NCBI GenBank assembly: GCA_022508665.1
Contig: JAFLUT010000014.1
Coordinates: 1-36,282 of the forward strand
Reading direction: 5' to 3'
DNA from: Prevotellaceae bacterium
GTDB lineage: Bacteria > Bacteroidota > Bacteroidia > Bacteroidales > Bacteroidaceae
Length of the DNA stretch: 36,282 nucleotides
Position 1 is the first letter of the stretch, and each line of letters starts with the position of its first letter. Of the stretch, positions 1 to 36,282 are shown piece by piece. The position numbers were made by a program, and so were the translations under genes. A model generated the notes under the pieces. The model was not told the DNA's origin. It made no database searches and saw only the letters and a list, made by a program, of their open reading frames with translations.

Positions 1-263
1 GTCAGTTGCTTTGCGATTCCTCTGATATTAGTTATGTGTTCGAGGATGAAGACGGGTTTATTGAATACCCAGATGAAGAAGGCTATTATGGTGAGTTGAG
101 TTTCAGAATGCAATATAAGGATAGCATCGGAGAACCTTTCCCATGGCTATACATTGATGCGGATACATTAAAGAGCGTTGCAGAAGATAATGATTATGAT
201 GTTGAGGTTATAGCAGAGGGAGAGCATTATGACTATTTGGCGAGAATAACAAAACAACAATAA
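1..263 (+). CDS. Probable class I SAM-dependent methyltransferase, C-terminal end (partial)
   Basis: The reading frame is open to the left edge and stops at 261-263, so only about the last 87 residues are visible; the true start lies outside the window. The segment has an acidic stretch, then a G-E-P-F-P-W-L-Y-I-D motif and an ending with H-Y-D-Y-L-A-R. I recognise this as the C-terminal part of a methyltransferase family common in Bacteroidales; the SAM-binding motifs would be upstream and cannot be checked. The stop is followed one base later by the start of the cupin gene, so the two are probably co-transcribed. The family call rests on remembered resemblance of the tail alone. Substrate unknown. 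Confidence 0.55.
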   Translation, partial: QLLCDSSDISYVFEDEDGFIEYPDEEGYYGELSFRMQYKDSIGEPFPWLYIDADTLKSVAEDNDYDVEVIAEGEHYDYLARITKQQ

Positions 264-264
264 T

Positions 265-678
265 ATGAAAATAATTGACGACAATTTAATCAATGGTGTG
301 GCGGCAGAGGCAAAACAGTCACCAAGATTGAGGATGAACTACAATTTTCATCAGAGCCTCTCAGATAAATGCCACCGTTTCCTGAACGCTTTGGAGCCGG
401 GAACACAAATCCCTATACATCATCACCCGACAAAAGATGAGACCTTTGTCATTCTGAAAGGAAAAGTCAGAGTTTCAACCTATAACGATGATGGTGAAAT
501 GCTGGAGTCTTGTGTTCTCTGCCATGAAGAAGGATGTTATGGCGTTGATATACCCAAGAACGTATGGCATGGTGTTGAGTGTATAGAACCGAGTGTGCTG
601 TTGGAATGCAAGGAAGGTCCATTTGTTGAGCATGAGGTTGATGGGATATTGGAGATAAAACAAGAAGAGAGAAAGTAG
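265..678 (+). CDS. WbuC family cupin-fold metalloprotein
   Basis: A 137-residue single-domain cupin. The metal-site pattern is visible: H52-H53-H54 followed by P, E59, the glycine-containing turn F-V-I-L-K-G-K, and H102 in V-W-H-G. Length and the W-H-G-V-E ending match the WbuC group, often found near polysaccharide or nucleotide-sugar genes. The enzymatic role of that group is not settled, so I assign none. It starts one base after the preceding stop, implying translational coupling with the methyltransferase-like gene. No signal peptide is seen; a cytoplasmic protein is expected. Confidence 0.8.
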   Translation: MKIIDDNLINGVAAEAKQSPRLRMNYNFHQSLSDKCHRFLNALEPGTQIPIHHHPTKDETFVILKGKVRVSTYNDDGEMLESCVLCHEEGCYGVDIPKNVWHGVECIEPSVLLECKEGPFVEHEVDGILEIKQEERK

Positions 679-707
679 TTTTTATTCTACGTTCTCTCTT
701 TTTACTC

Positions 708-930
708 TTATATTGCAACATTATTCATCTCCTGATATAATGCTACAGGACCAAGATGCCACATTTTCGTAGTTTCTGTTTCTAATTGGCGATATGTTTC
801 TGACAGATAGATTTCTTCCATTGCGTCAACAAGACTGATATTTTTTATCTTCCATCAGCATATCTGCTAACCATGCTACTTTGGAGGGCAACAGCAGGTA
901 CAGGTTAGATTGATTGACATATAAATTCAT
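708..930 (-). pseudogene. Frameshifted small gene, DUF3791-partner-like remnant
   Basis: On the minus strand an ATG at 930-928 opens a frame reading M-N-L-Y-V-N-Q-S-N-L then L-L-L-P-S-K-V-A-W-L-A-D-M-L. It breaks at a run of six A (plus-strand T run 841-846) and hits a stop a few codons later. Continuing one base out of phase restores a coherent protein through D-A-M-E-E-I-Y-L-S-E-T-Y and M-W-H-L-G-P-V-A-L-Y-Q to a stop at 710-708. This tail resembles the small partner proteins encoded beside DUF3791 genes in Bacteroidales. The one-base homopolymer indel suggests decay or a sequencing error. It overlaps the end of the upstream remnant by an ATGA junction, the arrangement of an intact operon. 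Confidence 0.55.
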
Positions 931-1125
931 TTTGCCTGTTCTTCCATTCTTAATTTAATAAATTCATCTATATCCTCCATAAATCCATTGACGACTTTGT
1001 GTATGCAGGGCTTCATAATGTTCACAAAGGTGATCAAGCACGTTATATCTGCCTAACTGTTTTACGGCTTCTGCCCCAGTCAGCGATAATAATATAATAG
1101 GTAAAATAGCATTAAACCATAGACG
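927..1125 (-). pseudogene. DUF3791-like gene remnant with internal frameshift
   Basis: Minus-strand translation gives L-T-G-A-E-A-V-K-Q-L-G-R-Y-N-V-L-D-H-L, then E-H-Y-E-A-L-H-T-Q-S-R-Q-W. The frame is then lost near 980-985 and resumes in another phase as F-M-E-D-I-D-E-F-I-K-L-R to a TGA at 929-927. The core (a helix-turn pattern ending in Y-E-A-L-H-T-Q-S, then an E-D-I-D-E-F-I tail) is typical of DUF3791, a short protein family of unknown function common in gut anaerobes. No convincing start codon is present and an in-frame stop lies just upstream of the visible part, so the 5' end is also degraded. Upper boundary approximate. Confidence 0.5.
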
Positions 1126-1148
1126 GGAATTATACGATCAGAATGTGC

Positions 1149-1197
1149 TTATAATCCTCCAAACCTATGTTTTTCACCCACTTTGGGAGGATTATAA
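1149..1197. repeat. Imperfect inverted repeat / hairpin
   Basis: TTATAATCCTCCAAA (1149-1163) is matched by its reverse complement at 1182-1197 with a single extra G, leaving a loop of about 18 bases. There is no T-run on either side, so it is not a standard terminator. It lies between the decayed minus-strand genes and the promoter of the ElaA-like gene. Confidence 0.5.
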
Positions 1198-1280
1198 CGA
1201 TTTTCTCACATTTTATTCTTAACGTTGTATCCTGAAAAACAAGAATACCACATCTTTGCTAAAATAAATAATGCCATAAA

Positions 1281-1312
1281 GTTGTGTATATCCCTAAGAA
1301 TTATTAACTTTG
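1281..1312 (+). promoter_or_regulatory. Bacteroidetes-type promoter for the ElaA-like gene
   Basis: GTTG at 1281-1284 and TAACTTTG at 1305-1312 are separated by 20 bases, matching the TTTG / TAnnTTTG consensus used by the Bacteroidetes primary sigma factor. Transcription would start near 1319, about 50 bases before the acetyltransferase start. Confidence 0.6.
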
Positions 1313-1369
1313 TGATTGTTTGATGACTTCTGACGATGAGAGATTCTTTACACATAACAACATTGCTTT

Positions 1370-1840
1370 ATGATAAACCATGCCATAGACAACAACAAAT
1401 ATCTTTATATTAACCTGAAAGTTCAGACTTTTGATGAACTGACAACTAAGGAACTGTATGCAATACTGAAAGCACGAGCGGCTGTCTTCATTGTAGAACA
1501 GAATTGCCAGTATCAAGATATGGATGATATTGATTTCGCAGCAACTCATGTCACTCTCTTGAAAGATGATGAGATTGTGGCATACGCAAGAGTCTTTTGC
1601 GACGGGCATGCTGATACATGGCATATCGGGCGCGTGCTGACTGTTTGGCGAGGCATGGGATATGGCATTCCACTGATGAACGAGGCAATAAAGGTTGCAA
1701 AGGAAGCAGGCGCAAAGTCCGTAGAGATTGATGCTCAAAGTTATGCTATCGGTTTTTATGAGAAGGTTGGCTTTCAAGTATGTTCTGACGAGTATCTGAT
1801 AGACGGCATCCTGCATAAACGGATGAAGTTGCTTGTATGA
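1370..1840 (+). CDS. ElaA-like GNAT family N-acetyltransferase
   Basis: 156 residues. The N-terminal half carries the ElaA hallmark F-D-E-L-T-T-K-E-L-Y-A-I-L-K-A-R followed by V-F-I-V-E-Q-N-C-Q-Y and D-D-I-D. The acetyl-CoA loop is the R-V-L-T-V-W-R-G-M-G-Y-G segment, with the usual Y-E-K-V-G-F strand near the C terminus. ElaA proteins are predicted acyltransferases of unknown substrate. The annotated ATG adds about 18 residues compared with many family members; no better in-frame ATG precedes the conserved region, so it is kept. A promoter lies at 1281-1312. Its end overlaps the space before the MBL gene, suggesting co-transcription. Confidence 0.85.
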   Translation: MINHAIDNNKYLYINLKVQTFDELTTKELYAILKARAAVFIVEQNCQYQDMDDIDFAATHVTLLKDDEIVAYARVFCDGHADTWHIGRVLTVWRGMGYGIPLMNEAIKVAKEAGAKSVEIDAQSYAIGFYEKVGFQVCSDEYLIDGILHKRMKLLV

Positions 1841-1850
1841 TACATTTCAC

Positions 1851-2609
1851 ATGAGGCTTACCTACATATTTCATAGTTGTTTTGTTCTGGAAACAGAAAA
1901 GTCAATCTTGCTATTTGACTACTGGCAGGATCCTTCACATGGCATTTCCCGATTTCTGATAAATGACAAGCCGCTGTACGTGTTCGCCAGTCATTTCCAT
2001 GAAGACCATTTCAATAAAGAAATCTTCACATGGAAAAAGCAGAAACATAATATTACATACATATTAAGCAAGGACATCCTTCGGCACAAGAGAGCAAACA
2101 AAGAAGACGCTGATGTATGGCTAGCAAAAGGCGGCACATGGACTGACGGAACAGTATCAGTAAGGGCAACAGGCAGCACAGACATTGGCGTCTCATGGAT
2201 TGTTGAGACGGAAGGAAAACGAATTTTCCATGCAGGAGATTTGAACAACTGGTATGCTAAGTTTCTCCCAAATGCGAAACATGGAGAGACAATCCATAGC
2301 GAAGAAATGGATGAGGACATTGACCCTATAGCCCATGAGAAACAATATCTTGGCGAACTGAAAGATATTCGCAAGATAACGGATAGATTTGACATTGCAA
2401 TATTCCCCGTAGACGGAAGAATTGGCAATGGCTACACGCTTGGAGCCCGCCAATTCATAGAGCGCTTTGATGTCAGGCTCTTCGTTCCCATGCACTTCGT
2501 AGCCAGCGGTTTTGAATCCGCATGGCGTTTCAAGGAATATGCTGACATAAAGGATGTACAGTTTTGGGATATAAACAAAGAGGGAGAGTGTATAAATGTT
2601 CTACAATAA
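1851..2609 (+). CDS. MBL-fold metallo-hydrolase
   Basis: About 252 residues starting with M-R-L-T-Y-I-F-H-S-C. The zinc-binding motif is intact: H48-F-H50-E-D52-H53. A later H-A-G-D supplies the next ligands, and P-M-H-F near the C terminus the last histidine. The layout is that of UlaG-like / UPF0173-type metallo-beta-lactamase-fold hydrolases, which act on small phosphoesters, lactones or nucleotides; substrate unknown. I chose the ATG at 1851 because the frame upstream has only a TTG overlapping the previous gene, and the beta-strand of the fold begins right after this ATG. It is 10 bases past the acetyltransferase stop, so the two are probably one operon. Confidence 0.8.
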   Translation: MRLTYIFHSCFVLETEKSILLFDYWQDPSHGISRFLINDKPLYVFASHFHEDHFNKEIFTWKKQKHNITYILSKDILRHKRANKEDADVWLAKGGTWTDGTVSVRATGSTDIGVSWIVETEGKRIFHAGDLNNWYAKFLPNAKHGETIHSEEMDEDIDPIAHEKQYLGELKDIRKITDRFDIAIFPVDGRIGNGYTLGARQFIERFDVRLFVPMHFVASGFESAWRFKEYADIKDVQFWDINKEGECINVLQ

Positions 2610-2664
2610 TCAAAATAGTGACAGTCAAAATACAAGCACATTACACATCATTAGTTCATTACCC

Positions 2665-2686
2665 CAGTCCTCTCCCCCAAGGACTG
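2665..2686. repeat. Small hairpin with CAGTCCT / AGGACTG arms
   Basis: CAGTCCT (2665-2671) and AGGACTG (2680-2686) can pair across an 8-base loop in the gap after the MBL-fold gene. The arm sequence resembles the core of the tandem repeats at 3841 and 19910. The rest of 2610-2769 shows nothing I can name. Confidence 0.4.
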
Positions 2687-2766
2687 CAAAGGGAACTTTT
2701 ATTGGGATGATTTTGTATCCAATCATAAAAATATGGTTGTATTATAAAGATTTTTCCGTCATAAAG

Positions 2767-2797
2767 TTGTTTGTTTGCAAGAAAAGGTGTATCTTTG
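2767..2797 (+). promoter_or_regulatory. Promoter of the Phe/Tyr operon
   Basis: A perfect -7 element TATCTTTG sits at 2790-2797. Upstream, TTG at 2767-2769 (20-base spacing) overlaps TTTG at 2770-2773 (16-base spacing). Transcription would begin near 2803-2806, leaving about 20 bases before the leader-peptide start at 2826. Confidence 0.65.
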
Positions 2798-2825
2798 CAA
2801 AGTTTTATACAAAAAAGGGTAACAA

Positions 2826-2882
2826 ATGAAGTCATTTTATGGCACATACTTTTATTTTTACTTTTACTACGGCGAACAGTAA
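2826..2882 (+). CDS. Phe/Tyr leader peptide of the pheA operon attenuator
   Basis: An 18-residue ORF, M-K-S-F-Y-G-T-Y-F-Y-F-Y-F-Y-Y-G-E-Q, with 4 Phe and 6 Tyr codons, eight of them in the stretch 2847-2870 (TAC TTT TAT TTT TAC TTT TAC TAC). It lies between the promoter at 2790 and the terminator at 2939, directly ahead of pheA. Such amino-acid-rich leaders are the sensing element of ribosome-mediated attenuation (known from trp, phe and his operons of Proteobacteria). The stop codon at 2880-2882 is followed by AGCGGG at 2884-2889, which can pair with CCCGCT in the left arm of the terminator. A ribosome finishing at the stop would cover that strand; one stalled on any Phe/Tyr codon would leave it free. 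No strong Shine-Dalgarno is visible. Confidence 0.85.
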   Translation: MKSFYGTYFYFYFYYGEQ

Positions 2883-2883
2883 G

Positions 2884-2965
2884 AGCGGGAAGTTATGTGT
2901 TATGACAGACTTGGAAAAAGACAATGAATAATGTATAGCCCCGCTTCTATAAGCGGGGTCTTTTT
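2884..2965 (+). promoter_or_regulatory. Transcription attenuator: antiterminator strand and terminator
   Basis: Terminator: CCCCGCTT (2939-2946), loop CTAT, AAGCGGGG (2951-2958), a perfect 8-bp stem followed by TCTTTTT (2959-2965). Antiterminator: AGCGGG (2884-2889) is exactly complementary to CCCGCT (2940-2945), extendable by one G-U pair, and would consume most of the terminator's left arm. The two structures cannot coexist. The run of T ends 9 bases before the pheA start, so termination here shuts off the whole operon. The predicted logic is read-through when tRNA-Phe or tRNA-Tyr is uncharged. Confidence 0.8.
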
Positions 2966-2974
2966 ATATGATAT

Positions 2975-3817
2975 ATGAGAAAGATAGCGATACAAGGAGA
3001 AATAGGGTCATTCCACGATGTGGCGAGCCACTGCTACTTCGAGGGTGAGGAGATAGAGATTGTGTGCTGCGACACATTCGAGGGGGTGTTTGAGGAAATG
3101 AAGAAGGACTCGAATGTGATTGGCATTGTGGCGATTGAAAACACTATCGCTGGGTCGCTGCTACACAACTATGAGTTGCTGCGTGAGAGCGGGATGCAAA
3201 TCATTGGCGAGCATAAGTTGAGAATATCTCACTCCATAATGTGTCTGCCAGACGAGGACTGGGCGGACATTACGGAGGTGAACTCGCACCCTGTGGCGCT
3301 GATGCAGTGCCGCACATTTCTGAAACAGCACCCTGAGTTTAAGGTGGTTGAGACGGACGACACGGCTGGTTCGGCGAAGAACATCAGCCAGAAGCAACTG
3401 AGGGGGCATGCTGCGATATGCTCTAAGTTTGCCGCTCCTCTGTATGGCATGAAGGTGCTTGAGGAGGGAATTGAGACGAACAAGCACAACTTCACACGTT
3501 TTCTCGTGCTGTCCGACCCGTGGCAGGCGGAGGAACTAAGTGTGCCGAGCCAGTCGAACAAGGCGAGCATCGTGTTCAGCCTGCCTCACAATGAGGGGTC
3601 GCTGTCGCAGGTGCTGAGCATCTTCTCTTTCTACAGAATAAACTTGACAAAGATACAATCGCTCCCTATCATCGGCAGAGAGTGGGAATACATGTTCTAC
3701 ATTGATGTGCTGTATGATGACTACACGCGTTATCGCCAAAGCATTGATGCGGTACGCCCTCTGACAAAGCAGCTGAAGATTTTGGGAGAGTATCAGGAGG
3801 GAAAAAGCACAGTGTGA
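2975..3817 (+). CDS. pheA: Prephenate dehydratase
   Basis: 280 residues converting prephenate to phenylpyruvate. The catalytic PDT domain spans roughly 3-182 with E-N-T-I-A-G-S at 55-61 and the signature T174-R175-F176 in H-N-F-T-R-F. A C-terminal ACT domain (about 198-275) should bind phenylalanine; in place of the usual E-S-R-P motif it has T-K-I-Q-S-L-P (225-231), a variant I associate with Bacteroidetes. There is no chorismate mutase domain here; that activity is fused to the DAHP synthase two genes on. The ATG at 2975 follows the attenuator terminator by 9 bases. First structural gene of the Phe/Tyr operon. Confidence 0.95.
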   Translation: MRKIAIQGEIGSFHDVASHCYFEGEEIEIVCCDTFEGVFEEMKKDSNVIGIVAIENTIAGSLLHNYELLRESGMQIIGEHKLRISHSIMCLPDEDWADITEVNSHPVALMQCRTFLKQHPEFKVVETDDTAGSAKNISQKQLRGHAAICSKFAAPLYGMKVLEEGIETNKHNFTRFLVLSDPWQAEELSVPSQSNKASIVFSLPHNEGSLSQVLSIFSFYRINLTKIQSLPIIGREWEYMFYIDVLYDDYTRYRQSIDAVRPLTKQLKILGEYQEGKSTV

Positions 3818-3840
3818 GTCCTGCACGTTCATCCACGGCG

Positions 3841-3916
3841 GAGGATTGCAGTCCTCTATTAGGAGGACTGGAGTCATCCATTAAGAGGATTGGAGTCCTC
3901 TATTAGGAGGACTGAG
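3841..3916. repeat. Tandem 22-base palindromic repeats (3.5 units)
   Basis: Three contiguous 22-base units (3841-3862, 3863-3884, 3885-3906) and a partial fourth (3907-3916). Consensus core GAGGACTGGAGTCCTC, a palindrome of 7+2+7, followed by TATTAG. Units differ by 2-5 bases. They fill the 178-base gap between pheA and the aminotransferase and would be transcribed within the operon as stacked small hairpins. The rest of the gap (3917-4004) shows no clear element. Confidence 0.85.
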
Positions 3917-4004
3917 AATTTTAACGGTGTGGTGGAAATGTGGCAAACTGTGCGTGAAAAGCGTAAGAAATAGTGAATAAGAATTTGTTAAAATAGTGAA
4001 TATA

Positions 4005-5168
4005 ATGGTACAGCCAGCAGATAGATTATCGCTCGTAAGCGAGTATTATTTCTCAAGAAAACTGAAGGAGGTGGCGAAACTTAACGCTGAGGGGAAGGAC
4101 ATCATTTCTCTTGCAATCGGTTCGCCCGATATGCCACCAAGTGAGGAGACAATAGATGTGCTGTGCGAACACGCTAAGCGTCCTGACGCTCATGGCTATC
4201 AGCCAACCATGGGAATACCAGAACTGAGGGATGCCATGGCAAGGTTCTATAAAAGGTGGTATGATGTGGAACTTGACCCTGCAACGGAGATACAGCCGCT
4301 CATTGGCAGCAAGGAGGGCATTCTGCATGTGACGCTCGCCTTCTGCAACCCGGGAGACAAGGTGCTGGTGCCTAATCCGGGCTACCCTACTTACACATCG
4401 CTGAGCAAAATTCTCGGTCAGCAGGTAGTGAACTACGACCTGCTGGAAAGCAACGGCTGGCAGCCCGACTTCGAGCAGTTGGAGAAGATGGATTTGGAGA
4501 GGGTGAAACTGATGTGGACGAACTATCCGAACATGCCGACTGGCGGGCGTGCAACGAGAGAGTTGTATGAGAAGATTGTGGCTTTTGCAAGGGCGCATAA
4601 CATCGTGGTTGTGAACGATAACCCCTACTCTTTCATCCTCAACCGTGACGAGCATCTGAGCATTCTGCAAGTGGACGGAGCAAAGGATTGCTGCATAGAG
4701 TTCAACTCGATGTCGAAGAGCCACAATATGCCCGGTTGGCGTGTGGGAATGCTGGCAACGAACAGTACTTTTGTGCAGTGGATACTGAAAATAAAGAGCA
4801 ATATCGACTCCGGCACATTCCGCCCCATGCAGTTGGCGGCAGCGCAGGCATACGACAACACAGAGGAGTGGCACACGCAAGCGAACATTGAGACTTATAC
4901 CACTCGCAGGAAGATTGCGGAAGCCATAATGACAAAACTGGGATGCACTTTCGACCCAACTCAGCAGGGCATGTTCTTGTGGGGGCGCATACCGGAGAAG
5001 TACAATGATGTGGAAGATTTGACGGAGAAAGTGCTGCACGAAGCACGTGTATTCATCACTCCGGGATTTATCTTCGGGAGCAACGGCAAGAGGTATATCC
5101 GCATCAGCCTTTGCGCAAAGGATGAGAAGATGCAGGAGGCTTTGAGGAGAATAGAGGAAATCTTCTAA
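4005..5168 (+). CDS. PLP-dependent class I/II aminotransferase (aromatic/aspartate type)
   Basis: About 387 residues. Fold-type I landmarks are present: N176 in N-Y-P-N-M-P-T-G, D205 and Y208 in N-D-N-P-Y, the Schiff-base lysine K238 in S-M-S-K-S-H-N-M-P-G-W-R, and R246. Between pheA and the DAHP synthase it most likely transaminates phenylpyruvate and 4-hydroxyphenylpyruvate to Phe and Tyr; this comes from context, since the family also includes aspartate and other transaminases. A GTG nine bases upstream is in frame, but the ATG at 4005 is preferred. The gap from pheA holds the 22-base tandem repeats. Confidence 0.9.
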   Translation: MVQPADRLSLVSEYYFSRKLKEVAKLNAEGKDIISLAIGSPDMPPSEETIDVLCEHAKRPDAHGYQPTMGIPELRDAMARFYKRWYDVELDPATEIQPLIGSKEGILHVTLAFCNPGDKVLVPNPGYPTYTSLSKILGQQVVNYDLLESNGWQPDFEQLEKMDLERVKLMWTNYPNMPTGGRATRELYEKIVAFARAHNIVVVNDNPYSFILNRDEHLSILQVDGAKDCCIEFNSMSKSHNMPGWRVGMLATNSTFVQWILKIKSNIDSGTFRPMQLAAAQAYDNTEEWHTQANIETYTTRRKIAEAIMTKLGCTFDPTQQGMFLWGRIPEKYNDVEDLTEKVLHEARVFITPGFIFGSNGKRYIRISLCAKDEKMQEALRRIEEIF

Positions 5169-5211
5169 TACATGAATATATAATTGATAAAGAACTAAAT
5201 AACAAACAGAT

Positions 5212-6279
5212 ATGGAACTTGAACTTTTACCATTAGGTCTTCCAAGCGACAATGAACGTCCGTTTGTCATCGCAGGCCCATGCTCGGCTGAGACCGAAGA
5301 GCAAGTAATGGCTACTGCACGCCAATTGGCGGATAAGGGATGCCACATCTTCCGTGCAGGAGTGTGGAAGCCACGCACAAAGCCGGGTGGTTTTGAGGGC
5401 AACGGAGAAATGGCTTTGCCGTGGATGAAGCAAGTGAAAGAGGAGACTGGCATGCTCACTGCTGTTGAGGTGGCAACTCCCGAACACGTTGAGTTGTGCC
5501 TCAAATATGGCATTGACATTCTTTGGGTAGGCGCACGCACAACGGCTAACCCATTCGCCGTACAAGCAATCGCTGACAGTCTGAAAGGCACGGATATTCC
5601 TGTACTGGTGAAGAACCCTGTCAATCCCGACCTCGAACTGTGGATTGGTGCTTTGGAACGCATCAACGGTGCCGGCATCAAGAGGCTCGGAGCAATCCAT
5701 AGAGGTTTCTCATCATACGACAAGAAGATTTACCGCAACCTGCCTATGTGGCAAATTCCAATTGAATTGAAGCGCCGCATTCCAAACATTCCTATCGCTA
5801 ATGACCCAAGCCACATCGGCGGTCGTCGCGACCTCATCGCCTCGCTTTGTCAGCAGGCAATGGATTTGGGTATGGACGGACTTATCGTTGAAAGTCACTG
5901 CAATCCTGAAACGGCATGGAGTGATGCAAGCCAACAGGTAACGCCAGACATCCTCGATTATATTCTTTCAATCCTCGTCATCCGTGCCGAAACACAGACA
6001 ACTGAGAATATCACTGCGTTGAGAAAGCAGATTGACGAGATTGACAATAACATTATTGAGGTTATTGCCAAGAGAATGAGGGTGTGCCGCGAGGTTGGGC
6101 AGTACAAGAAGGAGCATGGCATGACTATTGTGCAGACAGCACGATATAACGAAATTCTCGAAAAACGTGGCGCACAAGGTTCACTGATGGGCATCGATCC
6201 AGAGTGCATCAAGAAGGTGTTTGAGGCGATACACGAAGAGTCTGTAAATCAGCAGATGAAGGTGATTAACGACAAGTAA
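5212..6279 (+). CDS. Bifunctional DAHP synthase / chorismate mutase (type II)
   Basis: 355 residues with two domains. Residues about 5-250 are a DAHP synthase of the small type (G22-P-C-S-A-E-T at the front, then K-P-R-T-K-P-G-G-F-E-G-N-G, K-N-P-V-N-P-D and D-P-S-H-I-G-G-R-R). It condenses PEP and erythrose-4-phosphate. Residues about 260-345 are an AroQ chorismate mutase: L-R-K-Q-I-D-E-I-D-N-N-I-I, then K-R-M-R-V-C-R-E-V-G-Q-Y-K. The C-terminal position of the mutase is known for Porphyromonas and relatives. Since pheA and tyrA here lack a mutase domain, this is probably the mutase feeding both. It starts 43 bases after the aminotransferase. Confidence 0.95.
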   Translation: MELELLPLGLPSDNERPFVIAGPCSAETEEQVMATARQLADKGCHIFRAGVWKPRTKPGGFEGNGEMALPWMKQVKEETGMLTAVEVATPEHVELCLKYGIDILWVGARTTANPFAVQAIADSLKGTDIPVLVKNPVNPDLELWIGALERINGAGIKRLGAIHRGFSSYDKKIYRNLPMWQIPIELKRRIPNIPIANDPSHIGGRRDLIASLCQQAMDLGMDGLIVESHCNPETAWSDASQQVTPDILDYILSILVIRAETQTTENITALRKQIDEIDNNIIEVIAKRMRVCREVGQYKKEHGMTIVQTARYNEILEKRGAQGSLMGIDPECIKKVFEAIHEESVNQQMKVINDK

Positions 6280-6368
6280 AGCCAACTCCATAATAAGAAA
6301 TCAGAAATAATGTCTAACTTTAGAATTAAAATAATAACATTTAAGAAATTAATTCAATAATTAGAGTT

Positions 6369-6764
6369 ATGAAATATTTTATACAAAACCTCACTGTATT
6401 CTGCTGTTCTCTACTACTATTAATATTAGTTGTAAACTGCTCTGATTCGCATAAAGCAAATTCAGATACATCTTTTTCTTCCGAACTTGTTGAGCTTGCA
6501 AAGCTTGGAAATGCAGAAGCTCAATACAAATTAGGACGTTGTTATTACAATGGTGAAGGTGTTACCCCAAATTATACAGAAGCAGCAAAATGGATACAGA
6601 AAGCGGCAGATCAAGGATTTGCTCAAGCTCAATATAACATGGGTGACTTATACCTTGCTGGTTTGGGTGTTTGTAAAGATTGGAGCAAAGCAAAAAAATG
6701 GTATACAAAAGCCGCAGAACAGGGACATAAAGGTGCAATTATTACATTAGAAACATTAAAGTAA
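6369..6764 (+). CDS. Sel1-repeat lipoprotein inserted in the Phe/Tyr operon
   Basis: 131 residues. The N terminus is a lipoprotein signal: a hydrophobic stretch then L-V-V-N-C at about residue 25, followed by a Ser/Asp-rich linker. Residues about 42-128 hold two Sel1/TPR-like repeats (G-N-A-E-A-Q-Y-K-L-G-R-C-Y-Y-N-G-E-G-V, then A-A-D-Q-G-F-A-Q-A-Q-Y-N-M-G-D). These are protein-interaction modules, not enzymes. The gene and its flanks are clearly more AT-rich than the biosynthetic genes, and nothing links it to aromatic amino acid synthesis; it looks like a later insertion between the DAHP synthase and tyrA. No canonical promoter was found in the 89 bases upstream, so it may be read with the operon. 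Confidence 0.85.
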   Translation: MKYFIQNLTVFCCSLLLLILVVNCSDSHKANSDTSFSSELVELAKLGNAEAQYKLGRCYYNGEGVTPNYTEAAKWIQKAADQGFAQAQYNMGDLYLAGLGVCKDWSKAKKWYTKAAEQGHKGAIITLETLK

Positions 6765-6794
6765 AAAGTAATAATTTTTTAATTATATATATAT

Positions 6795-7568
6795 ATGAAG
6801 ATACTCATACTCGGTGCAGGAAAGATGGGGTCATTCTTTACCGACCTCCTTTCCTTCGACCACGAAGTGGCTGTGTATGACATTGATGCCAAGCGACTGA
6901 GGTTTATGTATAACACACAGCGTTTCACGCAATTAGATGAGATAGATGAGTTCAAGCCCGAACTGGTAATCAATGCTGTCAGCCTCAAATATACACTTGA
7001 CGTATTCGACCAAGTCATTCCTCATCTTCCCGAATCTTGCATCCTATCCGACATCAGTTCTGTAAAGACAGGTTTCAAAGAGCATTATGAGAAATCGGGC
7101 ATGCGTTATGTCAGCACCCACCCCATGTTCGGACCTACTTTCGCCAACCTCGGCAAACTATCAAACGAGAACGCCATCATCATCAACGAAGGTGACTTCA
7201 TGGGTCGCTGCTTCTTCAAAGAACTCTACGCTCGTTTAGGACTGAACATCTGCGAATATACCTTTGAAGAACACGATAAAACCGTTGCGTACTCCCTCTC
7301 CATCCCCTTCATTTCCACCTTCGCCTTCGCTGCCGTAATGAAACATCAAGACGCTCCCGGCACGACTTTCAAACGCCACATGAAAATAGCACAAGGTGTA
7401 CTCTCCGAAGACGACACACTCCTCCGCGAAATCCTCTTCAACCCCTACACCAAAGAGCAAGTCGAGAAAATACGAAAGGAAATGAAGGAAATCATCGATA
7501 TCATAGACACTCACGATGAGGAACACATGCAGCAGTATCTAACGAAAATCCGCGCCAACATTAAGTAA
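6795..7568 (+). CDS. tyrA: Prephenate dehydrogenase
   Basis: 257 residues. An N-terminal Rossmann fold begins with the dinucleotide motif G7-A-G-K-M-G12; S-D-I-S-S-V-K and S-T-H-P-M-F-G-P-T-F are the conserved active-site region of the arogenate/prephenate dehydrogenase family. Length fits the short form without mutase or ACT domain, so feedback control probably does not act on this chain. It makes 4-hydroxyphenylpyruvate for tyrosine. The ATG follows directly on a TA-repeat (6785-6794) instead of a Shine-Dalgarno site. Last gene of the operon; a terminator lies just beyond. Confidence 0.9.
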   Translation: MKILILGAGKMGSFFTDLLSFDHEVAVYDIDAKRLRFMYNTQRFTQLDEIDEFKPELVINAVSLKYTLDVFDQVIPHLPESCILSDISSVKTGFKEHYEKSGMRYVSTHPMFGPTFANLGKLSNENAIIINEGDFMGRCFFKELYARLGLNICEYTFEEHDKTVAYSLSIPFISTFAFAAVMKHQDAPGTTFKRHMKIAQGVLSEDDTLLREILFNPYTKEQVEKIRKEMKEIIDIIDTHDEEHMQQYLTKIRANIK

Positions 7569-7587
7569 TTTAATTGGCACAACAGTA

Positions 7588-7625
7588 ACAAGAAAAAGCC
7601 TCCACCGCTTATGCGGTTGGAGGCT
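7588..7625 (-). terminator. Terminator between tyrA and the DUF4270 gene
   Basis: AGCCTCCACCGC (7597-7608), loop TTAT, and its complement to 7625 with one bulged T. Read on the minus strand it ends in TTTTTCTTG, a good tail for the DUF4270 gene; on the plus strand only AAATTTTG follows, so it may also end the aromatic operon, less strongly. Confidence 0.75.
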
Positions 7626-7661
7626 AAATTTTGCAAACCTTTTGCCGAAGTCTCAGCAACA

Positions 7662-9023
7662 CTACTTATTGAAACTTGAATATATTACTTCGAGATTGAC
7701 GTAGTCGTTTTCTCCTCCTACAAGCCGAGCGCTGCTCATGCTGAAATCGTGGTTGAGTTTTATGAGATTGTTGCTTGAATCATAAGTGGTTTCAACGGGT
7801 ATAAGAAGCACTTTATTCCAGTTTTCGGTTGCTGTGCCGCTTTTCTGTTCTTGCACCATTTTCGTGACAAGTCTTGCCACGTTGTTGAATGTGTAGGTGT
7901 TTGTACTGCTGTTGAATGTAGTGATGTAAGATGTTTGGTTGTCGCTCACATGATAGTTCTCGAAGAAACCGTTCAGATAGTCGTCTAAGCGGACAAGTAG
8001 GATTGTTTTGGGGATGTCTAACTTGAACGAACTCTGCACAAGGTCGTTGTAGCGTGTGAAGGTGAGTTTTGCAGAGTTTATTGTGTCTTGAGAGTTGATT
8101 TGTTCGGCTGGTATGGTTGCCATAGTGAAGATGCCGGCAGGACATTTCAGATATGTTGAGCCTGTGTCGTCAAGAAGCTTGTCGAGGTTTGTGTTTTCAA
8201 AGCGTGTTGCCTCCACTACCTCTTCTGTTGCAGCAAGTTCGCAAAGACCGAGTGTGTCTTTTTTGTATTCTTCATCGTAATATCTAAAGTAGATGTTCAT
8301 CTGCACCAAGTAGATGTAAGCCATTGCTCCGTCTCCTTGCTCCAACTTGAAATATAACCCTTTGCTGCATGGGTTGTCACTATTTATCCACTCTGCGGTG
8401 TTTGCGAAATGCTCGGGATTGCTGCGGTAGTCGCTTATGATTTGTGTGCCGAGTTCTTTCGGCAATGATACTTTGATGTTGTGGTAATAGTTGCTTCCCC
8501 AGCGCTCGGAGTCGTCGATAGTTCTGTCGCTGAGGGTAAACCACTTCGTTGTTAGTGGTTCTGCCGACGGGTCATAGTAATCCTCTGGATTGATGTCGGT
8601 ATAATAGTCAGCGTTAGGGTCAAGCGGCGTGTCCAATTCGTACACGCTAAGTTTGAAGGTTGCGAGCGAATCGCCGATAAACTTGTCTACGAAAAGCCTT
8701 AGTTCAAAATCTGTGCATTCGTCATCGGTGATTTTATTAGGGAAGGCAAAGTTCTCGTCGCAGTGGAACTGTGCGAGGAAGTCGCTCTTTACCGTCGTGC
8801 CTGTTTCGGGGTCAGTAAAACGCCCGAGATAAGACATTTTGGTGCGAGCCAGCACGGCATCCCCGACAGCGTAAGACTCTGTTTTGACGTCGTATGTTTT
8901 GTATTTATTAGTCACGAGGTCTGCGCTTGGCATCATGTCAACACCTAAGGTGGCAGTGTTGTCATCGCATGACACGAGGCTGAGCAACGCTACCAATACT
9001 ACCAATATGGACTTATAATTCAT
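7662..9023 (-). CDS. DUF4270 family lipoprotein
   Basis: 453 residues. A signal peptide ends in the lipobox L-V-S-C (Cys19) followed by D-D, so it is expected to be lipidated and exported; Asp after Cys is common in Bacteroidetes lipoproteins. The body is beta-rich with no catalytic motif seen, matching DUF4270, a Bacteroidetes-specific family of unknown function. It starts 5 bases after the GT5-like gene, so the two form an operon, an arrangement I recall as conserved in Bacteroidales. The terminator at 7588-7625 serves it. Confidence 0.85.
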   Translation of the reverse strand: MNYKSILVVLVALLSLVSCDDNTATLGVDMMPSADLVTNKYKTYDVKTESYAVGDAVLARTKMSYLGRFTDPETGTTVKSDFLAQFHCDENFAFPNKITDDECTDFELRLFVDKFIGDSLATFKLSVYELDTPLDPNADYYTDINPEDYYDPSAEPLTTKWFTLSDRTIDDSERWGSNYYHNIKVSLPKELGTQIISDYRSNPEHFANTAEWINSDNPCSKGLYFKLEQGDGAMAYIYLVQMNIYFRYYDEEYKKDTLGLCELAATEEVVEATRFENTNLDKLLDDTGSTYLKCPAGIFTMATIPAEQINSQDTINSAKLTFTRYNDLVQSSFKLDIPKTILLVRLDDYLNGFFENYHVSDNQTSYITTFNSSTNTYTFNNVARLVTKMVQEQKSGTATENWNKVLLIPVETTYDSSNNLIKLNHDFSMSSARLVGGENDYVNLEVIYSSFNK

Positions 9024-9028
9024 AAACT

Positions 9029-9835
9029 TTATAATGTTTCGTAGAAATCGCTGTATGCTTGCTTGAAATCACCTCCCTCTACTGGAGCAAGAACTGGCAA
9101 GCCTAATGTCTTCGCATAGTCGACAATGGAGGCGTCAACCTCGGGTTTCTCTATAATAACTCCGTCGGAGAACTTCACGCCAATCTTTTCAAGTTCAGTA
9201 TGTCCATACGATGTGGCGCATATATCCTTTATGTCATCGTATTTCACTCCCTTATATTCCACCAGTCTGGCATTGTCTACACCAAGGTCGAGATTAAACT
9301 CCTTGGGCGACACCTCCATGACCACTTTCGTGTCGCGGAATGACGGCTCGTCGTTGTATGCTCTCTTGATGTAAAGAGGTGCCAGTGCCGCAGCCCAACC
9401 ATAGCAGTGTATAATGTCAGGTGTCCACCCCAACTTCTTCACGGTTTCAAGCACGCCTCGCGCATAGAATATGGCACGCTCGCCGTTGTCCGTGTATTCC
9501 TTTCCCTCCTTGTCGGTCAGAATGCCACGCTTCATGAAGTAGTCGTCATTGTCGATGAAATATATCTGCATGCGTGCCGACGGGAGTGAAGCGACCTTGA
9601 TGATGAGCGGATGGTCTGTCTCGTCGATGATGAGGTTCATTCCCGACAGACGGATAACCTCGTGCAGTTGGTTGCGACGCTCATTTATTGTACCCCATTT
9701 GGGAGAGAACGTTCTGATTTCATGTCCGCAGTCTTGAATGGATTGTGGCAAGACACGCCCCATGAGAGAATGGTCGTTCTCCGTAACAAAAGGAGCGATT
9801 TCTGTTGTAATGAATAATACTTTTTTGGCTTTCAT
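9029..9835 (-). CDS. Stand-alone GT5 N-terminal domain (starch/glycogen synthase-like)
   Basis: 268 residues beginning K-V-L-F-I-T-T-E-I-A-P-F-V, the N-terminal strand and loop of the glycogen/starch synthase catalytic domain, with D-I-I-H-C-Y-G-W-A-A-A-L following the family's D-W-H-x-A region. The usual K-T-G-G near residue 15 is replaced (T-E-N-D-H-S-L), and the C-terminal GT-B half is missing, so the chain is about half a glycogen synthase and probably not an active synthase alone. This short form is widespread in Bacteroidetes beside DUF4270. A -7 element TATCTTTG lies at 9882-9875 on this strand. Confidence 0.75.
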   Translation of the reverse strand: MKAKKVLFITTEIAPFVTENDHSLMGRVLPQSIQDCGHEIRTFSPKWGTINERRNQLHEVIRLSGMNLIIDETDHPLIIKVASLPSARMQIYFIDNDDYFMKRGILTDKEGKEYTDNGERAIFYARGVLETVKKLGWTPDIIHCYGWAAALAPLYIKRAYNDEPSFRDTKVVMEVSPKEFNLDLGVDNARLVEYKGVKYDDIKDICATSYGHTELEKIGVKFSDGVIIEKPEVDASIVDYAKTLGLPVLAPVEGGDFKQAYSDFYETL

Positions 9836-9874
9836 TCTTCATTACTTTTCAATGATAGTGTATGAAAAGTAATG

Positions 9875-9882
9875 CAAAGATA
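9875..9882 (-). promoter_or_regulatory. Candidate -7 element for the GT5/DUF4270 operon
   Basis: TATCTTTG read on the minus strand, 40 bases before the start codon. The region about 20 bases further upstream is AT-rich with no clear TTTG, so the -33 element is weak or absent. Confidence 0.5.
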
Positions 9883-10001
9883 CAAAAAAATCTTGATAAA
9901 AAGGTATTATTTTATTATAATTAAGATTTTAGAGGTGGTATTCTCTTCATTTATATTAAGTTTGACACCTCATTGCTGCCAATATCATCGTTCAAAACCG
10001 T

Positions 10002-10083
10002 CAGCCGTTTATCGCAGTATCGACACACCGTTCATCGAAACATCGATACACCGCTTATCGCTGTTTCGATAAACGGTGTATCG
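10002..10083. repeat. Three tandem 23-base repeats ending in a long hairpin
   Basis: Units at 10002-10024, 10025-10047 and 10048-10070 share the pattern CACCG-TTTATCG-(about 5)-TCGA. The last unit is followed by an inverted copy, so 10044-10060 pairs with 10067-10083 over 17 positions with one mismatch and a 6-base loop. The array lies between the GT5 gene and the MBL hydrolase, transcribed away from each other's ends on the minus strand. In 9883-10001 I see only AT-rich DNA. Confidence 0.8.
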
Positions 10084-10087
10084 TTTG

Positions 10088-10891
10088 CTATAAGGTAAAA
10101 GGCCCTGTTGGTATTTTCCTTCTGAGTATATCGAGAGTGAAGTCAACGCCTGCAATGATGCCATATCCTCGCAGTATCGATTCAACTGTCTTGCGTGCCA
10201 ATTCTGGATGATTGTTCTCTTCGCTCAAATGGCACAGCCAGACGTGCTTGAGGTTTTCGTGGAAGTTCTGAACAAGCGCATTTGCCGTCTTCACATTTGA
10301 CAAATGCCCTGTGCCGCACGATATGCGTGTCTGCAATTTTTTAGGATAACGCCCCTGACGCAGCATGTCCTCGTCGTAGTTCGCTTCTAATATAAGATGT
10401 GTGCTTTTAGAAATGTATTGGCTGACATATTCGGTCACGTCTCCCACATCTGTCATTATTGTGAAACGCACATCGCCAACTTCTATATGGTATCCCACAT
10501 TCTCCGATGCGTCATGAGGAATGGGGAATGCCGTGATGTTAAAGTCGCCCACGCTGAACGTCTCGCAAGTGTTGATGCTATGGCGAAACTCTTCAGCCAC
10601 CTTGTCCGTCATCATCCAGTTACGATACATTCCGTCATGCACAGTCTGCGTAGCATATACAGGAATCTTAAATTCGCGACTTATCTTACCTGCCGCCTTG
10701 ATGTGGTCCGAATGGTCGTGAGTGACGAGTATGGCTCTCACCTTTGCTATCTTCATGCCATACTCCGCCATATTTTTCTTGAAACGACGAATACCGACAC
10801 CACAATCTACGATTATGGCATCAGTATCCGTTGCGATATAGTAGCAGTTGCCGCAACTTCCGCTTCCAAGGCTAAGGAACGTCAGCGGCAT
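10088..10891 (-). CDS. MBL-fold metallo-hydrolase, WalJ/YycJ-like
   Basis: 267 residues from the ATG at 10891; the frame extends further upstream but only inside aspS. It begins M-P-L-T-F-L-S-L-G-S-G-S-C-G-N, the typical start of the YycJ/WalJ group, with H58-D-H60-S-D62-H63 as zinc ligands, later I-P-H-D-A and C-H-L-S-E. Such proteins are beta-lactamase-fold phosphodiesterases; the Bacillus relatives have been linked to cell-wall and DNA-repair functions. The ATG lies one base past the aspS stop, so it is translationally coupled to aspS. Confidence 0.85.
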   Translation of the reverse strand: MPLTFLSLGSGSCGNCYYIATDTDAIIVDCGVGIRRFKKNMAEYGMKIAKVRAILVTHDHSDHIKAAGKISREFKIPVYATQTVHDGMYRNWMMTDKVAEEFRHSINTCETFSVGDFNITAFPIPHDASENVGYHIEVGDVRFTIMTDVGDVTEYVSQYISKSTHLILEANYDEDMLRQGRYPKKLQTRISCGTGHLSNVKTANALVQNFHENLKHVWLCHLSEENNHPELARKTVESILRGYGIIAGVDFTLDILRRKIPTGPFTL

Positions 10892-10892
10892 C

Positions 10893-12656
10893 TTACTCTT
10901 CTGTTGGAAGGTTGAGGGCGATGAAATCCTCGTCCAGTTGCTTCTGGTCAACGAATGACGGCGCATCGAGCATCACGTCACGACCGCTGTTGTTCTTCGG
11001 GAATGCGATGCAGTCGCGGATAGAGTCAAGTCCTGCGAAGATGCTCACCCAGCGGTCAAGACCGTATGCCAATCCGCCGTGTGGAGGAGCGCCATACTTG
11101 AAGGCGTTCATCAAGAAGCCAAACTGCTCTTCTGCTTTCTCTGGCGTGAAACCAAGTATCTCAAACATCTTCGCCTGCAATTTTGGGTCGTGAATACGGA
11201 TAGAGCCACCACCAACTTCCACGCCATTGCACACCATATCGTATGCGTCAGCCCTAACAGCGGCAGGGTCTGTGTCGAGCAGGTGAATGTCCTCGTCCAT
11301 AGGGTGCGTGAATGGGTGGTGCATAGCCATAAGACGACCTTCCTCCTCACTCCACTCGAACATTGGGAACTCTGTGACCCAAAGCAACGCAAACTTATTC
11401 TTATCACGCAATCCAAGTCTTTCACCCATTTCGAGACGCAGTTCGCACAACTGCTTGCGTGTCTTCATGGCATCGTCGCCACTGAGAATGAGTATCAAGT
11501 CACCCGGCTGTGCCTGCATCTTCTCTTTGAGCGCCTGCAAATCCTCTTGCGTATAGAACTTGTCAACAGACGATTTCACCGTGCCGTCTTCCTGTACACG
11601 GGCATAAACCATACCCTTTGCGCCAATCTGCGGACGCTTCACCCACTCAGTCAGATTGTCTATGTCCTTTCTTGTGTATGAAGCACACCCCGTAGCGCAT
11701 ATACCGCCAATGTATGCGGCATTGTCGAACACAGCGAATGTTCCCTTTTTCAGCACATCGTCCAACTCCACAAACTCCATGCCGAAACGCATATCAGGCT
11801 TGTCCGAACCGAAACGTTTCATGCACTCTATCCATGGCAGACGAATGAAATCTCCCTCAATCTCAACGCCTCTCAATTCCTTGAACAGATGCTTTGCCAT
11901 GCCCTCGAATGTCTGTATTATGTCCTCTTGCGTGACAAACGACATTTCGCAGTCAATCTGCGTAAACTCAGGCTGTCTGTCTGCTCTCAAATCCTCGTCA
12001 CGGAAGCACTTCACAATCTGGAAATAACGGTCGAAGCCTGCCACCATGAGCAACTGCTTCAACGTCTGCGGAGACTGCGGCAGAGCATAAAACTGCCCCG
12101 GATTCATACGCGACGGCACGATAAAATCTCTCGCACCCTCTGGCGTAGAGCCAATGAGCATAGGCGTTTCCACCTCCAAAAATCCGAGGTTTGAGAGGTA
12201 GTTACGCACGGCGATACAGAAATGATGGCGCAACTCCAAATTCTTCCTCACAGCATTGCGGCGCAAATCCAGATAGCGGTACTTCATTCGCAAGTCATCG
12301 CCACCGTCGGAGTTGTCCTCAATAGTGAACGGAGGAGTCACCGATTCGTTAAGCACCGTCAGTTCCGACACCTCAATCTCGATGTCTCCCGTAGGGATAT
12401 TCTTGTTCTTGCTATATCTCTCAGCCACCGTGCCTGTCACTTGAATGACAAACTCGCGTCCCAACTTGTTGGCACGCTCACACAACTCTGCATTTGTATC
12501 TTCGTTAAAAACTAACTGCGTGATGCCATATCTGTCACGCAAATCAATGAACGTCAAAGCCCCCATTTTGCGTGACCTCTGTACCCACCCTGCGAGGGTC
12601 ACCTGCTTGCCTGCGTCAGAGAGTCGCAACTCCCCATTTGTATGTGTCCTATACAT
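10893..12656 (-). CDS. aspS: Aspartyl-tRNA synthetase
   Basis: 587 residues, full length for a bacterial AspRS. An N-terminal OB-fold anticodon-binding domain (about 1-105) precedes the class II catalytic core: motif 2 as [16 protein letters not shown], an inserted GAD domain in the middle, and motif 3 as G-L-A-Y-G-L-D-R-W near the end. It charges tRNA-Asp in the cytoplasm. The ATG is preceded by an AT-alternating stretch, and a -7 element TAACTTTG lies at 12706-12699. First gene of a pair with the MBL hydrolase. Confidence 0.97.
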
Positions 12657-12698
12657 ATTTATATATATGTTATTTTTTTACCAAATTACATTTTCATG

Positions 12699-12706
12699 CA
12701 AAGTTA
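12699..12706 (-). promoter_or_regulatory. Candidate -7 element for aspS
   Basis: TAACTTTG on the minus strand, 43 bases ahead of the aspS start. No clear TTTG at the expected upstream distance. Confidence 0.5.
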
Positions 12707-12777
12707 ACCATATTTTTTGATTTAATATCAGAGATTTACCATAAACTGCAATTTTATTTATGTACAGAAGACGAAAT

Positions 12778-13314
12778 TTATTGCTCAGGATTAGGCATAG
12801 CACCCCAATGGCAACGTAGGTCATTGAGTATATTGTCATAATCTTTCAAGGAAAATGGAGCAGAACCTAACATCATAATAGTATAGGAAATACCGTCAAA
12901 CGTGCGACCTACTCCTGTGTCATGAAAACCATTCCGAAGATAAAACTCGTGGCGACGGCAACGTTGGGAAATGTTTGCGCTTGGCTGTTCGGGCGACTCC
13001 ATATCAAGAATTAGTGGCTTAGTTTTATATCTGTTTATGAGGCAAGTGAGTATCTGCTGACCATAACCTTTTCCACGAAGGTGTTCCTCCACGGCAAAAT
13101 ACCAGAACCAGTTGAGGTCGTGGCGTGGATAAACAATAGTCAAACCAATGAATGTGCTTCCGTCATAGTAGGCAGTGAAATCTAATGGCATCTGCTCTAT
13201 TAAACAGATAAGGTCGCTCCACGGGATTTGCTCTTCTATGGGGAACGCAGTTTCGTAGAGGTATTTAACTACCTCAATGTCTGTATTGGTTGACGTGATA
13301 TGTTCTTCTCGCAT
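12778..13314 (-). CDS. GNAT family N-acetyltransferase
   Basis: 178 residues with a GNAT core: strand W-F-W-Y-F-A-V-E-E-H-L-R-G-K-G-Y-G-Q-Q-I-L gives the acetyl-CoA pyrophosphate loop (R-G-K-G-Y-G), followed by L-I-L-D-M-E-S-P and R-H-E-F-Y-L-R-N-G-F-H-D-T-G. The substrate cannot be told. It lies 51 bases after the transglycosylase on the same strand; the gap carries a short TA-repeat and no clear promoter, so read-through from upstream is likely. Codon use is like its neighbours. Confidence 0.85.
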   Translation of the reverse strand: MREEHITSTNTDIEVVKYLYETAFPIEEQIPWSDLICLIEQMPLDFTAYYDGSTFIGLTIVYPRHDLNWFWYFAVEEHLRGKGYGQQILTCLINRYKTKPLILDMESPEQPSANISQRCRRHEFYLRNGFHDTGVGRTFDGISYTIMMLGSAPFSLKDYDNILNDLRCHWGAMPNPEQ

Positions 13315-13365
13315 GACTGGTTATATATATTATAGAAAATAATAAGATTGAGGAACTATTCTTTA

Positions 13366-14565
13366 TCATCTTATTTTTCGCCTGTACTCATCCCACAAAG
13401 CCCTAATGTTTTGGACATAATTGTATGTTTCGCTGCCACGCAAATAGCCGTGAGCGACTTCGGGCTGATTATAGTATTGAGGTTCGCTCATGCGTAGGAC
13501 TATGGCATCGACATTGCCGTGCCATACATTGGCATCTTTTCCGTACTTCCGTGCCAACTTGCGAGCATCGTCTATATGTCCGGGACCAGCATTGTAAGCA
13601 GCGAGTATAAAATTGATCCGTTCATCAGCATTCGTGATGGATGAATAATGCTCGTTCAATTGATTGATAAGTTTCACCGCTCCTCTCACATTGCTTTGAG
13701 GAACAAACACTTCTGAGTCCGACACCCCAAGATGCCTTGCTGTACTCGGCATCAGTTGCATCAGTCCCATTGCCCCCATGAAAGACACGGCGTTAGGGTC
13801 AAAAGACGATTCTTGATATGCCTGTGCCGCCAACAATTTCCAATCCCAACCGCATTGAATGGCGTATTGCTTGAAAATAGCGTCATAATGTGATATTTGC
13901 CCTTTCGCAGCATTTAGCATAGGGGCAGAAGCCTTGCGACGTGGGGATATATTTGAGTGTTTGCCCTTTACGTGGATAGTTGTATAATCGAAGAAATTTG
14001 TGTGATTATCCGCTATCCATTCCTTCAAAGAGGCACACAACATTGGAGATTTTTTGCTGACCGCCCACGAAGTATGAGGCTTAGGAGACAATGAAGCGTC
14101 GTGCCTTTGTCGAGAAAGGCTATCAAGAAAAGAAGTCATCTCTTTGCCACCGACATAATCAATAGTGGAGGACAAAGAATCAACCTCATCTATACAATAG
14201 GCGATAATATCTCCCTCTCCTTTCAAAAGTTTATCAAGCATTTCTCGTTGATTGCGAGCCACCTCCACACGCGAACTTGTCCCTATGCTTTTAGCATATT
14301 CTCGTGCAATCATATATTGCAAACCGAAATACTCACCCCGAAACTCGAAGAAACTTTCCGCCCCATAAAGAGTAATAATAATAAGTTCCCCATTCTGCTG
14401 AATTTCAGGCAAATCAACATGCAAATCATCGCCAACTGCCGTATTAGCATACTTCACCTCCTCAGCATCATTACCTGCATGCGAACTGCACGACACAAAA
14501 CCGAACAGAATGCAGACAATGAAACCAAACAAGACAAAGAGAAATATGCTCCCACGAAAACTCAT
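13366..14565 (-). CDS. Lytic murein transglycosylase, MltF-like lipoprotein
   Basis: 399 residues. The N terminus is a long hydrophobic signal ending in the lipobox F-V-S-C at about residue 27. Residues about 45-200 resemble a reduced substrate-binding-protein domain, and about 235-385 are an SLT domain with catalytic Glu in A-Y-Q-E-S-S-F, then G-A-M-G-L-M-Q-L-M-P-S-T-A and A-A-Y-N-A-G-P-G-H. It should cleave peptidoglycan from the outer-membrane or periplasmic side. The ATG at 14565 overlaps the stop of the small basic gene by one base (TGATG), so translation is coupled; a TTG one codon earlier is less likely. Confidence 0.88.
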   Translation of the reverse strand: MSFRGSIFLFVLFGFIVCILFGFVSCSSHAGNDAEEVKYANTAVGDDLHVDLPEIQQNGELIIITLYGAESFFEFRGEYFGLQYMIAREYAKSIGTSSRVEVARNQREMLDKLLKGEGDIIAYCIDEVDSLSSTIDYVGGKEMTSFLDSLSRQRHDASLSPKPHTSWAVSKKSPMLCASLKEWIADNHTNFFDYTTIHVKGKHSNISPRRKASAPMLNAAKGQISHYDAIFKQYAIQCGWDWKLLAAQAYQESSFDPNAVSFMGAMGLMQLMPSTARHLGVSDSEVFVPQSNVRGAVKLINQLNEHYSSITNADERINFILAAYNAGPGHIDDARKLARKYGKDANVWHGNVDAIVLRMSEPQYYNQPEVAHGYLRGSETYNYVQNIRALWDEYRRKIR

Positions 14566-14777
14566 CAACCCTTCCGTTGAGAAGCACGGTTCTTCACCCT
14601 CTGCCGTATTTCCGCCTTATGCTTTGCCGCCCCCGAGCGATGAGCCCCTGTCTGATACCCCTTCTTCCTCGCCTTTGTCTTCACCTTATTCGTCTCCTCC
14701 TTCTTCTTATCTCCCCCACCCTTACCAAAACTAATGCCATTCATAATGGCATACTGAATTTCTGAATCTGAAGCCAT
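14565..14777 (-). CDS. Small basic hypothetical protein
   Basis: 70 residues: an acidic start (M-A-S-D-S-E-I-Q-Y-A-I-M-N-G-I), a glycine turn (G-K-G-G-G), then a strongly basic tail rich in Lys and Arg (K-V-K-T-K-A-R-K-K-G, R-Q-R-V-K-N-R). No recognised domain. The tail looks suited to binding RNA or DNA, which is only a composition argument. The stop overlaps the start of the transglycosylase, and the gene is 30 bases downstream of the ATPase, so the three are probably transcribed together. Confidence 0.6.
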   Translation of the reverse strand: MASDSEIQYAIMNGISFGKGGGDKKKEETNKVKTKARKKGYQTGAHRSGAAKHKAEIRQRVKNRASQRKG

Positions 14778-14807
14778 ATTGTATCTTTTTTATTCTCCTA
14801 TGTTAAT

Positions 14808-15929
14808 TTATTTATTACCACCAAGTAGCCACAACGCAAAGAATTTGTCTGACAATTGATAAACGCCTATGTCATGAGTGATGAAATCTTTCTCCAACAA
14901 TCCCTTCACTGCCGCTTGTACGCTACTTGCCGTAAGGGAGTATTTGCGTAGGAATGCTTTAGATGTGACATTCTCAGCCTTACCCTCATTAGCCAATGCA
15001 ATAAGCACCTCTTTCTGTTTGAAAGGCAATTGATAAAGCATGTTCTGAAAGACAGTTGAGAATGTGTCAAGTGTCTGCTGTATGGCATTATCCACCATTG
15101 CTTCGTCACATTGTTCAGTAGTCATGCTATACGTCATATTGAGGATAAACTGAACGTACCACGTCACACCTTCAAAACTGCTATAAATCTTATCAAAAGC
15201 AGGGCGTGTAATATGCTTGCCTACATTATTAAAATGCCTTTCTGCAAATTCATAATACTTATCCATATCTATAGGAGACAATGACATAGGAGAAGTGCTA
15301 AGATAAAACGGTCGGGACGGGGACAAAAACATTTCTCCCATCAGATGTCGCTGAGAGCCAGCAAAGACAAAACGTGCGTTGTGTAGTTTCTGTATGTAAG
15401 TTCGCAAAATCGCCTCCACATTCGTCTCCGGATATTTAGCAATCTGCTGAAACTCATCAATAGCAACAAGGCATGGCTTTGGAGCAACTTCAAGAAAATG
15501 GAAAATCTCATCGAGCGTAGCAGACGGATTTTTTATATCGCTCAATCCCAAACTCCACTCGGGCACGCCGTTAATATCAAAAGATATGCTTGACCTTATT
15601 GACATCAACACACCAAGTAATTGCTCCCAAATCTTTCTCCCCAATGGCTTAACTGCCTGCAACACCCGATTGCCAAGCATAAACACAAAGTCCTGCAAAT
15701 TCTTAGAAGAATAAATGTCCACTATCACCATAATGTACTTATCCCTAATGACAGGCTGAGCGAAACAATGCTCAATCAGCCCCGTCTTGCCTATACGTCG
15801 TGGTGACAGCAGCAGAACATTATTGCCATTTGTCAACAAACGTGTCAAGTTCTCCGTCTCTTCTACCCTGTCACAGAAATACTCCGCACCAGCATACCCC
15901 TGCGTAGGAAAAGGATTATAAATCACCAT
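14808..15929 (-). CDS. AAA+/STAND-type ATPase (archaeal ATPase family)
   Basis: 373 residues. It opens with N-P-F-P and F-x-D-R-x-E-E, the usual entry to the ATPase_2 family. The P-loop is S42-P-R-R-I-G47-K48-T49, Walker B is C-L-V-A-I-D158-E159-F-Q-Q, and a sensor-like F-A-G-S-Q-R-H follows. The last 70 residues form a winged-helix-like segment (L-R-K-Y-S-L-T-A-S-S-V-Q-A-A-V-K-G-L). Family members are often in mobile or defence contexts, but their roles are unknown. The ATG at 15929 is preferred to a TTG three codons up. It has its own promoter and neighbours the hicAB islet. Confidence 0.8.
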   Translation of the reverse strand: MVIYNPFPTQGYAGAEYFCDRVEETENLTRLLTNGNNVLLLSPRRIGKTGLIEHCFAQPVIRDKYIMVIVDIYSSKNLQDFVFMLGNRVLQAVKPLGRKIWEQLLGVLMSIRSSISFDINGVPEWSLGLSDIKNPSATLDEIFHFLEVAPKPCLVAIDEFQQIAKYPETNVEAILRTYIQKLHNARFVFAGSQRHLMGEMFLSPSRPFYLSTSPMSLSPIDMDKYYEFAERHFNNVGKHITRPAFDKIYSSFEGVTWYVQFILNMTYSMTTEQCDEAMVDNAIQQTLDTFSTVFQNMLYQLPFKQKEVLIALANEGKAENVTSKAFLRKYSLTASSVQAAVKGLLEKDFITHDIGVYQLSDKFFALWLLGGNK

Positions 15930-15946
15930 TGCATACAATTTTTATA

Positions 15947-15977
15947 CAAAGATAATTATAATAGTATTATAAAGCAA
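15947..15977 (-). promoter_or_regulatory. Promoter of the ATPase gene
   Basis: On the minus strand TTG (15977-15975), a 20-base spacer and TATCTTTG (15954-15947) match the Bacteroidetes consensus. The -7 box ends 17 bases before the start codon, so the 5' UTR is very short. Confidence 0.65.
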
Positions 15978-16047
15978 GAAAAGATGGGATATTTAGATAA
16001 GAGAGGATAAAAATATAGCGGATTTTATCATTTAATTAGGCAACAAT

Positions 16048-16077
16048 AAAGCCCCGACACTCTCGTGCAGGGACTTT
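16048..16077 (-). terminator. Terminator-like hairpin after hicAB (inverted copy of 19780-19809)
   Basis: Read on the minus strand the 30 bases form AAAGTCCC, a 2x2 mismatch, CAC, a GAGA tetraloop, GTG and GGGGCTTT, lying 46 bases past the hicB stop. The T-tail is poor (TTTATTG). The same 30 bases recur in inverted orientation at 19780-19809 with 29/30 identity. Confidence 0.65.
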
Positions 16078-16083
16078 GAAAAT

Positions 16084-16130
16084 GCTCTTTCAAAATTTTG
16101 TAATATAAAGTACAAAGAATTGTCAAACGT
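16084..16130 (-). promoter_or_regulatory. Inverted copy of the hicA leader and start, in the hicAB 3' UTR
   Basis: On the plus strand 16084-16122 matches the hicA leader and first codons (minus strand 16863-16825) at 35 of 39 positions; after a one-base gap the match continues for 7 more, to 16130 against 16816. Two of the four differences become G-U pairs in RNA, so the end of the hicAB transcript can pair with about 37 of 39 bases around the hicA start codon, AUG included. The copy covers the last codons and stop of hicB and ends just before the hairpin at 16077. Confidence 0.6.
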
Positions 16131-16551
16131 AAGTCAAGACAGGACGGCTAATCATCAACCCCTGTCCCAAATCCTCTGACAATTTTGCTATACCTTGCCG
16201 TATCTTGTCTATCTGTGCTTGCCTTGGCTCACGGATAGCAGTCACATATTGCCGTAATACGGATGCGTTCATACCTATATACTTTGCCACAGCAGTCACA
16301 TCAAAAGGATAATAGTCAAAAAAAGCACCTATGTCAAAGAGAAAATCAAACTCCACATCAGGAAATTCCCAGCCTTCCTTTGCCGCATCTTCCTTGTATT
16401 CCTTTACAACCTCTTTGATGTCTTCCATAGCCTCTCTTGCCGTAGAGCCATAACCTGCAAGTCCGCATTTGCCCACACGTTCTGTGGCAAAACAAGAAAA
16501 GTTACGTTTCCCCTTGCCACGTTCCACGATTACCGTAAGCTTCACTTTCAT
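16123..16551 (-). CDS. hicB: HicB-type antitoxin
   Basis: 142 residues. The first 60 form the HicB RNase-H-like partial fold: V-I-V-E-R-G-K-G, G-L-A-G-Y-G-S-T-A-R-E-A-M-E-D-I-K-E. Residues about 80-130 look like a DNA-binding helix-turn-helix (F-D-V-T-A-V-A-K-Y-I-G-M-N-A-S-V-L-R-Q-Y-V, then R-E-P-R-Q-A-Q). This fits an antitoxin that both masks HicA and represses its own promoter. It follows hicA at 105 bases, a wider gap than usual, which contains a repeat of the possible operator. Its last codons and stop lie in an inverted copy of the hicA 5' end. Confidence 0.88.
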   Translation of the reverse strand: MKVKLTVIVERGKGKRNFSCFATERVGKCGLAGYGSTAREAMEDIKEVVKEYKEDAAKEGWEFPDVEFDFLFDIGAFFDYYPFDVTAVAKYIGMNASVLRQYVTAIREPRQAQIDKIRQGIAKLSEDLGQGLMISRPVLTYV

Positions 16552-16587
16552 TTCCCAATATCTTAATTGTTAGTAACGCTCTTTTGT

Positions 16588-16603
16588 AAAGAGCCCTTTG
16601 TCC
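16588..16603 (-). promoter_or_regulatory. Second candidate HicB operator, between hicA and hicB
   Basis: AAAGAGCCCTTTGTCC (plus strand) nearly repeats AAAGAGCTCTTTGTCC at 16857-16872 in the hicA leader, one base different. The adjacent GCTCTTT at 16578-16584 can also pair with AAAGAGC at 16588-16594 as an RNA hairpin. Confidence 0.4.
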
Positions 16604-16656
16604 ATTCTTCCAATCCATACAATGCCTTGTATTCGGCGAGGAAAAGTCGCCCGGGC

Positions 16657-16842
16657 TTATAGCCCGAGCAACTCCTCTTCAATGGCTTTCAGCGTTCCTG
16701 TCGAAACCTCCTTTGAGCCATGTCTCGGCACAGGTCTCTTATTACCCGTGATTGGGCTGTACCAAATGTCATGCCTCGACCCGTGTCTGCTGATGAAGCA
16801 TCCCACTTCTCGCAAACGTTTGTACAAATCTTTGTACTTCAT
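16657..16842 (-). CDS. hicA: HicA-type mRNA interferase toxin
   Basis: 61 residues, the full length for HicA. The double-stranded-RNA-binding-like fold is seen as K-D-L-Y-K-R-L-R-E-V-G-C, then H20-G-S-R-H24-D-I-W-Y with the histidine expected to be catalytic, and P-V-P-R-H-G-S-K-E-V-S-T-G-T-L-K-A-I. Known relatives cut mRNA and tmRNA when not held by HicB. Toxin first, antitoxin second is the common hicAB order. The start codon lies within a sequence that is repeated, inverted, in the 3' UTR. Confidence 0.9.
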   Translation of the reverse strand: MKYKDLYKRLREVGCFISRHGSRHDIWYSPITGNKRPVPRHGSKEVSTGTLKAIEEELLGL

Positions 16843-16856
16843 GTTACAAAATTTTA

Positions 16857-16872
16857 AAAGAGCTCTTTGTCC
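16857..16872 (-). promoter_or_regulatory. Candidate HicB operator in the hicA leader
   Basis: The perfect palindrome AAAGAGCTCTTT (16857-16868) followed by GTCC lies just downstream of the predicted transcription start, a suitable place for autorepression. It is repeated between hicA and hicB. Binding is inferred, not shown. Confidence 0.45.
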
Positions 16873-16885
16873 TTATTGGACGGTG

Positions 16886-16917
16886 CAAAGGTAACATATT
16901 TGTTGCAACCACGCAAA
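16886..16917 (-). promoter_or_regulatory. hicAB promoter
   Basis: Minus strand: TTTG (16917-16914), a 20-base spacer, TACCTTTG (16893-16886), an exact match to the Bacteroidetes consensus. Transcription should begin near 16880, giving a 5' UTR of about 38 bases before the hicA ATG. Confidence 0.75.
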
Positions 16918-16991
16918 TTTTTGTGCAACTTTTTCGTTACCGACACATTTTTTATACGTTTGAGTGACTTTCCTAAAAATAAGATTTGAAA

Positions 16992-17011
16992 AAGTCTGCT
17001 ATATTGGACTT
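16992..17011 (-). terminator. Weak terminator after the type IIG-like gene
   Basis: Minus strand AAGTC (17011-17007), a 10-base loop, GACTT (16996-16992) then TTTC. Only a 5-bp stem, 5 bases past the stop codon. Confidence 0.4.
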
Positions 17012-17015
17012 ATGA

Positions 17016-19448
17016 TTATTCTTTCAAAAATCCATATTCATATATTTTAGGTTCAATCTTCCCTGCAAGAATTTTCAGGCGATGCCGCAATGCAGCCACA
17101 AGTTCGGTGTAGCGTTCATCATTGCTTTTCGTGTTCATCTTCCCCTTGTCGTTTACGCCCTGAAAGTGCAGTCGGATGTCGTAGAAGGATGCGTCGGCAA
17201 GGGTTTTCTCTTGGCTGTGATAGTAACGCCACAGTTCACGACCTGCATCAAGAACGGCTGTTGCCTCTGCCGAAAATTCAAGGGGAAGGACTTTCTCCTG
17301 CGGCTGGCTGAAAAGGTCATCGTCTTGCTCCACCCTGTTCTTGCCACTAATGTAATCTGTCATAAAGTGGCTCTTGAACTTGTCTTTTGCATCAACCTCT
17401 TCTTCTCTGTATGGAATCCAATGGTTGATGCCATACTCTGACTGGATATTATTATTAAACAGGGTAAAAGCCAAACAGTCATTCTGAAACTCCGTGTCCT
17501 CTTGCCATCCTCCATTGGGATAGAGAAACTGGTCTCTGTCATTCAGCCAGTTTGGCTCTATGCAGTGGCAAACTCCAATATATATAGCCACTTCTTTAAG
17601 GTTTTTGTTTGTTACCCAACTTCCTCGTGGCGATTTCATCTGAGCCTTATCGTTAATGATAAAATTATAATTAACGTTAGAAAAATCATGGGAACGGCAA
17701 GACATATATCCAAGCCTAATTTCGTTGTTTCTGTTGCGAGTCTCAATTATCCAGTCATTTATGGATTTCTGATTGTCGCAAGCATAAAAGTTCTTTTGCC
17801 CTAAACACATTCCGTTCTTGTCATAGACATCTGAAGCAGTATGAGTAAAAATCTCTTTTTCATTCAGATGCCAAATGAAAAATCCAATAGGAAACTTTCC
17901 CTTTACATTATCAAATGTATTGGCTGGGACTAAAAAACTTTTCCCCAGTCTTGCTTGAAAGACTTTGCGAAAGTCCGAGAAATTCGGTGCTTGCAGAACT
18001 TTCAGTTTTGAGAACTCTGCTATTATAGAGTTTGGTATCTCTTGATATATCCTTATGAAGAATTGGGCGAAGAGTTCTCGTGCCGCAATGCCAATTTTCC
18101 CCGAATACTTTTTATATGTTAAATGCTGTACCGCAACATCTGTCTTTTGTTCACCGCCACCAGCAACAATAACTTTCCTGTTGCCCGCCTCTGCATACGG
18201 TGGATTTATGTAGATAATCAGTTTTTTACGCTTCTCCTCGTCATTTATAATTTCACGCAGACCTTCGGGGAGTTTGTCAAAAGAGTCATTAAGAAAGTCA
18301 AACTGAAAAACGTGTTTATCCAATAGATTTGCACCGTTGTGAATACGGTCGTGCATAATATCTACATCGGCTTGGTCAAGTGTGGAAGCCCAAATGTTGT
18401 ACTTGTTCGTAAGACCTGCCAACAAATTTCCCGTACCAGCCGCACAGTCCCAAATGTAGTATTCATCCTGCCAGTCCTCACCCAATTCGTCTGCAAGATA
18501 TTGCTGCGACAGTTCCACCCAGCACTGCGGAGTGAAGTATGAGCCTTTGCGTTCCCTTACATCTTGCGGAACAAGCAGATCCTTATGTGCAACAATGTAG
18601 TCCCAGTATTCACGTTTGGGAGGACGCTGATAACGATTCCAAAATTGCGTATGAGCCTTTTGCTTATCCTTAAATTCTGCTGTTCGGGATTTGTACATTC
18701 CCATTTCATCTATGTGCCTGTCTAACTCGTAATGGTCTTTACACAACAAAACAAATAGTTTTTCTTTCAAAGAAACATTATTCTCTGAAAAGATGTCTGC
18801 CAAATAGAAATTGAAATCAAAAATGCCGTTCTTTTTTGCAATGTCCCAATCTACAAGTATGGTCGGCTTCACTGTCTTCAGCCACTTCTGATAGATGACG
18901 GTAAAATTATTCTTGTTGATACGTATCTTCGTCCCTTTAGATTTACCCACGGTGAAGTTATGACGGATGAAATAACGCAGTTCCTTATCATCGTCGACAA
19001 AGAAATACAACATCATATTTTTCTCCAATATGGCTTTGACCTTTGCGAGGACTTGCAGAAATTCCTTTGTCTTATGGTCGGACGGGGTTACGTTCCAGTT
19101 AAAATCATTTTGAGAAAAGATGTCAAGAATTTCATTGTAGGAGATGAATGCAATTTTCTCGCTGTCGAAAGCGCCGAGAAAGGCAGGGGGAAGGTGCTTG
19201 TCAAAAGTGCGTGCCTTGCCGATGGTCAGTATCAACTGCACAAACGACTCGTAGATGTCCGCCTGTGTACCTCTTTTCGATTCCGCCCACAGCAGATATT
19301 CAGTTTCAAACAGTTGTGGACCGTCCACAGGCACAGCCACGGCAAAGTCAATGTTGCCCAGTTGCTGTGTGGAGTCGTATTCCTTGAAATAATCTACCCG
19401 AAGTTTGTTCTTCACTTCTTCTTCTCGTAAAGTGCTGTCGTATGCCAT
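17016..19448 (-). CDS. Single-chain type IIG-like restriction-modification enzyme (N6-adenine methyltransferase with nuclease domain)
   Basis: 810 residues. The N terminus has a PD-(D/E)xK-type nuclease signature: I-D34 then L-L-W-A-E56-S-K58, followed by a helix with Q71. The middle is a gamma-type N6-adenine methyltransferase: R-K-G-S-Y-F-T-P (300-307), the SAM loop W-D334-C-A-A-G-T-G340-N, and the catalytic N415-P-P-Y418. The C-terminal 250 residues would be the target-recognition domain. The Eco57I/type IIG layout suggests one protein that both methylates and cuts DNA; the recognition site is unknown. No separate R, S or M gene lies beside it. It sits between hicAB and a small transcript unit. 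Confidence 0.85.
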   Translation of the reverse strand: MAYDSTLREEEVKNKLRVDYFKEYDSTQQLGNIDFAVAVPVDGPQLFETEYLLWAESKRGTQADIYESFVQLILTIGKARTFDKHLPPAFLGAFDSEKIAFISYNEILDIFSQNDFNWNVTPSDHKTKEFLQVLAKVKAILEKNMMLYFFVDDDKELRYFIRHNFTVGKSKGTKIRINKNNFTVIYQKWLKTVKPTILVDWDIAKKNGIFDFNFYLADIFSENNVSLKEKLFVLLCKDHYELDRHIDEMGMYKSRTAEFKDKQKAHTQFWNRYQRPPKREYWDYIVAHKDLLVPQDVRERKGSYFTPQCWVELSQQYLADELGEDWQDEYYIWDCAAGTGNLLAGLTNKYNIWASTLDQADVDIMHDRIHNGANLLDKHVFQFDFLNDSFDKLPEGLREIINDEEKRKKLIIYINPPYAEAGNRKVIVAGGGEQKTDVAVQHLTYKKYSGKIGIAARELFAQFFIRIYQEIPNSIIAEFSKLKVLQAPNFSDFRKVFQARLGKSFLVPANTFDNVKGKFPIGFFIWHLNEKEIFTHTASDVYDKNGMCLGQKNFYACDNQKSINDWIIETRNRNNEIRLGYMSCRSHDFSNVNYNFIINDKAQMKSPRGSWVTNKNLKEVAIYIGVCHCIEPNWLNDRDQFLYPNGGWQEDTEFQNDCLAFTLFNNNIQSEYGINHWIPYREEEVDAKDKFKSHFMTDYISGKNRVEQDDDLFSQPQEKVLPLEFSAEATAVLDAGRELWRYYHSQEKTLADASFYDIRLHFQGVNDKGKMNTKSNDERYTELVAALRHRLKILAGKIEPKIYEYGFLKE

Positions 19449-19468
19449 AGGTGTATAGGTGTGTGTTC

Positions 19469-19490
19469 CAAAGATATTTTTGCAAAGTTA
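19469..19490 (-). promoter_or_regulatory. Two -7 elements upstream of the type IIG-like gene
   Basis: TAACTTTG (19490-19483) and TATCTTTG (19476-19469) on the minus strand, 14 bases apart. Neither has a clear TTTG at about 20 bases upstream; the region is T-rich. One of them probably drives the enzyme gene. Confidence 0.45.
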
Positions 19491-19563
19491 CAAAAAATAT
19501 AGAAAAAAAAGAAATGGTGGTGTAGCGATAAAAAGCCTGTATAGTAAAATATAGATAAAAACG

Positions 19564-19595
19564 TTTGGCTGTTGTTCGCAAAATCACTACTTTTG
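19564..19595 (+). promoter_or_regulatory. Canonical promoter for a short plus-strand transcript
   Basis: TTTG (19564-19567), 20 bases, TACTTTTG (19588-19595): an exact consensus match, pointing away from the type IIG-like gene. Start expected near 19602. Confidence 0.7.
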
Positions 19596-19601
19596 CATTG
19601 T

Positions 19602-19812
19602 TAATGATAAAAGGATGATTATATCATATAAGTGTAATTGTAGAACGAAGAGGATACCGCAGTTTCTCCTGCTGTGCAACAGAAAACGTAAACTGATAAC
19701 CGTGACGGTTTAAGATAAAAAGAGAGTGTATCATACCTTGTGTGATTCATTCCCTTTCATTATTTATAGAACGATTTTGAAAGCCCCTGCACGAGAGTGT
19801 CGGGGCTTTTTC
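19602..19812 (+). ncRNA. Candidate small RNA or small-peptide transcript
   Basis: A unit of about 210 bases bounded by a consensus promoter (19564-19595) and a strong terminator (19780-19809 plus T-tail), with no gene of normal length. Inside is an ORF of 32 codons (19615-19713) coding a basic, Cys-containing peptide M-I-I-S-Y-K-C-N-C-R-T-K-R; the AAGG before its ATG is too close for a normal ribosome site. Small hairpins include AACCGTGACGGTT (19701-19713 region). I do not recognise it as SRP, tmRNA, RNase P or 6S RNA. Either a regulatory RNA or a short peptide mRNA. Confidence 0.45.
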
Positions 19813-19813
19813 T
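19780..19813 (+). terminator. Strong terminator, inverted partner of 16048-16077
   Basis: AAAGCCCC, a 2x2 mismatch, CAC, GAGA tetraloop, GTG, GGGGCTTT and further T (TTTTTC). It ends the plus-strand small transcript. The 30-base body is 29/30 identical to the reverse complement of 16048-16077. Confidence 0.85.
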
Positions 19814-19909
19814 TTGGCATTTCTCATTGTCCTCTGCGGTCATCTTTGATAGCCCTTTGCTTTTCAGTCATTTAGCGACAAACCGCAGTCCTCCTCTGTC
19901 TTTTGAGGT

Positions 19910-20000
19910 GCAGGACTACAGTCCTTTACGGCAAAGGACTATAATCCTTTACGGCAAAGGACTCCAGTCCTCCACCGCGGAGGACTAGAGTCCTAAACGA
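19910..20000. repeat. Four tandem 23-base palindromic repeats
   Basis: Units at 19910-19932, 19933-19955, 19956-19978 and 19979-20000. Each carries the palindrome AGGACT-nn-AGTCCT (second unit with one change) followed by TTACGGC or a variant. The core is the same as in the array at 3841-3916, but spacer sequence and period differ (23 against 22). The array lies between the small transcript and the end of the AICAR formyltransferase gene. Confidence 0.85.
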
Positions 20001-20043
20001 ATGTTGTTGAATTAGAATAACGGTATATCAGTGGAATGATATA

Positions 20044-21225
20044 TCAATGATGGAAGAGGCGGATGCCTGTGAATGCCATTGCGATGTTGTATTTGTTGCA
20101 GGTCTCAATGACATTGTCGTCACGGACGGAGCCGCCGGCTTGGGCGATATACTGCACACCGCTCTTGTGGGCGCGCTCGATGTTGTCGCCAAAGGGGAAA
20201 AAGGCATCGGAACCGAGGGACACTTGGGTGTTTTGGGCAATCCATGCTTTCTTTTCTTCGGGGGTGAGAGGTTCGGGCTTTTCGGTGAAGAACTGCTGCC
20301 ATGTGCCTTCGCGGAGGACATCTTCGTATTCATCGCCGATATAGACATCGATTGTGTTGTCGCGGTCGGCACGACGGATGCCTTCTTTGAATGGGAGGGC
20401 TAGAACCTTGGGGCATTGGCGAAGCCACCAGATGTCGGCTTTGTTACCTGCCAGACGGGTGCAGTGGATGCGGCTCTGCTGACCTGCTCCGATGCCGATT
20501 GCCTGTCCGTCTTTGACGTAGCAGACGGAGTTTGACTGAGTGTATTTCAGCGTGATAAGGGCGATTTTGAGGTCGCGCTTTGCTTCGGCTGGGAGGTCTT
20601 TGTTGTCAGTTGGGATGTTGTCGAAAAGGGTGTCGGATGAGAGGTCGATTTCGTTGCGACCCTGTTCGAAAGTGACTCCGAATACTTGCTTGCGCTCGAT
20701 TGGGTCGGGGGTATAGTTGGGGTCTATCTTTATGACGCAGTATGTGCCGTTGCGCTTTTCTTTGAGGATGGAGAGCGCTTCGGAGGTATAGTCGGGGGCG
20801 ATAACGCCGTCGCTCACTTCACGCTTGATGAGTGTGGCTGTGGCTTCGTCGCAAGTGTCGGAAAGTGCGATGAAATCGCCGAAGGAGGACATGCGGTCAG
20901 CACCACGAGCGCGTGCGTAGGCAGTGGCTATGGGGGTGAGAGGGATTTTCACGTCGTCGACGAAATAGACTTTGCGGAGGACATCGCTGAGGGGAGCACC
21001 AACGGCTGCACCAGCAGGGCTGACGTGCTTGAACGATGCGGCTGAAGGCATGCCTGTGGCGGCTTTCAGTTCCTTGACGAGTTGCCAACTGTTGAGGGCA
21101 TCGAGGAGGTTGATGTAGCCAGGACGACCGTTGAGAACCTCGATTGGGAGTTCTCCGTTCTCCATGTACACACGCGATGGCTTCTGATTGGGGTTGCAGC
21201 CATACTTGAGAGATAGTTCTTTCAT
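20044..21225 (-). CDS. Stand-alone AICAR formyltransferase (PurH C-terminal domain type)
   Basis: 393 residues corresponding to the AICAR transformylase part of PurH; the IMP cyclohydrolase (MGS) domain is absent. Landmarks: [10 protein letters not shown] near the start, [11 protein letters not shown] with the catalytic Lys-His pair, the Q-S-N-S-V-C-Y segment, and [16 protein letters not shown]. It should transfer the formyl group from 10-formyl-THF to AICAR in purine synthesis, so IMP cyclohydrolase must come from elsewhere in the genome. The 91 bases upstream hold no clear promoter. Confidence 0.9.
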
Positions 21226-21316
21226 GCTGAATAATTGATAAGGGTTATATACTCTATTGTTTTTTGTTCTTTATAACTCACGTTTGTTTTTGTTCATATC
21301 GTGCGTTTCTTGTTAC

Positions 21317-22807
21317 TTACAGTTTGATTTTCACAGGTTTGGACTCGTTGTGCAAGCGGTCGAGAGCGGTGACGACGAATGTTGTGCCTGGTTCTGCCCA
21401 TGGCAATGAGACTCGGTTTTTGCGAGTGATGGTGACAATGTTTTGGGTGGATTCGAGGTTTACTTTTTCTTTCTTGGCAAAGCGATAAACGACATACTGG
21501 ATGGCTTTGTCCATTTCTTTTTTCGCCTTTGGCGCTTCCCATGTGAGCATCACGCCTGTGGAGACGGTGCGTTTCTGCAGGTTGAGGGGTTTCTTAGGCG
21601 CTTTCTTGTCGATGAAAGGCATAAGCGGCTGCAAGGCAGGTGTGGAGTGATAGACTTTCTCCAATGCTGTGCGGTAGTTGCCAGCGTTGTCAACGACGGC
21701 TGCAGCATACCATTGGCAAGAGCCTTGCACGTTGGGCAATGAACGCTGTATGTTGTACTTCGCAAACATCTGATGTGAGTTGGGATTGTTGGGGTCGATG
21801 CCTTTCACAGTTCTTTCCACATCTTGCCCGATGAACAAGGGGCGTTGTCCGCAATGGTCGTTCCACCAATGGGCGAGAATGTCGTAGTCGGCGGCTTTTG
21901 TGCCTATGTTCCAATAGATTTGGGGGATAATGTAGTCGACCCATCCTTGCTTGACCCAATGAACAATGTCGGCATAGAGGTCATCGTAATTCTGTGTTCC
22001 TCGTGTGGCACTACCCTCTTTTGTGTTCTTTCCTGTGGGGCTATTGCGGTAGATGCCAAAGGGAGAAATGCCGAATTTGCACCACGGCTTTGTGACTCTG
22101 ACGATTTTATGCAGGTCGTGAATGAGTTTGTTAACATTTTCTCGTCGCCAATCTTCTATGTTGCTGAATCCTTTGTGGTTGCGCTGGTAGAAAGCATTGT
22201 CGGGTATTTCAAGACCTGCCACGGGATAGGGATAGAAATAGTCGTCGATGTGGATGCCGTCGACATCGTAATGCTGCAAGATGTCCTCTACAATCATGCA
22301 GGTGTAGGTGCGGTTCGCTTCTATGGCAGGGTTGAAGATATACAGCCCGTCGTACTCAAATATACGCTCGGGGTATTTTACCGCAGCGTGATTGCTTGCC
22401 AATGCAGGAGTGCCTTTTGTTTTGGCACGATAGGGATTTATCCATGCATGGCATTCCATTTCACGCTTGTGGCATTCTTCTACCATCCATGCCAAAGGAT
22501 CCCACCCGTCGGAAGGAGGAAGTCCTTGTGTGCCTGTGAGATAGCGTGACCACGGCTCATAAGTGGACTTGTATAGTGCATCGCCTTCTGGTCGCACTTG
22601 AAACATTATGGCATTGATGCCGCATTTCTGCAAGGTGTCGAGTTGTGCAGAAAGCATATATCTGATTTGTGCAGGTGTCTTGCCGAGAAATTGCCCATTA
22701 ACGCATTGAATCCACGCACCACGAAACTCTCGTTTAGGATTGGACGCACCATATATGGCTGATGATACGGTGAAGAGGAATATCAATAATAACGCTATCT
22801 TTCTCAT
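21317..22807 (-). CDS. Secreted GH10-like (GHL10/DUF187) glycoside hydrolase
   Basis: 496 residues from the ATG at 22807; longer frames run into the preceding gene. A signal peptide (M-R-K-I-A-L-L-L-I-F-L-F-T-V) precedes the catalytic TIM-barrel: E-F-R-G-A-W-I-Q, N-A-I-M-F-Q-V-R-P-E-G-D-A, W-I-N-P-Y-R, D-G-I-H-I-D-D-Y-F-Y-P-Y-P. These are diagnostic of the YngK/DUF187 family, thought to act on glycan or peptidoglycan-related substrates. The last 90 residues resemble a fibronectin type III module. It starts 23 bases past the PLD gene; its ATG follows a TA-repeat. Confidence 0.88.
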   Translation of the reverse strand: MRKIALLLIFLFTVSSAIYGASNPKREFRGAWIQCVNGQFLGKTPAQIRYMLSAQLDTLQKCGINAIMFQVRPEGDALYKSTYEPWSRYLTGTQGLPPSDGWDPLAWMVEECHKREMECHAWINPYRAKTKGTPALASNHAAVKYPERIFEYDGLYIFNPAIEANRTYTCMIVEDILQHYDVDGIHIDDYFYPYPVAGLEIPDNAFYQRNHKGFSNIEDWRRENVNKLIHDLHKIVRVTKPWCKFGISPFGIYRNSPTGKNTKEGSATRGTQNYDDLYADIVHWVKQGWVDYIIPQIYWNIGTKAADYDILAHWWNDHCGQRPLFIGQDVERTVKGIDPNNPNSHQMFAKYNIQRSLPNVQGSCQWYAAAVVDNAGNYRTALEKVYHSTPALQPLMPFIDKKAPKKPLNLQKRTVSTGVMLTWEAPKAKKEMDKAIQYVVYRFAKKEKVNLESTQNIVTITRKNRVSLPWAEPGTTFVVTALDRLHNESKPVKIKL

Positions 22808-22830
22808 ATTATATATATATGTGTATATTG

Positions 22831-24105
22831 TCACAAAAATGGAGTGAGGAGATTGCCGAACCACCCTTGAAATCTCTTGCCGAGAGAGCGAGTTCCCCAA
22901 TAGCCCTTTTCCATTATTGTGGAACTTTTCAGTTGTTCATTAAACAAATCTGTCAATTCTGCTGTTACGTCTTTGCTGAATATCACGGTGTTAACCTCAT
23001 AGTCGCAACGCAGGGAGCGTGAGTCCATATTGCTTGAGCCTACGGTGCAATAAAGGTCATCGACCATCATAATTTTAGTGTGATGAAAGCCTCCGTGATA
23101 AAGATAAACCTTTGCACCACGTTTTGCAAGGTTATTACCTACATAATGAGAGGCTTCGGGAGTGAGCGGTATGTCGCTTTTGGCTGAAAGGAGTATCTGC
23201 ACATCTACTCCACGGTCAACCGCCTTCTTTAATGCTTTGCGTACACGGTGAGTCGGCACGAAATATGGATTGATGATGAGAACCTTATGCTGAGCGGTGT
23301 TAAGCATTTCGGAGAAGAGGTCGCGTATGGCATCAGCGGTATATTTAGGGTCTCTATCAACAATAGAGATACGCTGATTGCAGTGAGTGATTTGGCGGTC
23401 GGATGCTGAAATGTTTGTGGAAGAAGCATCTGCTACATTTGTTGGATGTTGAGGAAAGTATTTCTCTCCCATCAAATACTCTCCTGTGGATTTATACCAC
23501 ATCTTGCAAAATATCTCGTGTAAGTCATTTACAGCCTCTCCTTCCACACGCATGTGCATATCGTGCCAGTCGCCAATCTCTGGAATGCCATCTATGTAGT
23601 AATCAGCAACATTCATACCCCCCGTGTATGCTATCTTTCCATCTATCACGACTATCTTACGATGGTCGCGTGGAATGATGCGATTTACCCACGGGAAAGT
23701 TAACGGAGAGAACTTCACCAAATCTATTCCTAAAGCACGGATGGAGTCGTGCATCGCCGATTTGATTGGCTTGTTGTTGGAGGCATTGCCGAAAGCGTCA
23801 TATAATGCCCTGACCTCTACACCTTCTTTTGCCTTTTGTACAAGAAGATGAAAAAGTAAGCTTGCTATGGAATCGTTGCGAAAGTTAAAGTATTCAAGAT
23901 GTATGAATGATTTCGCTTCTCTTATGGCATCGAACATGTCCTCAAACTTATCATGTCCAGTCGTCAGCAACCTCACAGAATTGCCGTCGCTAATGTTTAA
24001 GCCACGTTCACGTAGATGATTAGCCATAATGGAATCGGAAGTCTGAGCATCAAGAATAATAACGCTCACGAACATCGCAAAACAGAGAAACGCACGCTTC
24101 ATCAT
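22831..24105 (-). CDS. Exported phospholipase-D superfamily protein (cardiolipin synthase-like)
   Basis: 424 residues with two HKD motifs: H-R-K-I-V-V-I-D-G-K-I-A-Y-T-G-G-M-N and H-T-K-I-M-M-V-D-D-L-Y-C-T-V-G-S-S-N. Two motifs in one chain with that spacing is the cardiolipin-synthase pattern (phosphatidyl transfer between phosphatidylglycerols), though nucleases share the fold. Instead of the two N-terminal membrane helices of many synthases it has one signal-like segment (M-M-K-R-A-F-L-C-F-A-M-F). The frame extends to 24150 but would overlap the SGNH gene; the double ATG at 24105/24102 fits the signal sequence. Part of a tight minus-strand run. Confidence 0.85.
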   Translation of the reverse strand: MMKRAFLCFAMFVSVIILDAQTSDSIMANHLRERGLNISDGNSVRLLTTGHDKFEDMFDAIREAKSFIHLEYFNFRNDSIASLLFHLLVQKAKEGVEVRALYDAFGNASNNKPIKSAMHDSIRALGIDLVKFSPLTFPWVNRIIPRDHRKIVVIDGKIAYTGGMNVADYYIDGIPEIGDWHDMHMRVEGEAVNDLHEIFCKMWYKSTGEYLMGEKYFPQHPTNVADASSTNISASDRQITHCNQRISIVDRDPKYTADAIRDLFSEMLNTAQHKVLIINPYFVPTHRVRKALKKAVDRGVDVQILLSAKSDIPLTPEASHYVGNNLAKRGAKVYLYHGGFHHTKIMMVDDLYCTVGSSNMDSRSLRCDYEVNTVIFSKDVTAELTDLFNEQLKSSTIMEKGYWGTRSLGKRFQGWFGNLLTPFL

Positions 24106-24118
24106 CCCCTTGCAACAA

Positions 24119-24820
24119 CTATTTCTTATTTCTTTGTTTAATAAATACATCCACCTGCTGCGAAATGGCTTTCATGCCCTCAATAGATGGGTGACCAGCC
24201 TTTTTGTCAATGTCGTGCAGTTCTATCACAGGCACTGAATATCGGGTACATATTGCACGAACAGAGGCATTGACTGCATCTGAAAGTTCGCTGTTCAAAA
24301 TGAAATAAATATCCACGCTAAGATAACGCCTTTTCATGTAGTGGAGCAACTTTTCAAGCGAAGGGCGGAAAGCCTTCAAGTCCTCAGTCGTCCATCCCGA
24401 CTCTTTATATTCGCCAATGGGCGCAGGCACCCACGAGTCATTAGTTCCACCAAAAATAAAGATTATATCGGGATTGCCAAGATTTGAAGCACGAGTAACG
24501 AATGACCTATCGCTGTAATCTTCGCCACGATAGCCTGTTGAGGATATGGTAGAACCGCTGTAAGAATTATTTACACACAACTTCCAATCATTATTTTTCA
24601 ACAGTTGATGCCACCATGTCTGCTCCACTGCTACAACATCATTGTCTTTCACTTTACGGTCAAAGAAATACCATGTAAGGTTGGTGTCAGGAGTTACATA
24701 TCCCTCAAATGTAGAGTAACTATCCCCTAAGATTGACACTGATAACTTACTGCTTTTCTGTGCATAAGACACCGTAAATACGGCAAAAGATATTAAAAGG
24801 GTTATATATAGTTTCTTCAT
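24119..24820 (-). CDS. Secreted SGNH/GDSL hydrolase
   Basis: 233 residues with an N-terminal signal peptide (L-Y-I-T-L-L-I-S-F-A-V-F-T-V). Block I is I-L-G-D-S-Y-S-T-F-E-G-Y with the nucleophile serine, block III is I-F-G-G-T-N-D-S-W, and the catalytic histidine is in G-H-P-S-I-E-G-M. The fold covers esterases and acetyl-xylan or acyl hydrolases; the substrate cannot be named. It starts 4 bases past ung and ends 13 bases before the PLD gene, so it belongs to the same operon. Confidence 0.87.
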   Translation of the reverse strand: MKKLYITLLISFAVFTVSYAQKSSKLSVSILGDSYSTFEGYVTPDTNLTWYFFDRKVKDNDVVAVEQTWWHQLLKNNDWKLCVNNSYSGSTISSTGYRGEDYSDRSFVTRASNLGNPDIIFIFGGTNDSWVPAPIGEYKESGWTTEDLKAFRPSLEKLLHYMKRRYLSVDIYFILNSELSDAVNASVRAICTRYSVPVIELHDIDKKAGHPSIEGMKAISQQVDVFIKQRNKK

Positions 24821-24824
24821 ATTG

Positions 24825-25490
24825 TTACCAATTTATTGGAGTTATTCCGTGCTGCTGAAGATATTGATTGCAGATGCTGAAATGATGATTGCCGAAAAAG
24901 CCACGATGAGCCGACAATGGCGACGGGTGGGCGGAACGAAGAATGCAATGCTTTGAGGCATCTATCAACTGCGCCTTGCTCTGCGCATAACTTCCCCACA
25001 AAATAAACACCACATTGTTACGCTCTTGGCTTATAGTTTTTATTACAGCATCGGTAAAGTCTTCCCAACCATGCTTCTGATGACTTCCTGCATGGTGGGC
25101 TCGCACCGTAAGAGTTGCGTTCAGTAATAGTATTCCTTGTTCTGCCCAGCGTGTCAAATTTCCTGTGGCAGGAATAGGCGTGCCTATATCCGTCTGTATC
25201 TCGGCAAAGATATTGCGTAAAGACGGAGGGAATGCAACCCCGTCACGCACAGAGAAACACAATCCATGAGCCTGACCCGGTTCATGGTAAGGGTCTTGTC
25301 CTATGAGAACGACCTTTACCGACGGCAACGGACAGAGATTGAAGGCGTTGAAGATGAGCGCCCCCGGAGGATAGCACACTCCATTTGCATACTCATCTTT
25401 CACAAACTGTATGAGACGTTCAAAATAGGGCTTGTCAAACTCCTGTTGCAACTTCTCACGCCACGATTGTTCAATGTTTACCGTTGCCAT
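24825..25490 (-). CDS. ung: Uracil-DNA glycosylase
   Basis: 221 residues, standard family-1 UDG length. The water-activating loop is G-Q-D-P-Y-H-E-P-G-Q-A-H-G-L-C-F-S-V, the uracil-binding strand ends in L-L-N-A-T-L-T-V-R, and the DNA-intercalating loop is H-P-S-P-L-S-A-H-R-G-F-F-G. It removes uracil from DNA to start base excision repair. It begins one base after the PqqD-like gene's stop, so is translated from the same message. Confidence 0.96.
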   Translation of the reverse strand: MATVNIEQSWREKLQQEFDKPYFERLIQFVKDEYANGVCYPPGALIFNAFNLCPLPSVKVVLIGQDPYHEPGQAHGLCFSVRDGVAFPPSLRNIFAEIQTDIGTPIPATGNLTRWAEQGILLLNATLTVRAHHAGSHQKHGWEDFTDAVIKTISQERNNVVFILWGSYAQSKAQLIDASKHCILRSAHPSPLSAHRGFFGNHHFSICNQYLQQHGITPINW

Positions 25491-25491
25491 G

Positions 25492-25761
25492 TTATTTTTC
25501 GACCAGTCCTGCTTCAGTCCAAGAGTTTATCAGAGTATTAACGTCTTTATGTGCTGTCGGAGCATCGACTTCATACTCGTTCAGAAGCAATTCTACCAAC
25601 TCTTCCTCCTTGAAATCACGACCCTGCGCAGCATTCCACAACATAGCGGCAGAGTCGTTAAGAGTGATTACTTTCGTGAAGTCGATATTGTCAATACCAT
25701 GTGCGATTATGATGTTTTCACCACATACATTACGCAGTTCAAATCCTTCTTTGATTTTCAT
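25492..25761 (-). CDS. PqqD-family peptide-binding protein
   Basis: 89 residues. The layout fits PqqD / RiPP recognition element proteins: an N-terminal beta segment (F-E-L-R-N-V-C-G-E-N-I-I-I), then L-N-D-S-A-A-M-L-W-N-A-A-Q-G-R-D-F and a helical tail with V-D-A-P-T-A-H-K-D-V. Such domains hold the leader of a precursor peptide for modifying enzymes. It is 36 bases downstream of the S24/S26 peptidase and the HPr-kinase-like gene, with which it probably works. No precursor-peptide gene or radical SAM enzyme is visible nearby. Confidence 0.85.
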   Translation of the reverse strand: MKIKEGFELRNVCGENIIIAHGIDNIDFTKVITLNDSAAMLWNAAQGRDFKEEELVELLLNEYEVDAPTAHKDVNTLINSWTEAGLVEK

Positions 25762-25797
25762 TGTTGTTATATTTGTTAAGCATTAAACATTTTCCTT

Positions 25798-26268
25798 TTA
25801 TTTCCATTTTGCTGGCAACTGATGCCGCCACAACAAGCGATAAAGCGACAGCAGATACTTTCTTATCGGCAAAAGCCGTGGCCACATAGCGGAGTATATC
25901 TTCCATGTGCGAGAGGTTGATAAATCGTAGGTTTTACCCAAACGGCGTATCTTAATCAACTTAGCACGCACACGTTCTCTGCCAAAAGTCTCCGTCCCTT
26001 CCACATTGCCGTCGCCACGCATTGTGATTATGCCGTTGTCTATCTTTTCTATACGGTGGCACACAAATACTCCATCTGTCAGTTCTGCCAATACCACATC
26101 ACCTATCGAGAGAGCGTCTGCCTTTCCGAAGATGAGTTTGTCACGTCCGTCTTCAATGAACGGCCGCATACTGTTTCCTCTCGCCAGCAGAGTGACCTCA
26201 TGCCCTTCCTCAATCAAATCTACGACCTGTGGAAGAAAGGTATCGTTGTGCATTAGCAATCTACTCAT
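25798..26268 (-). CDS. S24/S26 family peptidase (signal-peptidase-like)
   Basis: 156 residues. The serine box is A-R-G-N-S33-M-R-P-F-I, followed by D-K-L-I-F-G-K and G-D-V-V-L-A-E and the H-R-I-E-K-I box, the order found in signal peptidase I and LexA-type enzymes. I could not assign the catalytic Lys with certainty. There is no N-terminal membrane helix, so it is not a normal leader peptidase; an R/L-rich C-terminal tail (about 130-150) may touch the membrane. Its ATG overlaps the upstream kinase-like stop by 4 bases. A peptide-maturation role is suggested by the PqqD neighbour. Confidence 0.82.
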   Translation of the reverse strand: MSRLLMHNDTFLPQVVDLIEEGHEVTLLARGNSMRPFIEDGRDKLIFGKADALSIGDVVLAELTDGVFVCHRIEKIDNGIITMRGDGNVEGTETFGRERVRAKLIKIRRLGKTYDLSTSRTWKIYSAMWPRLLPIRKYLLSLYRLLWRHQLPAKWK

Positions 26269-27176
26269 TTTCCGCTATTTCCGTTCCACATGCCCTCCAT
26301 TGTCTCACAACTCATTAGGCAGGCTTCTTCGTTAGGAAGATTGTCCATAACAAACGTAGGTATGAGTTCCAACAGACGAGTCACAGTATCACACGTTCCT
26401 ACATAGTCACGCCTATCCCACTTCATCACCGAGCATGAAGGAAGCAACGAAGCGAAGCCATCCACAACCGTTTGACGCTCAATCTTATTAAATGGCGCTT
26501 GCCTCAACTGCAAAAAGCCACCTATCGGAGCCTCAACATTGCGATAGCAAGGAGTCTTGCCACTCCATGGCGAACCAAATACTCGTGCGATGCCATCATC
26601 ACATACCCTCACCACTGGATTGTCATCATTCATCAAATCCGTTCCCTCTATGTAACGCAGCCAGTTAGACGTGTGCGTACTTTTTCCTGTACCGCTGACA
26701 CCCAAGCACAAATATCCTCTGCCGTCCTTACGAACTACCGATGCATGCATCAGCACTGTCATCTTATCCGCACCAGCAAATGCGTATGACATCATCAACG
26801 CATTATTCAGTCCGAAAGTACGCATTTTATCATTACCATTAAGGCATACTGACACCTTTGAAAAATCAGGAGAGCCTTGCATCAGACAGCAATGAACACC
26901 TGCCACATCGCTAACAACAATCTGGTAAGAGCCATCATCCAAACGATAAACTCCGTGATTGTTACCTCCACAATCAAACTGCCCAATCTCCTGTCCTTTC
27001 TTCTCTGGCCTCCACGCATCATTTACAGTCATTTCAAAGAGCAGAGACAACTCATCCTCGGGCTTACCGTCAAGACGGAAAGGTTCGCTTGACGACAACA
27101 AGGCCTCTGTATTGCGATTATCGCAAAAATTTATGCTATAAGTATGACGCCCTACTCTATAATATATTTTAGACAT
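26265..27176 (-). CDS. HPr-kinase/PEPCK-like P-loop kinase
   Basis: 303 residues from the ATG at 27176 (the longer frame starts at TTG). The C-terminal half has the HPr-kinase-type nucleotide fold: H-A-S-V-V, Walker A G159-V-S-G-T-G-K165-S166-T, then N-D-D-N-P-V-V-R and G-S-P-W-S-G-K-T-P-C-Y. Bona fide HPr kinase has a longer N-terminal domain and a different active-site environment; related short kinases phosphorylate peptides in some lasso-peptide clusters (established for paeninodin-type systems). Together with the overlapping peptidase and PqqD gene this suggests a peptide-tailoring role, which is inference. Confidence 0.75.
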   Translation of the reverse strand: MSKIYYRVGRHTYSINFCDNRNTEALLSSSEPFRLDGKPEDELSLLFEMTVNDAWRPEKKGQEIGQFDCGGNNHGVYRLDDGSYQIVVSDVAGVHCCLMQGSPDFSKVSVCLNGNDKMRTFGLNNALMMSYAFAGADKMTVLMHASVVRKDGRGYLCLGVSGTGKSTHTSNWLRYIEGTDLMNDDNPVVRVCDDGIARVFGSPWSGKTPCYRNVEAPIGGFLQLRQAPFNKIERQTVVDGFASLLPSCSVMKWDRRDYVGTCDTVTRLLELIPTFVMDNLPNEEACLMSCETMEGMWNGNSGK

Positions 27177-27188
27177 ATCCAAATACTT

Positions 27189-28487
27189 TTATTTATATTC
27201 CGACTCCTCACTTTCATTCCACACATATTTCGCCCATGACGTAGAAGGAAAGAACTCCGCAAAACTACATGCCCCAGTACCGTATACATATTTGCTAAGT
27301 GGCACATACATTGATATACCACTGCATTGGGAGGCATCAATATAATTCTGTTTTCTGTTAAAAGCACTATACCATGCGGATGTATGCTTGCAAGTAACAA
27401 ATTTTGCTTCTTCCTCAAGCCATTGAGCATAAGTATCTCTTTCAAGTACATTCTTCATCACGCCTCTCGCATCATAAAAATCAGGATAGTCACGTGACCA
27501 CGCAACAAACTGAAAATAACGCAGCACATTGTCATAGTTCGCCGACAAAATCGCCTCATATTCATTCGACACAACGCTCTTCACATACGCCGCATAGTTA
27601 GACATAGCCTTTGTATCAACCGACGAAATAACAAGACCGTATCCGCTTGACATATCGCTATAACTATCATAATAAGCCGATAACATCGCATCTGCCCAAT
27701 CATTCTTTTGAAAGCATGCTGGTATCATCGTCCTATAATCAGCACCCGGTCCCGGAATTTCAGCAGGAGAAGCAATAATATACTTTGTAGCATTACGCAA
27801 CTCATACGCCACTTCTACCGTCTGCATAAAACAAGCATCAAAGAAAATGAAGTCTGTACCCCCAAAGGCTTCAAGCGTCCTCGCTATGTCAGATATGCTC
27901 ATCTGACTTCCTATATTGCTTGTCGTATTCTTTTCATTATCAACACCGAAAGACTTTCTTCTTGATTTTGTAGATGAAGTCTGCATTTCCGCAGTAGAAG
28001 GCAGCCAACCTGATGCGTGCGACCACATCACTACTCCATAACTGCTGGCAGGATAACGCTCTTTAACGTACTGCAAAATTGCCTCAAACTGCTCTTTCGA
28101 TGCCGAGTTCACATCCTCCTCATATTCCACCTCTGGCACAAGTTCCGTGTATGTCTGAGCCGTAACAGTTTTGTCTATACAGTAAACACGCGGCAGTCGC
28201 GTATCGTCAAGATACACCACAACCTTGTCACCCATATAAAGGTTAGAGTTTTTCACTCCGAGCAAAATCTCGTTGAGGTCGCTGACAGCACCTCCCGACA
28301 GACTGTTTTCCGCTACAACATACACAAGTATTGTGCGGCTGTCCGCATAGCAATCATCGGGAACAACAACATCTTTACCTCCGTCATCATCCTCCGCTTC
28401 GTGCTTGTCTTTACATGCCGCAAACAAGAAGATTGCGACTATGCACAACAGCACAGCCACAATCCTGTTATTTACTATTTTCATCAT
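27189..28487 (-). CDS. Clostripain-like (C11) cysteine peptidase, lipoprotein
   Basis: 432 residues. Signal peptide with lipobox L-F-A-A-C25, then an acidic linker, so it is probably surface- or periplasm-anchored. The C11 catalytic dyad is clear: H157 in M-W-S-H-A-S-G-W and C219 in I-F-F-D-A-C-F-M-Q-T-V-E. Family members cut after basic residues and often self-activate at an internal basic site; K-S-R-R-K at about 174-178 lies between His and Cys and may be such a site. The start overlaps the preceding gene by 20 bases, and the HPr-kinase-like gene follows at 12 bases. Confidence 0.88.
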   Translation of the reverse strand: MMKIVNNRIVAVLLCIVAIFLFAACKDKHEAEDDDGGKDVVVPDDCYADSRTILVYVVAENSLSGGAVSDLNEILLGVKNSNLYMGDKVVVYLDDTRLPRVYCIDKTVTAQTYTELVPEVEYEEDVNSASKEQFEAILQYVKERYPASSYGVVMWSHASGWLPSTAEMQTSSTKSRRKSFGVDNEKNTTSNIGSQMSISDIARTLEAFGGTDFIFFDACFMQTVEVAYELRNATKYIIASPAEIPGPGADYRTMIPACFQKNDWADAMLSAYYDSYSDMSSGYGLVISSVDTKAMSNYAAYVKSVVSNEYEAILSANYDNVLRYFQFVAWSRDYPDFYDARGVMKNVLERDTYAQWLEEEAKFVTCKHTSAWYSAFNRKQNYIDASQCSGISMYVPLSKYVYGTGACSFAEFFPSTSWAKYVWNESEESEYK

Positions 28488-28932
28488 ACGCAAAAGCGTC
28501 TAACGGATGTCTGAACGTAAAATAATGGTCATCTACAATGATTATCTTCTTATCCCTATCGTCAAGATAGCGCTTCTTTATCTTATAATACTGCTTGTTA
28601 AGTTTCTTGCGGTTCGTGGAAAAAAAGACACATGCCGTCTGCTTGTGAAGCCCCACCTTACCTTCAAGATACTCTTTGAGTTGCAAACTGAACTCTGAAC
28701 GGTTAGGCAAAGCGCCTGTCTTCTTATCAACGTCAATGCCGTCGATTTGATGTATAGAGGTTATATAGACCGTGGAATCTGTAAGCATCTGACTGACACC
28801 AAACAAATATACCGTGCCGCTACCCTTGCCGAAATTAACGTTATCAGCCTCCGCGGGATTCTTCTTGGCACCAGCCAACATGGCAACCATCAGAAACAGC
28901 AGTGTTATGTACTTTCTTTTCATCCTTTTCAT
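28468..28932 (-). CDS. Conserved-looking secreted protein of unknown function
   Basis: 154 residues. The N terminus is a signal peptide (Y-I-T-L-L-F-L-M-V-A-M-L-A-G-A, cleavage likely after A-G-A). The mature part has a glycine turn (F-G-K-G-S-G-T-V-Y-L-F-G-V-S), many Lys/Arg and Y-Y-K-I-K-K-R-Y-L-D-D, ending in D-H-Y-F-T-F-R-H-P. No domain recognised. The real start may be this ATG or the one three codons later. It is 49 bases downstream of rpoD and overlaps the C11 peptidase start, so the three are probably co-transcribed. Confidence 0.75.
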   Translation of the reverse strand: MKRMKRKYITLLFLMVAMLAGAKKNPAEADNVNFGKGSGTVYLFGVSQMLTDSTVYITSIHQIDGIDVDKKTGALPNRSEFSLQLKEYLEGKVGLHKQTACVFFSTNRKKLNKQYYKIKKRYLDDRDKKIIIVDDHYFTFRHPLDAFAYDENSK

Positions 28933-28981
28933 TTATTTACAATTTGACGAAATAGCAAATAGTCCAATCGTAAACTCATTT

Positions 28982-29851
28982 TTATCCAAGATAAGTCTTC
29001 AGCAGTTTGCTCTTCGACGCACTGCGAAGCCGTCTGATTGCCTTCTCCTTAATTTGCCTTACACGCTCACGAGTCAAGTTGAAACGGTCTCCAATCTCTT
29101 CCAAAGTCTTTTCCGACTCACCAATGCCAAAGAACATCTTAATGATTTCCTTCTCACGCACCGTCAATGTGTCCAAAGCACGCTCTATCTCTCTCTGCAA
29201 CGACTCCGTCACGAGAGTGCGGTCAGCAGCAGGAGAGTCAGGATTGGAAAGAATGTCAAGCAGACTGTTGTCCTCACCCTCCACAAACGGAGCATCCACA
29301 CTGATGTGTCGTCCGCTCACTTTCATTGTCTCCGCCACCTTGTCCACTGGCAAATCCAGTTGTTCCGCCAGTTCTTCGGGCGAAGGACGGCGTTCATGCT
29401 CCTGCTCAAACTTCGAGAAAGCCTTGCCTATCTTGTTGAGCGACCCCACTTGGTTCAGCGGCAGACGGACGATACGGCTCTGCTCTGCCAACGCCTGAAG
29501 GATGCTCTGACGTATCCACCACACGGCATAACTGATGAACTTGAAGCCTCTCGTTTCGTCAAACTTTTCCGCCGCCTTAATCAGTCCGAGATTGCCCTCA
29601 TTGATGAGGTCGGGCAGGCTCAAACCTTGATTTTGATATTGCTTTGCCACCGACACGACGAAACGCAGGTTCGCCTTCGTCAGTTTCTCCAACGCACGCC
29701 GTCCTTCAGGACCGCCCTTGCGTATTTTGGCAGCCAGTTCCACCTCTTCTTCTACTGTGATAAGTTCCTCACGCCCAATCTCCTGCAAATACTTGTCAAG
29801 TGATGCGCTTTCGCGGTTTGTAATTGATTTTGTGATTTTTAATTGTCTCAT
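28982..29851 (-). CDS. rpoD: Primary sigma factor (RpoD/SigA of the Bacteroidetes type)
   Basis: 289 residues, the short primary sigma typical of Bacteroidetes, lacking region 1.1. Region 1.2: [10 protein letters not shown]. Region 2: [25 protein letters not shown], then [13 protein letters not shown]. Region 4 helix-turn-helix: [19 protein letters not shown]. It directs RNA polymerase to TTTG / TAnnTTTG promoters such as those listed here. A perfect promoter of that type precedes it. Confidence 0.96.
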
Positions 29852-29879
29852 ACGGAAGTATGTGTGTGAAAAATATGTG

Positions 29880-29911
29880 CAAATATAGTAATTATTGGCA
29901 AGATATTCAAA
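29880..29911 (-). promoter_or_regulatory. rpoD promoter
   Basis: Minus strand TTTG (29911-29908), 20 bases, TATATTTG (29887-29880): an exact consensus. The -7 element ends 28 bases before the rpoD start. The remaining bases to 30026 show nothing else. Confidence 0.75.
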
Positions 29912-30026
29912 ACTTTTACATTATTTATGGCAAAAGTGGCTACACCAAAACGCTATCACGTGGAAAACAGCAAGTCCACCTGACAGATACAGACACTTTT
30001 TATGATGCACGGTGAACGACTCCGCA

Positions 30027-31712
30027 CTACCTATCAAATAATATCTTACGCTCCCTCTCCGACGCCTTTGCCGCCCAGTCTTCGGGTATGAAACGCCAAT
30101 CATTATGCGGTTGTGGGGCTATTGTGCCGATGTCTTGGATATAGTCCATGAGATAATGTCGGATGTCATGCTCTGTCACAGAAATGATGCGCAAATCAAT
30201 CTCTTCTTTTGACAATCCCGCCCCCTTGGTCAGCAGTTCCCCTCCACCGTTGGCACGATAGGCAGTCATAGCCACAGTATACGTCTCATCCATAGAGAAT
30301 GCACGGCTATCGGACATTGAGAGTATGGTGATTTTCTCGCCTTTAGGCTTCCTCAAATCTACCTCATAGCGTATTCCTGCGGCAGAATCGAAGTTGAAAA
30401 TAAAGTTCTTAAATCCGATACGCTCGGGGTTGTTTTTCATTGGTCCGATGAGCAACATAGGGTCATCGGGAGAAGCCATTTGCTGCACCCAGTTGGAGTA
30501 ACTCATTTCCAAATAGTTCTTTATCTCCTGCCCCGTAAGCCTCAACGTATATAGGTGGTCTTCAAAGCGATAGAGGTCAAACAGATTGCAGACCTTTACA
30601 TCGCCTGCCTCAATGGCGGCTTTGAAAAACAAAGGGGCAGTGAAAGACAAATCAGCGCCGCTCACATTCAACTGCAACTGCTGTATAAGGTCAATATAAG
30701 CCGAAGAGCCGAAATATGCCTCCGTCACATCTACACGGTTCAGAAACGTGCCAATCTTCTTCGATGCAAAGCGTTTCACCTCATGGAACGGATAAGAAAA
30801 ATGCCTTTTGAAAGACAGCGCATGCTGATTGTAAAACATTCCTATATATTTAATGGAGCAGTTGGTCTCGTGGCTCACCACCCTATCCTGCTGGTCAATA
30901 TGGAAATCAACATCAACCACCGCAACATTATGTGCATAGCATCCCGGATTTACGCATGGCACTTCCCTGTCCTCTCTATTTACAACGGTCTCCAAGTTGC
31001 AAGCATGGTCATGCCCATACAGAATGAGGTCAAAGCCGTCAACCTCTTCTGCCGTCTCCCGTGTGGCATTCTCTTTGTAATCAGGGGTTACGATGCCTTC
31101 ATCCATGCCCGAATGTATCACCCCTATCACATAGTCTGGCTGCACATCCTCTTTTATAGTCTTTATCCATTTCGCCGCACTTTCTTTAATGTCCGCAAAA
31201 TACAGCCCCTTCCAAATTTCCTCAGGAATCCAGTGCGGAATGGCAGGAGTAATGAAACCAACAACAGCAATTTTCAGCCCTTGACGATAGAAAATCTCAT
31301 ACGGCTGAAAATATGGCTGCCCTGTCGCAGTGTCGATAACATTTGCGCCAAGAATAGGGAACGAGCATTCGTTTACATACTTATCGTAGATGCGTTTGCC
31401 CATTTCTATGTCATGGTTGCCTATCACAGCCACATCATAGCCTATGTAGTTGCATATTTCGGCAACACGGTGGCGAGTGTTCTGGCAATGGGAGTTGAAA
31501 TAATACGCCGTTGGCTCTCCCTGCAACATATCGCCTCCGTCTATCAGCAGCATATTGCCAGCACTCTCCTTAACTGTCTGAGCGACAAACGCATGCACAC
31601 GCTCGAGACTACCTTTGCTCCAACGTTCACGGCGGAAGTCATACGGGAAATAATTTCCGTGTACATCCGTAGTAAAAATTATTTTCAAATGTTTAATCTT
31701 CTCGTCAATCAT
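30027..31712 (-). CDS. Bifunctional metallophosphatase / 5'-nucleotidase
   Basis: 561 residues. N-terminal calcineurin-like metallophosphatase: T-T-D16-V-H18-G, L-I-D-G-G-D-M-L-Q-G, V-I-G-N-H-D-I-E-M-G, G-V-I-H-S-G-M-D-E and L-Y-G-H-D-H-A. C-terminal 5'-nucleotidase domain (about 340-530) with Y-L-E-M-S and A-Y-R-A-N-G-G-G-E. The family hydrolyses nucleotides, 2',3'-cyclic nucleotides or UDP-sugars. Unlike UshA it has no signal peptide from the chosen ATG (31712); the extra 12 residues of the longer frame do not form one either. A -7 box TAACTTTG lies at 31753-31746. Confidence 0.88.
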   Translation of the reverse strand: MIDEKIKHLKIIFTTDVHGNYFPYDFRRERWSKGSLERVHAFVAQTVKESAGNMLLIDGGDMLQGEPTAYYFNSHCQNTRHRVAEICNYIGYDVAVIGNHDIEMGKRIYDKYVNECSFPILGANVIDTATGQPYFQPYEIFYRQGLKIAVVGFITPAIPHWIPEEIWKGLYFADIKESAAKWIKTIKEDVQPDYVIGVIHSGMDEGIVTPDYKENATRETAEEVDGFDLILYGHDHACNLETVVNREDREVPCVNPGCYAHNVAVVDVDFHIDQQDRVVSHETNCSIKYIGMFYNQHALSFKRHFSYPFHEVKRFASKKIGTFLNRVDVTEAYFGSSAYIDLIQQLQLNVSGADLSFTAPLFFKAAIEAGDVKVCNLFDLYRFEDHLYTLRLTGQEIKNYLEMSYSNWVQQMASPDDPMLLIGPMKNNPERIGFKNFIFNFDSAAGIRYEVDLRKPKGEKITILSMSDSRAFSMDETYTVAMTAYRANGGGELLTKGAGLSKEEIDLRIISVTEHDIRHYLMDYIQDIGTIAPQPHNDWRFIPEDWAAKASERERKILFDR

Positions 31713-31745
31713 GGCTGCTCGACCACTGAGAGTGTTTTTCTTCCA

Positions 31746-31753
31746 CAAAGTTA
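31746..31753 (-). promoter_or_regulatory. Candidate -7 element for the 5'-nucleotidase gene
   Basis: TAACTTTG on the minus strand, 34 bases before the ATG. The -33 region is poor. I found no clear plus-strand promoter for the DnaJ-type gene in 31754-31858. Confidence 0.5.
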
Positions 31754-31858
31754 AGAAAAATTATGTTTTTTCACAGGATTTCTTTCTATTTTTCTGCCAA
31801 ATCCCATTAAATGGCATCTCTTTTGTTATGCTTTTTAGCAAATAATAAAGAATAAACT

Positions 31859-32530
31859 ATGGCATTCATTGATTACTACAAAGTGATGGGCATCCCCAAA
31901 GATACCCCACAAAAAGATATAAGAACGGCATACAGAAAGCGTTCCAAACAATTTCATCCCGACCTTCACCCCGACGACCCAAAAGCGAAGGCGAAGTTTC
32001 AGATGCTGAACGAGGCATACGAAGTGCTGAACGACCCTGAAAAGCGCAGCAAGTACGACCAATACGGCGAGAACTGGAAGCAAGCGGAGCAGTTCGGCGG
32101 CTTCGGCGGTTTTGGTGGTGGCAACACAGGAGGCGGTTCGCCATTCGACGGATTTAGTTTCAACATGGGAGGCGGTGGCGGAATGAGCGACTTCTTCCAA
32201 GAACTGTTTGGCAGCATGGGCATGGGCGGAGGTCGCAGAAGGACAAGCGCACGTCGCAGCGCCGAGCCGTCAGAAACAGAAGCGCACGCTCAGATTGACG
32301 TGTGGACAGCAATGCTTGGCGGCGAACTCATCCTCAGCACATCATTCGGCAAGTTCAAACTGAAAGTTGCCCCGGGAACTCAGCCGGGCAAAAAAGTGCG
32401 TCTGAAAGGCAAAGGAGGAACAAAGAGCGACGGCACGCCAAAAGACCTCATCATCGTGTTCGACGTGAAAATCCCCGAGACATTGACAGAACATCAAAAG
32501 ACACTGCTGGAACAGGCTCGCAGAGGGTAA
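31859..32530 (+). CDS. Short DnaJ-type (CbpA-like) co-chaperone
   Basis: 223 residues. J-domain at 4-70 with intact HPD (F-H-P-D-L-H-P-D) and Y-R-K-R-S-K-Q; Gly/Phe/Met-rich linker about 78-125; then only one C-terminal substrate-binding domain (V-W-T-A-M-L-G-G-E to V-P-E-T-L) instead of the two found in DnaJ and CbpA. No zinc-finger. It should stimulate an Hsp70 partner; the missing second domain may alter client binding. Converges with the DUF3078 gene across a 32-base palindrome. Confidence 0.88.
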   Translation: MAFIDYYKVMGIPKDTPQKDIRTAYRKRSKQFHPDLHPDDPKAKAKFQMLNEAYEVLNDPEKRSKYDQYGENWKQAEQFGGFGGFGGGNTGGGSPFDGFSFNMGGGGGMSDFFQELFGSMGMGGGRRRTSARRSAEPSETEAHAQIDVWTAMLGGELILSTSFGKFKLKVAPGTQPGKKVRLKGKGGTKSDGTPKDLIIVFDVKIPETLTEHQKTLLEQARRG

Positions 32531-32558
32531 AAGCACACGCCGCTCACCACAAACTCAC

Positions 32559-32590
32559 ACACCGTTCAGCGCAATTGCGCTGAACGGTGT
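32559..32590. terminator. Perfect 32-base palindrome between convergent genes
   Basis: ACACCGTTCAGCGCAA joined to its exact reverse complement, followed on the plus strand by TTCGTTTTCC. Its position between the converging DnaJ-type and DUF3078 genes fits a two-way terminator, though the T-tail is broken. Arms resemble the hairpin at 10044-10083 (ACGGTGT-TCGTTT). Confidence 0.65.
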
Positions 32591-32626
32591 TTCGTTTTCC
32601 CTATACACGACGCATGGCTGACGGTG

Positions 32627-33979
32627 TCAGAAGTTGTAGGAAAGTCCAAGCGTGAAGTATTCGGTAAATTGGAAAAATCCGAGGTTGCGGTCGTAGTATT
32701 CATGGCTGCGGTTATCGTCGAAACGCCACAGCGTGTAAATCTCGCTCGAAATGTACTTGTTGAACTGGAAAGAAAAAACATTTTCCAATTCCGCTTCAAC
32801 ATATTCGTAAGAAGTGAAGTAATAACTGCGACACTTCCACGTCAAGCCCTTAACGATTGTAAACTTGGCATTCACCTCAATCTTCGAACCGAAGTCCTGC
32901 TGGAAATTGTGATGCTTCATGTGGTAAGCAGAAATAATCGTCTCATCATCCACTCCAATATATCGCATCTTGTAAGACAGCGGCAACAGCGTGACAGCCA
33001 ATGTGTTGCCATTAGGCAGCGACGGCTTGTAGTCCATACCAATAGACATATAACCGTCAAGGGGAGCAAGGAACTTTGAATACGCCTTGCGGTCATTGCT
33101 CTTGTATCCCGGCATAAACTGGGTGTTGGCTTCCACTGCGACAGTGTAATACCACGATTTAGCGGCTTTCACGCCCAATTTCGAGGAAAAATATATCTTG
33201 TCATTGTTAGTCATATAGCGGTGGCAAGTGTCAGAAGTCGCAGTGACAAAACCCAGTCGCATGTCGAGAGTGTTATCCCACTGCACCCACCGCTTGTCGT
33301 CATATTTCAATCCCAGCACAAGGTTCGACATCAGTGTCACGTTGTTGTTGCCTCCCTTATACCAATTCTCCGAGAAGTAGTTCTGCGTGAACTGCAAGGC
33401 GAACTTCCCCGATTTCGACCAGAAATTAGGCTTCTCGATGTGCAGTTCCACATCGACGTTATCCACCACCTCCACAACATCCTTTATCTCATCCGCCTTG
33501 TCATATATGCTCTCTAAATCATCTGTATTCACGCCCGCTATATCAGCAGGAGAAACGATGTTCTCACTGTCAATCTGCGAATCGTGATAGTTAAAAAGAT
33601 TAGGATTGTTGACGTATGTGTCAAACAGCACAGCACTGATAGCGGAGTTAAGGGCGTCACGATACGCCGACCCCGATGTTTCTGACAATCTGTCATCGCT
33701 TTCCGGCAACGCATAGTCCAAGCGGAATTTGTCAGACATGGCAGAACTGTAATACACGCCCGAGCCAATCAGCCTGTACATATATGGTGACAAAGTGACA
33801 TTCTCCGCCGACTCTGACACTGCGTCAGTAGCCCTACGCGAAGCCGCCTGCATTGCACCCTTATACTTCTCCACAATCGTTGCCGCCTGTCGAGAATAAG
33901 GCGTAGCCCTCTGCGCCTTGGCGGAAATGGATACCGCAAGACACGCTATTATATATATATAATGTATAGATTTAACCAT
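32627..33979 (-). CDS. DUF3078 family outer-membrane protein
   Basis: 450 residues with a signal peptide (I-Y-I-I-A-C-L-A-V-S-I-S-A-K-A-Q). Residues about 190-450 alternate polar and aromatic residues as in beta-barrel strands (W-Y-K-G-G-N-N-N-V-T, K-W-Y-Y-T-V, Y-Y-F-T-S-Y-E-Y) and the chain ends in L-S-Y-N-F with a terminal Phe, the outer-membrane targeting signal. The W-Y-K-G-G-N segment is typical of DUF3078, a Bacteroidetes family of unknown function. A consensus promoter precedes it at 33999-34030. Confidence 0.85.
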   Translation of the reverse strand: MVKSIHYIYIIACLAVSISAKAQRATPYSRQAATIVEKYKGAMQAASRRATDAVSESAENVTLSPYMYRLIGSGVYYSSAMSDKFRLDYALPESDDRLSETSGSAYRDALNSAISAVLFDTYVNNPNLFNYHDSQIDSENIVSPADIAGVNTDDLESIYDKADEIKDVVEVVDNVDVELHIEKPNFWSKSGKFALQFTQNYFSENWYKGGNNNVTLMSNLVLGLKYDDKRWVQWDNTLDMRLGFVTATSDTCHRYMTNNDKIYFSSKLGVKAAKSWYYTVAVEANTQFMPGYKSNDRKAYSKFLAPLDGYMSIGMDYKPSLPNGNTLAVTLLPLSYKMRYIGVDDETIISAYHMKHHNFQQDFGSKIEVNAKFTIVKGLTWKCRSYYFTSYEYVEAELENVFSFQFNKYISSEIYTLWRFDDNRSHEYYDRNLGFFQFTEYFTLGLSYNF

Positions 33980-33998
33980 AAAGCATACAAATTTCGTA

Positions 33999-34030
33999 CA
34001 AAATTAGGCATTTTACAGATAAATCGCAAA
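33999..34030 (-). promoter_or_regulatory. DUF3078 gene promoter
   Basis: Minus strand TTTG (34030-34027), 20 bases, TAATTTTG (34006-33999), an exact consensus, 20 bases before the start codon. Confidence 0.7.
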
Positions 34031-34056
34031 TGAAACGGCATTTTCAAAGAGAAAAA

Positions 34057-34088
34057 TTTCCTCCATTCGCAGAAAAGCACTAAATTTG
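34057..34088 (+). promoter_or_regulatory. Promoter for the small basic protein and rng
   Basis: TTTC (34057-34060), 20 bases, TAAATTTG (34081-34088): -7 exact, -33 one base off. A small inverted repeat GTGTTAAGAACAC (34101-34113) lies in the resulting leader. Confidence 0.6.
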
Positions 34089-34170
34089 CAATCCAAAAGC
34101 GTGTTAAGAACACTTCATTGCACAAAAAGACAATAAACAATAATTATAAACAACTAAATTTTCAACAACT

Positions 34171-34260
34171 ATGCCAAACGGTAAAAAGAAAAAAAGACAC
34201 AAGATCTCTACTCACAAGCGCAAGAAGAGACTGAGAAAGAATCGTCACAAGAGCAAGTAA
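34171..34260 (+). CDS. 29-residue basic protein, ribosomal/AURKAIP1-COX24-like
   Basis: Short ORF M-P-N-G-K-K-K-K-R-H-K then S-T-H-K-R-K-K-R-L-R-K-N-R-H-K, over half Lys, Arg or His. The pattern matches the small Bacteroidetes proteins carrying the AURKAIP1/COX24 (former DUF1713) motif, related to mitochondrial mS38 and actinobacterial bS22, so it is probably a small-subunit ribosomal component; I rely on memory of that family. It has its own promoter and precedes rng, with three hairpins between. Confidence 0.8.
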   Translation: MPNGKKKKRHKISTHKRKKRLRKNRHKSK

Positions 34261-34363
34261 CAGTTGAGAAACTGTTTTGTTCCACAGACGGCAGAACAAA
34301 GAACAAACCCTACAGATGAACCTTCCCCTAAAAAGGGTGTCGCTGCACGGTTTGTTCTTTTTC
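34261..34363 (+). terminator. Three consecutive hairpins between the small basic gene and rng
   Basis: (1) CAGTT-GAGA-AACTG (34261-34274) then TTTTG, right after the stop codon. (2) TTTGTTC (34276-34282) with GAACAAA (34294-34300). (3) AAAGAACAAACC (34298-34309) with GGTTTGTTCTTT (34349-34360), a 12-bp stem followed by T-residues to 34362, enclosing a smaller CCCTAAAAAGGG hairpin. Stems 2 and 3 share 34298-34300. Structure 3 is a good intrinsic terminator 43 bases before rng and may limit read-through. Confidence 0.65.
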
Positions 34364-34405
34364 TGTAAGTAGCAAAACACACTTAAACACAACAGGTAAG
34401 CAAAA

Positions 34406-35980
34406 ATGACCAGCGAACTCATCATCGATGTTCAGCCGAAGGAGGTCACCATTGCCCTGCTCGAAGACCAGAAACTCGTTGAGTTCCAGAAAGAAGGTCA
34501 AGACAGCAAATACTCCGTAGGCAACATCTACGCCGGGAAAGTGAAGAAAATCATGCCGGCACTCAATGCTTGTTTCGTCGATGTAGGTCATGAACGCGAG
34601 GCATTTCTGCACTACCAAGATTTAGGCACGCACTTTCTCTCGCTTGAGAAATACGTGCGGCAGGTGGCAAGCGACCAAAAGAAACTTGCGCCAATGGCAA
34701 AGGCTGTACAGAAGACACAGCTGGAGAAGATAGGAAGCATTCAAGACGTGCTGGAACTGGGGCAGGAGGTTATAGTGCAAATCACCAAAGAGCCTATCAA
34801 CACAAAAGGACCCCGGCTGACAGGCGAAATCTCCTTCGCAGGACGCTTTCTGGTGCTGATACCATTCGACGACAAAGTGAACGTAAGTTCAAAAATCAAG
34901 TCGAAGGAAGAACGCGCACGTCTGAAACAACTCATTCAGAGCATCAAACCAAAGAATTTCGGAGTAATCGTCAGGACCGTTGCAGAAGGCAAGCGAGCCG
35001 TAGAACTGAACAACGAACTAAACCTGCTCATCGAGTCATGGAACGATAGCCTCGTGAAAATTCAAAAAGCAGCAAGTCTGCCAGTACTTGCACACGAAGA
35101 AACTGGCCGTACCGTCTCCATGCTGCGCGACCTCTTCAACCCCTCCTACGAGAGCATCCACGTCAACAACGAGGAAGTATTCAAAGAGGTAAAGAGATAC
35201 GTCAGCCTCATTGCCCCCGAGTGTGAATCAATAGTAAAACTCTACAAAGGCACAGCGCCAATCTTCGACAACTTCGGAGTGACGAAGCAGATAAAGTCGG
35301 GAATGGCACGCACCATTAGCTACAAGCACGGCGCATACCTCATCATCGAGCGCACGGAAGCAATGCACGTCATCGACGTCAACTCAGGCAACCGCAGCCG
35401 AGGGCTGGACAACCAAGAGGACAACGCAATAACCGTCAACATGGGCGCGGCAGAAGAGATAGCCCGGCAGTTGCGACTGCGAGACATAGGCGGAATTATA
35501 GTCATCGACTTCATCGACATGGACAAGGCGGAGAACCGACAGAAACTCTACGAACACATGACCGAACTGATGAAGAACGACCGCGCCAAGCACAACATCC
35601 TGCCACTCAGCAAGTTCGGACTGATGCAAATCACACGCCAGCGAGTGCGGCCAGCCATAGAGGTGCAAGTAGAGGAAGTTTGCCCAACGTGCTTCGGAAA
35701 AGGCAAAATCAGTTCATCAGTACTGTTCGCAGACACACTCGAAAACAAAATAGACTACATAGTCAACAATCTTGGTATAAAGAAGTTTAGGCTCTATGTC
35801 AACCCATACGTTGAGGCCTTCATAAACAAAGGATTTATCAGCCTTTATTCAAGGTGGAAAATGAAGTACAGCCTCGGCATGAAGATTATTCCAAGCCAAG
35901 AACTCGGTTTCCTCCAGTACAAATTCATCGACCCCAAGGGCGAAGAAATCATCATGCTGGAAGAGGCGGAAACGAGATAA
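34406..35980 (+). CDS. rng: Ribonuclease G (Rne/Rng family)
   Basis: 524 residues. N-terminal S1 domain (about 35-130: G-N-I-Y-A-G-K-V-K-K-I-M-P-A-L-N-A-C-F-V-D-V-G), RNase-H-like part, 5' sensor region, then the catalytic DNase-I-like domain with metal ligands in V-I-D-V-N-S-G-N and I-I-V-I-D-F-I-D-M. The Zn-link is C-P-T-C-F-G-K-G. Length and lack of a long disordered tail fit RNase G, not RNase E. It processes rRNA 5' ends and degrades mRNA. The upstream ribosomal-type gene and hairpins may link its expression to ribosome output. Confidence 0.95.
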   Translation: MTSELIIDVQPKEVTIALLEDQKLVEFQKEGQDSKYSVGNIYAGKVKKIMPALNACFVDVGHEREAFLHYQDLGTHFLSLEKYVRQVASDQKKLAPMAKAVQKTQLEKIGSIQDVLELGQEVIVQITKEPINTKGPRLTGEISFAGRFLVLIPFDDKVNVSSKIKSKEERARLKQLIQSIKPKNFGVIVRTVAEGKRAVELNNELNLLIESWNDSLVKIQKAASLPVLAHEETGRTVSMLRDLFNPSYESIHVNNEEVFKEVKRYVSLIAPECESIVKLYKGTAPIFDNFGVTKQIKSGMARTISYKHGAYLIIERTEAMHVIDVNSGNRSRGLDNQEDNAITVNMGAAEEIARQLRLRDIGGIIVIDFIDMDKAENRQKLYEHMTELMKNDRAKHNILPLSKFGLMQITRQRVRPAIEVQVEEVCPTCFGKGKISSSVLFADTLENKIDYIVNNLGIKKFRLYVNPYVEAFINKGFISLYSRWKMKYSLGMKIIPSQELGFLQYKFIDPKGEEIIMLEEAETR

Positions 35981-36040
35981 CAGGCACACTTATCCACTGG
36001 CAAGAGCATTCTTCGCAACATTTTGACTTGCATAACCAAC

Positions 36041-36087
36041 ACACAGCGAGGGGGAGGATTAACCATAAATCCTCCCCCTCGCTGTGT
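36041..36087 (+). terminator. Long 20-bp hairpin after rng
   Basis: 36041-36060 (ACACAGCGAGGGGGAGGATT) pairs perfectly with 36068-36087 over a 7-base loop. There is no T-tail on either strand, so it may be a structured repeat or RNA-protecting hairpin as much as a terminator. Confidence 0.6.
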
Positions 36088-36101
36088 ATATGCACAACAA
36101 A

Positions 36102-36229
36102 CCGCAAGCATCATCTCACGACAGCCGCCAAAGCCAGCCCTCGAAAGCCGCAAGCATCATCCCACGACAATACTCGCCCTATACAATATCTGTTTATTGT
36201 CATCCATCCCACTCAGCCGCATGCATCAT
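36102..36229. repeat. Direct repeats with core CCGCAAGCATCAT
   Basis: CCGCAAGCATCATCTCACGA (from 36102) and CCGCAAGCATCATCCCACGA (from 36148), each followed by CA, lie 46 bases apart and differ at one base; a partial third copy CCGCATGCATCAT is at 36217-36229. The last 50 bases are AT-rich and show no gene. Confidence 0.6.
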
Positions 36230-36282
36230 TAAAATATAAGTTATGTTTTATAAAATTTAAGTTTAATTTTACAAAATATAGG

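Follow-up and report, generated by a model that had tools for sequence, protein, structure and literature searches.

The operon pheA-aminotransferase-DAHP synthase/chorismate mutase-tyrA of this Prevotellaceae genome is, with high confidence, governed by a ribosome-mediated transcription attenuator located directly in front of pheA. A leader peptide gene rich in Phe and Tyr codons is followed by an antiterminator and a terminator that share one strand, an anatomy that is conserved among relatives and carries compensatory changes in both stems. The first-pass annotation had already read the region as a ribosome-mediated attenuator, and the reading is now supported by the conserved leader, antiterminator and terminator, by the compensatory changes and by a predicted protector hairpin. 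The whole 36,282-nucleotide stretch of DNA that was analysed is referred to as the window, and its features are collected in Table 1.

Table 1. Coordinates of the attenuator and of the genes behind it, in window numbering.
Feature	Position	Strand	Basis or remark
Promoter box TATCTTTG, TAnnTTTG type	2790..2797	+	motif at most 75 nt before leader ATG in relatives
Leader peptide gene, MKSFYGTYFYFYFYYGEQ then stop	2826..2882	+	translation, conservation, shuffles
Protector hairpin 1:2 (predicted)	2837..2905	+	Phe/Tyr codons pair with GTAAGAGCGGGAAGTTATGTG; window fold
Unbroken aromatic codon run in leader	2847-2870	+	translation
Antiterminator strand 2, containing AGCGGG 2884-2889	2883..2903	+	pairing counts, folding
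Strand 3, common to antiterminator and terminator	2928..2946	+	pairing counts, folding
Intrinsic terminator 3:4	2938..2965	+	stem 2938-2959, T5 2961-2965
pheA, prephenate dehydratase	2975..3817	+	PF00800
Class I/II aminotransferase	3996..5168	+	PF00155
DAHP synthase/chorismate mutase	5212..6279	+	PF00793, PF01817
Sel1-repeat protein	6369-6764		between DAHP synthase/chorismate mutase gene and tyrA; lipoprotein-like start by eye
tyrA, prephenate dehydrogenase	6795..7568	+	PF02153

Operon and leader peptide gene in the window

Relatives were taken from a pheA homologue search as the best 80 of 493 confirmed candidates. Gene order was counted in those with at least 3.9 kb beyond pheA (67 of the 80 fetched), and the order of the four biosynthetic genes is kept in all 67. 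Together with the Pfam domains, this conserved order bears out the earlier statement that the downstream operon makes Phe and Tyr. The Sel1-repeat gene is an insertion, with a homologue in none of the 67 relatives, from the same best 80 of 493, that have that stretch.

Translation of the leader gives 18 residues with four Phe and six Tyr, exactly as claimed, and a stop codon at 2880-2882. A single base, 2883, separates the stop codon from AGCGGG, whose exact complement CCCGCT lies at 2940-2945 after 50 intervening bases; the proposed match between a strand just behind the stop and the left arm of the terminator is thereby confirmed. When ORFs of 10-36 codons with at least eight Phe/Tyr and at least 40% Phe/Tyr were sought, this was the sole one on either strand of the window, and 3,000 dinucleotide shuffles of 2610-2974 produced none on the plus strand. 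The leader ORF is therefore not a product of chance.

Conservation of the leader among relatives

After leaving out L025, with 37 nt upstream, and the duplicates L037 and L056, 77 distinct readable relatives remained, and 76 of them have an aromatic leader before pheA, the one exception being L032, where no leader precedes the gene. Phocaeicola vulgatus ATCC 8482 (L073) is among those with the leader before pheA. The window and these 76 relatives, all from the best 80 of 493, make up the 77 leaders to which the counts below refer. A script also found an ATG-started leader in 17 of 20 further pheA upstream regions of the family, from several genera; inspection by eye adds GTG-started leaders in L155 and L156, and in L160 an FYFYF run whose frame stays open. 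In a minus-strand set of 16 loci, 15 have the leader, L101 among them, and L096 has only 37 nt upstream.

Across 52 distinct sequences, the final eight codons (-8 to -1) make up 416 cells, of which 412 encode Phe or Tyr and four Ser, so that the alignment of relatives proposed in the first-pass annotation finds the Phe/Tyr codons conserved. Phe and Tyr replace each other at codons -8 to -5, and the last four codons are nearly fixed as Y-F-Y-F, codon choice included, which is expected because the same codons would also serve as strand 1 of a hairpin. Over the last 12 codons the aromatic share is 83% in the leader frame and 25% and 13% in the other frames. In the last eight codons the second base is T or A apart from four C, and never G, a pattern that favours selection for aromatic codons, whether Phe or Tyr. 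Residues outside the aromatic block differ from clade to clade.

Between the end of the last aromatic codon and AGC[G/A]GG lie 13 nt in 70 of the 77 leaders, 12 nt in six and 14 nt in one. The stop codon, by comparison, wanders by 43 nt, starting 3-8 nt before the motif's first base in 37 leaders and 20-35 nt after it in 40. It is therefore the distance from the stall site that is kept and not the position of the stop. A ribosome at the stop codon had been thought to cover AGCGGG, and this holds in the window and in roughly half of the leaders but fails in the 40 with late stops.

All 77 leaders contain both residues, with 4-10 Phe and 3-8 Tyr each, and keep both among their last four codons, and the operon carries the last steps to both amino acids. 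These observations speak against an attenuator that in practice answers to Phe only, or to Tyr only, a reading that we consider possible but on balance doubtful. A precedent for it is aroR of Corynebacterium glutamicum, which, in a review's account of this leader (PMC11802643), contains Phe-Tyr-Phe and responds to Phe and not to Tyr. For the element before pheA, the leader codons predict that the operon responds to Phe as well as to Tyr.

Far less probable is an arrest peptide, in which the aromatic nascent chain, with or without a ligand, would stall the ribosome in place of an empty A site. The block is very well kept, and its near-fixed final four residues would suit such a peptide. Arrest peptides usually require fixed residues, however, and here Phe and Tyr are exchanged in the first half of the block, the surroundings vary between clades, Trp, Gly or Ser occur within the block in other families, and the codons that are fixed double as strand 1 of the hairpin.

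Terminator, antiterminator and promoter

A terminator scan of 2500-3100 returned one site, a stem of nine pairs at 2938-2959 followed by CTTTTT at 2960-2965, where shuffles expect 0.3. The annotated position and the T5 ending nine bases before pheA, which starts at 2975, were both right, whereas the stem has nine pairs and not the eight first given. A hairpin with a T-rich tail was located by a simple scan in 73 of the 77 leaders, although its picks for L042 and L059 look wrong, and by eye in the other four. The antiterminator of the window extends beyond the six bases of AGCGGG to 19 predicted pairs, which join 2883-2889 to 2940-2946 and 2892-2903 to 2928-2939.

Pairing was counted in alignment A1, in which 66 of the 77 leaders remain after a similarity filter removed the other 11. 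The antiterminator is paired in 90.4% of 592 cells, compared to 31-53% for slid versions, controls in which shared ancestry remains, as it does in the permutations. Its cells changed on both sides number 37, reached by 0 of 500 shuffles, a test that overstates significance because the sequences are related; 26 of them fall at columns 89-170 (G-C versus A-U), 10 at 88-171 and one, in L008, at 93-166. The outermost pairs are poor (88-171 has 30 unpaired cells, 96-163 has 20), and a count of further pair types in the antiterminator was no better than shuffles (500/500). For the terminator, 95.9% of 658 cells are paired, and with the same reservation about shuffles, its 64 doubly changed cells were attained by 0 of 500 and its five pairs with double changes were equalled by 59 of 500. 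Compensatory changes, which the first-pass annotation had proposed to look for in both stems, are thus present in the antiterminator (37 cells) and in the terminator (64 cells).

Paired changes of the kind found in L008 (AGCAGG opposite CCTGC) are also seen in L155 and L156, with AGCGAG opposite CTCGCT. In these three loci and in L131, L141 and L175, strand 2 pairs with an altered strand 3, A-U replacing G-C, and strand 4 retains its G and forms a G-U pair. Antiterminator and terminator therefore need not change together.

Within 75 nt 5' of the leader ATG, 74 of the 77 leaders have a TAnnTTTG box, compared to 5% in shuffles, and we take this motif to be the promoter type of Bacteroidota. In the window a TTG at 2767-2769 lies upstream of the box. 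A scan of 2500-3100 for the sigma-70 consensus, which is not that of the Bacteroidota promoter type, gave no site, as expected for a promoter of another type. L032, a Paludibacteraceae MAG, has a TAnnTTTG box right before the start codon of pheA, without a leader. The box, the 19-pair antiterminator and the protector hairpin described below are all absent from the first-pass annotation. A lone terminator of upstream transcription would resemble 2938-2965, but that the hairpin is such a constitutive terminator and the ORF incidental is hardly credible with a promoter box so close before the leader in 74 of 77 cases and a leader and antiterminator that are conserved and co-vary.

A predicted protector hairpin

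For the attenuator, folding predicts that the leader codons form a protector hairpin with strand 2. The hairpin folds with a mean z of -2.9, and z is below -2 in 60 of the 77 leaders; the probability that AGCGGG pairs with the leader averages 0.78 and is 0.65 in the window. The synonymous choice of Phe and Tyr codons stabilises the predicted protector by a mean of 1.1 sd relative to re-dealt codons, with 39 of the 77 leaders below -1 and three above 1, and the window, at z -0.1, shows no such favour.

When two subgroups of 36 and 24 of the 66 rows were folded to a consensus, the hairpins in the leader part were weak (-2.2 and -8.7 kcal/mol), and the named structures were therefore counted and the sequences folded singly. 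RNAalifold on the mixed alignment found the terminator only and no leader hairpin, because the strand-1 codons differ between short and long leaders.

Folding with a stalled ribosome and the proposed switch

By convention, a stalled ribosome was modelled as covering the RNA to 12 nt past the position at which the last aromatic codon begins; PMC4833913 gives a cover that reaches at most 12 nt past the stop codon. Pairing 2:3 was called formed at an index above 0.5, the index being the sum of pairing probabilities over ten bases divided by six, which may exceed 1. With the ribosome stalled and strand 4 unmade, 2:3 forms in all 77 leaders, and the mean MFE of the stretch is -19.8 kcal/mol (window, -18.9). 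Without a ribosome, the protector has a mean probability of 0.77 and the terminator of 0.98, with an antiterminator index of 0.004.

When the full RNA with a stalled ribosome was folded at equilibrium, the antiterminator won in 24 of the 77 leaders and the terminator in 53, including the window (antiterminator 0.08 versus terminator 0.93). Since the terminator is favoured at equilibrium, the switch would have to be kinetic and set by the order of synthesis, and the equilibrium folding counts against a purely thermodynamic switch. In classical attenuators, antitermination is likewise usually argued to hang on the order of synthesis.

In the cell, the ribosome would presumably stall within the leader, the hairpin would terminate transcription and the operon would respond to both amino acids. 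The ribosome would trail RNA polymerase through the leader and, when charged Phe- or Tyr-tRNA is short, halt in the aromatic run at 2847-2870, with its front edge ending just short of 2884 and protector 1:2 blocked. Strand 2, thus freed, could pair with strand 3 before strand 4 is synthesised, and transcription would continue into pheA. With both Phe and Tyr plentiful, the ribosome would advance over strand 2, and 3:4 would form and terminate. Without translation, the protector hairpin would mask strand 2 and the terminator would form too. Where the stop codon comes late (40 leaders), a ribosome halted there would cover only a portion of strand 2 or the bases behind it, and these leaders may end antitermination by the protector re-forming behind the ribosome.

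Spread in Bacteroidota

A covariance model built from A1 was run on 345 genomes of the phylum, and 107 matched at an E-value of at most 0.01; many of the listed matches cover the 3' terminator part only, and 107 is therefore not taken as a count of attenuators. Only one match in the window's own genome has a meaningful E-value, and the second-ranked one stands at 0.33. Before hisG, thrA and trpE (174 nt readable) of the same genome, the ORF list and inspection by eye revealed no amino-acid-rich leader.

The best 29 loci besides the window (L120-L148) fall into nine families by their kinship labels, of which four lie outside the window's class. An aromatic run is present in all 29, in L136 without an in-frame ATG (GTG by eye), and pheA is the next downstream gene in 23. 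A DAHP synthase/chorismate mutase lies downstream in five, called by Pfam in L129, L132 and L140 and by similar sequence in L133 and L134, and another DAHP synthase lies downstream in L139. In these loci (L129, L132-L134, L140 and L139) an aromatic leader and a terminator-like hairpin stand before the DAHP synthase gene, not before pheA.

As a test against our own selection, we took 30 further genomes; the model had no match in 20 of them and a weak one (E 3.5e-4 to 8.1e-3) in the remaining 10. A pheA homologue was found in 25, and in 14 of them (L174-L187) the gene is preceded by an aromatic leader and a hairpin behind it, the leaders of L179 and L187 being read by eye where the script chose another ORF. 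No leader precedes the other 11 of the 25 pheA genes, which belong to families f4 (four genes), f11 (two), f12, f13, f21, f23 and f30. L194, a locus cut short by a contig end, has no leader.

The distant loci comprise 27 from L122-L148 and 14 from L174-L187, and 36 of these 41 were parsed; L143, L176, L179, L184 and L187 were left out because the parser found no terminator. Strand 2 matches its own terminator arm with a mean score of 9.2, compared to 6.7 for the arms of others. The own arm ranks in the top quartile for 31 of the 36, and the total score beats all 2,000 of 2,000 partner permutations. Pairs of strand 2 and strand 3 differ between distant loci yet match within each, as in GCCGGGACT/AGTCCCGGC, CGAGACCT/AGGTCTCG, GAATCGG/CCGATTC and GAGAACTTC/GGAGTTCTC. 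The lowest match scores (6.0 or less) belong to L137, L139, L140 and L148.

Trp codons lie in or beside the aromatic block of ten distant leaders (L124, L128, L130, L141, L144, L146, L147, L175, L176 and L180), which hints that these may sense all three aromatic amino acids.

An aromatic attenuator inherited from deep within Bacteroidota, with Phe and Tyr codons read as one signal and a fixed ruler from run to antiterminator that leaves the stop free, is a tentative proposal on which we stand close to undecided, leaning slightly against.

Relation to known systems

Leader-peptide attenuation is textbook knowledge in Proteobacteria and is known in Actinobacteria. In the Escherichia coli pheL-pheA attenuator, antiterminator and terminator compete, as they do here. 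As described in the review PMC11802643, that attenuator (RF01859) likewise places a leader peptide for the sensed residue before pheA; the present leader differs in combining Phe and Tyr, its operon adds DAHP synthase and tyrA, and its promoter is of the Bacteroidota type. Rfam was searched with gathering and with E-value thresholds; no family attained its cut-off in the window, and the 11 weak matches fell far short of theirs. The score against Phe_leader (RF01859) was 17.9 bits compared to a gathering score of 55, and the idea of a T-box or riboswitch was set aside with no known Rfam family matched. The aroR leader before aroF of C. glutamicum is, in the same review's account (PMC11802643), likewise an aromatic leader (Phe-Tyr-Phe) before an aromatic operon; it belongs to another phylum, is reported to respond to Phe only and is named with three aromatic residues compared to ten here, differences that are drawn from description.

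Closest in phylum and gene is a conserved structured 5' element that precedes pheA in Flavobacterium psychrophilum and other Flavobacteriaceae. It has no Rfam hit and comes from a study whose relevant section also reports strong indications of leader-peptide attenuation upstream of amino-acid operons in F. psychrophilum (PMC9723704). That section presents the pheA element without peptide, codons, hairpins or covariation; by this description, the two elements are probably the same. In Bacteroides thetaiotaomicron, sORFs reminiscent of leader peptides are noted in PMC7366714, whose text does not name pheA. A survey of 2010 (PMC2965389) states that, before its own Bacillus case and with the atypical ermC leader excepted, none had been shown outside Proteobacteria and Actinobacteria. 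The corresponding part of PMC1262725 reports no leader-peptide attenuation for phenylalanine or tyrosine operons in Actinobacteria, and the word "leader" is not used in the portion of PMC8305728 on histidine genes in the superphylum.

Among the matches listed in the open literature, to which the search was confined with subscription papers outside its scope, no description of an aromatic pheA leader in Bacteroidaceae was found. A comparative study of 2010 by Lopatovskaya and others, cited in PMC4833913, could contain Bacteroidota cases. The mechanism is ordinary; what is new is its place and extent, a classical attenuator with mixed Phe/Tyr codons in the relatives and in several other families. 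The earlier judgement that such a case in the phylum would be worth describing is tempered by the hints already reported for F. psychrophilum (PMC9723704).

Significance

If conserved across Bacteroidota, such an attenuator would extend leader-peptide attenuation to a phylum that is prominent in the gut and in the environment, and it would account for some of the unannotated F/Y-rich micro-ORFs in Bacteroidota genomes. It would also supply an in vivo reporter of Phe and Tyr supply and make tight coupling of transcription and translation in Bacteroidota testable. If the deep inheritance proposed above is true, ribosome and RNA polymerase would be closely coupled on the leader in much of the phylum.
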